This document shows positions 1 to 54,415 of a stretch of DNA of 54,415 bases, one piece after another. The stretch is taken from assembly GCA_017960985.1 (NCBI GenBank), contig JAGCYD010000073.1, forward strand, positions 1 through 54,415. The letters run 5' to 3'. Every line of letters begins with the position of its first letter. Positions within the stretch are counted from its first letter, which is position 1. This DNA comes from Bacteroidaceae bacterium. GTDB lineage: Bacteria > Bacteroidota > Bacteroidia > Bacteroidales > Bacteroidaceae. Both the position numbers and the translations under genes were made by a program. The notes beneath the pieces were generated by a model. That model was not told the origin of the DNA, made no database searches, and saw only the letters and a list, made by a program, of their open reading frames with translations.

Positions 1-1518
1 CGGGAAATGACGACATTTCTCAATCTGATTGCTGGCGACCCCGATGTTGCCCGTGTCCCCGTGATGATAGATTCCTCGGGCTGGGAGGTTATCGTGGCCG
101 GACTGAAATGTTTGCAGGGTAAGTGTGTTGTCAATAGTATCTCCCTAAAGGAAGGCGAGGAGAAGTTCCTGACACATGCTCGCGAATTGCGTCGTTATGG
201 CGCCGCCGTGGTGGTGATGCTCTTCGATGAAAAGGGACAGGCCACGACCTACGAGCGAAGGATAGAGGTGTGCAAAAGGGCTTATCGCCTATTGGTGGAT
301 AAGGCCAATTTCAATCCTTCAGATATTATATTCGACCCCAATGTGCTGGCTATTGCTACGGGCATTCCCGAGCACGATGGCTATGCACTCGATTTCATAC
401 GCACGATAGACTGGATTCGGGCGAACCTGCCGCAAGTACACATCAGTGGTGGTGTAAGTAATCTTTCGTTTGCCTTCCGTGGTAACAATTATATCCGCGA
501 AGCGATACATGCCGTGTTCCTCTATCATGCTCGTCGGCATGGTATGGATATGGCCATAGTCAATCCCGCTTCAAAGGTGATGTACGATGACATCCCAGCC
601 GATTTACTTGCATTGTTGGAGGATGTTATCCTGCGTCCCAGTGGCGAGGCACGGGAACGCTTGATAGAGGCTGCATCAAGCCTGTCATCCCTCCCGGAAC
701 AGAAGGAACAAGCAGATGCTTCCGTACATACCAGTGTGGCGGAACGACTTTCCAACGCATTAGTAAAGGGTATTAGCGACAATCTTGCCACCGACCTTGC
801 TGAGGCTCTGCAGGAATATCCCCGTGCTGTGGACATTATCGAAGGTCCGTTGATGGAGGGCATGAATGCCGTAGGGGAACTATTTGGGCAGGGAAAGATG
901 TTCTTGCCACAGGTGGTGAAGACGGCGCGTACGATGAAGCGTGCCGTGGAGATATTACAGCCCTACATCGAGGCGCAGAAGAAGGATGTGAAAAGTACAT
1001 CTGGCCGCGTACTTTTGGCAACGGTGAAGGGCGATGTACATGACATCGGAAAGAATATCGTGTCGGTGGTGATGTCTTGTAATGGATATGAGATAATCGA
1101 CCTTGGCGTAATGGTGCCAGCAGAGGAGATTGTGCAGAAAGCCATCGAGAAAAAGCCTGATATTATTGGTCTTTCGGGACTAATTACGCCCTCGCTCGAG
1201 GAAATGGTGCATGTCGTAGGACAACTGCGCGAGGCTGGCATTAAGGCTCCTGTTATGATTGGTGGGGCAACAACCAGTCCGCTGCACACGGCATTGAAAA
1301 TCGCCCCCGTATATGATGGTCCTGTGCTTTGGGTGAGAGATGCCAGTCAAAATGCTCCATTGGCAGCCCGTTTCCTTGATAAGGAAACCCGAGAGGAAGC
1401 TGCAGTCCAACTCCGAAACGAACAGCAACACCTGCGCAATAGGGAAGGGGAGAGTAATACTACAATTCTGCCATTGGAAGAGGCTCGCAAACGCAAACTC
1501 AATCTGTTCGATGAATAA
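1..1518 (+). CDS. metH: Cobalamin-dependent methionine synthase, 3' part (5' end outside window)
   Basis: The frame is open from base 1, so the N-terminal homocysteine-binding part lies upstream. What is visible is the pterin (methyl-THF) binding domain, then the four-helix cap and the B12-binding domain with the axial-ligand motif GDVHDIGKN (about bases 1030-1056) and the later SGLITPS and GGATTS segments. The enzyme moves the methyl group of 5-methyl-THF to homocysteine through cobalamin in the cytoplasm. The protein stops just after the linker that in E. coli MetH joins the B12 domain to the AdoMet activation domain. That domain is absent and the stop is at the domain border, so this looks like a natural short form, not damage. 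The stop overlaps the next folate gene by 8 bp. Confidence 0.93.
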
Positions 1519-2050
1519 GGCACAACTCCGACAGCAAATTCGTCAGCAGAAGTCTATCCTTTTGCCGTCACAACTCGAGGATTGGTCGCAAGAGATATGT
1601 CTCCGTATCATGGCTATGCCTCGATGGAAGTGCGCCCATACCATACTTCTTTATCACGCCTTGCCCGATGAACCCAATTTACAACCGCTTCTAATCGAAG
1701 GTCTAAAAAAGGGGAAGCAGTTGCTTTTACCCGTTGTGGTTGGAGATCATCTCGTATTGAAATTCTATACTGGTGCGGCATCCATGCAAAAGGGAGCTTT
1801 TGGTATTCTCGAACCTGTTGGCGCGGAAATTCTCCGCTCTGCCTATGATGAAATAGACCTCGCGTTGGTGCCAGGTATGGCATTCGACGATGGTGGTCAT
1901 CGACTGGGGCGTGGACGAGGGTATTATGATAGATTGTTGCCATTGCTTTCTAAAACTTATAAACTGGGTGTTTGCTTCCCGTTTCAGTGTGTAGAGAAAC
2001 TACCTTTAGAGGCTCATGACATCAGTATGGACGAGGTGTGTACGGCTTGA
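1511..2050 (+). CDS. 5-formyltetrahydrofolate cyclo-ligase
   Basis: This 179-residue protein belongs to the 5-FTHF cyclo-ligase (MTHFS) family, which converts 5-formyl-THF to 5,10-methenyl-THF using ATP. The family signature [12 protein letters not shown] lies near the C-terminus, preceded by LVPGMAFD; the basic N-terminus (LRQQIRQQK) is also typical. The start is set at ATG 1511, which overlaps the metH stop (ATGAATAA). An earlier in-frame start at 1340 would add only sequence that overlaps metH in another frame. The overlap suggests translational coupling and a shared role in one-carbon metabolism. Confidence 0.9.
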
Positions 2051-2122
2051 CGATAAATCCTCCTACGTGTGCGTACTATATTATTTGTATGGGAAAGGTG
2101 CTCAGGTTAAGGAATTATTTAT

Positions 2123-2130
2123 TATCTTTG
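2123..2130 (+). promoter_or_regulatory. Bacteroidetes -7 element upstream of pfp
   Basis: TATCTTTG matches TAnnTTTG and lies about 39 bp before the pfp start codon. No good -33 TTTG is present 19-21 bp upstream, so only half of the promoter is recognisable. Confidence 0.5.
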
Positions 2131-2168
2131 TGGCGAAATTAGGAATAGAACTTTAATAACAAATTCAA

Positions 2169-3818
2169 ATGGAAAAGAGTGCATTGCAGATTGCACGAGC
2201 CGCGTATCAGCCCAAGCTGCCGAAGGCTCTGCAGGGACCAGTGAAGGTTAAAGAGGGTGCTGCTACCCAGAGTGTAGGTAACCAAGAGGAAATCAAGGCT
2301 TTGTTTCCCAATACATACGGAATGCCTGTGGTTGAATTCGTGGCTGCTGAAAGTGAGAACAACGCGCCGATAAATGTGGGTATCATCCTTTCGGGTGGTC
2401 AGGCTCCTGGTGGACATAATGTCATCAGCGGTCTGTACGATGGTGTGAAAAGCCTGAACAAGGACTCTAAACTCTATGGATTCTTGATGGGTCCTGGCGG
2501 TTTGGTGGACCACAAATATGTGGAGTTTACCGACGAGTTCATCGACGAATATCGCAACACAGGTGGTTTTGACATCATTGGTTCTGGTCGTACAAAGTTG
2601 GAGAAGGAAGCCCAGTTTGAGAGCGGTATTGAGATTCTGCGTAAGTTGGGTATCAAGGCTTTAGTGATTATCGGTGGTGACGATTCAAATACGAATGCTT
2701 GTGTACTGGCAGAATACTACGCAGCCAAGAAGTATGGCGTGCAAGTCATTGGTTGTCCCAAGACTATTGACGGCGACCTGAAGAACGAGCAGATTGAGAC
2801 CTCTTTCGGTTTTGATACCGCTTGCAAGACCTATTCGGAATTGATTGGTAACATCCAGCGCGACTGTAACTCGGCTCGCAAATATTGGCACTTTATCAAG
2901 TTGATGGGTCGCTCGGCAAGTCATATTGCGCTGGAGTGTGCTTTGCAGACACAGCCCAATGTATGTCTTATCAGTGAGGAAGTAGAGCAGAAGCAGATGT
3001 CGTTGGACGATGTGGTTACCTACATTGCCAAGGCTGTTGCCGATCGTGCTGCCGATGGTAACAACTTCGGTACTGTACTTATTCCCGAAGGCTTGATTGA
3101 ATTTATTCCTGCCATTAAGAAACTGATTGCACAGTTAAACGAAGTGCTGACAGACCCAACAACAGGTGAACCACGCGAGTTCAAGAGTGCCGACGAGCAG
3201 ATTGCATTTGTGAAGAGCAACATTACGAAGGAGAACCTTGCGGTATTGGAAAGCCTCCCCGCAGATGTTGCCCGTCAGCTTTGTCTCGACCGCGACCCCC
3301 ACGGAAATGTACAGGTTTCACTGATTGAGACTGAAAAGTTGCTGAGTCATATGGTAGGCGCCAAACTGGCAGAGTGGAAGAAGCAAGGCAAGTATGTAGG
3401 TAAGTTTGGTACACAGCATCACTTCTTCGGTTACGAAGGTCGTTGTGCTGCTCCTTCGAACTACGATGCAGACTACTGCTATAGTTTGGGTTATAATGCA
3501 AGCCGTCTGATTTCCAATGGTAAGACGGGTTATATGTCAGTCATTCGCAACACTACGGCACCTGCTGCTGAGTGGATTGCCGGTGGTGTGCCCATCACGA
3601 TGATGATGAACATCGAGCGTCGTAATGGTGCCAATAAGCCCGTTATCCGCAAGGCTCTGGTAGAACTGGATGGTGCTCCTTTCAAGTATTTTGCCTCGAA
3701 GCGCGCAGAGTGGGCTCGCAAGACCAGTTATGTATATCCTGGTCCTATCCAGTACTTCGGTCCCACGGAAGTGTGCGACCAGTGCACTAAGACTCTTGCA
3801 TTGGAGCAAGGAAAGTAA
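2169..3818 (+). CDS. pfp: Diphosphate--fructose-6-phosphate 1-phosphotransferase (PPi-PFK, long form)
   Basis: This 549-residue protein has the length of the long PPi-dependent phosphofructokinases. It interconverts fructose-6-phosphate and fructose-1,6-bisphosphate using pyrophosphate, a reversible glycolytic step. Motifs seen: GGQAPGGHN near residue 76, GGDDSNTNA near 169, PKTIDGDL near 197 and MGRSASHI near 246. The Asp in GGDDS and the Lys in PKTIDGD are the residues that in this family mark PPi rather than ATP use. It is probably monocistronic or joined with the lysozyme gene 17-44 bp downstream. Confidence 0.95.
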   Translation: MEKSALQIARAAYQPKLPKALQGPVKVKEGAATQSVGNQEEIKALFPNTYGMPVVEFVAAESENNAPINVGIILSGGQAPGGHNVISGLYDGVKSLNKDSKLYGFLMGPGGLVDHKYVEFTDEFIDEYRNTGGFDIIGSGRTKLEKEAQFESGIEILRKLGIKALVIIGGDDSNTNACVLAEYYAAKKYGVQVIGCPKTIDGDLKNEQIETSFGFDTACKTYSELIGNIQRDCNSARKYWHFIKLMGRSASHIALECALQTQPNVCLISEEVEQKQMSLDDVVTYIAKAVADRAADGNNFGTVLIPEGLIEFIPAIKKLIAQLNEVLTDPTTGEPREFKSADEQIAFVKSNITKENLAVLESLPADVARQLCLDRDPHGNVQVSLIETEKLLSHMVGAKLAEWKKQGKYVGKFGTQHHFFGYEGRCAAPSNYDADYCYSLGYNASRLISNGKTGYMSVIRNTTAPAAEWIAGGVPITMMMNIERRNGANKPVIRKALVELDGAPFKYFASKRAEWARKTSYVYPGPIQYFGPTEVCDQCTKTLALEQGK

Positions 3819-3862
3819 TCTATAACTGAGATTATTTGGCTAATCAGTCAAGAAAGAAAAGT

Positions 3863-4678
3863 ATGAAGCGGAGCCGCCCGAAGCGTAGAAAATCGGGCGG
3901 CTCGCTTTTACCGTCGTGGTGGGGCATTTTAATAGGGGTGTTCCTGACGATAGGGGTATGTGCATTGGGATTTTGGTATTTCTTTGTGTCACCGACTTCA
4001 TTTCGTTGGGCTGCCTTTGAAGGCAAAACTGATTGGCCGGAAGGCTATGAGGTGGCAGGCATCGATATTAGTCACCACCAAGCAAATATCGACTGGGACC
4101 GTTTGCGCAATTGCAATGTCGATGGTCAGCCAATACGCTTCGTAATCATCAAAGGAACGGAAGGGACGGATTTATTTGACGAGAACTTCAACGACAACTT
4201 CCATTGGGCACGACAGAACGAACTTGTACGCGGAGCATATCACTTCTTTTTGCCCGATAAAGATGTTGTGCGCCAAGCCGACTTCTTTCTTAAGCAGGTG
4301 CATCTTTTAGAGGGTGACCTGCCACCCATATTGGATGTGGAGTTGAGAGGGCGGAAACCATTGTCTGATTTCCGATGTGATGTGTTAAAGTGGCTTTGCA
4401 AGGTTGAGGCTGTGTATGGTGTAAAGCCAATCCTTTATACTTCTTATAAATTTAAGGAAGATTATCTGGATGGTCCCGAATTTGCTGATTATCCACTTTG
4501 GGTAGCTCACTATGAAAAAAAACTGGGTTATAAGGGTGAGTGGGTAATATGGCAGTTCTCAGACCGTGGCAAGGTAGATGGAATCCGTGGTAGGGTGGAC
4601 TTTGATATCTTTAATGGAGATTTGCGTGCTCTCCATGATTTGACACTCCGTCCAAATATGGCCGAACCTACCGAATAA
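3863..4678 (+). CDS. GH25 family lysozyme, membrane-anchored
   Basis: This is a glycoside hydrolase family 25 (Chalaropsis-type muramidase) protein that would cleave the glycan strand of peptidoglycan. After a Lys/Arg-rich cytoplasmic tip comes one hydrophobic segment (WWGILIGVFLTIGVCALGFW), then the catalytic domain opening with GIDISHHQ and containing the acidic pair in ILDVE and the late WQFSD motif. The N-terminal segment is not followed by a clear cleavage site, so it may act as an anchor facing the periplasm. I chose ATG 3863, preceded by an A-rich stretch; a TTG start at 3836 in the same frame is the alternative and would add nine residues. Confidence 0.88.
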   Translation: MKRSRPKRRKSGGSLLPSWWGILIGVFLTIGVCALGFWYFFVSPTSFRWAAFEGKTDWPEGYEVAGIDISHHQANIDWDRLRNCNVDGQPIRFVIIKGTEGTDLFDENFNDNFHWARQNELVRGAYHFFLPDKDVVRQADFFLKQVHLLEGDLPPILDVELRGRKPLSDFRCDVLKWLCKVEAVYGVKPILYTSYKFKEDYLDGPEFADYPLWVAHYEKKLGYKGEWVIWQFSDRGKVDGIRGRVDFDIFNGDLRALHDLTLRPNMAEPTE

Positions 4679-4689
4679 CATAAGCAATG

Positions 4690-5532
4690 CTATTCCCTAA
4701 CCATTTCGAGCATAGCCCATTCGTCGTCTTGTTTTTTGCGATTGATTTTTAGCCCGAATTCTTTGCCTCTATCCGATAATAAGGCTATATCGTCAATAAG
4801 AAATCCGCTCAGAATCAATCGCCCGCCTTTGGCTAATGCTTGGGCGAAGCGAGGCATATCGGCCAATAGAATATTTCGGTTGATGTTTGCTATCAATAGG
4901 TCGTAAGTCTGGTTTTGAGGTAAAATGCTGGCATCACCTTCGAGTACGGAGATGTTGTCTATTCCATTCAGTTTGGCGTTTGTTATCGTGTTCTCTACGC
5001 TCCACGGGTCAATGTCGTAAGCAAAAACATTGTTTGCTCCGCACATGGATGCTAGTATTCCCAAAACTCCAGTTCCGCAGCCAGCATCAATCACCTTTAA
5101 TCCATTCATAGGCATTTGACATAGATGTCGCAGAATCATTCTTGTCGTCGCATGTGAACCTGTGCCAAAAGCCATTTTGGGGTTGATGATGATGTCGTAT
5201 TTGCACGGAGGTACATCCTTGTGCCGTTCGTCGTGAATGCAAACCAAATCGTCCATGGCGACAGGCTCGAATCCTTCCTCCTCCCATTGCTGATTCCAGT
5301 CCTCATCTGGCGCATCTGCTACTTGGTATTGTATATCATAACTATGCCTAAAGTCTTTTACAATTCGTATGACTTCTTCTTTGTTGTAGGCATTCTGTGG
5401 TACATATCCCACGAATCCGTCCGCTGTTGGAACGAAAGCCTCGAAACCACATGCCCCCAGCATGTTCTCTAAGATGTCCGCAATCATTTCGCGATACGGA
5501 GAGATATGAAAATCTAACTGAAAATACTTCAT
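4690..5532 (-). CDS. prmA: Ribosomal protein L11 methyltransferase
   Basis: This 280-residue SAM-dependent methyltransferase should trimethylate ribosomal protein L11. The family block AFGTGSHATT is at residues 121-130, the SAM-binding motif DAGCGTG at 149-155, the acidic residue in AYDIDPW follows, and the catalytic-region motif IANINRNIL comes later. It is convergent with the lysozyme gene. On the minus strand TAATTTTG (plus-strand 5541-5548) fits a -7 element just upstream of the start codon, without a clear -33 partner. Confidence 0.95.
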   Translation of the reverse strand: MKYFQLDFHISPYREMIADILENMLGACGFEAFVPTADGFVGYVPQNAYNKEEVIRIVKDFRHSYDIQYQVADAPDEDWNQQWEEEGFEPVAMDDLVCIHDERHKDVPPCKYDIIINPKMAFGTGSHATTRMILRHLCQMPMNGLKVIDAGCGTGVLGILASMCGANNVFAYDIDPWSVENTITNAKLNGIDNISVLEGDASILPQNQTYDLLIANINRNILLADMPRFAQALAKGGRLILSGFLIDDIALLSDRGKEFGLKINRKKQDDEWAMLEMVRE

Positions 5533-5599
5533 AGCAGGGGCAAAATTACAAAAAAATGTTTATTTGGGGGATTTTCCTCTTCAAAATCGGGTTATTCCC

Positions 5600-5630
5600 C
5601 TTGACTTCACATAAAAAGGTAGTAAATTTG
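5600..5630 (+). promoter_or_regulatory. Bacteroidetes-type promoter for the 5661 gene
   Basis: CTTG at 5600-5603 and TAAATTTG at 5623-5630 are separated by 19 bp, matching the -33/-7 layout of the primary sigma factor of Bacteroidetes. The start codon follows 30 bp downstream. Confidence 0.7.
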
Positions 5631-5660
5631 CCACAGATAAACTTTTAGAACGAATAAGCT

Positions 5661-6674
5661 ATGAAGACAAGAACATTCTTTTGGCTGATGGTGGCAATGA
5701 TGCCCATCTTCGTATTCGCACAGAGCGACGATATGTATTTCGTTCCCAAGAAGAAAAGCAAGAATGCACAGGTTGTGGAACAGAAGAATACCGTTCCGTC
5801 ACGCGAAACCCTGCATGTTCAGGATGATTACGACACATGCAACTATTATATGGGAGCCTTGCGTGATGTTGATGAGTACAATCGCCGTAATCCTTCAGGC
5901 AAGTACATCACCATCATTGCAGATGCTGATACCTTTCAAATAGACGAGAATCGTCTTGTTCTCGACGAACAGGGCAACTATGTTCTTAGTCAGGGCAATA
6001 CTGAGGCCGAATCTCTATTGTATCAGCCTCAAGCCGATGATTATGCCTATTCAGCGCGTCTCTCGCGCTTCCATGGCTATGGCTATCCTTATTCTTACTA
6101 TGACTATACCCTGTATGACCCTTGGTACTACGATTCTTGGTACTACAATCCCTATTACTATGGCTATCGTGGGTGGTATGGTGGTTGGCATGGCTACTAT
6201 AGTTGGTACGACCCTTGGTATTATGGCTATGGATATGGGCCAGGTTGGTATCATTATCCATATACTTCGTACCATCACCACCATCACCCTATTGCAGGTG
6301 GTGGTACACCCCATCGTAATTTCAACGGCGGTCGTGGATATACGGCAGGACGCACTGTCACGCGCAATGGAAATACGCGACAGTCGAACATGGGTCGTGC
6401 AGCACGCGTCAATACCAGCCGAACGACAGAGGGTAGCCGCTATTCTTCGGCACCAGCCAGCCGTTCGAATGCTCCATCTACATCATCGCATTCTTCTTCG
6501 CGAACATCTTCGCGTAGCAGTTCCTCTTCTTCTCGTAGTTCGATGTCCTCAGGTAGTTCATCCCGTAGCAGTTCCTTCGGAGGTGGTCGTAGTGGAGGTT
6601 TCTCAGGCGGCGGCCGTAGCAGTGGTGGCGGAGGCTTCTCCAGTGGTGGCAGTCGTGGAGGCGGCAGAAGATAA
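5661..6674 (+). CDS. Secreted low-complexity protein (Tyr/Trp-rich, Ser-rich, Gly/Arg-rich)
   Basis: I do not recognise a named family. The 337-residue protein has a signal peptide ending near AQSDD, a moderately complex region to about residue 130, then a stretch dominated by Tyr, Trp, Gly and Asp-Pro (WYYDSWYYNPYYYGYRGWYG type), a run of five His, a Ser/Arg-rich tract and a Gly/Ser/Arg C-terminus. The composition suggests an exported, possibly surface-associated, disordered protein. Antisense open frames over this region arise from the biased composition. The following gene begins 35 bp downstream after a heptameric repeat, so the two may be cotranscribed. Confidence 0.8.
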   Translation: MKTRTFFWLMVAMMPIFVFAQSDDMYFVPKKKSKNAQVVEQKNTVPSRETLHVQDDYDTCNYYMGALRDVDEYNRRNPSGKYITIIADADTFQIDENRLVLDEQGNYVLSQGNTEAESLLYQPQADDYAYSARLSRFHGYGYPYSYYDYTLYDPWYYDSWYYNPYYYGYRGWYGGWHGYYSWYDPWYYGYGYGPGWYHYPYTSYHHHHHPIAGGGTPHRNFNGGRGYTAGRTVTRNGNTRQSNMGRAARVNTSRTTEGSRYSSAPASRSNAPSTSSHSSSRTSSRSSSSSSRSSMSSGSSSRSSSFGGGRSGGFSGGGRSSGGGGFSSGGSRGGGRR

Positions 6675-6705
6675 TTCATAATTTTCAAATCATAATTCAT
6701 CATAA
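6671..6705. repeat. Degenerate 7-bp tandem repeat filling the intergenic spacer
   Basis: Units ATAATTC, ATAATTT, TCAAATC, ATAATTC and ATCATAA follow each other at exactly 7 bp. They start in the last bases of the upstream gene and end 5 bp before the next start codon. Confidence 0.7.
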
Positions 6706-6709
6706 AAAT

Positions 6710-8290
6710 ATGAAGCGTTTTTATCTAATGGTTGCGTTGCTGGCAGCAACAACCATCGCACAAGCACAAGATACTTATCTCAACGACCGTGTGACAGCCA
6801 CGGACGATGTTATCGGAACAGCCCGTTATGTAGGTATGGGCGGCGCTCTTGGAGCCCTTGGTGCAGATCTCTCTGTCATGAGTAGCAATCCTGCTGGAAC
6901 AGGACTTTATCGGAAAAGCGATGTCGCCATCAGTTTTGGTGCTGTTGTTCCTACGGGCGGTGGTTGGGATTCCAACGATGCTTCTTCCTATGGCGAGAAA
7001 CTTGCCCGTGCCAGCTTCGACCAACTCGGTTTTCTCTGGAGCATGAAGGGTAGTGGAGATGTGATGAAATATGTGAACCTCGGCATCAACTACCAGAAGA
7101 AAGCCAATTTCAATCAAGGTTTCTTTGCTGACAATCTCAATTTGGGAGGTCTATCACAGATGGATCAACTGGCAGAATTGGCAGGAAACAATGAATATAC
7201 CTATGCTACGGATTTCAACCTGGCAGGCTTGGCCACGGATAATGGCTATTTGTCTCAAGATGCTCAGGGATATTTTAATCCTTATCGTGGCGAAAGAGGT
7301 TTCTATACCCGCCATCAGAAAGGTTCACTTCAGGCATTCGACATCAATGTCTCGTTTAATCTAAAAGACCGTTTCTACACAGGTTTTACATTTGGTCTGG
7401 ATCATGTGGATTATAATTCTTGGAGTTCCTATTCCGAGCAGAATCAGGATAATGGTGGAGTTATAGGTGATTATACATTGTACAACGACCGTGAAATTGA
7501 CGGTACGGGTATCAATGCCAAGTTCGGTTTTATTTTCCGCCCCATTGAAGAGAGTCCCCTTCGTGTAGGACTTGCTGTTGAAACTCCCACATGGTATCGT
7601 CTAAAGAATAGCACACTCTTTGACCTGACTGATAATGTGGCAAATACTAGTACGAAGACCCTGGAAAGTTACATTGAATATGTTGTCCGTACACCTTGGC
7701 GCGCTCGTCTTAGTGTCGGTTCTACGGTAGGTGAGAAATTGGCTTGGGGCATCGAGTACGAATATGCCAATGCAGCCAATACTAAGATGGGATATCCCAA
7801 GTACGATGATAATGACCCGAATCATAGTTCTCTGTCCAGTACAAAGGATGCCGCAATGAACCAACTCACGAAAAACATGATGCAAGGGCAGCATACCATC
7901 AAGGCTGGTCTGGAATACAAGCCGACGAGTTCTTTTGCACTCCGCGCTGGCTACAACTATATCACCAGCCGATATAAGGACAATCCCAGTTTCGACCAGT
8001 TCAGTACCGATTCTTATGCGATGGATTACGCCACGAGTACCGACTTCATGACACTTGGCGCAACGAATATCATTACCTGTGGTGTTGGTTATAAATATAA
8101 GAAGTTCTATGTCGATTTGGCTTACAAATATCGTATGCAAGATGCCAGATTCTATGCTTTCGACACCAGTTATACTTCTGGCACTCAGTTTTCGACGGAC
8201 AATCCACAGTTGGCAAATGCTTCCATCAATCCTGTAGAACTTGACCTGAATCGTCATCAGATTACATGTTCTCTTGGCTTTAAGTTCTAA
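6710..8290 (+). CDS. OMPP1/FadL-like outer membrane transport protein
   Basis: The 526-residue protein has a signal peptide (MKRFYLM...IAQAQ) followed by GTARYVGMGGALGALGADLS and NPAGTGLYR, the N-terminal signature of FadL/OMPP1-type barrels in Bacteroidetes, which are often annotated as hemin receptors. The rest alternates aromatic beta strands and ends with Phe (LGFKF), as expected for a BAM substrate. It would form a barrel in the outer membrane for a hydrophobic or unknown small substrate; the substrate cannot be read from the sequence. A strong terminator follows at once. Confidence 0.82.
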   Translation: MKRFYLMVALLAATTIAQAQDTYLNDRVTATDDVIGTARYVGMGGALGALGADLSVMSSNPAGTGLYRKSDVAISFGAVVPTGGGWDSNDASSYGEKLARASFDQLGFLWSMKGSGDVMKYVNLGINYQKKANFNQGFFADNLNLGGLSQMDQLAELAGNNEYTYATDFNLAGLATDNGYLSQDAQGYFNPYRGERGFYTRHQKGSLQAFDINVSFNLKDRFYTGFTFGLDHVDYNSWSSYSEQNQDNGGVIGDYTLYNDREIDGTGINAKFGFIFRPIEESPLRVGLAVETPTWYRLKNSTLFDLTDNVANTSTKTLESYIEYVVRTPWRARLSVGSTVGEKLAWGIEYEYANAANTKMGYPKYDDNDPNHSSLSSTKDAAMNQLTKNMMQGQHTIKAGLEYKPTSSFALRAGYNYITSRYKDNPSFDQFSTDSYAMDYATSTDFMTLGATNIITCGVGYKYKKFYVDLAYKYRMQDARFYAFDTSYTSGTQFSTDNPQLANASINPVELDLNRHQITCSLGFKF

Positions 8291-8310
8291 ACGGAAGCCA
8301 CTTCCGAGAA

Positions 8311-8346
8311 AAAGTCCCGTGAAAGTATTGTCACGGGACTTTTTTT
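8311..8346 (+). terminator. Rho-independent terminator after the FadL-like gene
   Basis: Perfect 10-bp stem AGTCCCGTGA (8313-8322) / TCACGGGACT (8331-8340) with an 8-base loop, followed by six T. Confidence 0.92.
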
Positions 8347-8439
8347 GTTTCCAAATTGCACGCTGAGTGTATATACGATCATTATACGGCCACTTTTGTA
8401 AGCGAAATGATGGCTTGTGTGGATTAATTCAACGAAAAG

Positions 8440-8471
8440 TTTGTAAATGCTTACATTTTGTCGTACCTTTG
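8440..8471 (+). promoter_or_regulatory. Consensus Bacteroidetes promoter for the 1656-residue protein
   Basis: TTTG at 8440-8443 and TACCTTTG at 8464-8471 with a 20-bp spacer. The roughly 90-nt leader that follows contains three GATAAGGT-like direct repeats at about 8521-8543, just before the start codon at 8569. Confidence 0.85.
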
Positions 8472-8568
8472 CGCGCGATTTATGACACGAGTTTCCATGT
8501 TATCAAGACTCGTAATAAGCGTGATAAGGTGATAAGGTGATAAGATTGTTATACATTATATATATATT

Positions 8569-11500
8569 ATGAAGAAAATTTTTACACATCGGATGCGGAT
8601 GGCCATGATGCTGTTCGTTATCCTGTTCGGTTCCATCGCAACATGGGCACAAACCGAACAAATCTATTCGGGCTTTACCGCCACGGCAGGTACGGCTGGT
8701 TATACCAACCAAAGCTATGGTAATCTCGTTGATGGTAAGTTTACCAGTGCCTACTTCAGCAAGTGGTGTCTCTCAATGTCAAGTAAAATTCCACTTGAGA
8801 GTGCTGATAGTTGTGTGTACTGCGACTTTCAGGCTGATCAGGCCATTGCAGTGACAAAGTACATTCTGACCACAGGTGAGGACAATTCTACATACACAAA
8901 CCGTAATCCCAAGCGCTGGGCACTACAGGCAAAACTCAACTCGACTGATGAATGGGTAACCATCGATAGTATATATGATGGTGGAGGTTTGCAGAATGTG
9001 AACTACACCGATTATGAATTTACGCTCTCGAATCCAGGTACTTACCAGTATTTCCGTTTTATGGTGTTTGAGACACAGGGCGCAGGTACTCTGCAATTGA
9101 GCGAATTGCGTTTTAAGGGTCCCCTACAAACCGCTACACTCTCTGGAACGGGTACCGAAAGCGACCCCTTCATTATTGCCAATGTGGCTGGCTGGAACAC
9201 TTTTGTTTCCAATGTGAATGCTGGCAACGATGCCGATAAGTACTACAAACTGGCTGACGGATTTATTGATACTACGCCCATCGTGGTGATGGCTGGTACA
9301 AATGATAATCCCTTCACGGGCCATTTCAATGGCAACGGCAAAATACTGAATGTGAATATCAGTGGAACAGAGATAGGTGCAGCTCCTTTCCGTTACATCA
9401 ACGGGGCGACCATTGAGATGCTCACCGTTGCAGGAACTGTTACGAGCACGGCTTACCACGCAGCTGGTCTGGTGGGCATGTGTAAGGATGACAATGCAAA
9501 TGTTATCTCGAATTGCGATGTCCAGGTGAATGTCATTGCCTCTGGTTATGCTGGTGGTATCATTGGTCATGGCGGGAATGGAACTCTGACTATGTCTGGC
9601 TGTATCTATAGTGGCAATATTAGTAAATTCACAAGTTTTGCTGGTGGTCTGGTGGGTTGGTGCGATAATGTCACCATAACCATGACAAACTGCTTATTTA
9701 AGGGCTCGTTCTCGGCAGGTACCAATGGCAAATATCACCCCATTGCCTGCCACACGGCTAACACTTCTGCAACTGCCACTTGCACCAATGTATATTACAC
9801 AGGCGATGATGCAACGGCAGGCTCAAGCAATTGGGTGTCTGGTGCAAATGGTATCAAGGTAACCAGTTCGACGCCCACCAACACCATGTATCTAAAGTTG
9901 AATGCTGCTGACGGTAACTCCTACTATAGTGCCACAAGTGTTAGTGGCGTAGAGCCTTTTTATGAACTTACGGGTAGTGTAATACAGCCTATTCCCGTGG
10001 TGAAACTCTCTGACGGAAGCACGGTGAGCAGCAGTTGCTACACCGTCACTTATAGCGGTGACGGCACTACTTCTGGCAATTACTCCGTGAGCATCTCGGG
10101 CGTTTCCTCGAAAGGGTATGAAGGCACAACGACCATCAATTACGATGTAACTTACGAAAAGCCTACCAACCTTGCTGTTTCACTCACCTGTGCCCAACCT
10201 ACACAGGCCACAATCAGTTGGACGGAAAACGGCTCCGCCACACAATGGAAGATTTGTTTGAATGGCGATGAAACCAATGCCATTACGGTCAACTCCAATC
10301 CCTATACACTGACGGGACTTGAGGCAGATCATGGCTACAATGTAAAGGTGTGCGCCGTACGCGAATTGGGTGATAGCTATTGGACCAATGAAGTCTATTT
10401 CATGCCCACGGCAAAAGTGACAGTAGGTACGGGTACAGATACCCATTCTGAATTGCCACTCAATTGCTATTATAATTATAGTTTGACAGAGCAAATATTT
10501 ACGCCTGAAGAATTGGAAGGCAGCGTGAACGCAGGCAAGGCCATAGCGAGCATCGCTTTCTATTGTGCGAAAACTCCCGAATGTAATCTTGACATCTACA
10601 TTGTTCATACAGACAAGAGCAGTTTCAGTAGCGGTAGTGACTGGATTGTTCCCACAGTAGATGATAAGGTGTTCAGCGGAACGGTATCATTTCTCGCAGA
10701 GTCTTGGAAAGATATCACGCTTGATACTCCTTTCATATATGACGGAACCAGCAATATTGCTATTATTGTTGACAACAATACGGGAAGTTATACCTCGACA
10801 ACAAATTTCCTCGCCTATACAGCTACTGGTAATCAGGCGCTCTATATAAGGTCAGATGGTACTAACTACGACCCGATGTCGCCTGCTGTAAGTGGAACTC
10901 TGCTCGCGAAGAAGAATCAGATGCGCGTTCTCTTCGAGGATGCCCCATCCTGTATAAGGCCTACAGAGTTAACAGCCAGCGAGCTTGCTTATAACGATAA
11001 CACGGGAACCTATAGTGATACCATAACATGGACATCGAGTGCGGATGCGTGGAATCTCCGCTATAAATTGAAGGATGCCACGACTTGGACAACTGTAGCT
11101 GTTGCGAATACGCCCAGTTACCTGCTGACAGGTTTGGTACTTGCCTCCACCTATGAGGTGCAGGTGCAGACAGACTGTGGCAGCGGCAGTACCAGCGGCT
11201 GGACAAATTCCCTCTTACTTACCACACCCCTCTGCGGTGAGCCTGATAAAAATGACATCCGTTACGAACTGACTGACAGTTACGGTGACGGATGGAATGG
11301 CAACAAGATTCAGGTGGTACACCACAATTCTGGTATTGTGGTGGCAGAATTGACCATTGAAAGTGGTGACTCTGCAGAGGGTACAGTGGCCTTGTGCTGC
11401 GGTGAGGACTATGACTTCGTTTGGCTCAGTGGTAGCTTTGCTAGCGAATGTAGTTATGTTTTTTACGACATCAACGATGAGGAAATCTTCTCGGGTTCGG

Positions 11501-13539
11501 ATGCTTTGAGTGATACAGTTTCCTATACGATGGACTGTACCATAACCTCCTGTAAGAAACCTATGAACCTAAAGTTGGTTTCAACACCTGGTCCTAAGTC
11601 CGTAAAATTGCAGTGGACGCCAGGTACCAATGACCAGACCACATGGGATATTGCATACATGGCTGATGGTGAAGCCGACTTTACTCTTATTGAGGAAATT
11701 ACCAACAATCCCTACACTCTAACAGGTTTGGATCCCGAAACCGACTATACGGTGAAGGTTCGCGGCAATTGCGGTGGTGGCGATGTAAGCACATGGAGTA
11801 ACGAACTTACCTTTACAACCAATACTGCCACTCCCACTCCTCTAATTACAAATGTGGAAGTTGGACCTAACACTGCAGAAATTAGTTGGTTGGATTGGAC
11901 CGACGAGTATCAAGTACGCTATGCTCCTCTATCTGGAGGCATAACATTGACCGATGAGGCGTTGTTGCAATACGACAATGATAATTACTATTCACTTTAT
12001 GGCACATCATCTACAAATACATGGACATGGGGCGTGATGTATCCTGGAAACCTTGTGACGGGAAATGTGTTGACTGGAATCTCTATATATGAAAAAAGTA
12101 CCTACAACACGGAGGATATTACTATAAAAATCTATTCTGGTGGCGATAATGCTCCTGGCACTTTGCTTTATACCGAAACGGTGACACCCGAAGCCAACGA
12201 CGATTTCCATGACATCACATTTGCATCGCCCCAATTCATAGCCACAGGTCAGAATCTTTGGATTACACTTACAGAAACAGGAACCTATGTCATGGATGTT
12301 TGTGACGATGGCAGTGAAGTTAACAACCTATGGCTGTATGATGCTGATGACGATGAATGGACTGCTCTTAATGCTTCAGGAGTGGGTTGGATGATTCGTG
12401 GTAATATGGCAACCACAGACATTGATATAGACAACATGGCATGGACAACAATCACCTGCGATGAAGACACCTGCTTGTTGACAGGTCTGCAGACCGAAAC
12501 GGATTATATTTATCAAGTACGCGGAAACTATGGTGCTGATGGCTATAGTGCATGGACTACAGGATTTTTCATCACGACAAATGACAACCCTGTTGTTCAC
12601 AATGTGGAAGTGACTCCGTCAAATACTTCTGCCACTATCAGTTGGACGGGTTATAGCGACAGCTACAAGGTTCGCTATAGGAATCTGGCATACGAAAGCC
12701 TCCTCTCTACGAGTTTCAGTGATGATTTCGAAAGCGGTGATCTCGACAAATGGACTATTTTCCGCAACAATGAAGGTATTGACGAAACGGATTGGAGTAC
12801 AATAGAACCTGCTAACTACTTCTCCAGTACTACTGTCGAGGCTCATAGTGGAGACTATGTTGCCATGTCAAGGAGTTGGTATAGTAACACTGAATATGAT
12901 GTAGAAAATTGGCTCATCTCACCTGCCATCCCACATACTGGAAAGCTGACCTATTGGGCGATGGGCGATGCTGGTTATCCTGAGCATTATGATGTTTATG
13001 TTTCCACAACCACCAATGACATCAATGAATTTGTAAAAGTTTATGAACCCGATGATGTTACGGATTCATGGACGAAACATACCGTCGATTTGAGTAGCTA
13101 TAATGGAGCTATGGGCTATATTGCCTTCTGCAATGCGGATTACGACAAAGATTATCTACTTGTCGATGATGTTGTTGTTGCTGTTTCAGAAAGCACTCCT
13201 GCTGGTGATTGGCAGGAAATCAATACTACGGCATCTTCGATAGAATTGACAGGATTGACAAGCGATGTAGAGTATGAGTATCAGATTATCGGCATTAAGG
13301 CGGGTCAGCCTAATTCAGAAACCAATATTGCCACCTTCAAGACGACGAAAACAAGTTTCGACCTGAATGGTGATGGTAGGTTGGATGGTGCCGATGTGAA
13401 GAGTTTGGCCGATATCGTTGTTGGCAATCTCAATGCTTCCAGCTATCCGATGAGTACCATTGATATAAACAACGATGGCGTTATTACAATTGCCGACATT
13501 ACGGCTCTGGTGAACAAGATTCTCAATATAGTGCCATAA
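8569..13539 (+). CDS. Large secreted multidomain adhesin-like protein with Fn3, cleaved-adhesin and dockerin-like modules
   Basis: The 1656-residue protein has a signal peptide (to about residue 28), a discoidin-like beta domain (about 30-185) and a GLUG-type repeat region (about 190-420). Several fibronectin type III modules follow (starts near 530, 800, 985 and 1090) with TLTGL and YTVKVRGNCG signatures, and a YGDGWNGN segment lies near 905. Next comes a choice-of-anchor/cleaved-adhesin domain (DDFESGDLDKW to DYLLVDDVVV, about 1385-1540). The C-terminus carries two Ca2+-binding loops, DLNGDGRLDGADV and DINNDGVITIADI, in a dockerin type I arrangement. No type IX sorting tail and no lipobox are visible. 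The mixture suggests extracellular binding or matrix function; ligand and anchor are unknown. It stands alone between its own promoter and terminator. Confidence 0.85.
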   Translation: MKKIFTHRMRMAMMLFVILFGSIATWAQTEQIYSGFTATAGTAGYTNQSYGNLVDGKFTSAYFSKWCLSMSSKIPLESADSCVYCDFQADQAIAVTKYILTTGEDNSTYTNRNPKRWALQAKLNSTDEWVTIDSIYDGGGLQNVNYTDYEFTLSNPGTYQYFRFMVFETQGAGTLQLSELRFKGPLQTATLSGTGTESDPFIIANVAGWNTFVSNVNAGNDADKYYKLADGFIDTTPIVVMAGTNDNPFTGHFNGNGKILNVNISGTEIGAAPFRYINGATIEMLTVAGTVTSTAYHAAGLVGMCKDDNANVISNCDVQVNVIASGYAGGIIGHGGNGTLTMSGCIYSGNISKFTSFAGGLVGWCDNVTITMTNCLFKGSFSAGTNGKYHPIACHTANTSATATCTNVYYTGDDATAGSSNWVSGANGIKVTSSTPTNTMYLKLNAADGNSYYSATSVSGVEPFYELTGSVIQPIPVVKLSDGSTVSSSCYTVTYSGDGTTSGNYSVSISGVSSKGYEGTTTINYDVTYEKPTNLAVSLTCAQPTQATISWTENGSATQWKICLNGDETNAITVNSNPYTLTGLEADHGYNVKVCAVRELGDSYWTNEVYFMPTAKVTVGTGTDTHSELPLNCYYNYSLTEQIFTPEELEGSVNAGKAIASIAFYCAKTPECNLDIYIVHTDKSSFSSGSDWIVPTVDDKVFSGTVSFLAESWKDITLDTPFIYDGTSNIAIIVDNNTGSYTSTTNFLAYTATGNQALYIRSDGTNYDPMSPAVSGTLLAKKNQMRVLFEDAPSCIRPTELTASELAYNDNTGTYSDTITWTSSADAWNLRYKLKDATTWTTVAVANTPSYLLTGLVLASTYEVQVQTDCGSGSTSGWTNSLLLTTPLCGEPDKNDIRYELTDSYGDGWNGNKIQVVHHNSGIVVAELTIESGDSAEGTVALCCGEDYDFVWLSGSFASECSYVFYDINDEEIFSGSDALSDTVSYTMDCTITSCKKPMNLKLVSTPGPKSVKLQWTPGTNDQTTWDIAYMADGEADFTLIEEITNNPYTLTGLDPETDYTVKVRGNCGGGDVSTWSNELTFTTNTATPTPLITNVEVGPNTAEISWLDWTDEYQVRYAPLSGGITLTDEALLQYDNDNYYSLYGTSSTNTWTWGVMYPGNLVTGNVLTGISIYEKSTYNTEDITIKIYSGGDNAPGTLLYTETVTPEANDDFHDITFASPQFIATGQNLWITLTETGTYVMDVCDDGSEVNNLWLYDADDDEWTALNASGVGWMIRGNMATTDIDIDNMAWTTITCDEDTCLLTGLQTETDYIYQVRGNYGADGYSAWTTGFFITTNDNPVVHNVEVTPSNTSATISWTGYSDSYKVRYRNLAYESLLSTSFSDDFESGDLDKWTIFRNNEGIDETDWSTIEPANYFSSTTVEAHSGDYVAMSRSWYSNTEYDVENWLISPAIPHTGKLTYWAMGDAGYPEHYDVYVSTTTNDINEFVKVYEPDDVTDSWTKHTVDLSSYNGAMGYIAFCNADYDKDYLLVDDVVVAVSESTPAGDWQEINTTASSIELTGLTSDVEYEYQIIGIKAGQPNSETNIATFKTTKTSFDLNGDGRLDGADVKSLADIVVGNLNASSYPMSTIDINNDGVITIADITALVNKILNIVP

Positions 13540-13590
13540 CAGGAAGACTTGAGGCCAAGTATGATAGTGGGATAACCCCACAATAAGAAT

Positions 13591-13632
13591 GAGTGGCGGC
13601 TACATTGTTTGATGCGGTCGCCACTCATTTTA
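13591..13632 (+). terminator. Terminator after the adhesin-like gene
   Basis: GAGTGGCG (13591-13598) pairs with CGCCACTC (13619-13626) across a 20-base loop, followed by a T-rich run to about 13652. Confidence 0.75.
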
Positions 13633-13654
13633 TAACTTTTTTTAAAACTTTCCT

Positions 13655-13686
13655 TTTGGCAATCACGCCCGAAAGCCGTATTTTTG
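13655..13686 (+). promoter_or_regulatory. Consensus promoter of the Bat cluster
   Basis: TTTG at 13655-13658, 20-bp spacer, TATTTTTG at 13679-13686; moxR starts 32 bp further on. Confidence 0.85.
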
Positions 13687-13718
13687 TGTCGCATTAAACA
13701 CATAGACATCTTATTAGT

Positions 13719-14714
13719 ATGGCAGAATCAATCGACATCCGCGAACTAAACGAGCGGATTGAACGCCAAAGCGCGTTCCTGACAAACCTGACCACGGGAA
13801 TGGCTCAGGTGATAGTAGGGCAGAAACATCTTGTAGAATCCCTGTTAATCGGACTGCTTAGCGACGGTCATGTTTTGCTTGAGGGTGTTCCGGGATTGGC
13901 CAAGACACAGGCCATCAAAACTTTGGCTGGTCTCGTTGATGGTAAGTTCAGTCGTATTCAGTTTACCCCCGACCTCTTGCCTGCCGATGTGATCGGTACG
14001 ATGATATATAGTCAGAAGGACGAGAAATTTGTTGTGGAACAAGGTCCAGTGTTTGCCAACTTCGTGCTGGCAGACGAAATCAACCGTGCTCCAGCAAAGG
14101 TGCAGTCGGCATTGCTGGAGTCGATGCAGGAGCGTCAGGTCACAATCGGCAAGAAGACCTATAAGTTGCCCGACCCCTTCCTCGTTCTCGCCACCCAGAA
14201 CCCCATCGAGCAGGAAGGAACCTATCCCTTGCCCGAGGCACAGGTGGACCGTTTTATGCTGAAAGTCGTCATCGGCTATCCGAAACTCGAAGAGGAAAAG
14301 AAGATTATCCGTATGAACATCGGTGGCGACCGCGACGAGGTGCGTCCCATTTTGAAGACCGATGATATTAAGGCCGCTCGCGAGGTAGTGCGTCAGGTTT
14401 ATCTCGACGAAAAGATAGAACAGTATATCACAGATATCGTCTTTGCTACACGCTATCCCGAGAAGTATGGGTTGAAGGAATTGAAGGATTATATCGAATT
14501 CGGTGGTTCGCCCCGTGCTAGCATCAACCTTGCTTTGGCTGCTCGTGCTTATGCCTTCATCAAGCATCGTGGTTATGTCATTCCCGAGGATGTACGCGCT
14601 GTGGCACACGATGTCCTGCGCCACCGTATAGGCCTGACCTATGAGGCGGAGGCAAACAATGTAACCAGCGAGGAAATCATTAGCCAGATAATCAATAAGG
14701 TAGAAGTACCTTAA
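13719..14714 (+). CDS. MoxR-family AAA+ ATPase
   Basis: The 331-residue protein carries Walker A GVPGLAKT at residues 56-63, the Walker B/sensor block LADEINRAPAK and ATQNPIEQEGTYPLPEAQ DRF segments typical of MoxR ATPases. MoxR proteins act as chaperone-like ATPases that mature partner proteins, usually the VWA-domain products encoded beside them. It is the first gene of the Bat cluster, and its stop codon shares one base with the next start (TAATG), so translation is probably coupled. Confidence 0.95.
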   Translation: MAESIDIRELNERIERQSAFLTNLTTGMAQVIVGQKHLVESLLIGLLSDGHVLLEGVPGLAKTQAIKTLAGLVDGKFSRIQFTPDLLPADVIGTMIYSQKDEKFVVEQGPVFANFVLADEINRAPAKVQSALLESMQERQVTIGKKTYKLPDPFLVLATQNPIEQEGTYPLPEAQVDRFMLKVVIGYPKLEEEKKIIRMNIGGDRDEVRPILKTDDIKAAREVVRQVYLDEKIEQYITDIVFATRYPEKYGLKELKDYIEFGGSPRASINLALAARAYAFIKHRGYVIPEDVRAVAHDVLRHRIGLTYEAEANNVTSEEIISQIINKVEVP

Positions 14715-15583
14715 TGGAGACATCAGAAATCCTTAAAAGGGTCCGTCAGATTGAAATAAAGACACGCGGCCTTTCCAGTAATATCTTTGCAGGCGAATAT
14801 CATTCAGCCTTCAAGGGTAGGGGTATGGCCTTTTCCGAAGTCCGTGAGTACCAGTACGGCGACGACATACGCGACATCGAGTGGAATGTCACTGCACGCT
14901 TCAACAAACCTTATGTAAAAGTGTTCGAAGAAGAACGCGAACTGACGGTGATGCTCCTGATAGATGTCAGCGGAAGTTTGCACTTCGGCACACAAAAGCA
15001 GATGAAGAAGGATATGGTGACAGAGATTGCTGCCACGCTAGCCTTCTCCGCCATTCAGAATAACGATAAGATTGGCGTAATCTTCTTCTCCGACCATATA
15101 GAGAAGTTTATACCGCCCAAGAAAGGCCGTAAGCATATCCTTTATATCATTCGTGAACTGCTCGACTTCCATGCCGAGAGTAAGCATACCGATGTCGGTC
15201 AGGCTGTGCAATATCTGACTCAGGCATTGAAACGGCGTTGTACGGCATTTGTGCTGAGCGACTTCATGGACCAGAAGGATTTCCGTCAGCCCCTGACGAT
15301 TGCCAACCGCAAACACGATGTGGTTGCCATTCAGGTCTATGACCGCCGTATTGCCGACCTTCCCAATGTTGGACTGATGAAGGTCAAGGATGCAGAGACG
15401 GGGGCAGAGCGCTTTATCGACACAAGCAGTGCCGATATCCGTCGCGCTCAGGCTGCATGGTGGCGAAAGAAATCCGACTATCTACGCGATACTTTCACCC
15501 GTAGCAATGTTGATAGTGTCAGCGTCCGTACCGACCAAGACTATGTCGGAGCGCTGATGAACCTTTTCGCAAAACGAAGTTAA
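14714..15583 (+). CDS. DUF58 domain protein of the Bat cluster
   Basis: The 289-residue protein shows the DUF58 signature: GRGMAFSEVREYQYGDDIRDIEWN near the N-terminus, followed by a VWA-like core with a metal-site motif DVSGS in LLIDVSGSLHFG. There is no membrane segment. DUF58 genes next to moxR and VWA genes form a conserved unit in Bacteroidetes, and the DUF58 protein is thought to be a partner of the MoxR ATPase. Its biochemical role is not settled. It overlaps moxR by one base and is 10 bp from the next gene. Confidence 0.92.
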   Translation: METSEILKRVRQIEIKTRGLSSNIFAGEYHSAFKGRGMAFSEVREYQYGDDIRDIEWNVTARFNKPYVKVFEEERELTVMLLIDVSGSLHFGTQKQMKKDMVTEIAATLAFSAIQNNDKIGVIFFSDHIEKFIPPKKGRKHILYIIRELLDFHAESKHTDVGQAVQYLTQALKRRCTAFVLSDFMDQKDFRQPLTIANRKHDVVAIQVYDRRIADLPNVGLMKVKDAETGAERFIDTSSADIRRAQAAWWRKKSDYLRDTFTRSNVDSVSVRTDQDYVGALMNLFAKRS

Positions 15584-15593
15584 GCCATCGGAT

Positions 15594-16721
15594 ATGAAAC
15601 GCATATACCTATTTCTTATAGCCCTCATCGGCACTCTCCATTCTCCACTCTCCACTCTCCACTTTTCTATGGGGTCTTCTCTTTTTGCTCAGGTCAGCGT
15701 TGAGGCTCGCATCGACAGTCTTCAGATTCTTATCGGGCAGCAGACGGGCATTACGCTGGAGGTTAGTTGTGGCGCGAAGCAACTGGTGGAACTCCCCGTT
15801 TTCCAGTCGGGACAGATGATGACAGGAGGCGTAGAAGTGGTTTCCATGACTGCGGCAGATACCACGAAACTGAACGACGGCAAGCGTATGACTGTCAGTC
15901 GAAAATATATTATCACCTCTTTCGATGTCGAACCATTGGGAGATACCCTGTTCAGCATACCGCCTTTGAAAGTAAAGGTTGACGGAAAGGAATATCTCTC
16001 CAAGAACCTGGCGCTCAAGGTCTATTCAATGGATGTTGATACGGTGCATGTCGATCGTTATTGTGGCCCGAAAGATGTGATGAATGCTCCTTTTGCTTGG
16101 GAAGACTGGCGAATGGTTGTCTGGAGCAGCATTCTGTTTGTCCTACTTTGTATTTGCATTGTGGTGATGGCGGTTTCGTTGTACACAGGCAAACCTATCA
16201 TTCGCATTGTGCGTCGGAAACCAAAGGAGCCGGCTCACAAGGTAGCCCTTTCCGAGATAGAGAAGATAAAGTCGGAACGCACCTGGGCACAGGAGGATTC
16301 CAAGGAGTATTATACGCAACTGACGGATACACTCCGTACCTATATCCAGAATCGTTACGGCTTCAATGCTATGGAAATGACGAGTGGAGAAATTGTCGAG
16401 CGGTTAATGGATGCCAATGATGAAGATACACTCAACGACCTTCGTGAACTTTTCCAGACGGCAGACCTTGTGAAGTTCGCCAAGTGGACAACGCTGATTA
16501 ACGAGAACGATGCAAACCTGATGACGGCTCTGGAATATATCAACCAGACCAAACAGGAAGTTGACCCGAACCAGAAGCCGGAAGAGATAATCATTACACC
16601 CGAGCAGAGACGGCAGCGTGCCACCATCTGGACACTTCGCATTCTGATAGGTGTCGGCAGTATTGTTTCTATCGCACTCGTCGTTTGGATTATATATCGC
16701 ATCATTGACCTGCTAAGATAA
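15594..16721 (+). CDS. BatD-like membrane protein of the Bat cluster
   Basis: This 375-residue protein has a signal peptide, a periplasmic beta-rich part resembling the N-terminal region of BatD (IDSLQILIGQQTGITLEV; FSIPPLKVKVDG), a membrane segment near residues 178-202, a cytoplasmic helical part (DTLRTYIQNRYGFNAMEM) and a C-terminal membrane helix (about 350-373). The same place in other Bacteroidetes Bat clusters is taken by a similar unnamed gene. Its signal-peptide codons hold four 7-bp repeats (15633-15660). The exact role is unknown; a place in the periplasmic Bat complex is an inference from context. Confidence 0.75.
   Translation: MKRIYLFLIALIGTLHSPLSTLHFSMGSSLFAQVSVEARIDSLQILIGQQTGITLEVSCGAKQLVELPVFQSGQMMTGGVEVVSMTAADTTKLNDGKRMTVSRKYIITSFDVEPLGDTLFSIPPLKVKVDGKEYLSKNLALKVYSMDVDTVHVDRYCGPKDVMNAPFAWEDWRMVVWSSILFVLLCICIVVMAVSLYTGKPIIRIVRRKPKEPAHKVALSEIEKIKSERTWAQEDSKEYYTQLTDTLRTYIQNRYGFNAMEMTSGEIVERLMDANDEDTLNDLRELFQTADLVKFAKWTTLINENDANLMTALEYINQTKQEVDPNQKPEEIIITPEQRRQRATIWTLRILIGVGSIVSIALVVWIIYRIIDLLR
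15633..15660 (+). repeat. Four 7-bp tandem repeats inside a signal-peptide coding region
   Basis: ACTCTCC, ATTCTCC, ACTCTCC, ACTCTCC. Because 7 is not a multiple of 3, gain or loss of one unit would shift the reading frame of the 15594 gene. Confidence 0.85.
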
Positions 16722-16723
16722 AT

Positions 16724-16757
16724 GTAAATTGTCAAATTGTAAAATCGTCCAGTTGTG
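16724..16757 (+). repeat. 8-bp repeats in the spacer before batA, running into its GTG start
   Basis: After a 7-base unit GTAAATT come GTCAAATT, GTAAAATC and GTCCAGTT, then the batA start codon GTG at 16755. The spacer is nothing but this repeat. Confidence 0.55.
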
Positions 16758-17753
16758 AGTTTCGCCAGTCCTGCATATTTGTTCCTGCTGATACTGATTG
16801 TACCGTATGTCGTATGGTATCTTCTCTATTATCGTCGATCTCATCCTGTTTTACAGGTGAGCAGCACCGATGCTTTCCGCTTCACTCGTCACGGATGGAA
16901 GGAGTATCTTGTCCATGCGCCATTCCTGCTCCGACTTGCCTGCTGCGCTTTGTTGATTATAGCTTTGGCACGCCCACAGACGACAAACAATTGGAAGCAG
17001 ACCGATGTAGAGGGTATCGACATCATGCTTTGTATGGATGTTTCCACCTCGATGTTGGCCGAGGACCTTCGCCCTAATCGTGTGAAAGCAGCGCGTGAAG
17101 TGGCGATTGAGTTTATTTCCGGTCGCCCCAACGACAATATTGGACTAACTTTGTTTGCGGGCGAAGCATTTACCCAGTGTCCGATGACGGTGGACCATGC
17201 CGTGCTCATCAATATGTTACAGGGAATGCAGTGTGACATGACTGCCAAGGGTATGATAGAGGACGGAACGGCCATCGGTATGGGATTGGCCAGTGCCGTA
17301 GCCCGATTGAAGGACAGCAAGGCCAAGAGCAAGGTTATCATTCTGCTGACGGACGGCTCCAACAACCGAGGTGACATAAGTCCCCTGACGGCAGCCGAGA
17401 TAGCCAAGAGTTTTGGCATACGCGTATATACCATCGGAGTCGGAACCAACGGACTTGCCCGTTACCCGATGCCTGTGGCAGGTGGTGTGCAGTATATACA
17501 GGTGCCTGTAGAGATTGACACCAAGACCCTGCAAGGCATTGCTAGTAAGACCGATGGCGAATACTATCGTGCTAAAGACACCAAGAGTCTGCACGAAGTA
17601 TATCGAGAGATAGACCAACTGGAAAAGACCAAACTCAATGTGAAGAAGTTCAGCAAGCGTTACGAGGCATTCCTTCCCTTTGCCCTCGGTGCGATTCTTG
17701 CCCTCCTTTTGGAAATACTCCTTCGTGTAACGATACTAAAAAGAATACCCTAA
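16755..17753 (+). CDS. batA: BatA, VWA-domain membrane protein
   Basis: The 332-residue protein has two N-terminal membrane segments, a von Willebrand A domain with the MIDAS motif DVSTS at residues 95-99 and the TDGSNNRGD block, and a C-terminal membrane helix. In Bacteroides fragilis the Bat proteins support aerotolerance; BatA and BatB are thought to sit in the inner membrane with their VWA domains in the periplasm. The start is GTG 16755, directly after a short repeat; no earlier ATG fits. batB follows after 9 bp. Confidence 0.92.
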   Translation: MSFASPAYLFLLILIVPYVVWYLLYYRRSHPVLQVSSTDAFRFTRHGWKEYLVHAPFLLRLACCALLIIALARPQTTNNWKQTDVEGIDIMLCMDVSTSMLAEDLRPNRVKAAREVAIEFISGRPNDNIGLTLFAGEAFTQCPMTVDHAVLINMLQGMQCDMTAKGMIEDGTAIGMGLASAVARLKDSKAKSKVIILLTDGSNNRGDISPLTAAEIAKSFGIRVYTIGVGTNGLARYPMPVAGGVQYIQVPVEIDTKTLQGIASKTDGEYYRAKDTKSLHEVYREIDQLEKTKLNVKKFSKRYEAFLPFALGAILALLLEILLRVTILKRIP

Positions 17754-17762
17754 AGACTTTGT

Positions 17763-18791
17763 ATGTTCAGATTTGAAAACCCACAATATCTCTATCTGTT
17801 AGTCGTACTTCCTGTACTGGCGGCGCTATTCTATTATAGCAACTATCGTCGCACGAAGCGCCTGAAGGCTTATGGAGACCTCGACTTGTTACGGGAACTG
17901 ATGATTGATGTCTCCGTTTGGCGACCGCAGGTGAAGATGTGGCTTTTATTGTTGGCATTGGCCTGCCTGATTGTTGCTGCTGCCCGTCCGCAGTACGGAA
18001 CGAAGATAGACACCACCGAACGCAACGGCATCGAAGCCATCATTGCGATGGATGTATCCAACTCCATGTTGGCCAACGATGTGCGTCCCAGCCGTTTGGA
18101 CAAAGCCAAGATGCTTGTGTCCAATATGGTTGATGACATGAAGGACGACCAGGTGGGACTGATAGTCTATGCCGGTCAGGCTTTCGTACAGTTGCCCATT
18201 ACCAACGACTATGTATCGGCCAAGATGTTCCTCGAAACCATTTCGCCCTCGATGATAAATGTGCAGGGTACGGACATCGCCACAGCCATCGACCTCGGTG
18301 TACGAAGTTTCACCCAGAAGAGGGATGTGTCGCGTGCTATATTTCTTATTACCGACGGCGAAGACAACGAGGGTGGGGCAGTGGAAGCTGCCAAGGAGGC
18401 AGCCAAGAAAGGCATACATGTCTATGTCCTCGGCGTAGGAAGTCCCGATGGCGCACATATTCCCATTCCGGGCACCACACAGTATTTCATCGACGAAGAG
18501 GGCAATGCCGTCGTTTCCCGTCTCAACGAGGAAATGTGCCGTCAGATTGCACAGGCAGGTCGTGGCGCCTACATCTATGTCGATAACAGCAGTTCGGCAC
18601 AGAAGGAACTCTCCCACTATGTCGAGAAGTTGGCAAAAGCCAAGTTGGAAAGTCAGATATACAGCGAATACGACGAACAGTTTCAGGGCTTCCTGCTCCT
18701 TGCCCTCCTGTTCCTCTTCCTCGACATCTGTCTGCTCGAGCGCAAGAACCATATCCTCCGCAACTTCCATCTGTTTAAGAAAGAAAAATGA
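17763..18791 (+). CDS. batB: BatB, VWA-domain membrane protein
   Basis: A paralogue of BatA: 342 residues, an FENPQYLYLL start typical of the family, two N-terminal membrane segments, MIDAS motif DVSNS at residues 97-101, a TDGEDNEGG block and a C-terminal membrane helix followed by a basic tail. It is likely to pair with BatA in the membrane complex. The last four bases overlap the batC start (ATGA), indicating coupled translation. Confidence 0.93.
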   Translation: MFRFENPQYLYLLVVLPVLAALFYYSNYRRTKRLKAYGDLDLLRELMIDVSVWRPQVKMWLLLLALACLIVAAARPQYGTKIDTTERNGIEAIIAMDVSNSMLANDVRPSRLDKAKMLVSNMVDDMKDDQVGLIVYAGQAFVQLPITNDYVSAKMFLETISPSMINVQGTDIATAIDLGVRSFTQKRDVSRAIFLITDGEDNEGGAVEAAKEAAKKGIHVYVLGVGSPDGAHIPIPGTTQYFIDEEGNAVVSRLNEEMCRQIAQAGRGAYIYVDNSSSAQKELSHYVEKLAKAKLESQIYSEYDEQFQGFLLLALLFLFLDICLLERKNHILRNFHLFKKEK

Positions 18792-19513
18792 AACGCATAC
18801 TCCTCCTTATCATAGCCCTCGTCGGCACTCTCCAGTTCTCAGTTCTCAGTTCTCAGTTCTCAGTTGGAGAAGCCTTCGCCCAGTCCTATCGCGACTATAT
18901 CCGTCGGGGCAACCGTCAGTATCGCGATAGCATCTACGACAAGGCACAGGTGCAGTACCAAAAGGGATTCGAGAAAGATTCAAACAGTGTGCAGATAAAC
19001 TACAACCTTGCCAACTCCCTCATGCTTCAGGGACAGCCCAAGGAAGCCATGCGCCTTTACGAGAAGGCCAGCAAGGTGGAACACAATCGCGTGCGCCGTC
19101 ATCAGATTTTCCACAACATGGGTGTCATTCTGCAAAGCCAGAAACAGTTCGGTCCTGCCGTTGAGGCCTACAAGGAAGCCCTGCGTTGCGACCCCTCCGA
19201 CAACGAGACACGCTACAACCTTGTCCTTTGTCAGCATCAGATGAAGAACCAACAGGACAACCAGAATCAAGACAAGAACCAAGACCAAAACGAGAACAAA
19301 GACAAGCAGGAGCAACAACAGCAGAAGCAACAGCAAGACCAGCAGCAGAAACAGGACAAGCAGGAGCAACAACAGCAGCAGGAGAACCAGATGAGCCGTG
19401 AAAATGCCGAACAAATGTTGAATGCTGCGATGCAAAACGAGCGACAGACACAGGACAAGGTGAAGAAGCAACTGCAGGAAGCCCGTCCCCGTCGCTTGCA
19501 AAAGCAGTGGTAG
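18788..19513 (+). CDS. batC: BatC, exported TPR protein with Gln-rich tail
   Basis: The 241-residue protein has a signal peptide, two to three TPR units (NSVQINYNLANSLMLQGQPKEA and the DNETRYNLVLC segment), a long Gln/Lys/Asp-rich low-complexity stretch (about residues 150-205) and a short conserved end, LQKQW. BatC is a periplasmic partner of BatA/BatB in the Bat system. Its signal-peptide codons contain 4.6 copies of AGTTCTC (18834-18865), another 7-bp repeat able to shift frame. A 22/23-bp repeat array begins at the stop codon. Confidence 0.88.
   Translation: MKRILLLIIALVGTLQFSVLSSQFSVGEAFAQSYRDYIRRGNRQYRDSIYDKAQVQYQKGFEKDSNSVQINYNLANSLMLQGQPKEAMRLYEKASKVEHNRVRRHQIFHNMGVILQSQKQFGPAVEAYKEALRCDPSDNETRYNLVLCQHQMKNQQDNQNQDKNQDQNENKDKQEQQQQKQQQDQQQKQDKQEQQQQQENQMSRENAEQMLNAAMQNERQTQDKVKKQLQEARPRRLQKQW
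18834..18865 (+). repeat. 4.6 perfect copies of AGTTCTC inside the batC signal peptide
   Basis: Copies at 18834, 18841, 18848 and 18855 plus a partial AGTT at 18862. Perfect repeats with a unit not divisible by three, 46 bases after the start codon. Confidence 0.92.
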
Positions 19514-19822
19514 TATAGTATTCCGAGGCCCCTTGCAATAGTATCCCGTCGCCCTTTGCAATACTAATTCAACTCCCCTCAACTATACCCCATATTGAGC
19601 ATACGGCAATCACCATGCAGTGAATACCGTATGCTTTTTAACTTTGCAGTAAGCAATTTTTCAGAGATTACCGTATGCTCGATACGAGGTATAATTACCC
19701 CCTCAAAAATCAATATTGTCTCGTCAAAAAATCAACACCGTTGATTTCGAAAATCATTAGTATTAAATTGCAAAATCATTACCGTTGATTTTGCAAATCA
19801 TCAGTGTTGATTTGATAGGGGT
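19512..19822 (+). repeat. Degenerate tandem array with 23- then 22-bp period between batC and batD
   Basis: Cores stand at exact intervals. AGTATAGTAT (19512), GCAATAGTAT (19535) and GCAATACTAA (19558) are 23 bp apart. TACCGTATGC occurs at 19625 and 19669 (2 x 22). AAATCA occurs at 19707, 19729, 19751, 19773 and 19795 (all 22). The bases between cores vary. Inverted repeats are superimposed, for example AGCATACGG / CCGTATGCT (19598-19635, followed by T5) and AAATCAAC / GTTGATTT (19729-19747). This array fills most of the gap of about 550 bp; I see no gene in it. The remainder (19823-20003) is AT-rich with no clear feature apart from an orphan TATCTTTG at 19967. Confidence 0.8.
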
Positions 19823-20003
19823 GTAAAATCCCTCGTTTTTCTTGCACATATTAAATTAAATTTCGTACATATTGCAACATCCCTACACCGATAACACGCA
19901 AATGTTGGGACAAGGATGACGGCCAGTGGGCTGTATTTGTCATATATCGCAAAATTTGTGCAAGCATATCTTTGTGTCTATGTGACATATTTTGATGTCT
20001 CGA

Positions 20004-20035
20004 TTTGATTTTGCGCTCGGTTTTCACTATCTTTG
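20004..20035 (+). promoter_or_regulatory. Consensus promoter for batD-batE
   Basis: TTTG at 20004-20007, 20-bp spacer, TATCTTTG at 20028-20035. It overlaps an in-frame TTG at 20033, which rules that codon out and places the batD start at ATG 20063. Confidence 0.87.
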
Positions 20036-20062
20036 TCGCGCGAAAGGATTTGGATTGACGCA

Positions 20063-21883
20063 ATGAAACGAACGATATTTTTTCTTGGCTGTTTACTATG
20101 TGTATTGGCTGCCTTAGCACAGGTGAAGGTAACGGTGCAGGCTCCGGCACAAACGGAGGAGGGGCAGCGCATCCGTGTGAGTTATGTGGTGAATACGCAG
20201 GATGTGGATGATATACAGGTGGGTGACTTCCCGGGGTTTGAACTATTGTTCGGACCGACGACTTCTTCGTCGAGCAGTTTCTCGATGATAAACGGAAAGA
20301 CGACACACTCCAGTCAGATGACTTTCTCCTACACATTGCTGGCACAGAAAGCCGGTTCCTATAAACTGCCTGTGGCTACGGTGAAGAGCGACGGAAAGTC
20401 GTACAAGAGCAATCAGGTGTCTATTGAGGTGTTGGAGGGTAATGGTAATTCGAACGGAAACGGGAACGCTAACGGGAACAGTGGCGGAGCAACCCGTATG
20501 CGTACGCAGGAGGCGGGTGACCGTATCACGGCCAATGACCTCTATATCACGGTGACGGCATCGAAGAAGCGGCTGTATGAGCAGGAGGCGGTGCTACTGA
20601 CCTACAAACTTTATACATTAGTGAGCATCGACCAGTGTATGGGAAAGATGCCCGACTTGGACGGATTCCATACACAGGAGATAGAATTGCCCCAGCAAAA
20701 GACGCTGAAATATGAGCGCATGAACGGCAAGAACTATGGCACGGTGGTGTGGAGCCAATATGTGTTGTTCCCACAGAAAACAGGAAAACTGACTGTGCCT
20801 GCCATCAACTTCGAAGCTGAGGTGGTGCAGCAGAACCGTAGCATCGACCCGTTTGATGCGTTCTTCAACGGCGGTTCGTCGCTGGTGCGTGTAAAGAAGA
20901 CGATTGTGGCTCCTGCTGTAGAACTGCAGGTAGAGCCTTTGCCTACGAAGCCTGCTAACTTCTCGGGCGCCGTTGGCTCGCAGTTCAATATCAGCGGTAC
21001 ATTGTCGCCCGAACAAGTGGATGCCAACGATGCCGTACAACTGCGGTTGGTTGTGAGTGGCGTGGGGAACATGAAACTGATGAAGGCCCCGACCGTACAA
21101 TGGCCGAAGGACTTTGAGACTTACGACCCCAAGGTGACGGACAAGACGAAAGTGGGCGTGAATGGTGCAAGCGGAAATGTGGTGTATGACTATACGGCTG
21201 TGCCGCGTCATGGTGGCAAGTATGCCATACCGCCCGTGGAGTTCTGCTATTTTGACACGAAGACGAATAGTTATAAGACGATACGCACCGACTCGTTCCA
21301 TGTGGCCGTAGCCAAGGGCGTGGGCAACGGAATACAAAGAATCAGGAATCAGGAGGATTTGACAGTGCTGAACAGCGACATCCGCTATATCAAGACGGGT
21401 GATGTGTCGCTGAATCCGAAGGGTAGTTCGTTCTTTGGCAGTACTGGATATTGGTTGTATTATCTGGGTGCGCTGTTGGTGTTCCTGCTGATGGTGGCTG
21501 TGTTCTATCGTCAGGCAAAGGCCAATGCGAATGTGGCGCGCCGTCGCGGAAAGAAGGCCGGGAAGGCTGCGGGTAAGCGACTGAAACAAGCTTCGAAACT
21601 GCTCAAGCAGGGAGAGGCGAATGCTTTCTACGACGAAGTAACGCGTGCGCTGTGGGGTTATGTTGGTGACAAACTGAATCTCCCCGTGGCAGAACTGAAC
21701 AAGGACAATGTGGGCGAGCAGTTGTCGCTGCGTGGCGTGGACGAAACTCTGACAAAGCGTTTCCTCGATGTACTGAGCGACTGTGAATTTGCACGCTATG
21801 CCCCGGGCGAACAGTCGGCTACAATGGATAAGTTGTACAACGATGCAGCAGAAGTGATTAACGAATTGGACGGAAGACTATGA
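20063..21883 (+). CDS. batD: BatD, exported membrane protein
   Basis: The protein of about 606 residues starts with a signal peptide (MKRTIFFLGCLLCVLAALAQ), followed by several beta-sandwich domains characteristic of BatD (VTVQAPAQTEEGQRIRVSY; GFELLFGP; TFSYTLLAQKAGSYKLP). A membrane helix lies near residues 463-486, then a basic stretch and a cytoplasmic helical domain that resembles the C-terminal part of the 15594 product. A short Asn/Gly linker (NSNGNGNANGNSGG) lies near residue 140. It belongs to the Bat aerotolerance system. batE overlaps its end by four bases. Confidence 0.9.
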   Translation: MKRTIFFLGCLLCVLAALAQVKVTVQAPAQTEEGQRIRVSYVVNTQDVDDIQVGDFPGFELLFGPTTSSSSSFSMINGKTTHSSQMTFSYTLLAQKAGSYKLPVATVKSDGKSYKSNQVSIEVLEGNGNSNGNGNANGNSGGATRMRTQEAGDRITANDLYITVTASKKRLYEQEAVLLTYKLYTLVSIDQCMGKMPDLDGFHTQEIELPQQKTLKYERMNGKNYGTVVWSQYVLFPQKTGKLTVPAINFEAEVVQQNRSIDPFDAFFNGGSSLVRVKKTIVAPAVELQVEPLPTKPANFSGAVGSQFNISGTLSPEQVDANDAVQLRLVVSGVGNMKLMKAPTVQWPKDFETYDPKVTDKTKVGVNGASGNVVYDYTAVPRHGGKYAIPPVEFCYFDTKTNSYKTIRTDSFHVAVAKGVGNGIQRIRNQEDLTVLNSDIRYIKTGDVSLNPKGSSFFGSTGYWLYYLGALLVFLLMVAVFYRQAKANANVARRRGKKAGKAAGKRLKQASKLLKQGEANAFYDEVTRALWGYVGDKLNLPVAELNKDNVGEQLSLRGVDETLTKRFLDVLSDCEFARYAPGEQSATMDKLYNDAAEVINELDGRL

Positions 21884-22638
21884 AACGAACAATAGTATTT
21901 ACCATTTACCAATTACTATTTACGATTGGTTTGCTGGCCACGAATGTCGACTCGCTGAAAGCGGTGGCGGATAGTGTTTATGCCAAAGAGGATTTTGACA
22001 AGGCCGCCCAATTGTATCATAGAATTGCCAAAGTAGGGGAGAGCGCTACGATATGCTACAACCTCGGTAATTGTTATTATCGCAAGGATGATATTGCCAA
22101 GGCTATACTCTGGTATGAGCGTGCGGCCATGTTGAGTCCGGGCGACGAGGACATACGCTTCAATCTGGATATGGCACGGAGTAAGACCATCGACCGTGTT
22201 GTGCCCCAACATGAGTTTTTCTTCGTGGGTTGGTACAAATCGATGGTGAACTGGATGAGTGTGGATGCATGGGCATGGCTCGGTATCGTATTGTTTGTGT
22301 TGTCACTGGTATCTTTGTCGATATATATATATGGTGGCGCGTTGTGGTTGCGCAAAGTGGGCTTCACCTTAGCGGTAGTCCTGGTGTTGTGTGCCGTATT
22401 GGCCAATGTATGTGCTGCCTCGCAGCGTGGAAGGATGAATGAACGACGGGGTGCCATCGTAATGGTGCCCTCGGCCGTTGTAAAGAGCACTCCTTCTAAG
22501 TCGGGAAGCGATTTGTTCGTGCTTCACGAAGGTACAGCCGTGAAAATCAAGGATGATTCGCTGAGTGAATGGTGCGAGGTGTCGTTGGCTGACGGCAAAC
22601 AGGGGTGGATTGAAAAGCGTATGATAGAGGTTATATGA
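21880..22638 (+). CDS. batE: BatE, TPR and SH3-like membrane protein
   Basis: The 252-residue protein has a signal-like N-terminus, TPR units (YAKEDFDKAAQLYHRIA; YYRKDDIAKAILWYERA), two membrane segments (about residues 127-148 and 155-180) and a C-terminal bacterial SH3-like domain (VVKSTPSKSGSDLFVLHEGT to QGWIEKR). This architecture is that of BatE. The signal-peptide codons again contain degenerate 7-bp repeats (21897-21924). The start overlaps batD by 4 bp; the next gene starts 1 bp after the stop. Confidence 0.88.
   Translation: MKRTIVFTIYQLLFTIGLLATNVDSLKAVADSVYAKEDFDKAAQLYHRIAKVGESATICYNLGNCYYRKDDIAKAILWYERAAMLSPGDEDIRFNLDMARSKTIDRVVPQHEFFFVGWYKSMVNWMSVDAWAWLGIVLFVLSLVSLSIYIYGGALWLRKVGFTLAVVLVLCAVLANVCAASQRGRMNERRGAIVMVPSAVVKSTPSKSGSDLFVLHEGTAVKIKDDSLSEWCEVSLADGKQGWIEKRMIEVI
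21897..21924 (+). repeat. Degenerate 7-bp repeats in the batE signal peptide
   Basis: ATTTACC, ATTTACC, AATTACT, ATTTACG at 7-bp steps; the third such case in this gene cluster. Confidence 0.7.
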
Positions 22639-22639
22639 T

Positions 22640-23341
22640 ATGCTGGAACAACTGATAGACCTCGACAACCGTATTTTCCTTATGCTGAACGGAAGTGATT
22701 CGGTGTATTGGGACGCCCTGATGTGGATTATTTCGGACAAACTTACATGGGTGCCGATGCTGTTGGTGCTGTTATATGTATTGGCGAAGAATTGCGAGGG
22801 TTGGGGAGAATGGTTATTGATGGTTCTGGCGCTGGTTCTGGTTGTCGTAGTAGCCGACCGCGTGTCGAGCGGATTGATAAAACCTATGGTGGCACGATGG
22901 CGACCTACGCATGCGGCTGAATTTGTACATTCGATAGATACGGTATATGGGTATCGCGGAGGTCGCTATGGGTTCGTGTCAAGTCATGCGGCGAATACCT
23001 TTGCGGTGGCAGTTTTCCTATGGCTCTTACTGCGCAGTAAGATGGTAGGTTTGTCACTATTGGTATGGGCAATGCTGTCGTCGTATTCGCGGGTATATTT
23101 AGGCGTACATTACCCGGGTGATATTTTTTGTGGTGCATTGCTGGGTGTCATCTCGGGCGCATTGGTATATGCAGGATTCTCCTATGCAGAGCGTCACTTG
23201 TATGGGGTAAAAGGCCGTTACGGTTCGGCTTATACACGGGGCGGATTCCTTACTGAGGATATGAATCTGCTCCTATTTGCCTTGATGGGTACTTATTGCT
23301 GTGCGATGGTGGGAGGCTTGGTTCTTGCCTCGCAGACTTAG
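22640..23341 (+). CDS. PAP2-family membrane phosphatase
   Basis: The 233-residue polytopic membrane protein has the three phosphatase motifs of the PAP2/acid phosphatase superfamily: KPMVARWRP at residues 81-89, SSHA with the catalytic His near 116, and SRVYLGVHYPGD at 150-161. Likely substrates are lipid phosphates such as undecaprenyl or phosphatidylglycerol phosphate, or lipid A phosphate; the sequence does not decide. It is joined to the Bat cluster with a 1-bp gap. Its stop overlaps the tamB stop on the other strand by 3 bp. Confidence 0.88.
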   Translation: MLEQLIDLDNRIFLMLNGSDSVYWDALMWIISDKLTWVPMLLVLLYVLAKNCEGWGEWLLMVLALVLVVVVADRVSSGLIKPMVARWRPTHAAEFVHSIDTVYGYRGGRYGFVSSHAANTFAVAVFLWLLLRSKMVGLSLLVWAMLSSYSRVYLGVHYPGDIFCGALLGVISGALVYAGFSYAERHLYGVKGRYGSAYTRGGFLTEDMNLLLFALMGTYCCAMVGGLVLASQT

Positions 23342-26300
23342 TGACTCTTGTTCTTCTTCGCGTGGCGGGTGAACAAGTCGCGCACATTTGAAAAGTCTTT
23401 CTTTAGAACCACACCCACTCCTTGTGTCGTCAGTGCCGATTTGGTGAAGTACCGGTCGTTTGTTTCACTATAGGCTTTCAGTGCGACAGACCCTGACCGT
23501 GTCAGTAAGTATTTCAGGTCGAAGTCACCGATGAAACTGCTCGTTGTCACGGTGCTGTTGCGATAACCAAAGTTGCCATTGATTAAAAGACGGTTGTTTA
23601 ACAGGTTGCCTTGTAGTGTACCCTCCACATCCATATCGTTCCAGCCATCGTCGCCCGTGCGAAGGTTGGCTCCAAAGTTCCAGTTGTTACTTCCGATGAT
23701 ATTAGACAGCGCCTTGTTGAGCGTTCCTGACAGTGTACTTGATAGCAGCGAATTGACAGCCGTAGAACTTTGTGCCTGATATTCGTTGGCATAGTCGTAG
23801 GCATAGAAACGACCTATGCCAAGCAAATAGATGACTTGCATATTCCTTTCTTCCTCCGTACTGATAAGGGAGCGTACCATTTGTTTCTCGTCTTCGTTTA
23901 CATTCAGGATGTCGAAGTCGAACGAGATTTGCGGTTCCCGTGCCTTTCCTCCGATATTCATGAGGCAGTTCACGCGTGCAGAACTGTTGGAGAAACTTCC
24001 TTTTGCCGATAAGTCGTTAAGTGAAACGCCCGATACGGTATGCACGGCTTGCAGGTTTAGGTCGGCATCGTATGGGTCTCCGTTGAAGACAATCGTTCCT
24101 CCATTGCTGAAATCGAACCGTTTGTGAATGACTTCCTGTAGGGAAAGTCCGTATGTACCACGCTCTATATTATAAGTGCCATAGAGGTTGAACGCTCCCT
24201 TGTTGTAGTAATGTGCCAGCATGTGCCCGTTTCCGTTGAGCGAAATCATATCGCCCGACCGCGCGTCCATCAACAAGTTCAGCGTCGATTCGTTGGTGAT
24301 GTCCAAATCGAAGTCGATGTACATGTCGCCGCTTGGTTGCTTCACCTCCTCGGTTTCTTCCTTATTTTCTTCGATGTTGTACATCCTTGCTCTTCGGTTG
24401 ACATAGGAAATAAATGGTGTTTCGGTCAGTTTGTCGGACAATGTTGTATTGTAGGTCAGTGAAGTCCTGCGCTGTGGTGTGGCTTTGATGCCAATTCTCG
24501 TATAACCAGAATGTCCCTCTAGTGAAACTTCTCCAGTAGCATATACCGTTCCGTAGAAAGGCATATCGCCAAACTCGCGGAAGTCATATCCCAGAATATT
24601 ATTGCCATCTACCTTGACATTGAACGACAGATTGTTGAAATGCTCATGGTGCAGTTTTCCAGATACCCGTGCCGAATGTTCTTCCTTGCCAGGTTCGCCT
24701 TGTGGGTCATATATCCGCGCATCGGTAAAATAGATGTTGTCCGGTCGCATTTGCACGGAGTCGTTCACGATGTGGTAACGTACTCCGATGGAAGGTATGC
24801 CAAGGCTGGCTTCTTCGACCAGTGCATCGCCTTCGATGTTCACGCCTTTGAACGGGCCGAAGATATGTACCCAACCCGATGCTCTTCCTTGCAGATTGTC
24901 AAAGATAGCATTCGTCCATTTGTTGAGGAAATACAGGTTGGCGTGTTGCGTGTTCACATGCAAGTCGATGCCGTGATACTCGATATCCTTTTTCGGTGTG
25001 ATGTATCCTTGCACCAGTGTCTGTCCACCAATAGGTGCATCTTGTATGTGTCCATCCAGATAGATAGAGTAGGGACGGTCGCCCCAGTTCAGGTGAATAT
25101 CCAAATCGCCCAGCGTAGCATAGTTGAGCGCAAACTGTGGTATCTTCAGGTAGGCATCGGCGTGAGGAGAGGAAAAGAGGGAATGTGCATACGCATCGCC
25201 CGTTGCTTCGCCAGTCAGTTCTACGGCATGGAAGTTTATGAGCGAGAAGATATACTCGAGATTGACATTCTGCAATTGGGCGTGTAAAATGTCCTCTTCG
25301 TTCTTCGAAGCTTTTCCCTCGACGCGAACGAAGTGGTCTCCCTTGCTGATGCAGAAACTATCAACTTTCAGTACATCGTCGTAATAGCTCATGCTGCCTG
25401 GGTGTACGCTCCAAAGCGTATCGCTTACAATTAAATTCGACGGCAATATCGTTCCTTCGAATCCTTGTTTTCCTTGGGCACCTTCCCACAAGTGGGAGAC
25501 AATACTGATATCTCCTGCGTAGAGTGGTGTGCCTTGGTTGTTCCAATACAGGCGCGTGAGCATTTTTTTGTCGAAGCCTTGTGTGTCGGCGCCGAAGTTT
25601 ACGAATTTGCCCTTCATCAATCGTTGGAGTTGGATGGAGGAGATGAAAGATTCGTAGTTACTTTCCATTCGCATTTCCACATTCCTCAGTTGCTCACTGC
25701 CGTACTGAATATCGGGTGCCGACAGCGTTGCCCATAGTGCCGACGAGGCGATATCAATCTCTCCATAGGCTGTGACGGGCGAGGAAAAAGTGACGGGAAT
25801 GTCGAATAGACGACGCAAAGGTTCGGCATTGTATGCCCGAATGGTAAATGCCCCATAGTCGGAACTGTTGGCATCGATGCCTTTTTCTGCTTTTACTGTA
25901 GGGAGATAGTTGCTCACCATCTGGCGCACCTTTTCTATCAGGGTCTTGGGGTTGAAGTTTCCTTCAGCCTGAGCCTCTAAGAAGGGACTGATGAGAATGA
26001 TTTGTTGTTTGTCGTCGGTCTTTTTCGAGGTAATGTGTATGTCGCCTGGGTGATAGGTGCCTTCTGCGTTGTTCATAGCGAAGTCGTTGACTTGCAGTGT
26101 GCCGGTCATCGTCTTGATGGACCTGCCTTGCAGATTTACATCGACCTGTCCAGAGAAGTCCGTAGCCTCATATTTTTTTGTCAGGTTGAGTACATTGGGA
26201 TTGAATGAGGCAATGTCAGCATGTCCTTGAATGAGGAATGTCGGAAGGTCGAAACACCCCTCGGCTAATAGTGATAGGTTTTCGTCCTTCACACGGATTT

Positions 26301-27714
26301 TTCCTTGGTATTTCTTGTTCAGTATCTTTCCGTCGAATGCAATATTCCGGTAGCGGTATCCTTTGTACTCCAGTTCCTGTATAATGCTCGTTAGCGTGAG
26401 ATTGGGCTGCTTGCTGACTTTTCCTTTTGCATTCAGATGGAGTGTGGCCGTACCCAGTTCTTTCTTGTCCAAAAGTGTGCCTAAGTCCAACTTTTCTCCA
26501 GTTACCTTGGCGTCAATGTTTCCATTAGTGTACCCTCGGCCTAGAACTGCCATTTGTCCAACCGAGGTCTCGGCCTTTATGTTGGCATCTACGGCTTGTT
26601 TGCTCCATGAAAGGAGTCCGTTGGCCGTGATGTCTCCGATGCGACTTACAATAGAATTGTCAGAGAGTTTCGTTAGCCAACTATTGTCGATGTATAGTTT
26701 CTGGATATGAACTGTAGCCTCAGTCTCGTCCTTTCCACTTGTCAGGTTACTGGCTGTTCCTGTTGCGCGTACCCCGATATTACCATTTCCGTCCTGTAAG
26801 TCGAGTGAGGTGATATTCAAATGGTCGCCTGTTCCGTTGAAGTATAGATTGAGGTCGGCGGTTTCGTCTATTTCGTTGGCCTTAGGCACAAAAAGTGTCA
26901 AGTCTTTGGTGGAGACATGCGCTTTGGCGTGTCCTTCGTATGACAGTTTGTCCATGCCTCCGAAGGGGACGACTCCCTGTGCATTTAGATAAGGAATGCT
27001 TAACTGTGAGTTAGGTAGTTGAAGGTCAAAGTTCGATAGGCGTGTTCCGTTTCTTCCCGACAATAGGCCGAAGGTAAGTGACTGTATGCATAGTCCGCAG
27101 TCTTCGCATCCCTCCAGTCGCTTGACTTTTAGATTCAGTGAATCTTTTGTCAGGGCATTTAGCTGGGCATTGGCATTCAATCCCGTGATGTGTAGGTGGG
27201 CGGTGTCCAGTCCTTTCTTTCGAGGTTTCCACCGTTGATTCCAAGTTATGTCGGCTCGTCTGATTAGTATCTGATTGATACGTAGGTCAATGGGCTTAGA
27301 TTCGGTGTTGTCCTTACTGGAGAGGGCGTCGATGAGGAACTGCATGTTGGTGGCTGTGTCCGCTTTGTTTTGGTAGATGTTGGCCCGCACACCGAATAGT
27401 TGCGCGTTACCGATTCGAATGCGGCCGTGTAGCAGTTCCTTAATCTCCATTCTGGCCGTGAGGCGTGCAGCGCTGAGTAGTTCTTCCTTTTGTAGGTCGG
27501 CCATCGTCAGCCCATCGATGACGATGCGACCATTCCATCCGATATATAGTTTCTCCACCCCGACACGAGTGCCGAGTGTAGCCTCTAGCGCTGTCTCCGC
27601 ACCGTTTGCCAACCATCGCTGTACCAAGGGCAGTCGCGGCAAAACCGTAACGGCCAGATATAACCCCACGGCTATACCTGTAACCCATCGGAATATCCCT
27701 TTTGTCCTCAACAT
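23338..27714 (-). CDS. tamB: TamB/AsmA-like translocation and assembly module protein
   Basis: This very long protein (about 1458 residues) has an N-terminal membrane anchor (GIFRWVTGIAVGLYLAVTVL), an AsmA-like N-terminal part (VEKLYIGWNGRIVIDGL), a long periplasmic beta-strand region, and the C-terminal TamB (DUF490) domain with LGIGRFYAYDYANEYQ and LNKALSNIIGSNNWNFG. TamB-like proteins bridge inner and outer membranes and take part in outer membrane protein or lipid transport. The start at 27714 is chosen because a consensus promoter lies just upstream; a longer frame to 27774 would overlap the promoter. Confidence 0.9.
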   Translation of the reverse strand: MLRTKGIFRWVTGIAVGLYLAVTVLPRLPLVQRWLANGAETALEATLGTRVGVEKLYIGWNGRIVIDGLTMADLQKEELLSAARLTARMEIKELLHGRIRIGNAQLFGVRANIYQNKADTATNMQFLIDALSSKDNTESKPIDLRINQILIRRADITWNQRWKPRKKGLDTAHLHITGLNANAQLNALTKDSLNLKVKRLEGCEDCGLCIQSLTFGLLSGRNGTRLSNFDLQLPNSQLSIPYLNAQGVVPFGGMDKLSYEGHAKAHVSTKDLTLFVPKANEIDETADLNLYFNGTGDHLNITSLDLQDGNGNIGVRATGTASNLTSGKDETEATVHIQKLYIDNSWLTKLSDNSIVSRIGDITANGLLSWSKQAVDANIKAETSVGQMAVLGRGYTNGNIDAKVTGEKLDLGTLLDKKELGTATLHLNAKGKVSKQPNLTLTSIIQELEYKGYRYRNIAFDGKILNKKYQGKIRVKDENLSLLAEGCFDLPTFLIQGHADIASFNPNVLNLTKKYEATDFSGQVDVNLQGRSIKTMTGTLQVNDFAMNNAEGTYHPGDIHITSKKTDDKQQIILISPFLEAQAEGNFNPKTLIEKVRQMVSNYLPTVKAEKGIDANSSDYGAFTIRAYNAEPLRRLFDIPVTFSSPVTAYGEIDIASSALWATLSAPDIQYGSEQLRNVEMRMESNYESFISSIQLQRLMKGKFVNFGADTQGFDKKMLTRLYWNNQGTPLYAGDISIVSHLWEGAQGKQGFEGTILPSNLIVSDTLWSVHPGSMSYYDDVLKVDSFCISKGDHFVRVEGKASKNEEDILHAQLQNVNLEYIFSLINFHAVELTGEATGDAYAHSLFSSPHADAYLKIPQFALNYATLGDLDIHLNWGDRPYSIYLDGHIQDAPIGGQTLVQGYITPKKDIEYHGIDLHVNTQHANLYFLNKWTNAIFDNLQGRASGWVHIFGPFKGVNIEGDALVEEASLGIPSIGVRYHIVNDSVQMRPDNIYFTDARIYDPQGEPGKEEHSARVSGKLHHEHFNNLSFNVKVDGNNILGYDFREFGDMPFYGTVYATGEVSLEGHSGYTRIGIKATPQRRTSLTYNTTLSDKLTETPFISYVNRRARMYNIEENKEETEEVKQPSGDMYIDFDLDITNESTLNLLMDARSGDMISLNGNGHMLAHYYNKGAFNLYGTYNIERGTYGLSLQEVIHKRFDFSNGGTIVFNGDPYDADLNLQAVHTVSGVSLNDLSAKGSFSNSSARVNCLMNIGGKAREPQISFDFDILNVNEDEKQMVRSLISTEEERNMQVIYLLGIGRFYAYDYANEYQAQSSTAVNSLLSSTLSGTLNKALSNIIGSNNWNFGANLRTGDDGWNDMDVEGTLQGNLLNNRLLINGNFGYRNSTVTTSSFIGDFDLKYLLTRSGSVALKAYSETNDRYFTKSALTTQGVGVVLKKDFSNVRDLFTRHAKKNKSH

Positions 27715-27729
27715 GTCCGTATGCTTAGA

Positions 27730-27761
27730 CAAAGGTACAAATAAGTGATTATAAACACAAA
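27730..27761 (-). promoter_or_regulatory. Consensus promoter of tamB
   Basis: On the minus strand, TTTG (plus 27758-27761), a 20-bp spacer and TACCTTTG (plus 27730-27737). The expected start of transcription is about 10 nt before the ATG at 27714, so the leader is very short. Confidence 0.85.
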
Positions 27762-27777
27762 TTTGCATTTGCATATT

Positions 27778-27809
27778 TTTGCCTATATCATAAAGAATTA
27801 CTATCTTTA
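27778..27809 (+). promoter_or_regulatory. Promoter of the nqr operon
   Basis: TTTG at 27778-27781, 20-bp spacer, TATCTTTA at 27802-27809 (one mismatch from TAnnTTTG). It lies back to back with the tamB promoter; the two -33 elements are 16 bp apart. Confidence 0.75.
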
Positions 27810-27846
27810 CACCCGTTTAGCGAATCATAAATTTATTGTTAACAAT

Positions 27847-29181
27847 ATGACAAAAGTAATCAAATTGCGTAAGGGCCTTGATGTCAATCTGAAAGGTAAG
27901 CCTACGGAAGAGATTGCCCAAGTGGAGTGTCCGGGAGAGTATGCACTCATGCCCGACGATTTCACGGGTCTCAAGCCGAAGGTGGTCGTGAAGGAAGGCG
28001 ACAAGGTTCTTGCTGGTGATGCCTTGTTTGTGGACAAGTTGCATCCCGAAGTGAAGTTTACGTCGCCTGTCAGTGGCGTTGTCAGTCTGGTGGAGCGTGG
28101 CGATCGCCGCAAGTTGCTCTCCGTGCGCGTGAAGTGTGACGAGAAGCAAGACGCGCGCGAATTTGACACGAAGCAGGAAGTGAAGGCACTGCTCTTGGAG
28201 AGTGGTCTCTTCGGTTTCTTCCGCAGCCGCCCCTACGATGTTGTGGCTAATCCAGAGGACACGCCGAAGGCTATCTTCGTGAGTGCCTTTAACTCGATGC
28301 CCTTGAGTCAGAACTTCGAATTCGTACTGCAGGGACAGGAGGAGGCATTCCAAGCTGGTATCAGTGCGTTGGCTAAGATTGCCAAGGTGCATCTGGGTGT
28401 AAGCGCCAAGCAGACAAGTAAGGCTCTGCTGGAGGCCAAGGATTGCGAAGTGACGGTGTTCGACGGACCTGCTCCCGCAGGAAATGTTGGTGTGCAGATT
28501 AACCATGTGAGCCCCATCAATAAGGCTGAGGTGGTTTGGACTCTGGGTGCCGAGGAAGTTATCTTCGTAGGCCGACTGATGCAGACGGGTAAGCTCGATC
28601 TCACTCGTACTATCGCTTTGGCAGGTAGCGAGGTGAACGCACCAAAGTACTACAAAATGCTGGTGGGTCAGAAACTGACGACTCTGCTTGATGGTCAGGT
28701 GAAGGATGGTGGCTATTCGGTTCGCATCATCGACGGAAATGTGATGACGGGTTTGAAGACAACTGCCGACGGATTCTTGGGTGCTCACAAAACGGAAGTG
28801 AATGTAATCCCCGAGGGCGATGACAACGCAGAACTGTTGGGTTGGATTATGCCTCGCCTGAATGAGTTCTCTACAAGCAGAAGTTATCTTTCTTGGTTGT
28901 TTGGCAAGAAGAAGGAATACACACTGGATGCCCGTATCAAGGGTGGCGAACGCCACATGATTATGTCTGGCGAGTATGACCGCGTGTTCCCTATGGATAT
29001 TTTCGCAGGTTATCTCGTAAAGGCCATCATCGCTGGCGATATCGACCGTCAGGAGCAGTTAGGTATCTACGAGGTCGCTCCCGAGGATTTTGCCATCGCC
29101 GAGTTTGTGGATAGTAGTAAATTAGAACTCCAGCGCATCGTTCGCGAGGGATTGGATATTCTAAGAAAGGAGAACGCGTAA
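27847..29181 (+). CDS. nqrA: Na+-translocating NADH:quinone reductase subunit A
   Basis: This 444-residue protein is the cytoplasmic NqrA subunit (IKLRKGLDVNLKGKP at the start; GDALFVDKLHPEVKFTSPVSG). It is part of the membrane complex that oxidises NADH, reduces quinone and pumps Na+ out of the cell. The start is ATG 27847: an upstream extension to 27745 would run through the promoter. The order nqrABCDEF is complete and compact. Confidence 0.96.
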   Translation: MTKVIKLRKGLDVNLKGKPTEEIAQVECPGEYALMPDDFTGLKPKVVVKEGDKVLAGDALFVDKLHPEVKFTSPVSGVVSLVERGDRRKLLSVRVKCDEKQDAREFDTKQEVKALLLESGLFGFFRSRPYDVVANPEDTPKAIFVSAFNSMPLSQNFEFVLQGQEEAFQAGISALAKIAKVHLGVSAKQTSKALLEAKDCEVTVFDGPAPAGNVGVQINHVSPINKAEVVWTLGAEEVIFVGRLMQTGKLDLTRTIALAGSEVNAPKYYKMLVGQKLTTLLDGQVKDGGYSVRIIDGNVMTGLKTTADGFLGAHKTEVNVIPEGDDNAELLGWIMPRLNEFSTSRSYLSWLFGKKKEYTLDARIKGGERHMIMSGEYDRVFPMDIFAGYLVKAIIAGDIDRQEQLGIYEVAPEDFAIAEFVDSSKLELQRIVREGLDILRKENA

Positions 29182-29182
29182 G

Positions 29183-30358
29183 ATGAAAGCATTAAGAAAT
29201 TATCTCGATAAGATAAAGCCAAACTTCGAGGAGGGAGGCAAGCTTCACGCATTCCACAGCTTGTTCGACGGATTGGAGACATTTGCCTTCGTTCCCCGTA
29301 CAACCAGTCGCGTGGGTAGCGTGAACATTCACGATGCAATCGACAGCAAGCGCATCATGAGCTTTGTAGTGATTGCCCTGATGCCTGCTTTGCTTTTCGG
29401 TATGTACAATGTGGGTTATCAGAACGCTCTTGCCGCTGGCAAGTTGGGTGAAGCTACATTTTGGGGCATGTTCTGGTATGGTTTCTTAGCTGTACTGCCA
29501 AAGATTATCGTGAGTTATGTTGTGGGCCTCGGCATCGAGTTCGTCGTGGCTCAGTGGAAAAAGGAAGAGATTCAGGAGGGTTTCCTCGTGTCGGGTATCC
29601 TTATCCCGATGATTGTGCCTGTGACCACTCCCTTGTGGATGTTGGCTATTGCCGTTGCCTTCAGCGTAATCCTCGCTAAGGAAATCTTCGGTGGAACGGG
29701 TATGAACATCTTCAATCCCGCACTTATTACGCGCGCGGTCCTCTTCTTCTCTTATCCCAGTGTGATGACGGGCGACAGCACCGTTTGGGTAAATCAGCAG
29801 AGCATTCTTGGTCTGGGTTTTCAGGCTCCAGAGGCTTATACGGCTGCTACACCACTTGGTGAGGCTGCAACGGAGGGCTTCCAGGGCTTCGATGCTGCTA
29901 CCGTACAGGATGCTATCTTTGGTTTCATTCCTGGTTCTATTGGTGAAACAAGTGTCATCGCCATTGCGCTTGGTGGTTTGCTACTCTTGTGCACAGGCGT
30001 CGCTTCGTGGAAGACGATGCTGAGCGTGTTCGTGGGCGGTGGCCTTATGGGTTGGCTGATGCAGGAACTTGACCTGACACAGATAGAGTGGTGGCAGCAG
30101 TTCATCTTGGGCGGCTTCGCCTTCGGTGCTGTGTTCATGGCAACAGACCCTGTTACCTCTGCCCGTACCGAGTGTGGTAAGTATGTCTATGGGTTGCTGA
30201 TTGGTATCGTGGCTGTGATGGTGCGCGTGCTGAACCCGGGTTATCCCGAAGGCATGATGCTGGCTATCTTGCTCATGAACCTGTTTGCTCCGCTCATTGA
30301 CTATTGTGTAGTAGAGCGCAACATCTCTATGCGTGCAAAACGAGCAACTAAAAAGTAA
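29183..30358 (+). CDS. nqrB: Na+-NQR subunit B
   Basis: The 391-residue polytopic inner-membrane subunit. The segment YTAATPLGE holds Thr223, which aligns with the threonine that carries covalent FMN in NqrB. The GGTGMNIFNPAL block is family-typical. It starts 1 bp after nqrA, with GGAGAA about 12 bases upstream of the start codon acting as a Shine-Dalgarno site. Confidence 0.96.
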   Translation: MKALRNYLDKIKPNFEEGGKLHAFHSLFDGLETFAFVPRTTSRVGSVNIHDAIDSKRIMSFVVIALMPALLFGMYNVGYQNALAAGKLGEATFWGMFWYGFLAVLPKIIVSYVVGLGIEFVVAQWKKEEIQEGFLVSGILIPMIVPVTTPLWMLAIAVAFSVILAKEIFGGTGMNIFNPALITRAVLFFSYPSVMTGDSTVWVNQQSILGLGFQAPEAYTAATPLGEAATEGFQGFDAATVQDAIFGFIPGSIGETSVIAIALGGLLLLCTGVASWKTMLSVFVGGGLMGWLMQELDLTQIEWWQQFILGGFAFGAVFMATDPVTSARTECGKYVYGLLIGIVAVMVRVLNPGYPEGMMLAILLMNLFAPLIDYCVVERNISMRAKRATKK

Positions 30359-30372
30359 AGGAGGGCTAAGAT

Positions 30373-30987
30373 ATGAAACTGAATACAAACGGAAATGTTT
30401 ATACATTCGTCTATGCAACCGTAATGGTTGTCATCGTAGCCTTCCTGTTAGCATTTGTGGCTTCGGCATTGAAGCCTATTCAGGATGCGAATGTGGAACG
30501 CGATACGAAGAATCAGATACTGACATCACTCAATATCACAGGACTTGCAGGTGAAGGCATCGACAAAAAATATGCCGAGGTCATCACCGACGAACTTCAG
30601 GAAGAAGGCGGAAAGGTATTCGTTGCTCAGGTTGATGGCGTCACCAAGTATGTGCTGCCTGTTAAGGGTCGCGGTCTTTGGGGTGGCCTTTGGGGCTACA
30701 TCTCGGTAAACGAGGATAAGCAAACCGTCTTTGGTACATACTTCGACCACGAGAGTGAAACGGCTGGTTTGGGTGCTCGCATCAAGGAGCGCTGGTTCCA
30801 GGAGCAGTTCAACGGCAAGCCTATCTTCGATGAGGAGGGTAATGTCGTGCTGACAGTTGTAAAGAAAGGCAATTCAAAGGCCGAAACCGAAATCGACGGT
30901 GTAACGGGTGCTACGCTCACCAGCAATGGTGTAGGTGCAATGGTTACTGATGGCCTCAATGCCTATAAGGAATTTCTTAATAAATAA
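30373..30987 (+). CDS. nqrC: Na+-NQR subunit C
   Basis: 204 residues: one N-terminal membrane helix, then a periplasmic FMN-binding domain. The covalent-flavin motif DGVTGATLTS places the FMN-bearing threonine at residue 181. A strong GGAGGG Shine-Dalgarno site precedes the ATG. Confidence 0.96.
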   Translation: MKLNTNGNVYTFVYATVMVVIVAFLLAFVASALKPIQDANVERDTKNQILTSLNITGLAGEGIDKKYAEVITDELQEEGGKVFVAQVDGVTKYVLPVKGRGLWGGLWGYISVNEDKQTVFGTYFDHESETAGLGARIKERWFQEQFNGKPIFDEEGNVVLTVVKKGNSKAETEIDGVTGATLTSNGVGAMVTDGLNAYKEFLNK

Positions 30988-31004
30988 AGAGGAGGTATAA
31001 AGAT

Positions 31005-31631
31005 ATGGGAAAACTATTTTCTAAGGAGAACTGCGAAGTATTCTCCAACCCTCTGAATCTGAACAACCCCATTGCGGTACAGGTACTGGGTATCTGCTCG
31101 GCGCTGGCTGTCACCAGTCAGTTGGAGCCCGCTATCGTGATGGGTCTTTCCGTGACTGTCATCACGGCGTTCAGCAATGTGATTATCTCGCTCATCCGCA
31201 AGAGTATCCCCAACCGCATCCGTATCATCGTACAGTTGGTGGTTGTGGCTGCCCTCGTGACTATCGTTAGCCAGGTACTGAAGGCCTTTGCCTATGATGT
31301 AAGCGTACAACTTAGCGTCTATGTTGGCCTGATTATCACGAACTGTATCCTAATGGGTCGTCTGGAGGCTTTCGCCATGCAGAACGGACCTTGGGAATCG
31401 TTCCTCGATGGTATCGGCAATGGTCTTGGCTATGCAGCGATACTCGTTATTGTAGGTTTTGTTCGCGAACTGCTGGGCTTCGGCACACTATTGGGCTTCC
31501 AGATTGTTCCCGATTTCTGCTACGAGAACGGATATATGAACAACGGTATGATGACCATGCCCGCCATGTCGCTGATTATCGTTGGATGTGTAATCTGGGC
31601 ACACCGCTCAATAAATAAGGAGGAGAAGTAA
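31005..31631 (+). CDS. nqrD: Na+-NQR subunit D
   Basis: The 208-residue membrane subunit of the NqrD/RnfE family, with the [22 protein letters not shown] start and Cys-containing half-membrane segments. Preceded by GAGGAGGT. Confidence 0.95.
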
Positions 31632-31632
31632 T

Positions 31633-32262
31633 ATGGAACACATGATTAGCCTATTTGTCCGCTCCATCTTTGTTGACAATATGATATTTTCTTTCTTCCT
31701 GGGTATGTGCTCTTATTTGGCCGTATCCAAGACGGTAAAGACCTCTTTAGGCCTTGGTATTGCTGTCACCTTTGTGCTACTTATTACCGTGCCTGTGGAC
31801 TATGCACTGCAGATGTATGTGCTGGGTCCCAATGCACTTGTCGAAGGTGTTGACCTTACCTTCTTGGCCTTCATTCTTTTCATCGCTGTCATCGCTGCTA
31901 TGGTACAGTTGGTGGAAATGGTAGTCGAAAGATTCAGCCCCTCGCTCTATGCTGCACTGGGTATTTTCCTGCCGCTGATTGCCGTGAACTGCGCCATCAT
32001 GGGTGCTTCGTTGTTCATGCAGCAGCGCGTGCAGATGGATGCCGAAACTAGTTCTCAGGCGATTGCTTCGTTTGGCGATGCGATTGCTTACGCACTGGGT
32101 AGCGGTATTGGTTGGTTACTGGCCATCGTGGGCTTGGCTGCCATTCGCGAGAAGATGGCTTACGCCGATGTTCCCAAACCTTTGCAGGGACTGGGCATTA
32201 CCTTTATCACCGTAGGTCTGATGGCTATGGCCTTTATGTGCTTCAGTGGTCTTAACATCTAA
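31633..32262 (+). CDS. nqrE: Na+-NQR subunit E
   Basis: The 209-residue membrane subunit of the NqrE/RnfA family ([33 protein letters not shown]), related to NqrD in inverted topology. It begins 1 bp after nqrD; GGAGGAGAAG lies just upstream within the end of nqrD. Confidence 0.95.
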
Positions 32263-32280
32263 AAGTAGGAGGAATATACA

Positions 32281-33570
32281 ATGGATATGAATTTGATTTT
32301 GACAAGCATTGGCGTATTCCTGGGCATCATCCTTGTGTTGGTGGCCATCCTGCTGGTAGCCAAGGCTTATCTGAGCCCATCGGGCAATGTGACTATTACG
32401 ATTAATGGCAAAGACACCCTTTCTGTAGGTCAGGGCGCAAGCCTGCTTTCTACACTGAGCGAGCAAGGTATCTTCCTTCCCTCGGCTTGTGGTGGCAAGG
32501 GTTCTTGCGGCCAGTGCAAACTGCAGGTTGTTGAGGGCGGTGGCGACATTCTCGACTCCGAGAAGGGTCATTTCACCCGTAAGCAGGTGAAGGACCATTG
32601 GCGTCTGGGTTGCCAGTGTAAAGTGAAGGGTGACCTCGGTATTCATGTCGATGACAGCGTCATGGGCGTGAAGGAATGGGAATGCACCGTTATTGGCAAC
32701 AAGAATGTGGCTACCTTTATTAAGGAGTACAAAGTGGCTCTGCCTGCTGGCGAGCACATGGACTTCGAACCTGGAAGCTATGCACAGATACGCATCCCTG
32801 CATTCGACTGCATCGATTACGACAAGGACTTCGACAAGAGCCTTATCGGCGATACTTATCTGCCCGCTTGGGAGAAGTTCGGTTTGTTCCCCTTGAAGTG
32901 TACGAACCCCGAACCTACCATCCGTGCATACTCTATGGCCAACTATCCTGACGAGGGCGACATCATCACGCTGAATGTGCGTATCGCTACTCCTCCCTTC
33001 AAGCCAAAGGATCAGGGAACTGGCTTCATGGATGTTAATCCCGGTATCGCTTCTTCGTACATCTTCTCGTTGAAGCCCGGCGACAAGGTTATCATGAGTG
33101 GTCCTTACGGAGAGTTCCGTCCTCAGTACGGCACAGGTCGTGAGATGATTTGGGTCGGTGGTGGTGCTGGTATGGCCCCCCTGCGTGCTCAGATCATGCA
33201 CATGCTCAAGGGCAACGGTGTGAAGGACGAAGATCGTCAGCGCCCCATGCACTACTTCTATGGTGCTCGTGCATTGGAGGAGATTCCTTTCCTTGACGAC
33301 TTCCTGCAGTTGGAGAAGGACTTCCCCAACTTCCACTTCCACCTTGCACTCGACCGTCCCGATCCCAAGGCCGATGCAGCAGGCATCAAATATACTCCGG
33401 GCTTCGTAGCACCCGTTATGGGCGACACCTACCTCAAGGCACACGAGGCTCCCGAAGATTGCGAGTACTACCTCTGTGGTCCTCCAATGATGGCCAAGAC
33501 GGTGCTCGACCTCCTGCACTCCCTCGGTGTTGAGGACGACATGATCAGGTTTGACAACTTTGGCGGTTAG
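32281..33570 (+). CDS. nqrF: Na+-NQR subunit F (NADH-oxidising)
   Basis: The 429-residue electron-entry subunit: an N-terminal membrane helix, a 2Fe-2S ferredoxin domain with Cys at residues 70, 76, 79 and 111, an FAD-binding domain (RAYSMANYP) and an NADH-binding domain (GGGAGMAPLRAQI; YLCGPPMM). It is the last gene of the operon and is followed by a hairpin-rich region. A 487-residue antisense open frame over it is a shadow. Confidence 0.97.
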   Translation: MDMNLILTSIGVFLGIILVLVAILLVAKAYLSPSGNVTITINGKDTLSVGQGASLLSTLSEQGIFLPSACGGKGSCGQCKLQVVEGGGDILDSEKGHFTRKQVKDHWRLGCQCKVKGDLGIHVDDSVMGVKEWECTVIGNKNVATFIKEYKVALPAGEHMDFEPGSYAQIRIPAFDCIDYDKDFDKSLIGDTYLPAWEKFGLFPLKCTNPEPTIRAYSMANYPDEGDIITLNVRIATPPFKPKDQGTGFMDVNPGIASSYIFSLKPGDKVIMSGPYGEFRPQYGTGREMIWVGGGAGMAPLRAQIMHMLKGNGVKDEDRQRPMHYFYGARALEEIPFLDDFLQLEKDFPNFHFHLALDRPDPKADAAGIKYTPGFVAPVMGDTYLKAHEAPEDCEYYLCGPPMMAKTVLDLLHSLGVEDDMIRFDNFGG

Positions 33571-33600
33571 CAAGAGCAATACCAGATAAGTAAACGGATA

Positions 33601-33810
33601 ATATTAACGGCGTGGGGCTGAAAAACATATTGTATGTTTGACAGCCCCATGTTGATTATATAGTAGGTCGATAGACCGAAGGTGTTAAACACCGTCCGTT
33701 TCTTGGATGGTATTGCCGAGCGTAGCCAAAGTCACCGTTGGTAACTTTGGCAGGTAGTTCCGTAGGTAATTTCGGAGGATAATAAGGCACTATACCTTAT
33801 TATATATAAA
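33601..33810 (+). other. Hairpin-rich region downstream of nqrF
   Basis: This stretch has no gene but a chain of inverted repeats. GGGGCTG / CAGCCCC (33614-33620 / 33642-33648) encloses AAACATA / TATGTTT. Then come GGTC-GATA-GACC (33666-33677), GGTGTT-A-AACACC (33681-33693), GCCAAAGT / ACTTTGGC (33725-33732 / 33744-33751) and the 9-bp ATAATAAGG / CCTTATTAT (33779-33787 / 33795-33803). It could be a structured 3' UTR or a small RNA, or the footprint of a short mobile repeat. Confidence 0.55.
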
Positions 33811-33812
33811 AG

Positions 33813-33847
33813 AGAGCGGCGCATCATTACTGGTGCGCCGCTCTTTT
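33813..33847. terminator. Strong bidirectional terminator between nqrF and the nuclease gene
   Basis: AGAGCGGCGCA (33813-33823) pairs with TGCGCCGCTCT (33834-33844). It is followed by T4 on the plus strand and by CTTTTATATA on the minus strand, so it can end the nqr transcript and the convergent minus-strand operon. Confidence 0.88.
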
Positions 33848-33920
33848 AAGCCCAATTGTTTGTGATGTACAATGTACAATTAAGGCAGCATAGCATACCT
33901 CTATATTCTCTCTCTTATTT

Positions 33921-34979
33921 TCAATAAATAATATGATTATGAGAATGTTTTATCCGAAATTGGGCTGATAGAGGATAGTGGTCGCCAAGGGGTGTTGTAC
34001 CATCTTCGCGGAAATAAGTTTGATTATGGAAGGTTACGCTAACCAATTCCAGTTTGCAGGTTGCGCCAATGGGATTGATGTAGAGAATCTTGTCGGGAGC
34101 TTCGCCATTTACCGTCCAACCACTGGTGGGACTATCGGGTTGTATGCGTGTGTCACCCATAGGAGTGTATTCGCCTTTGCGTTTCTGTTGAATCCAAGCA
34201 TCGGTGATGGTTGCATAACCCGATTGATTGATAACATCGATAATCTGTGCCTTTACATCGTCGCGAACATAATAGGTGTTCAGGTCGCCAAGGATGATAA
34301 CGGGGCGCTGGTCGAGATGAGCCATTATGTAGTCTCGTAGTTGTTTCCATTGGCTTATGCGAGCTTCTCTATCTGCTTCGTCCAATCCCTGGAGTTCCTC
34401 TTCTTCGTCGCCTGCGTCCATGTGCATATTGTAAATGACTAACTGATTGCCTTCGGGGGTGGTTACATCATAGCGGCGGAAACCTTTGACAACATTCTCG
34501 TCCCATGCATGAGCAAAGTAGCCACAATTGTCTGTCCAGCGTACACTATCGGTACGCTCTACAATTAGATCTTTTTTCCAGAAGGCATTGAGACCGTCGG
34601 TGTTGAAGCGTACTATTGGGGTGTTGTCTTCGCCAGTTTCGTATATAAACTTGGCTTCGTTTTGCATACCACCTCCCCAGGTGTCACGGTTAAAACCCTC
34701 AGCAAGAGGAGCTGACAACTCAGGATCGAATTCAAAATCTTCCTGTACACCCATGAAACTGAAGCTGCCATTGGTTAGCCATTCGCCTATAACGGGTGTA
34801 TACAAGGCGTTCGGCCCTTCCAAGTTGCCAGCAATCAGTCCATCCACATTTAGCGTACAGACACTAAACAATTCGCCTTCCCTATTTGTAATGTTTGTGT
34901 TGTCATTGTCACACGAGGCTAACATAGCCCCGATACAGACGATAATCATTAAGGATAGTTTCGTGATAAATGCTTTCAT
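33921..34979 (-). CDS. Endonuclease/exonuclease/phosphatase-family lipoprotein
   Basis: The 352-residue protein has a lipoprotein signal (MLASC at about residues 19-23, Asp-rich after the Cys) and an EEP fold: CTLNVDG, GVQED, YNMHMDAG, GDLNTYY and GDHYPLS supply the expected metal and catalytic residues. The family includes DNases, phosphodiesterases and sphingomyelinases; the substrate is not evident. It probably works in the periplasm or at the surface. Its start lies 1 bp after the stop of the larger upstream gene, so the two are very likely cotranslated. Confidence 0.85.
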   Translation of the reverse strand: MKAFITKLSLMIIVCIGAMLASCDNDNTNITNREGELFSVCTLNVDGLIAGNLEGPNALYTPVIGEWLTNGSFSFMGVQEDFEFDPELSAPLAEGFNRDTWGGGMQNEAKFIYETGEDNTPIVRFNTDGLNAFWKKDLIVERTDSVRWTDNCGYFAHAWDENVVKGFRRYDVTTPEGNQLVIYNMHMDAGDEEEELQGLDEADREARISQWKQLRDYIMAHLDQRPVIILGDLNTYYVRDDVKAQIIDVINQSGYATITDAWIQQKRKGEYTPMGDTRIQPDSPTSGWTVNGEAPDKILYINPIGATCKLELVSVTFHNQTYFREDGTTPLGDHYPLSAQFRIKHSHNHIIY

Positions 34980-34980
34980 A

Positions 34981-37900
34981 CTATCTAATCACCTTCTTGC
35001 CTTGCGAGTGTCCGTTGGACGAGTTCTCAATATATAGTCCTTTGTCGGGCTTTCTATTGAGCAGGCGGCCTTGCAGGTCGAAGTAGCGACTGGTACCATC
35101 GGCATCAACGGCACGGAAGGTGGGCTGAATACCATCGGCACCTCCCTGGATGGGAATGTTTCCTTCATATTCCATCTGTTCGTAGTTTACGCTCTCACTC
35201 GTGGTGGAACCCTGCTGATCGCTTTTCTGGAATATCGACTTATAGGTGCCAGGAGCGGGAGCGGCCTTGCGTGCTGCTACCAGAGATTTGTCGTCCTTAA
35301 CTTCGGAAGTGTTTTCGGTAACTTCAAAGTAACCACGGAAGGCCGACAGGTGGTTCTTCTCCACATCGCCTTCTGACTGGAAGCGTGCCCATGTTCCGTC
35401 GTCGCGCAAGCCATAGATGTTCATCGCGTCGGCCTCCACATCAGAGATGCTGCGGAAGTTAGCTTTCCACTTCCCGACGGGTGTGAACTGGTCGTTGAAA
35501 TACCAGTCCTCGAAGCTATTTACCACATTCAGGTCGTCATCAATGATTTCTTTGTTCAGCGTAACACCAGTAGCGCTCAGGTTCAATTGTCCCTTCATAA
35601 CTATGACGAGGTAAGCCCTGCCTGCTTGCATGAGGGTTGGCCGAGCGGAGTCATCTGTCAGGAAGACGAATTGTCTGTAGTATTCCTCTTTGAAGCGCAG
35701 ACGATAGATTCGTGCTTGGTCGGCTTCGTGGTATTCGGTGAAATCGTAGTCGTAAGGCAGGCTAACAATGTAGGCACGGGGAATCCAAGTGCCGTCAGTC
35801 TGTGGTGTAGCCGAGAGTACACGGTCATAGGTAACATTGACGGTCTGTCCGTTGTACATCTCAAGTACCTCAGCATTGACATCGTCTTCATTGTCGTAAA
35901 TGGCGACTTCCTCAATGGGCTTACGGAAACCATAGAAGTTGTCGAGCGAAGCGCTGGGAGAGGTGAAGCGCAACTGGTAAACTCCTGAATAGGGAGCGAC
36001 GAAATAGATAAGGCCGCTCTGCACAAAGGTGTTGTAGTATGTCCAGTTGTTGCCATCGTCGATGCTGTAGTACACATTCAGTTGGCCGCTGGCTCCGCCG
36101 CCCATGAACATGCTCATCATGGCCATCATGCCACCACCGCCAAGTTCGGCCTGGAAGCGCAATACATCTCCCTTCTTGGCCTGCAGGCGTGGGGTGATGA
36201 GTTCATAGGCTTCAGAACTTGTGGTGGCCATCCAAGTCTTGGGAGCGCTGTCGCCACCGCCCATCAGACCACCGAGCATATCCATCAAGCCACCGCCACT
36301 ACTGGGCAAGGCAACCTCCCAACCTGTGGTTTGCCAGCCTTCGGGAAGTTCAAGGGGTCGGGTCTCATCCTCTGGAATATACTCAGGCTCGAAGTCCTCC
36401 GTCCAAGCATCAGCATAGGTGCTGTAAGCTGTGAGTGGGTAGGAGAGGGGAGCGAGGACAGCGGTTGTCGGGGCAAAAGTGACAACTCCTTGATGGGTAC
36501 CTAATGACTCCTGGTCGAAGAGGTAGGTTACGCCGACAAAGGCAGTATCGTTAGCCTCGATTGCAAACTCTTTGGTGCTGAGTGCGAAGACACTCTCGTC
36601 GGTACTCATAACGCTACCTTGCAGCGAACCAGTACCCGTATTGACTATGGCAAATGTTTCTGTACTATTGGCCTGTGGCATACCATAGTTGATGGCACTT
36701 GCAGCCGTGTTGTTGTGGAGCACATAGATGTCGGGGGCATTGTTGTTGAGGTGGAATCCTGCAATGCTATCCACGACAATGCTATCGCTGGCCACGATGC
36801 GGAAACGATACTCGCCTGGCTCGATGTATCCTACCCACAGCGTTCTGTAGGTAGAGTCGAGCGGCTCGGTGAACTCCTTCACCTTCTCCCACTTCGAACT
36901 GCCATAGACTGACTTCTCTACAACAACCGAGGAACCGCCTCCGCCAAACATGGACCCCATGCCATCGTCGCCACTACCGCTCTTGGCAGAGAAGAGCAGC
37001 ACCTCGTCGGTACTCTCAACGATAAGAGGTGGTGTCATCAGGAAGGAAGAAGAACCTCCGCCAAACATGGCAGCCATACCGCCACCAGAACTGGTTGTTG
37101 CTATGTTGTCGTGGAACTCCCATCCCTCGGTAAAGAACCCCTTGGGCTGTACGTTGGCATTAAAGTCCTCCATCCATACACCAGGCTGAGTGACAACGGC
37201 CGTTGTGTTCAGCGTCTTACCATATACGCGCTCGTCGGCAGGCTGGAAAGTAATGTGTGCTTCGTTCTTGCCTGGTTGCCCGGCAGCGAAGTTGAAGGTA
37301 ATATTGACATCCAACGTGTCGGCAGCAGCCACTTCTAGTTCACTTGGGCTCACGGAGAAGAGGGTTGCGTTGTCCGATGTGATGCCGACAGCCAGCGTAC
37401 CTGTGGCCGTATTGATGACTTTCAGCGCGCGGGTACTATCCTCGGTGCAGAGGCTGAAGTCGAGATGATAGGCACGGGCATCGTTCTCTATGATATAGAT
37501 ATCGGGAGCCTCGTTGTCGATGTGCATACCAGCCACGCTATCAATCAGTACCGTACCGGCAGCCTTGAAACGGAAGCGATATTCGCCGGCAGGTGTGTCG
37601 GAGATGGTGAATGTCTTGTAGAGGGTGTCCAGTTCGGTGGTGAAGTCGGCCACACGCACCCATTTGTTCTGGCTATATACTGAGCGCTCCACGACAAACG
37701 TTGAATCGCTGGAACCAAAACTGAGACTCATACCTGAGCCCGAGTCGTCCTTCTTGCCCTTCTTGGCAGAGAATACCAGCGTCTCGCCATCGTTCACCAC
37801 CAGGGGCGGCGTGAGCAAGTAGTTGTTATTGTCGCCACCACCCATTAGCGATTCCAGTAGCGAACTGATGTCGAATGTTCCCTTTTCTTCTGGGTCATTC

Positions 37901-38208
37901 CCGTCTCCGGGATCTTCTGGGTCTTCTGTGTTCTCGGGGGCTTCTCTTTTAACCTCATTACCTTCGGGGTCGGTTTTTTCAGGGTCACCAGTACCCATCA
38001 ATCCTTCGAGGTCAAGATTAAAACCCGAAGATGCTTCTGTCTGGATAGCCCCGTCCTTTACGACCCATCCTTCGGTAAACCATCCGTATGGCAAATTGGT
38101 GCCATCGTTGAAGCGCTCGTCCATCTGTTCGGTAGCGACAGACTGCGCCTGCATACTTACTCCCATGAACAGGAGCAACACGGAGAAGAGTAGTGTTTTT
38201 TTCATCAT
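34981..38208 (-). CDS. Secreted repeat protein with Gly/Met-rich insertions and a T9SS-like tail
   Basis: The 1075-residue protein has a signal peptide (ending near MQAQS) and three repeated units. Units 1 and 2 each join a jelly-roll/choice-of-anchor domain (GWFTEGW; LLTPPLVV; EYRFRF; IDSVAG.H) to an ASH/HYDIN-like Ig domain (VINTATGTL / IVNTGTGSL). Unit 3 has the jelly-roll half only. Unit 2 and 3 loops carry Gly/Met runs such as MAAMFGGGSSSF and MMAMMSMFMGGG. The C-terminus (YFDLQGRLLNRKPDKGLYI, then GKKVI) resembles the sorting tails of type IX-secreted or related Bacteroidetes proteins. It is the first gene of an operon with the lipoprotein nuclease. Function unknown. Confidence 0.78.
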   Translation of the reverse strand: MMKKTLLFSVLLLFMGVSMQAQSVATEQMDERFNDGTNLPYGWFTEGWVVKDGAIQTEASSGFNLDLEGLMGTGDPEKTDPEGNEVKREAPENTEDPEDPGDGNDPEEKGTFDISSLLESLMGGGDNNNYLLTPPLVVNDGETLVFSAKKGKKDDSGSGMSLSFGSSDSTFVVERSVYSQNKWVRVADFTTELDTLYKTFTISDTPAGEYRFRFKAAGTVLIDSVAGMHIDNEAPDIYIIENDARAYHLDFSLCTEDSTRALKVINTATGTLAVGITSDNATLFSVSPSELEVAAADTLDVNITFNFAAGQPGKNEAHITFQPADERVYGKTLNTTAVVTQPGVWMEDFNANVQPKGFFTEGWEFHDNIATTSSGGGMAAMFGGGSSSFLMTPPLIVESTDEVLLFSAKSGSGDDGMGSMFGGGGSSVVVEKSVYGSSKWEKVKEFTEPLDSTYRTLWVGYIEPGEYRFRIVASDSIVVDSIAGFHLNNNAPDIYVLHNNTAASAINYGMPQANSTETFAIVNTGTGSLQGSVMSTDESVFALSTKEFAIEANDTAFVGVTYLFDQESLGTHQGVVTFAPTTAVLAPLSYPLTAYSTYADAWTEDFEPEYIPEDETRPLELPEGWQTTGWEVALPSSGGGLMDMLGGLMGGGDSAPKTWMATTSSEAYELITPRLQAKKGDVLRFQAELGGGGMMAMMSMFMGGGASGQLNVYYSIDDGNNWTYYNTFVQSGLIYFVAPYSGVYQLRFTSPSASLDNFYGFRKPIEEVAIYDNEDDVNAEVLEMYNGQTVNVTYDRVLSATPQTDGTWIPRAYIVSLPYDYDFTEYHEADQARIYRLRFKEEYYRQFVFLTDDSARPTLMQAGRAYLVIVMKGQLNLSATGVTLNKEIIDDDLNVVNSFEDWYFNDQFTPVGKWKANFRSISDVEADAMNIYGLRDDGTWARFQSEGDVEKNHLSAFRGYFEVTENTSEVKDDKSLVAARKAAPAPGTYKSIFQKSDQQGSTTSESVNYEQMEYEGNIPIQGGADGIQPTFRAVDADGTSRYFDLQGRLLNRKPDKGLYIENSSNGHSQGKKVIR

Positions 38209-38430
38209 GGTTTGTTTTATGTTGTTCTTTTATATATGTAATACTATTATTTCATTTCAGCAGCGCAATGTACTAAATTTCTTTCAATCAAGCGCTAACA
38301 ATTAGAGCTTTTTTTATAAAGAAAGTTGTTTTCTGGACAACACAACATATGTTTTTGCCTCAATTGATGTATGATGAGTTCAACAAGACGCACGTCTTAT
38401 TTCTGTAAGACCCTATTCTTTTGCCAAAAG
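38209..38430. other. Intergenic region between divergent genes
   Basis: About 290 bp in all separate the start of the 1075-residue gene (minus) from the HU-like gene (plus). AT-rich; I see no clear minus-strand promoter. The only distinct feature is a short perfect palindrome, AAGACG-CA-CGTCTT (38385-38398), which could be an operator. Confidence 0.3.
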
Positions 38431-38462
38431 CTTGGTATTGTTTGGACGATTTTGTAGCTTTG
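38431..38462 (+). promoter_or_regulatory. Promoter upstream of the HU-like pseudogene
   Basis: CTTG at 38431-38434, 20-bp spacer, TAGCTTTG at 38455-38462; the ATG at 38502 follows about 40 bp later. Confidence 0.65.
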
Positions 38463-38501
38463 TTTCGTCTTAAACAATACGAACCTTTAACCCTTACGAC
38501 G

Positions 38502-38972
38502 ATGTCTATCTCTTACAGCCTCGTACCACGCAAGGAAGACTTGCACGATTGTGAATCCAAATGGAAAGTTTATGCTGCTGCCTAGCGCCGCGAGACGGTA
38601 ACGTTGGAACAGATAGCTCACCACATAGCCTCGCATAATTCGGTGTTCTCCGCAGGTACGGTCATCGGTCTGCTCACCGACTTTGAGAAGTGCGTCGTGG
38701 AGCAACTGAAGAACGGCAATCGCGTGGATTTGGGCGAACTTGGTGCCTTCTTCGTCACCCTTCGCGGGCGTGGTGCTGCCACCAGCGAGGAGTTCTCCAA
38801 GGACCTTATTGACCACATCAATGTCCGCTGGCGTTGTTCCAAGTCGATGGATGTGGCGATGCAACGCACCCCTCTGCGCGAAGTGCCCAATCGCGCCGAA
38901 CAGCGCAAGGCCAAAAAGAAGGCGATGGAGGAAGTCACCCAAGCCGTAGGGGAATCGAAGCGTAAGAAGTGA
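38502..38972 (+). pseudogene. HU/HIG-family DNA-binding protein gene with an in-frame TAG
   Basis: Reading from ATG 38502 gives MSISYSLVPRKEDL...KWKVYAAA, then a TAG stop at 38583-38585, then in the same frame RRETVTLEQIAHHIASHNSV and the rest of an HU-like domain (VDLGELGAFFVTLRG) with a Lys-rich tail. The N-terminal part matches the start of Bacteroidetes HU-like proteins, so the stop interrupts one gene; a CAG (Gln) to TAG change would explain it. A shorter protein from TTG 38604 (122 residues) would lack the first strands. Most likely a recent pseudogene. Termination-codon reassignment is unlikely because genuine genes nearby end in TAG. Confidence 0.8.
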
Positions 38973-39041
38973 TTTTCTCCCGTTATTATTTTCTGCTTCG
39001 CTGATTATTCACTAAATTTATGCCATAAATCTAACGGAACG

Positions 39042-40570
39042 ATGAAAAGCAAGCATAATTACTCTATAATTACTATATGCGCATGCCTTCTGCTGTCCAC
39101 CCTTGTGAGGGCACAGAATGTGGCTTCGCGCTTCCACCTGGATGAATCTGATGGAATGGTTGCCGAACTGGTCTCATGTCTTGCGGAAGATACCACGGGC
39201 ATCATTTGGATTGGAACGACAGAGGGGCTACTGGGCTACGATGGCGTGGGATTTGAGTGCTATTCGACCGACAATAGTGGCCTGCCTGGTAATGTGTTCA
39301 CCGACATCTGGGCTGAACCAAACGGCAGTCGTCTATGGTTGGGACTGAAGAGCGGACTGGCTGTGATGGATATCCCCACGCGCCGCATACGAACCCTGAA
39401 CGATGAGGGCTTCTTTAATATAGCCGACCTCTCTGCGGCAGCCGATTGAGGTCTCTGGATACTCAACATTGACTACCACTTTGCTCATCTTGACCTGAAT
39501 ACAGACTCGTTTACCGTCTATACTGTTGATGAATTTCCGGGACTGCCTCGTCGCCCCATAGCCCTACAGGACTTGGGAGGCGGGACGCTGCTGGTGTCAG
39601 GGGAGAACAGGCGCTGGAGAATTGACCTTAACACGCACGAGGTAGAAGAGATAGGTTTGCCGGAAGACTGGAATGTTATCGAAGAACGGCGCCATCTTAC
39701 TGATAGTCATGGAAACCGCTGGACTGGCTCTGAACATGGCTTGGATTGTGAAACGCATATCCGCAGTCCCTTTGCCCTGCTCCCAATGCCCAATAATGGA
39801 AGCACCTTCCTCCACAGCCTGATGAATACTCCGTCAGGCATATTGTGGACAGGTTATACAGACCAGTTTGTGCTTATCAATGCTGACGGAACAGAACATA
39901 GTCGCATTACGGGCAAGGATTGGAGCGGTCCTGCACATTTTACGCCGAACGCTATAGTAATGGAAAACGACGGGCAAGTACTCGTTGGAATGGAAGGACA
40001 AGGCCTTTGGCGCTTTAATCCCCAAACGGGTGCAGCGCACCAGTTGTTTCTTGACGACCCGCACCTCTCCGTCTATGTACTGCATCGGCAGCGTGGGCGC
40101 TGGCTTGCTGGTACCTCGTCGGGAGTCTATGAACTGCGCGATGGTGAGGAACGCCTGCGTGCGGTTGATGCCATTAACAAGGCAATACCCTCACACTATA
40201 TTTTCGGACTGCAGACTGATGCCGAAGGTAAGACATGGGTTGGTATCTACGGCTCAGGCATACAGGTATTCGACTGCCAGTTGCGCCATATATTAAGTCT
40301 TATGCCCCCAACCTTCCCGTCTGGTGCCATCAATCATTTGTTTCGCGACAGTCGGAATCGTATTTGGGCTGCAACCTGTGAGGGCGTAGCCTGCTTTAGC
40401 AATACGCATTATCCAGAGTATTTCGAGGCATATACCCAAGCCGATGGTTTACCCACGATTTACATTAATGCTGTGGGGGAGGATAGCGATGGACGCATCT
40501 GGGTGACCACCAACCGAGGTCTTGTACGCTGGGATGAGAACTCGCAGCAATTCTGCACCTATGGTCAGCA
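39042..40570 (+). pseudogene. Two-component propeller sensor gene, interrupted and truncated
   Basis: ATG 39042 begins a signal peptide (to VRAQN) followed by seven-bladed propeller repeats of the hybrid two-component sensor type (TTGIIWIGTTEGLLGYDG; GRIWVTTNRGLVRWDE). A TGA at 39447-39449 falls inside a repeat (AAAD-stop-GLWIL) and the frame then continues without another stop. After FCTYG (about 40565) similarity to the repeats ends abruptly and the frame runs into the secG terminator; no membrane segment, kinase or regulator domain follows. This is the N-terminal sensor part only, broken twice. Confidence 0.8.
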
Positions 40571-40644
40571 GAAGGCGTGCTGCCAAGAAGGGCGGATATT
40601 GCGCACAGCATTACAAATTGATGCGTGCGAAATAAGATGCGAAA

Positions 40645-40688
40645 GTAATAAAAAGGAAACGGCCACTATCTTGCGGATAGCGGCCGTT
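40645..40688 (-). terminator. Terminator of the secG operon
   Basis: On the minus strand AACGGCCGCTATCC and GATAGTGGCCGTT form a stem with one mismatch (40658-40688), followed by TTTCCTTTTTATT. Confidence 0.85.
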
Positions 40689-40706
40689 CTTTTGATTTGT
40701 GCTGCT

Positions 40707-41063
40707 TTATTCTGCTGGAGCGGGAGCAACGGGAGCCTCTTCTTCCTGAACCTCACCCTGAGGAATACCAGGGATGTTGTTGGGACTCGTTGTCTGCTGC
40801 TCAACGGCCTGGTCCATTACGGCAGAACCGCTTGACTGTGTGTTGCCCAGGAAAGCAACGCTCAGGATGCTCAGCACTACCATGATGGCTGCCAGCGCCC
40901 AAGTCGTCTTCTCAACCACATCTGTGGTCTTGCGCACTCCGAGCATAGCGTTGTTCTCGGCAAAACCACTTGCCAAGCCACCGCCCTTCGACTCCTGAAT
41001 CATCACGATGCAGCACAGCAATACAGCGGCTGCAACTATCAGAATAATAATCAAATTGTACAT
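40707..41063 (-). CDS. secG: Preprotein translocase subunit SecG
   Basis: 118 residues: two membrane helices separated by the conserved cytoplasmic loop QESKGGGLASGFAENNAMLG, then an acidic Glu/Pro/Ala-rich tail longer than in E. coli. SecG assists SecYE during protein export. Last gene of the minus-strand group sigma54-regulator, lptE, TPR gene, secG, an order common in Bacteroidales. Confidence 0.95.
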   Translation of the reverse strand: MYNLIIILIVAAAVLLCCIVMIQESKGGGLASGFAENNAMLGVRKTTDVVEKTTWALAAIMVVLSILSVAFLGNTQSSGSAVMDQAVEQQTTSPNNIPGIPQGEVQEEEAPVAPAPAE

Positions 41064-41071
41064 GTTTGTTC

Positions 41072-41821
41072 CTATTTTTTATTGTTATCGTTGACTATCA
41101 ATTTCTCCAGATATCGTATTTGGTCTGCAAAGTAACGATTTTTTCTCGGATATTTCAAGGAAAGTCGCTGAATAATTTCAAGCGCCTTGTCATATTTCCC
41201 TTGTTTTATGTAGATGCGTGCTAAAGTTTCGGTCAGAACTTCCTCGTTCTCTCCCTCATCGTTATCAATCTGTGGTCGTTGCAGTTCCTCGTCGGGATGC
41301 TCCTGAAGCGTAATCTTTCCTTGCGTGAGGAAATCATCTATCACGCGGGAGCCATACGCCTCGTTCTCTGTCGGCTCACTTTCTGGCGCAGCATCGGCTT
41401 CGATTTGCAACATGTAGGAAACATAGTCTGTCGAGGCATCCACGGTAGGCCGAGACTTGCGCTTCTTTGGTGTCTCCTCCTCGTCCACCTGTGTGGTGAG
41501 GAAGTTGTCAATGAGCGAGTAGGTACGGTCGCTTCTGTCCTCCACATCCTCGTTGGCCTTGTGCACTTTCGGTTCGGGCATGGGTTTCAGACGATCGGCC
41601 TCTATGAGCGAATACAGCACTTTGCGCGACGGGACATATAGTGCAGCCTTGCGCAGTTCCTGCCCGAAACTGGGGTCGTGCGCATCGTACAGTGAACGCA
41701 GCAATAATAGTCTGGCCGCCTGATAGTAGGGATAGCGCTCCACCAATTGGCGCAACTGCTTCTGTGCCGTTGCGCTTCCTTTCAGGGTGCCGATATATTC
41801 CGTTATTCGTTTCGTTGCCAT
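41072..41821 (-). CDS. Tetratricopeptide-repeat protein of the lptE-secG block
   Basis: The 249-residue cytoplasmic protein has no signal peptide. Its N-terminal helices (QLRQLVERYPYYQAARLLLL) and C-terminal TPR unit (ETLARIYIKQGKYDKALEIIQRLS) flank an acidic, variable middle. It is always unnamed in this gene neighbourhood of Bacteroidetes; I know of no established function. It lies 8 bp upstream of secG and 6 bp after lptE in the direction of transcription. Confidence 0.82.
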   Translation of the reverse strand: MATKRITEYIGTLKGSATAQKQLRQLVERYPYYQAARLLLLRSLYDAHDPSFGQELRKAALYVPSRKVLYSLIEADRLKPMPEPKVHKANEDVEDRSDRTYSLIDNFLTTQVDEEETPKKRKSRPTVDASTDYVSYMLQIEADAAPESEPTENEAYGSRVIDDFLTQGKITLQEHPDEELQRPQIDNDEGENEEVLTETLARIYIKQGKYDKALEIIQRLSLKYPRKNRYFADQIRYLEKLIVNDNNKK

Positions 41822-41827
41822 TTGTCC

Positions 41828-42331
41828 TTACCAGTTAGCCACCGTTGCATTGAATATCTGTTCGGTGATGTCTTTCACCATTTCTGTTACCAGTTCTTCC
41901 TGAACATTCACCAGTTGCTGACTCGATTCGTACTCTGCTGTTGCCGAGAATGGTCGTTCGAAGTCCTCTGCGTGGTTCGCATTGTTCACGAAGCGTACAT
42001 TCACCGTCATCTTCAGCTGTACCTGGCTTGAATAGCCGCTGCTCGATATTGCCTTGTTAAACTGGTCGAAGCCTGTAATCTCTCCTGCCAGTTGCAAGTC
42101 GCCGCCTCGCTTCACCTGTTTCAGTTTTGTTTGCGACGCATACAGGTCCGTCAGTTTGTTCTGGAAGATGCTCTGCATTGGAGCCCATACATAGGTCGAG
42201 CGGATGGGGAAATTGTCTATCTGTATTGTTTGGGTCTTCGTGTAGTCGATGCTTGCACCGTTGAACTTATAACTTACGGTGCAGGAGGCCAATAGGATTA
42301 GCAGTGATGTTAGGGCAACTCTTCCTTTCAT
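41828..42331 (-). CDS. lptE: LptE-family LPS assembly lipoprotein
   Basis: The 167-residue lipoprotein has a lipobox LLASC near residue 16 and the Bacteroidetes LptE pattern (SYKFNGASIDYTKTQTIQIDNFP; VKRGGDLQLAGEITGF). LptE plugs the LptD barrel and helps place LPS in the outer membrane. The start overlaps the end of the upstream regulator gene by four bases (ATGA), so it depends on that transcript. Confidence 0.9.
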   Translation of the reverse strand: MKGRVALTSLLILLASCTVSYKFNGASIDYTKTQTIQIDNFPIRSTYVWAPMQSIFQNKLTDLYASQTKLKQVKRGGDLQLAGEITGFDQFNKAISSSGYSSQVQLKMTVNVRFVNNANHAEDFERPFSATAEYESSQQLVNVQEELVTEMVKDITEQIFNATVANW

Positions 42332-43536
42332 TCTTCTATTCCGTAATCTCGGATTTTGCGGTATAGCGTGCGCTCGCTGATGCCCAGATCCTTGGCGGCC
42401 AGATTGCGGCGATTCCTGCTCCTTCGCAATGCAATCTCTATCAGTCGTTTCTCGTTCTTCTCCAGGTTCAGATCCTCTTCGTTGTCCATGGCGATGTCCT
42501 CCACTTCGTCGATGTCGGCGGAAGATATCGTGTGTGGCTGTTCAATCTGTACCGATGGGGCAGGCAGTTGGTGTACGAAGTGCGAACCCGTATGCTGTTC
42601 GGAGGATTTCTGCTTGAGCAGTTCCACATCCATCTTCAGGCTCTGAATCATCAACTGCATCATCTTCAGGGTCTGTTCTATCGGCTCACTCTCCTTGGCG
42701 GCGATGCTTGCGGGACGCAATGCGAGGTCGGTGCTTTCGGCCGATGGCGTTACGCCATATCCTGCCAGCATTTCGGGCGTCACCAGACGGTCCTTGCAGA
42801 GGATGTTCATCTGTTCCACCACATTCTTCAACTGTCGTATGTTGCCTGGCCACTTGTAGCTCATCACCACCTTCTCTGCTTCGGGAGTCAGTCGCAACGG
42901 TTCGGGAATGTTGTACAACGCAGCCGAGTCCATAGCGAACTTTTTGAACAGCAGCACTACATCTTGTCCTCGCTCGCGCAGAGGCGGCATCTTCACGCTG
43001 ATGGTGCACAGACGGTAGTAGAGGTCCTCACGGAACTTACCTTCGCGTATGGCCTTCTCTATCTTCACATTCGTTGCCGCCACGATGCGCACATCGGTCT
43101 TGCGCGGTTCGTTGCTGCCGACGGGGATGTACTCGCCCGTTTCCAGCACGCGGAGCAGTCGCACCTGTGTCGGCAATGGGAGTTCTCCCACTTCGTCAAG
43201 GAACAGGGTTCCGCCGTTGGCAGCCCCGAAGTATCCGTCGTGGTCGCGGTCGGCTCCCGTGAACGAGCCCTTTACATGCCCGAACAATTCGCTGTCGATG
43301 GTACCTTCGGGTATCGAACCACAGTTGATGGCGATGTACCGCTTGGTCTTCCGTAACGAGCTGTCGTGTATGATGCGTGGTATGATTTCCTTTCCCACGC
43401 CGCTTTCGCCCTGTATGAACACAGCCAGATTGGTCTTTGCCACCTGCAGGGCGGTGTCCAGCACAGTATCCAGTTTGCTGTCCCGTCCGATAATCCCATA
43501 GCGGGTCTTTATTTGTGTCAAGTCGTATCCGGCCAT
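42328..43536 (-). CDS. Sigma54-interaction AAA+ transcriptional regulator without receiver domain
   Basis: The 402-residue regulator opens almost directly with the AAA+ domain: Walker A GESGVGKE at residues 43-50, GSFTGA (variant of the sigma54-contacting GAFTGA loop) at 90-95, Walker B GTLFLDE near 108 and the RIVAATN block. A Fis-type helix-turn-helix is at the C-terminus (RNLAAKDLGISERTLYRKI). No receiver or PAS domain precedes it, so its signal input is unclear; the roughly 80-residue linker before the HTH is the only other region. A consensus sigma54 promoter lies 1.4 kb away before hsp20. Confidence 0.92.
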   Translation of the reverse strand: MAGYDLTQIKTRYGIIGRDSKLDTVLDTALQVAKTNLAVFIQGESGVGKEIIPRIIHDSSLRKTKRYIAINCGSIPEGTIDSELFGHVKGSFTGADRDHDGYFGAANGGTLFLDEVGELPLPTQVRLLRVLETGEYIPVGSNEPRKTDVRIVAATNVKIEKAIREGKFREDLYYRLCTISVKMPPLRERGQDVVLLFKKFAMDSAALYNIPEPLRLTPEAEKVVMSYKWPGNIRQLKNVVEQMNILCKDRLVTPEMLAGYGVTPSAESTDLALRPASIAAKESEPIEQTLKMMQLMIQSLKMDVELLKQKSSEQHTGSHFVHQLPAPSVQIEQPHTISSADIDEVEDIAMDNEEDLNLEKNEKRLIEIALRRSRNRRNLAAKDLGISERTLYRKIRDYGIEE

Positions 43537-43565
43537 ATTAAGGCAATTTAATTAAAGTTGGAATG

Positions 43566-43597
43566 CAAAGATACAAATAAGTAAGTGAAAACACAAA
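43566..43597 (-). promoter_or_regulatory. Consensus promoter of the regulator-lptE-TPR-secG operon
   Basis: On the minus strand, TTTG (plus 43594-43597), 20-bp spacer, TATCTTTG (plus 43566-43573), about 30 bp before the start codon. Confidence 0.87.
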
Positions 43598-43619
43598 TGT
43601 ATTTGATGTTTTCCGAAGC

Positions 43620-43757
43620 TAAGTATTCCCTTACCCTGCGGAATACTAATCCGCGGGCAAACACAATACTATTGCATAGCCTTGAAGATTACTATTGCGG
43701 AGACTCGTGAGATACTATTGCAGATACCGAGGAAATATTTGCCCATATATCCCCTCT
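43620..43757 (-). repeat. Tandem array with 23-bp period between divergent promoters
   Basis: Plus-strand cores ATACTAATCC (43643), ATACTATTGC (43666), TTACTATTGC (43689) and ATACTATTGC (43712) are exactly 23 bp apart, with weaker flanking units at 43620 and 43735; 13 variable bases separate the cores. In reverse complement the core is GCAATAGTAT, the same as in the batC-batD array. The segment lies between the regulator promoter and the promoter at 43781; I see no gene in it. Confidence 0.85.
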
Positions 43758-43780
43758 ACCTAACCTTTTGAGACGAATAA

Positions 43781-43811
43781 TTGGTTATGTCTCATTAAAA
43801 TTGTATCTTCG
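43781..43811 (+). promoter_or_regulatory. Probable promoter of the LRR/FISUMP remnant
   Basis: TTG at 43781-43783, 20-bp spacer, TATCTTCG at 43804-43811 (one mismatch), 25 bp before ATG 43837. Confidence 0.5.
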
Positions 43812-43836
43812 TGACACGAAAATAAAAACTCAAAAT

Positions 43837-44381
43837 ATGATGAAGAAATTTATATTGTTTTTTGCCACGCTGGCTTTGGCGCTAAGCAGCAAGGCCGATG
43901 TTGCCATCAACAGCACAAACTTCCCCGACGAGACATTTCGCAGTTATCTGACCAACTATATGCCTGGGGGCAGCGACGGCGTCTTTACCAATGCGGAGAT
44001 TGCCGCCATTACCGAAATCAATATGCGTGGCGGAATATGGGTTATGACTATCAGATTCCCGACACCTTGCAATGGCGGGAATTCATCGACTACTGTACAC
44101 TGAGTTGCGATACCATAAACAATAATAAGGGTGGTTTGACCTTCACCAGTACCATTAACGGCAAATCCATTTACCTGCCTTTTACTGGTATCTATGGAAT
44201 ATCCAGTGGAAGTGGTCGCTCTTTTGCAAAACAAGGTTACTATTGGTCTCGCGACCTAGAATCAGGATATGACAAATACGCCTATTACGTGCGACTCCTC
44301 TCAACTCCCCAAGCATCACTCAGTACCGCCTATGAGCGTTATCACGGTATGCCCATTAGGCCAGTAAAGAGAACGCCATAG
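43837..44381 (+). pseudogene. Chimeric remnant: LRR-protein N-terminus joined out of frame to a FISUMP-like C-terminus
   Basis: From ATG 43837 the frame encodes a signal peptide and the usual N-terminal module of BspA-like leucine-rich-repeat proteins (INSTNFPDETFRSYL; GVFTNAEIAAITEINMRG), then loses sense near 44030 and stops at 44103. A second frame, shifted by two bases, is meaningful from about 44037 to 44381 (IPDTLQWREFIDYCTLS; GYYWSRDLESG; ending MPIRPVKRTP), the C-terminal half of a FISUMP/major-paralogous-domain protein. The missing middle and frame change fit an internal deletion. Confidence 0.72.
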
Positions 44382-44400
44382 CAATAGGATTTTAATCTGG

Positions 44401-44438
44401 AAATAAAAAAGGAAGGGACGGAATCATCCGTCCCTTCC
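44401..44438 (-). terminator. Terminator of hsp20
   Basis: Perfect 11-bp stem GGAAGGGACGG (44411-44421) / CCGTCCCTTCC (44428-44438); on the minus strand it is followed by TTTTTTATTT. Confidence 0.9.
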
Positions 44439-44461
44439 TTGCGTTTCGCTGCCGTCGGCAC

Positions 44462-44887
44462 TTATGCAATCTCAATCATACGGCTGACTTTGGCCTCTTC
44501 CTTCTTCGTCTTGGGCAGAACGACGGTCAGTATGCCGTTCTCTACCTTGGCGGAGATGCCTTCCTTGTTCACATCCTCGGGCAGGGTATAGGTCTGCTGG
44601 TAGTTGGTGTAGGCGAACTCGCGGCGCAGGTAGTGCTGCTTCTTGTCCTCCTCCTTGTGCTCCATTTTGTTCTCGATGGCAACGGAGAGGTTACCCTCGT
44701 CGTTGATATGCACGCGGCAATATTCCTTCTTGATACCAGGGGCTGCCACTTCCATGGTGTATTCCTGTTCGCTCTCCTTGACATTTACTGCGGGAGCCGT
44801 AGCGCTTACATGCGGCATGATGTCGCTGTTCATAAACTCGTCGAATACGGTTGGGAACCAACTCTTTCTAATCATTACTGGTAACAT
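44462..44887 (-). CDS. Hsp20/alpha-crystallin small heat shock protein
   Basis: About 141 residues with the alpha-crystallin domain: AVNVKESEQEYTMEVAAPG, then YCRVHINDEGNLSVAIE and the terminal AKVENGILTVVLPKTK. Small heat shock proteins hold unfolding proteins in soluble complexes. The start is set at 44887 because GGAGGATAAGAAA immediately precedes this ATG; an ATG five codons earlier is part of that ribosome binding site. A sigma54-type promoter lies about 50 bp upstream, so expression is probably activator-controlled. Confidence 0.93.
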   Translation of the reverse strand: MLPVMIRKSWFPTVFDEFMNSDIMPHVSATAPAVNVKESEQEYTMEVAAPGIKKEYCRVHINDEGNLSVAIENKMEHKEEDKKQHYLRREFAYTNYQQTYTLPEDVNKEGISAKVENGILTVVLPKTKKEEAKVSRMIEIA

Positions 44888-44937
44888 TTTCTTATCCTCC
44901 ATTTAATAGGTTAGTAATCTAAATCTACAAGGGAGGT

Positions 44938-44953
44938 TGCAACAAGTGTGCCA
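44938..44953 (-). promoter_or_regulatory. Consensus sigma54 (-24/-12) promoter of hsp20
   Basis: On the minus strand TGGCAC (plus 44948-44953), a 5-bp spacer and TTGCA (plus 44938-44942) match the RpoN consensus exactly. The predicted transcript start, near 44926, leaves a leader of about 40 nt with a GGAGG site. A palindrome GTCA-AAC-TGAC (44988-44998), some 60-70 bp upstream of the start, is a candidate activator site. Confidence 0.72.
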
Positions 44954-45084
44954 GCTGTGTTTAGGCGACAAATTGGCGCAAATGATGGTCAAACTGACAC
45001 AAAACAGGTCGGATGTTCGCCTATATACGAAACTTTGTATTACCTTTGTCCGGTCGTACATATTATATATAATATAGTATAGGA

Positions 45085-45747
45085 ATGAAACCCATTGCGC
45101 ATATCCGTTGCGACCTGAAGACGAAGTTCGGCGTGCCCAGACAGAGTGGCCTCATCGAGGGGCTGGAGGCGGACATCGTATTCGAGCCCGAGTTTCGTCG
45201 GCCCGAAGCCCTTCGCGGATTAGAGGGTTTCTCCCATATCTGGCTTCTATGGGATTTCTCCGAGGCACATCGCGAGGAGTGGTCGCCTACGGTCAGGCCA
45301 CCGCGTTTGGGTGGTAACAAGCGAATGGGTGTGTTTGCCACGCGCTCGCCTTTTCGTCCGAACCCCATCGGCCTGTCGGCTGTGCTCATTAGGGAGATAT
45401 TATGGGATACCCCCGAAGGACCTGTGATTCGGGTAGAAGGTGCTGACCTAATGGACGGAACGCCGATACTCGACATTAAGCCCTATCTCCCTTTTACCGA
45501 TGCACATCCCGAAGCAAAAGGTGGCTTCACGGAAGAAACCGCTGTGCAGGAACCCCTGCAGGTGGATATGCCCGATGCGATACGGGAACGATTCGGTGAA
45601 CGGCAGGCGGAAGTGCTGCGGCAACTTTTGGCAGCCGACCCCAGACCGCACTACCAACAGGATGACAAGCGCGTTTATTGTATCGAGTATGCAGGTGAAG
45701 AGATTCGCTTCAGGGTAGAGGATAAGCGGGTCATCGTCATCGCCTGA
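45085..45747 (+). CDS. trmO: tRNA (N6-threonylcarbamoyladenosine-37) methyltransferase TrmO
   Basis: The 220-residue protein is of the TsaA/TrmO (UPF0066) family, which methylates t6A37 in certain tRNAs using SAM. The diagnostic motif GVFATRSPFRPNPIGLS is present, as are the N-terminal PIAHIRCDLKTKFGVPRQSG and the ILDIKPYLPF block; the C-terminal domain follows. TACCTTTG at 45041-45048 gives a -7 element with a weak -33 (TTCG). Confidence 0.93.
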   Translation: MKPIAHIRCDLKTKFGVPRQSGLIEGLEADIVFEPEFRRPEALRGLEGFSHIWLLWDFSEAHREEWSPTVRPPRLGGNKRMGVFATRSPFRPNPIGLSAVLIREILWDTPEGPVIRVEGADLMDGTPILDIKPYLPFTDAHPEAKGGFTEETAVQEPLQVDMPDAIRERFGERQAEVLRQLLAADPRPHYQQDDKRVYCIEYAGEEIRFRVEDKRVIVIA

Positions 45748-45759
45748 AACGCATCGCGC

Positions 45760-46734
45760 TCAATAGGTGAAATCACAGTAAATAGGAATGTGGTCGCTGA
45801 CGCCACCTTGGTAGTTAGGACCGAGAAAGGTGCGACGGGGATACCATGTACCATCGCTCATGGTGCGTTGGAGCCATGGTTGCGTAAAGCGTCTGACTTG
45901 TTTGTCCTCGTAGGCACAATGCTGTAGCATCGTTTCGCTGACCAGCATATGGTCGAGCCAACTCCAGTTGCCACGGAAACGATAGGTGCCCTCCGTAGGT
46001 CGTCGTTTCTGGGGAATCAGCGAGGTTAGGGGCAGTTTGTCGAGTTGTTTGCGGAAGATAACATCGTGGGGTGAGGCGTTGAAGTCCCCCATGACGATAA
46101 GATGGCATCGGGGTGTCATCCGAAGTAGGGAATCCGTCAGTGCGTACAGCGTCTGTGAGGCCAGCCTACGGTTCCTCTTAGCCTTGCTGCCCCTGCCTGC
46201 ACGGCTGGGCAGGTGACATACCACGACATGTAGTGTATCTCCACCAGGTACCCGTCCCCATGCGTGTAGCAAGTCGCGTGTGGGCCGAAGTCCGTGCTCC
46301 ACTGAGGGTACAGACACACATTCGTAGCCGTACAGTCGGAACATGGCGGGTTGGTATATCAATGCAACATCAATGCCGCGCTGGTCGGGGCTGTCGGTCA
46401 TGACATAGTGATACCCAAGTGCTCGAAGGCTTCCTCTTTGCGTCAGTGCCGCCATCACGCTGTCGTTCTCGACTTCCTGCAAGGCGACCAGTGCTGGAGG
46501 CGTTTCTTCTCCAATCCCCATAATTACACGGCTAATGTCTTCTATCTTTCGCCAATATCTACCGTGTGTCCACTCTCTTTCGCTATTGGGCAGAAATTCA
46601 TCGTCCTGTTTCGTACTATCGTCCATACAGTCAAACAGGTTTTCCACATTCCAAGATGCAACCTTGAAATGATGCTGTGCCCACAGGTGGTAGGGGAGCA
46701 ACAGGAGGAATAAGATGATGCAATGCCGTCTCAT
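45760..46734 (-). CDS. Exported endonuclease/exonuclease/phosphatase-family protein
   Basis: The protein of about 324 residues has a signal peptide (MRRHCIILFLLLLPYHLWAQ) and the EEP signatures VASWNVENLFDC, ALQEVEND, VVCHLPSRAG, GDFNASPHD and the final SDHIPIYCD. It likely cleaves a phosphodiester in the periplasm or outside; the substrate is unknown. The start is placed at 46734 because the promoter directly upstream excludes the longer frame. A second EEP protein lies at 33921; the two are only distantly alike. Confidence 0.87.
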   Translation of the reverse strand: MRRHCIILFLLLLPYHLWAQHHFKVASWNVENLFDCMDDSTKQDDEFLPNSEREWTHGRYWRKIEDISRVIMGIGEETPPALVALQEVENDSVMAALTQRGSLRALGYHYVMTDSPDQRGIDVALIYQPAMFRLYGYECVSVPSVEHGLRPTRDLLHAWGRVPGGDTLHVVVCHLPSRAGRGSKAKRNRRLASQTLYALTDSLLRMTPRCHLIVMGDFNASPHDVIFRKQLDKLPLTSLIPQKRRPTEGTYRFRGNWSWLDHMLVSETMLQHCAYEDKQVRRFTQPWLQRTMSDGTWYPRRTFLGPNYQGGVSDHIPIYCDFTY

Positions 46735-46741
46735 GTCAGAA

Positions 46742-46773
46742 CAAAGGTAACACATGGTGAATAATTTGCCAAG
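46742..46773 (-). promoter_or_regulatory. Promoter of the exported nuclease gene
   Basis: On the minus strand CTTG (plus 46770-46773), 20-bp spacer, TACCTTTG (plus 46742-46749), with the ATG only 8 bp beyond. Confidence 0.7.
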
Positions 46774-46800
46774 CTTTGGGCAAAGATAATGTTGATTTTT

Positions 46801-46832
46801 TTTGCTTGTAACCAAATGATAAACTAACTTTG
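46801..46832 (+). promoter_or_regulatory. Consensus promoter of the 46866 lipoprotein gene
   Basis: TTTG at 46801-46804, 20-bp spacer, TAACTTTG at 46825-46832. Confidence 0.85.
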
Positions 46833-46865
46833 TTGCAACATAATGGGTTAATCCCATAGAATACC

Positions 46866-47693
46866 ATGAAAAAACGAACCTTATGGCGAATGGTATGCGG
46901 CGTGTGGGCGGTCTTTTTGCTTGCCTTTGCGGCGTGTGATGACAATATTGCCAACGAGAACGATAAGGGCGACCCTGATGCCCCCAATGCAGAACTTGTA
47001 CGAAACTATCTGTTGGGCATATGGGAAGTGACGAGTTGTACGGAAAACTCCGTTCTTGGTGTGAATTTTATATTAAACGAGGACGGCACGGGACAATTCG
47101 CAGGTACGGCATTTACCTACAATATATTGGCACAAGAAGACGGTAGTGTGCAAGCGAACTTTTATCAAGGCGGTTCGTTGATGGGGCAGGGAGATGTCCT
47201 GTTGTTTGACCGAGAAGACGGTGGACATACATTCGAGTTCCATTTTGATATTTATCAGGTGGGTCTTCACTTTGCCAGCGGGACGGTAGCCCTCGGCAGC
47301 AAGGGAAATGTCCTTACGGGTGAGTTCCGCATGGAAGGCAATATGATGCCCTCTAAGATAACATTGAAGAAACAGGGATATACCTATCCCGAAGAAGGTG
47401 TATTCGGTCGGTGGCAAATGACATCCTGTGGGTTGAATCCCAGAAGGGTAGGTGAGATACTTGTGGTGGAGGATAATTCGGAATTATATATCGAGGGTTC
47501 CCCGTCGATATACAGTTATACGCTGAGCAATGTTGAAATAGAGGGAGAAACCGTGCAGAGGATGGATATACTTCTCGAAGGAAGACATTTTACGGGAATT
47601 CTGCACCTTGAAGGTGGCACAATGGCTACCTATTCTTTTAATGTGGAGGACGACTATAACGATTATACGGCGACCTTCGTGCGTTGTTGGTAA
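46866..47693 (+). CDS. Lipoprotein with two lipocalin-like halves
   Basis: The 275-residue protein has a lipobox FAACDD at about residues 21-26. Two halves each start with a Trp-containing strand (LGIWEVTSC; FGRWQMTSC) and proceed through beta strands ending in Thr/Phe-rich segments, which resembles the lipocalin-like domains common in Bacteroidetes lipoproteins. No catalytic motif is seen. It is transcribed alone from a consensus promoter, and a duplicated terminator segment follows. Confidence 0.75.
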   Translation: MKKRTLWRMVCGVWAVFLLAFAACDDNIANENDKGDPDAPNAELVRNYLLGIWEVTSCTENSVLGVNFILNEDGTGQFAGTAFTYNILAQEDGSVQANFYQGGSLMGQGDVLLFDREDGGHTFEFHFDIYQVGLHFASGTVALGSKGNVLTGEFRMEGNMMPSKITLKKQGYTYPEEGVFGRWQMTSCGLNPRRVGEILVVEDNSELYIEGSPSIYSYTLSNVEIEGETVQRMDILLEGRHFTGILHLEGGTMATYSFNVEDDYNDYTATFVRCW

Positions 47694-47694
47694 C

Positions 47695-47772
47695 ACCACG
47701 GCCCCTGGTCGTTAGGTGAAAGTCCATAAGAAAAGCCTACCCTTGTGAGGTAGGCTTTGCGCTTCAGGATGG
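47695..47772. repeat. 78-bp direct repeat, distal copy (tRNA-Asn 3' end plus terminator)
   Basis: Identical to 47819-47896 at an offset of 124 bp. It contains the last 12 bases of tRNA-Asn (47761-47772 on the plus strand) and the terminator hairpin AAAGCCTACC / GGTAGGCTTT (47732-47758). The 46 bp between the copies hold no gene. Confidence 0.93.
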
Positions 47773-47818
47773 CTTGCGCTCGGCCTTGCCGCTTTCACCA
47801 AGCGTAGCGACTGAAAGA

Positions 47819-47896
47819 ACCACGGCCCCTGGTCGTTAGGTGAAAGTCCATAAGAAAAGCCTACCCTTGTGAGGTAGGCTTTGCGCTTCAGGATGG
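47819..47896. repeat. 78-bp direct repeat, proximal copy
   Basis: The copy attached to the intact tRNA-Asn gene; it starts in the T-arm of the tRNA and runs through the downstream terminator. Confidence 0.93.
47850..47882 (-). terminator. Terminator of the tRNA-His/tRNA-Asn transcript
   Basis: On the minus strand AAAGCCTACC and GGTAGGCTTT form a 10-bp stem directly after tRNA-Asn, followed by TCTTAT. The copy at 47732-47758 would act as a second terminator. Confidence 0.8.
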
Positions 47897-47957
47897 GCTT
47901 GAACCAACGACCCCCTGATTAACAGTCAGGTGCTCTAACCAACTGAGCTACTGAAGC
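47885..47957 (-). tRNA. tRNA-Asn (GTT)
   Basis: Cloverleaf of 73 nt: acceptor GCTTCAG / CTGAAGC, D-arm GCTCAGTTGGTTAGAGC, anticodon arm CCTGA-CTGTTAA-TCAGG with anticodon GTT, T-loop TTCAAGC. The CCA end is not encoded. The T-stem (GTTGG / CCATC) has a T-T mismatch at its second pair. Confidence 0.93.
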
Positions 47958-47975
47958 AGGCACTTTTTCAGGGAG

Positions 47976-48050
47976 GGTGACTAGTGGGACTCGAACCCAC
48001 GACATTCAGAACCACAATCTGACGCTCTAACCAACTGAACTATAGTCACC
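47976..48050 (-). tRNA. tRNA-His (GTG)
   Basis: 75 nt including the extra 5' G of tRNA-His: GGTGACTA / TAGTCACC acceptor, anticodon arm TCAGA-TTGTGGT-TCTGA with anticodon GTG, T-arm GTGGG-TTCGAGT-CCCAC. CCA not encoded. It is 18 bp upstream of tRNA-Asn in the same direction. Confidence 0.95.
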
Positions 48051-48146
48051 ATATAAGGGCGTCTCCCCTAAATGCGAGTGCAAAGGTAAGAAAATAAATT
48101 GAAAGTCGGAAATTGAATATTGAAAAATTACTGGCGAGAGCGAAAT

Positions 48147-49025
48147 TTACTTGTAAAACTCCTTTTTCGCCGCAGATAGCGTATTGAGCATGAGCATGCA
48201 AATGGTCATGGGACCTACGCCACCCGGTACGGGAGTGATATAAGCACATTTCGGCGCAACCTCGTCGAACTGCACATCGCCACAAAGACGGAAACCACTC
48301 TTACGGGAAGCGTCGGGTACTCGGGTAGTACCTACATCGACAATCGTAGCCCCCTCCTTTACCATGTCGGCAGTGACAAAACCTGGTTTGCCAATGGCGG
48401 CAATGATGATGTCTGCTTTCAGGCATTCCTCGCGAAGGTTCTCGCTGCGGCTGTGACAAACCGTAACGGTAGCATCACCATATTGTTTTTGCATCATCAG
48501 TTGCGCCATAGGCTTGCCGACAATATTGCTGCGTCCCAGTATGACACACTTCTTGCCACTGGTGGGGATGTCGTAGCGACGGAGCAGGGTGAGTATGCCC
48601 AGTGGTGTGGCACTAATGAAACAGGGTAGGCCGATTGCCATGCGACCGACATTGAGGGGGTGAAATCCATCAACATCCTTGCGGTAATCGATAGCCTCGA
48701 TAATGCGTTGCTCGTTGATGTGGCGGGGTAGGGGCAGCTGAACGATAAACCCGTCGATGTCTGCATTGTTGTTCAACTGCTCGATACATTCCAACAGGGT
48801 TTGTTCTGTGATGTCGTCCTCGAAGCGGATGAGTGTGCTCTCGAAGCCACATGCTTCGCATGCCAACACCTTGTTGCGCACATAGGTTTCGCTACCACCG
48901 TCGTGTCCGACGAGTATCGCTGCAAGGTGTGGGCGCTTGCCGCCTGCCTGCACAATCTTTTCTACTTCTTCCTTTATTTCGGCTTTAATTGTGGCAGCCG
49001 TGGCCTTTCCGTCAATGAGAGTCAT
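48147..49025 (-). CDS. folD: Bifunctional methylene-THF dehydrogenase / methenyl-THF cyclohydrolase
   Basis: The protein of about 292 residues interconverts 5,10-methylene-, methenyl- and 10-formyl-THF. Motifs: [10 protein letters not shown] with the catalytic Lys, GFIVQLPLP, the cofactor block [12 protein letters not shown] and the terminal [10 protein letters not shown]. The start is ATG 49025, after a spacer made of heptameric repeats; it is downstream of ffh on the same strand, an arrangement usual in Bacteroidales. Confidence 0.96.
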
Positions 49026-49026
49026 A

Positions 49027-49061
49027 TTGAATGTCAAATGTTAAATGTCAAATATTACATC
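49027..49061. repeat. Five 7-bp repeats forming the ffh-folD spacer
   Basis: TTGAATG, TCAAATG, TTAAATG, TCAAATA, TTACATC in 7-bp steps. The last unit contains the ffh stop codon and the first begins 1 bp from the folD ATG. Confidence 0.8.
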
Positions 49062-50410
49062 TTCGGCATTCCGCCGGGGAGTTTAGGCATGTTCTTCATC
49101 ATGCTCAGGGCGTTCTTGCCTGTCACCATCTTCATCATCTTGCGCGTCTGTTCAAATTGTTTGATGAGTTTGTTTACCTCCTGGATATTCGTGCCACTTC
49201 CCTTGGCGATACGCATACGCCGACTGGTATTCAGCAATCCCGGGTTTTGTCGTTCCTTGGGAGTCATGCTGAGGATGATGGCTTCGATATTCTTAAAGGC
49301 ATTGTCATCGATGTCGATGTCCTTCAGTGCTTTGCCTACACCGGGAATCATTGAGGCGAGGTCCTTCAGGTTGCCCATCTTCTTGATTTGCTGAATCTGT
49401 GTGTAGAAATCGTTGAAGTCGAATTGGTTCTTCTTGATGCGTGCCTCCAGACGGCGTGCCTCTTTCTCGTCGTATTGCTCCTGCGCTTTTTCAACGAGGG
49501 AAACAATGTCGCCCATACCCAGAATGCGGTCGGCCATTCGGGCAGGGTGGAAGGGGCTGATAGCCTCCATTTTCTCGCCTGTTCCGACGAACTTGATGGG
49601 CTTCTCGACTACGGAACGGATGCTGAGGGCAGCACCACCGCGTGTGTCACCGTCCAACTTAGTCAGAACGACACCCCTGTAATCCAGACGGTCGTTGAAC
49701 TCCTTCGCAGTATTCACGGCGTCTTGTCCCGTCATGGCATCTACGACGAAAAGTATTTCGTGGGGATGTATGGCATCCTTGATGTCGGAGATTTGCTGCA
49801 TCAGTTCCTCGTCGATGGCCAGTCGTCCTGCCGTATCGACAATCACTACATCGTTGGCTTTTTGTCGTGCCTCGGTGATGGCGTGCAGCGCCACCTGTAC
49901 GGGGTCGGTTGCCCCCAGTTCCATATATACAGGCACATCGATTTGCTCACCGAGAACGCGCAACTGTTCCATGGCGGCTGGACGGAAGGTATCGCAAGCA
50001 GCCAGCAAAGGCTTCTTGAAGTTCTTCTCCTTTAGCATTTTGGCCAGTTTGCCGCTGAAAGTCGTCTTACCCGAGCCATTCAGACCCGCCATCAGGATGA
50101 TGCTGGGGTCGCCTGTGCGGCCCGGCAAATTCAGTTCGGCTGTCTCGCCTCCCATCAGCAGCGCCAGTTCGTCGTGGACAATCTTGACCATCAACTGGCT
50201 GGGGCGAACAGCGGTCAGCACATTCTGTCCCAGTGCCTTTTGCTTGACTGTATCGGTAAATTGCTTGGCGACCTTGTAGTTCACATCCGCATCCAATAGG
50301 GCACGGCGTACATCCTTCAGTGTCTCGGCCACATTGATTTCGGTAATGCGTCCTTCGCCTTTCAGTATCTTAAAAGACCGTTCCAGTCTTTCGCTTAGGT
50401 TCTCAAACAT
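49055..50410 (-). CDS. ffh: Signal recognition particle protein Ffh
   Basis: 451 residues: N-domain, GTPase G-domain with GLNGSGKTT at residues 109-117, DTAGRLAIDEELM and TKLDGDTRGGAALS, and a Met-rich M-domain with the RNA-binding RMRIAKGSGTNIQEVNKLI helix. Ffh binds 4.5S RNA and brings membrane proteins to the translocon. Start set at ATG 50410 (MFENLSERLE), the conserved beginning. A -7 element (TATCTTTG on the minus strand, plus 50435-50442) lies just upstream. Confidence 0.97.
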   Translation of the reverse strand: MFENLSERLERSFKILKGEGRITEINVAETLKDVRRALLDADVNYKVAKQFTDTVKQKALGQNVLTAVRPSQLMVKIVHDELALLMGGETAELNLPGRTGDPSIILMAGLNGSGKTTFSGKLAKMLKEKNFKKPLLAACDTFRPAAMEQLRVLGEQIDVPVYMELGATDPVQVALHAITEARQKANDVVIVDTAGRLAIDEELMQQISDIKDAIHPHEILFVVDAMTGQDAVNTAKEFNDRLDYRGVVLTKLDGDTRGGAALSIRSVVEKPIKFVGTGEKMEAISPFHPARMADRILGMGDIVSLVEKAQEQYDEKEARRLEARIKKNQFDFNDFYTQIQQIKKMGNLKDLASMIPGVGKALKDIDIDDNAFKNIEAIILSMTPKERQNPGLLNTSRRMRIAKGSGTNIQEVNKLIKQFEQTRKMMKMVTGKNALSMMKNMPKLPGGMPKM

Positions 50411-50465
50411 AATGCTTTGATTTAATTTGCCCGCAAAGATAAGCAAATATTATTACATATAAAAG

Positions 50466-50497
50466 AAATGTCCCGAAGCATTTGCCACGGGACATTT
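50466..50497 (-). terminator. Terminator of the PorT-like gene
   Basis: AAATGTCCCG (50466-50475) pairs with CGGGACATTT (50488-50497); on the minus strand TCTTTTATA follows. Confidence 0.85.
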
Positions 50498-50517
50498 TAC
50501 TTAGACGGGTTCTCCGG

Positions 50518-51237
50518 TTAGAAACGGAAACCGAAAGCCAGTGTGAAGTTGAAGTTTTTGGCTTTGCCTAAAATCGGAGTTCCTGCGCTCCACATAGCAT
50601 CGCGGTAAGAATCGCGCCACATGTCCGTGAAGCCCCAGTCACAGCCAAGCATCAGATTGTAGTGCTGGTTGTATTCGGTGCCTACGCGGAATCCCAGACC
50701 TGTATCCCAACGCTGGAAGTTAGCGTTGACGGTACTTTTCTTGAAAGCCTTCCATGTATTGGCATCTTCGACATCTCCCCACTGTGCTCCGTCAGCATCT
50801 ACTTCGTACTTGTGCTTACCACCAACGCCTATGGCGAAGTAGGGACCAACCTCACCGTAAACGCCAATGTGCTTATTGAAGTTGTAACGGAAGCCTACGC
50901 GAAGAGGAATCTCTACATAGTGGAGATTGGTTTTGGCTGTGGATTTTTGTTCGGTGACGCCATCCAACGGGTCGATTTCCGTTCTCGAGGCCTTGCCGCC
51001 TTTCATCGTCCAGTCTATTCCCAATGTGATATAGGTGCCGTGAGCCTTGGGCAGGATATAATCCGTGCGGAAGCCCATCACACCACCAATTTTTCCATCA
51101 AAATCTGAGTTCCTGACATTTGTGGCGTTCATGCCTAAGAATACCATATTGGTGAAACCTTCCTGAGGCTCGAACTCCAATGCCATGGCGTTGCAGGTAA
51201 TGAAAGAAACAATGGTAATAATAAGAAGTTTTTTCAT
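50518..51237 (-). CDS. PorT-like outer membrane beta-barrel protein
   Basis: The 239-residue protein has a signal peptide (MKKLLIITIVSFITCNAMA) and an eight-strand-like barrel: alternating strands such as HYVEIPLRVGFRYNFNKHIG and GVYGEVGPYFAIG, ending in GFRF. Strands of this kind occur in the PorT/OmpW-like group. The role is unknown; transport or adhesion cannot be read out. It lies 32 bp after aqpZ on the same strand and may be cotranscribed with it. Confidence 0.8.
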   Translation of the reverse strand: MKKLLIITIVSFITCNAMALEFEPQEGFTNMVFLGMNATNVRNSDFDGKIGGVMGFRTDYILPKAHGTYITLGIDWTMKGGKASRTEIDPLDGVTEQKSTAKTNLHYVEIPLRVGFRYNFNKHIGVYGEVGPYFAIGVGGKHKYEVDADGAQWGDVEDANTWKAFKKSTVNANFQRWDTGLGFRVGTEYNQHYNLMLGCDWGFTDMWRDSYRDAMWSAGTPILGKAKNFNFTLAFGFRF

Positions 51238-51269
51238 ATACTTTCTGCTTGTCTTCGTTTTCGTTCCCG

Positions 51270-51944
51270 TTACTTCTCACACTTCTTGCAATCGCAACCA
51301 ATCAAGCACCAAATACAAGAAGCCAAAGCGGCACCAACAAAAGGACCAACGATGAAAATCCACAGGTTGCTGAGAGCCGTACCACCCTGGAACACTGCGG
51401 GAGCAATGGAACGGGCGGGATTGACACTCGTACCCGTGTAGCGGATGCATACGAGGTGAACGAGAACCAGAGAGAGGCCAATAGCCAAGCCAGCAAAGTT
51501 GCCAGCGCCCTTTTTCTCGTCGGTTGTGCCAAGTACTACGAGCACGAATACACAGGTGAATACTATTTCGGCAATCAGTCCGCCCCACATGCTAACACCT
51601 TCTTGCAGGTCGTTAGCACCCGTACCTTCAACTGCTGTGGTGGAAGTAAGGGCAAAGAGACTGGCACTACCGATGAAAGCACCGATAACCTGGAATACCA
51701 TGTACCAAGTTGCATCTTTGCAGGAAATGCGCTTCGAGAGAAGACAACCCAGTGTGATGGCGGGATTGATATGGCAACCACTGATGCCGCCAATCGTGTA
51801 GGCCATAGCCACAACGGCAAGACCGAAAGCCAACGCAGTTGCTGCTACGCCAGCGGGCTCACCACAACCAATACTTGTTGCAACACCGCAACCCATAAGC
51901 ACGAGAACCATCGTGCCAACCATTTCTGCTAAATACTTTTTCAT
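51270..51944 (-). CDS. aqpZ: Aquaporin Z-type water channel
   Basis: The 224-residue MIP-family protein has six membrane helices and both NPA boxes (HINPAITLG and SVNPARS). The selectivity-filter positions visible in VLVHLV and TSVNPARS (His, Arg) agree with AqpZ-type water channels rather than glyceroporins. The short cytoplasmic end CDCKKCEK has three Cys and is unusual. The mechanosensitive channel gene lies upstream on the same strand but is separated by a terminator. Confidence 0.93.
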   Translation of the reverse strand: MKKYLAEMVGTMVLVLMGCGVATSIGCGEPAGVAATALAFGLAVVAMAYTIGGISGCHINPAITLGCLLSKRISCKDATWYMVFQVIGAFIGSASLFALTSTTAVEGTGANDLQEGVSMWGGLIAEIVFTCVFVLVVLGTTDEKKGAGNFAGLAIGLSLVLVHLVCIRYTGTSVNPARSIAPAVFQGGTALSNLWIFIVGPFVGAALASCIWCLIGCDCKKCEK

Positions 51945-51951
51945 ATTTGTA

Positions 51952-51979
51952 AAGTTTAAAGGTTAATGTTTAATGTTAA
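51952..51979. repeat. 7-bp repeats upstream of aqpZ
   Basis: AAGTTTA, AAGGTTA, ATGTTTA, ATGTTAA in 7-bp steps, just before the aqpZ start codon. Confidence 0.65.
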
Positions 51980-52008
51980 AAAGAGACCCCTCCCGTTTAG
52001 GGGAGGGG
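51980..52008 (-). terminator. Terminator of mscL
   Basis: CCCCTCCC (51987-51994) pairs with GGGAGGGG (52001-52008); on the minus strand TCTCTTTTTAA follows. Confidence 0.8.
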
Positions 52009-52021
52009 ATAGGGAAGGGGT

Positions 52022-52447
52022 TTACTTCTTCTTAGCCAGTAAATCGCGAATCTCGGTAAGCAATTCCTCCTGCGTGGGGGCTGCAGGTGCTGCGGGCTCT
52101 TCGGGAGCGGGTTCTTCCTTCTTGGCGGTCAGTTTGGTGATGCCCTTAATCATCAGGAAGATACACAGTGCGATGATGAGGAAATCCACAACATCCTGAA
52201 TAAACTGGCCGTAATTCAAGGTAACAGCCTCCGTCACGGTCTCGCCCTCGGTAACAGCCTCTTTCAGGGTTACCTTCAATTCGGTGAAATCCACACCACC
52301 CAACAAAACGCCGATGGGGGGCATAATGATGTTGCTTACGATACTGGTAACGATTTTACCAAACGCACCGCCGATGATAACACCGACAGCCATGTCCACT
52401 ACATTACCCTTAAGGGCAAACTCCTTAAAATCTTTAATGAATCCCAT
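52022..52447 (-). CDS. mscL: Large-conductance mechanosensitive channel MscL
   Basis: 141 residues: the conserved first helix ([27 protein letters not shown]), a periplasmic loop lengthened by Glu/Thr-rich sequence, the second helix ([15 protein letters not shown]) and a Pro/Ala/Glu cytoplasmic bundle ending [13 protein letters not shown]. It opens under membrane tension to release solutes on osmotic downshock, a natural neighbour of the water channel. Start ATG 52447; the longer open frame upstream crosses the divergent promoter region of gapA. Confidence 0.95.
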
Positions 52448-52521
52448 GATAGTTTGTTTTTTGTGATAATAATAATGAGAAATAATTAACGGTTGATAAT
52501 GCAAATATAAAAAGAATTTCG

Positions 52522-52529
52522 TACATTTG
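52522..52529 (+). promoter_or_regulatory. -7 element of gapA
   Basis: TACATTTG fits TAnnTTTG; no good -33 at the usual distance. On the other strand CAAATATA (52502-52509) reads TATATTTG, a possible -7 for mscL. Confidence 0.5.
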
Positions 52530-52599
52530 CATCGTTTTTGAGAGGAAATCTTAAAAAGACGATTATAATATTTACTAACCAATTTAAAAAGTAAAGAAA

Positions 52600-53628
52600 A
52601 TGGCAAACGTAAAAGTAGCTATTAACGGCTTTGGCCGTATTGGACGCCTCGCTTTCCGTCAGATGTTCGAGGCTGAGGGTTATGAGGTAGTTGCTATCAA
52701 CGACCTGACCAGCCCCAAGATGTTGGCTCACCTGCTCAAGTACGATACCGCTCAGGGTGGTTTCGCTGGCAAGTTCGGTGAGAACAAGCACACTGTAGAG
52801 GCTACAGACAACTCTATCATCGTTGATGGTAAGGAAATTACCATCTATGCTGTGCCCAACGCAGCTGAGCTGCCCTGGGGTAAGCTGGGTGTTGATGTAG
52901 TTCTGGAGTGCACAGGTTTCTATACAAGCAAGGAGAAGGCCAGCGCTCATGTACAGGCTGGTGCCAAGAAGGTTGTCATCTCTGCACCTGCAGGCAATGA
53001 CCTCCCCACCATCGTTTACAATGTAAACCACAAGACCCTGAAGAAGGACGATACCGTTATCTCAGCTGCATCTTGTACTACAAACTGCTTGGCTCCTATG
53101 ACAAAGGCCCTCAATGATTACGCTCCCATTCAGAGCGGTATCATGACAACTGTTCATGCTTACACTGGCGACCAGATGATTCTTGACGGTCCTCAGCGCA
53201 AGGGTGACCTCCAGCGTGCTCGTGCCGGTGCTGCTAATATCGTTCCTAACTCTACGGGTGCTGCCAAGGCTATTGGCCTCGTTATCCCCGAGCTGAATGG
53301 TAAGCTTATCGGTGCTGCCCAGCGTGTTCCTACCTTCACAGGTTCTACCACCATTCTGCATGCTGTAGTTAAGGGTGAGGCTACTGTTGAAGGCATCAAC
53401 GCTGCCATGAAGGCTGCTCAGAACGAATCCTTCGGTTACACCGAGGAGAAGCTCGTTTCCAGCGACATCATCGGTATGAAGTTCGGTTCTCTCTTCGATG
53501 CAAACCAGACCATGGTTTCCAAGATGGACGACGGAAACTCTCTCGTACAGGTTGTTAGCTGGTACGACAATGAGAACAGCTACACCAGCCAGATGGTTCG
53601 CACCATCAAGTACTTCGCCGAGCTTTAA
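52600..53628 (+). CDS. gapA: Glyceraldehyde-3-phosphate dehydrogenase, type I
   Basis: 342 residues: NAD-binding GFGRIGR at 11-17, catalytic Cys159 in SCTTNC, the AYTGDQ and RAGAANIVP blocks and the C-terminal [15 protein letters not shown]. It catalyses NAD- and phosphate-dependent oxidation of glyceraldehyde-3-phosphate in glycolysis. The codon choice is biased, as expected of a highly expressed gene. A hairpin terminator follows. Confidence 0.97.
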
Positions 53629-53650
53629 TCGCAACGCAAATACAATGTCA

Positions 53651-53679
53651 AAGGCCACTCAGGTTTCCTGGGTGGCCTT
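53651..53679 (+). terminator. Terminator of gapA
   Basis: AAGGCCAC-T-CAGG and CCTG-G-GTGGCCTT form a long stem with a three-base loop; the following T-run is short. Confidence 0.65.
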
Positions 53680-53701
53680 ATTGGTAACTAAGAGATTGTC
53701 T

Positions 53702-53827
53702 TTATCGGAAGCGGATTGCATCCTGTCGCATGGGGATATCACCATCCCCCATCAGTTTCCACACTTCGTTTTGGACGAAATCGGAGAGGTTCGTGACATT
53801 ACGCTCGTTTGCACCCCAGTTAAGCAC
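53702..53827 (-). CDS. Possible small protein after the 42-residue gene (start uncertain)
   Basis: In one minus-strand frame the sequence from GTG 53827 to the stop at 53702 encodes about 41 residues (VLNWGANERNVTNLSDFVQ to RQDAIRFR). It looks protein-like and begins 17 bp after the 42-residue gene ends. The same frame remains open to ATG 53944, but that extension overlaps the 42-residue gene and looks like its shadow. No family recognised; weak call. Confidence 0.3.
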   Translation of the reverse strand: MLNWGANERNVTNLSDFVQNEVWKLMGDGDIPMRQDAIRFR

Positions 53828-53844
53828 AAAACGAAAGGAATAGT

Positions 53845-53973
53845 CTAATCTTCCTCTTCGTCCGAATTTTCTTGAGACCTCTCTATCATGGAGAGAACAC
53901 CATCCACGAGCGCCGAAGACAAACCATTTTTGATGCCCTGCCATATTCCTGTAAGTATGGGGTGATTAGTCAT
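53845..53973 (-). CDS. Small 42-residue protein with acidic tail
   Basis: ATG 53973 gives MTNHPILTGIWQGIKNGLSS, a mostly amphipathic helix continuing to SMIERS, and then an acidic end (NSDEEED). It overlaps the stop of the preceding small gene by 8 bases (ATGACTAA), strong evidence that it is translated by coupling. The acidic tail echoes the EEEDD end of its neighbour. No family recognised. Confidence 0.5.
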   Translation of the reverse strand: MTNHPILTGIWQGIKNGLSSALVDGVLSMIERSQENSDEEED

Positions 53974-54157
53974 CTTCTTCCTCCTTCTTCTTTTCAAATC
54001 CCATAATCCCATTCTTCCAATGATAACCGGGACTATTTTCGTCCAATAACCGATAGTCTAAATAGGCACGAGAAGCCTCATAGACATAATTACCTATAGT
54101 GGCCGCCCATTGACCAACAACATAAGTCGAAGCAAGTGATACAATCTTTCCAAACAT
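53966..54157 (-). CDS. Small 63-residue protein of unknown function
   Basis: From ATG 54157 the product begins MFGKIVSLASTYVVGQWAAT, with an amphipathic or weakly hydrophobic helix, followed by an aromatic region (YVYEASRAYLDYRLLDENSP; YHWKNGIMGF) and a charged end (EKKKEEEDD). A longer frame to 54199 is possible but would overlap the upstream gene. It lies 19 bp after the coiled-coil gene and overlaps the next small gene. No family recognised; the cluster is AT-rich compared with the rest of the window. Confidence 0.55.
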   Translation of the reverse strand: MFGKIVSLASTYVVGQWAATIGNYVYEASRAYLDYRLLDENSPGYHWKNGIMGFEKKKEEEDD

Positions 54158-54176
54158 AATCAAATATATTAAAATG

Positions 54177-54415
54177 TTAAATAAAGAACTGAAGCACACT
54201 TAGAATTATTGATGCAATAGAGATAACACTGATAAGAACAATATATTTTTTATAACGACGAACATGGTCGTTATATTCCGAGATTGTTTTGTTTAAAGAA
54301 TCTATTTGCATTGTTTGATTCTTATCCAATTCATCTTTTGCTTCCAAAAGGACAACTAATCGCTTAATATCTTTCGATTGTTCGTCGTCCAGCTTTGTTT
54401 TTTCATTTAATTCAG
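54177..54415 (-). CDS. Partial coiled-coil protein with C-terminal membrane helix
   Basis: Seventy-eight codons are visible before the stop at 54177-54179; the 5' part lies beyond the window. The visible part is a heptad-like charged helix (DIKRLVVLLEAKDELDKN; MQIDSLNKTISEYND), a basic patch (HVRRYKKY) and a last hydrophobic helix (IVLISVISIASIILSVLQFF), so a tail-anchored or bitopic membrane protein. It is the first visible gene of a small-gene group on the minus strand. Family unknown. Confidence 0.6.
   Translation of the reverse strand, partial: ELNEKTKLDDEQSKDIKRLVVLLEAKDELDKNQTMQIDSLNKTISEYNDHVRRYKKYIVLISVISIASIILSVLQFFI

Follow-up and report, generated by a model that had tools for sequence, protein, structure and literature searches.

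The long array between batC and batD is a single copy of an intergenic element that is dispersed and specific to the species. The element carries blocks of short dyad-symmetric sites, whose centres are spaced by 22 bp in module B and by 23 bp in module A; it also includes an inverted-repeat module as an insertion and ends in a promoter-like tail. This element is itself an instance of a genus-wide class of arrays, mostly of three to six units on an exact 22-bp lattice, the sequence of which varies among species and among array blocks while the lattice and, mostly, the symmetry are kept. Hereafter, the window is the whole stretch of 54,415 bp that was analysed; its source genome amounts to 2.0 Mb in 82 contigs and is about 84% complete.

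The gap between the two genes measures 519 bp, from the end of batC at 19513 to the longest batD ORF from 20033 (Table 1). A reading made from the sequence alone had described short cores at fixed steps, and a position check bears these out. Rows of the ATAGTAT-type core start at 19512, 19535 and 19558, the third being degenerate since it reads ATACTAA; TACCGTATGC lies at 19625 and 19669, 44 bp (2 × 22) apart; and AAATCA recurs in 22-bp steps at 19707, 19729, 19751, 19773 and 19795. The inverted repeats said to overlie the array are likewise present, several having been found by the repeat search, which concurs with TRF on a period of 23 at 19515–19563 and of 22 at 19728–19813. The lag-22 self-match score of the gap, 39.4, exceeds every score at lags 20–25 in 2000 first-order Markov shuffles (shuffle maximum 21.7), and the 23-bp part by itself scores 22.6, a value equalled in 1 of 2000 shuffles of positions 19514–19700. 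Column permutation shows that the four 22-bp units of module B are dyad-symmetric (p = 0.001) and that the three 23-bp units of module A have weak dyad symmetry (p = 0.039); an over-long array spanning the module joint gave no significant dyad in two runs (p = 0.42 and p = 0.20). Module B units read AAATCAAC-acc-GTTGATTT and variants, that is, 19 bp and then a 3-bp spacer. The proposal that the core changes along the array while the period persists stands for both core and period, but the phase is broken at the module joints, where the distances from 19558 to 19625 (67 bp) and from 19669 to 19707 (38 bp) fall off the lattice. The 'array' of this gap is three adjacent modules with one lattice each. 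A second array in the window, between divergent genes, has a clear period and a dyad test that is not significant (p = 0.25).

Table 1. Features of the window discussed in the text.
Feature	Position	Strand	
batC (TPR protein), upstream gene	18788..19513	+	
Module A: about three 23-bp units, core AATASTATT (odd palindrome GCAATA-S-TATTGC)	19515..19580	+	
Module I: inverted-repeat block of about 105 bp, AACTATACCCCATATTGAGCATACGG...CCGTATGCTCgAtACgaGGTATAATT	19581..19696	+	
Module B: 22-bp lattice, four 19-bp dyads AAATCA-N7-TGATTT, ends CCCCCTCAAAAATCA / TTGATTTGATAGGGG	19697..19820	+	
Module B dyad 1, AAATCAACACCGTTGATTT	19729..19747	.	
Module B dyad 2, degenerate, AAATCATTAGTATTAAATT	19751..19769	.	
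Module B dyad 3, AAATCATTACCGTTGATTT	19773..19791	.	
Module B dyad 4, AAATCATCAGTGTTGATTT	19795..19813	.	
Module P: conserved promoter-like tail, directed at batD	19821..19885	+	
batD, downstream gene (longest ORF; later ATG at 20063)	20033..21883	+	
Two GTAAGAC-N4-GTCTTAC-type sites (≤ 3 mismatches), 22 bp apart	38383..38422	.	
Second window array: five 23-bp units of module-A type, between divergent genes	43622..43751	.	

A sequence search of the source genome recovered 17 further copies or fragments of the element (E ≤ 5e-8; two reverse-strand matches inside copies left out): seven long copies (189–306 bp matched, 84–94% identical), five half copies (122–131 bp) and five fragments (49–81 bp). 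In the alignment of 16 copies besides that of the window, module A, with its 23-bp repeats, stands at the left end of only some. Module I, a removable block of about 105 bp with arms GAGCATACGG/CCGTATGCTC, is whole in seven aligned copies (window counted), partial in L015 and cleanly absent from L016, L019, L020 and L023. Module B has four units in most copies, three in L022 and two in L023 and L024, where exactly 44 bp are lost. Modules I and B each have inverted ends, and the 3′ tail, module P, reads TTTCCCTTGTTTTTCTTGCACATATTAAATTAAAATTCGTACATTTG. This tail fits the Bacteroidota promoter type, with TAnnTTTG at −7 and TTTG near −33 (PMC7366714), and is a putative promoter. TAnnTTTG is found 37–51 bp past the matched stretch in 8 of the 17 other copies, the rest including L019, which is cut by a contig end; the window copy has TTGC at 19842–19845, a 20-bp spacer and TACATATTG at 19866–19874, one base away from the motif of those eight.

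As is general among MITEs, the element is non-coding and recurs nearly identical at numerous unrelated loci, where the flanking genes differ save for one paralogous pair. The left-hand gene is co-directional with the element in 13 of 16 determinable copies (p = 0.02), out of 18 including the window; L208 (contig end) and L209 (doubtful short ORF) could not be determined, and the automatic call of 11/16 became 13/16 after two changes by hand, at L197 (the same copy as L010, where the forward frame ends 112 bp before the copy) and at L205 (where tRNA-Pro is nearer). Neither a clear target-site duplication nor a parent insertion sequence or parent element was found in the source genome. The end AACTATACCCC, used to seek a parent insertion sequence, gave nine exact matches, eight of them in or at known copies, and with one mismatch 35+17 matches against 13+18 in the reversed control. 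BLAST of the element against 36 other genomes of the genus returned a sole match, 44 bp of the P tail in G032, and viral contigs had no match to exact patterns of a source-genome B unit or of an AATGG pair. Two copies with a promoter tail, L011 (G000:C5) and L021 (G000:C16), precede paralogous lipoprotein-like genes (MKTISRMSRWFGA...), so that element and gene may have duplicated together. Two others lacking the right end, L013 (C71:35587-35825) and L017 (C71:6991-7114), share short outer flanks at either end (AAAGTGAGCCTTTTT-like / GAA(A)GCATTATTGGTGG), which suggests a common target or a larger element; used as an empty-site test, this flank pattern retrieved the site of L017 itself and one site with two mismatches, and hence no empty site.

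The same genome contains several types of site. AAATCA-N7-TGATTT occurs 46 times, against 0 in the reversed control, and adjacent AATASTATT pairs at 23 bp (≤ 3 mismatches) number 104, against 2 for the reversed pattern. Sites of module-A type (≤ 3 mismatches) are found at 1.58/kb in intergenic DNA (33 sites) and at 0.30/kb in coding DNA (108 sites); of 41 close pairs, 33 are spaced by multiples of 23 bp and 8 fall off this lattice. Two more palindromes, CTGGCGCCAG and AACCTGCGCAGGTT, adjoin the copies L022 and L010. In the source-genome stretches that were fetched, all their pairs within 120 bp are spaced by multiples of 22 bp (13/13 and 15/15), as are those of GTAAGAC-N4-GTCTTAC (7/7). The change of core under a constant period is seen independently at the L022/L209 locus, where four block types follow one another in the order AACCTG, CTGGCGCCAG, A, B. 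At L209:2751-3100, on contig C50, an intergenic stretch of more than 300 bp shows four palindrome types in succession with 22- or 23-bp steps.

The periodicity extends to the genus. The genus sample covered 32 genomes with 57 stretches that total 1055 kb and hold 334 intergenic segments, picked regardless of arrays; three G003 stretches chosen by pattern hit (L113-L115) and segments below 70 bp or of 1500 bp and more were left out. The score threshold was passed by 99 of the 334 segments and by 15 in shuffles. The excess of such arrays over shuffled sequence, whose absence from the genome would have counted against the sequence-only reading, is evident in the best period, which is 22 in 39 segments (from 19 of the 32 genomes), 21 in three and 23 in one, with a single shuffled segment at 22. 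These 22-bp arrays have a median of four units, and 34 of the 39 have two to six; a 23-unit array, in L129, is probably over-extended by the scoring. Among 99 source-genome segments, window included, three had a best period of 22, five of 23 and one of 44 (shuffles: one at 22). The batD search also supplied named Prevotellaceae loci, which gave four at 22 and two at 21 out of 14 (shuffles: one in all); some of these loci may belong to the same genus, since the L044 gap matches that of G021. Rumen and gut are the main sources of the named relatives of the group. No peak appeared in a sample of 108 segments (277 kb) from other families of the order, in which 23 segments were above threshold against 15 shuffled, one at 22 and two at 23. 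One stretch of another family, L143:9629-9786 (G054), holds a clear 23-bp array (score 71.8, dyad not significant), showing that similar arrays exist outside the genus.

Dyad symmetry was assessed in arrays of period 21–23 by column permutation within arrays, which preserves the repeat structure. Significant dyads (p ≤ 0.05) were obtained for 27 of 43 genus arrays, the other 16 having none, and for 4/9 arrays of the source genome, 3/6 of the named loci and 0/4 of the outgroup. Of the 30 arrays of period 22 with a significant dyad in any sample, 28 have their axis between two bases (47% under the null; p = 1e-7 after correction for self-paired columns); these arrays are not all independent, since several share a motif. 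Against this majority, the axis lies on a base in L162, in L121:1497 and in module B of the source genome. There is mostly one geometry for many sequences. In L121 (G012), two arrays that match each other unit for unit and mostly also in their spacers (17903-17982 and 19574-19653) flank a pair of genes that have no Pfam match; this may be a cassette between direct repeats.

Individual motifs are confined to few genomes. Among 61 genus genomes, AATGGTTAACCATT (one mismatch) occurs 260 times in G012, 229 in G024, 28 in G020 and 0–2 in each of the 58 others. Counts across the genus for GTTAAGTT-N4-AACTTAAC are 171 in G008, 75 in G075, 36 in G005, 18 in G012, 16 in G024, 10 in G035 and 0–4 elsewhere, and AAATCA-N7-TGATTT, besides its 46 source-genome sites, is found 26 times in G036 and 0–3 times in other genomes. 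In two 20-kb stretches of G012, all 33 pairs of AATGGTTAACCATT (≤ 3 mismatches) within 140 bp are 22, 44, 66 or 88 bp apart, and additional G012 and G024 stretches, chosen from the hits listed, had 12/12 and 34/34 pairs on the 22-bp lattice. In G036 the sites, with cores such as CGCWGCG, form arrays with 22-bp, occasionally 23-bp, steps; the lattice is present at 10/10 loci, all fetched for having a pattern hit, and 40 kb of G036 in two random stretches held no 22-bp pair of its pattern. In 40 kb of G020, three AATGG sites, with a single pair at 11 bp, showed no lattice.

BatD was found in 29 of 30 genomes and the batC–batD gap could be delimited in 28, with L259 as the exception. Nine further species have an array above the score threshold at period 22 in this gap, the lengths of which (97, 119, 140, five of 141 and 162 bp) are close to 22-bp steps. 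When the dyad phase is fitted species by species and measured back from batD, its best value is identical in 9/9, and the nine arrays presumably share descent. Their unit keeps AAC......CA|CG......GTT around inner bases that depend on the species and partly change in a matched fashion on both arms (TTAA/TTAA, GCCG/CGGC). In the relatives L041 and L042, the gap holds an unrelated 22-bp array of GAATATAGGTTC units followed by AGGCCTAAGGGCTT units. The remaining delimited gaps are short or have no lattice above threshold, and close relatives of the window organism have no array here: the gap is 19 bp in G001, and 17, 60 and 48 bp up to the BatD match in L054, L079 and L084. Loss of periodicity in close relatives, which the sequence-only reading would have counted against itself, gives a mixed picture: some of them have no array at this gap, L041/L042 have an unrelated 22-bp array, and other members of the genus retain the period. 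With distinct arrays in the window species, in L041/L042 and in the nine, arrays probably arose at this gap in at least three lineages.

What the arrays have in common is geometry and not sequence: palindromes, 22-bp steps and about four units per array. Adjacent dimers on one helix face would need such a geometry; slippage alone would not obviously produce it. The sequence-only reading had suggested a cooperative protein on one face of the DNA, and the period is indeed near two helical turns; a cooperatively binding protein is the best candidate mechanism. We put at about evens the reading that these are DNA-level binding arrays for putative dimeric proteins on one helix face, partly spread as MITE-like cassettes. 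Each palindrome would bind a candidate protein dimer in duplex DNA, and the spacing of about two turns would set three to six dimers side by side on one face, where they might bind cooperatively. Bound arrays may then act on the local chromosome, through promoter output at copies with a P tail and, elsewhere, on transcription or supercoiling between genes. The specificities of site and protein are proposed to co-evolve, which would give each species its own motifs; arrays would gain or lose whole units, and complete arrays of the source species would also spread as MITE-like cassettes. A wider and more tentative version, to which we give less than even credence, sees a lineage-wide architectural or regulatory code of the chromosome, in which dimeric DNA-binding proteins of a fast-diversifying family would read tens to hundreds of arrays of 3–6 palindromes on a 22-bp lattice, with the geometry fixed and the recognition sequence turning over between species and blocks; it would be the bacterial equivalent of satellite DNA that co-evolves with its binding proteins.

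The most serious competitor, possible although on balance rather unlikely, holds that the arrays are selfish or neutral REP-like minisatellites that multiply in gene-free DNA, through slippage and hairpin-templated repair, and are carried by some transposase, the 22-bp step being the ruler of a copying enzyme and not a host function. The near-identical units of the batC–batD array in G020 point this way, as do the exact 44-bp deletions in copies and the dispersal of a composite element in which module I is optional, whereas the narrow array size and the equal lattice phase at batC–batD in nine species do not. The distribution among gaps bears on both sides. Arrays are densest in convergent gaps (14/54 segments), followed by divergent (11/72) and tandem ones (13/173), with a significant enrichment of convergent over tandem (p = 0.001) that suits repeat elements or terminators equally as well as binding arrays; REPs are described as favouring convergent gaps too, but also unidirectional ones (PMC3733652), where the arrays are rarest. 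Conservation within the unit also argues against a selfish origin. Between the orthologous L041 and L042 arrays, identity amounts to 98/112 in one contiguous part of the unit and to 37/64 in the remainder (a second gap, out of register, was left out). A scan over all splits, equalled by 14/2000 column permutations and 0/2000 within-unit permutations, is the fair version of this comparison, the Fisher test (p = 1.4e-5) having used a split chosen on the same data; with columns set by within-array consensus only, the difference has p = 0.046 (L041) and p = 0.0006 (L042). This resembles the pattern expected of purifying selection.

Short intergenic palindromes present in many copies per genome, some species-specific, clustered and common in convergent gaps, are features that the arrays share with REP/BIME as described (PMC3733652, PMC12306157), and multi-copy intergenic palindromes they are. 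Unlike REP/BIME, they have a fixed 22-bp spacing of centres, are present in divergent gaps and are rarest in tandem ones. GTAG partners are mostly 20–100 bp apart in the published account (PMC3733652), and reading the unit rows by eye disclosed no systematic GTAG/CGTC tag beside the stem. In a Pfam search of 41 incomplete genomes, the RAYT domain (Y1, PF01797) had 0 matches in the source genome and matches in 6/24 other genus members (G003, G007, G010, G013, G017 and G022), with E < 1e-10 only in G013 and G022 and E of 1e-4 to 1e-3 in the other four. A RAYT-driven REP is unsupported, with no match to the domain in the source genome and no systematic tag in the unit rows read, and the scarcity of Y1 weighs against the selfish origin as well.

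Structured RNA, the other option of the sequence-only reading, has lost ground as the main explanation. Arrays of small hairpins, or bidirectional terminators and mRNA 3′ ends, appear improbable, even though the element folds strongly: it does so on either strand (z −8.8 and −7.1), as palindromic DNA would. G-U and A-C mismatches are equally frequent within dyads (124 vs 121, counted in arrays with dyad p ≤ 0.05; 20 vs 22 on the sense strand of the nine orthologous arrays, central position left out), which gives no clear sign of RNA pairing. In tandem arrays sense G-U is somewhat commoner (47 vs 32, p = 0.11, not significant). Transcript ends would agree with the top density in convergent gaps, the usual position of the source element after a co-directional gene (13/16) and the A- and T-runs of the G036 dyads, but T-runs are absent from many motifs, divergent gaps are rich as well, and none of eight Rfam matches reached the gathering score.

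Porphyromonas gingivalis, the host of the BrickBuilt MITE, belongs to the same order as the source organism. BrickBuilt is described as 19 modular intergenic copies with 23-nt tandem repeats inside, 1–22.8 units in varying number, a better conserved half of the unit and flanking modules with promoter activity (PMC4596501). The likeness noted by the sequence-only reading, and its qualification that the two are different, both held: the source element is similarly an intergenic modular element with internal 23-bp repeats (23-bp steps in module A, 22-bp steps in module B), a promoter-like tail and a varying unit number, and the L041/L042 arrays have a part of the unit better kept, but the units of the source element are palindromic, its arrays short and of several unit types in succession, and it belongs to a genus-wide class of changing sequence. 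The ends also differ, being AACTATACCCC/GGGGTATA in the source element and GAGACCTTTGCA in BrickBuilt, and membership in BrickBuilt is unsupported on comparing AACTATACCCC / GGGGTATAAGTT with the published description of its IS5-like TIR GAGACCTTTGCA (Table 2 of PMC4596501). A plain BrickBuilt-type MITE, with a trapped minisatellite, outward promoters and a meaningless periodicity, is very improbable: it would cover the modular build, the 18 copies and fragments, the internal 23-bp repeats and the promoter-like tail that BrickBuilt is similarly described as having (PMC4596501), but not the unlike ends or the failure to find a parent insertion sequence or target-site duplication, and it leaves the different-sequence 22-bp arrays across the genus unexplained, being weakened further by the species-specific motif counts.

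The arrays do not fit CRISPR, since the units are 22–23 bp long (CRISPR repeats, 24–48 bp; PMC3733652), with 3–10 bp between dyads and similarity from unit to unit throughout. CRISPR arrays have unique spacers of regular size and associated cas genes. The binding arrays that we favour share features with known protein-bound sites. In iterons and homodimer operator arrays, repeats about 22 bp apart, or two helical turns, are bound cooperatively on one face; each serves one origin or regulator, whereas here there are tens to hundreds of sites per genome and several sequence types. Noc boxes and matS, perfect palindromes bound by a dimer in nucleoid occlusion and chromosome organisation, resemble the present sites in being spread over the chromosome; they are not known as 22-bp phased arrays or as sites varying among species within a genus. 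The arrays are a kind of intergenic repeat element, closest to BrickBuilt by architecture and to REP/BIME by the bulk of palindromes, and there is a real chance that they are something categorically new; no description of 22-bp phased palindrome arrays was found in the open-access literature searched, subscription journals being mostly outside its scope.

If protein-bound, the arrays would constitute a large layer of chromosome organisation that the open-access literature searched does not describe, and a natural experiment of one lattice with many sequences, in which the joint change in specificity of a DNA-binding protein and its hundreds of sites could be followed directly. If selfish, they would form a class akin to REPs, with no known mobiliser and a ruler of exactly 22 bp, the question being which enzyme does the measuring. 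In both cases, BrickBuilt and other odd minisatellites may belong to a wider class.

A second period peak, separate from that at 22 bp, lies at 7 bp (27/334 genus intergenic segments, 0 in shuffles). Perfect heptamer repeats also occur in the window at 15642-15663 (TCTCCAC) and 18833-18865 (CAGTTCT, 4.7 units), both 45–48 bp past the ORF start of two bat-cluster genes, in an apparent signal-peptide region; of seven ORF-internal heptamer runs in the samples, only two lie within 150 bp of the ORF start. As seven is not a multiple of three, a change in the number of heptamer units would shift the reading frame, a possible case of phase variation.
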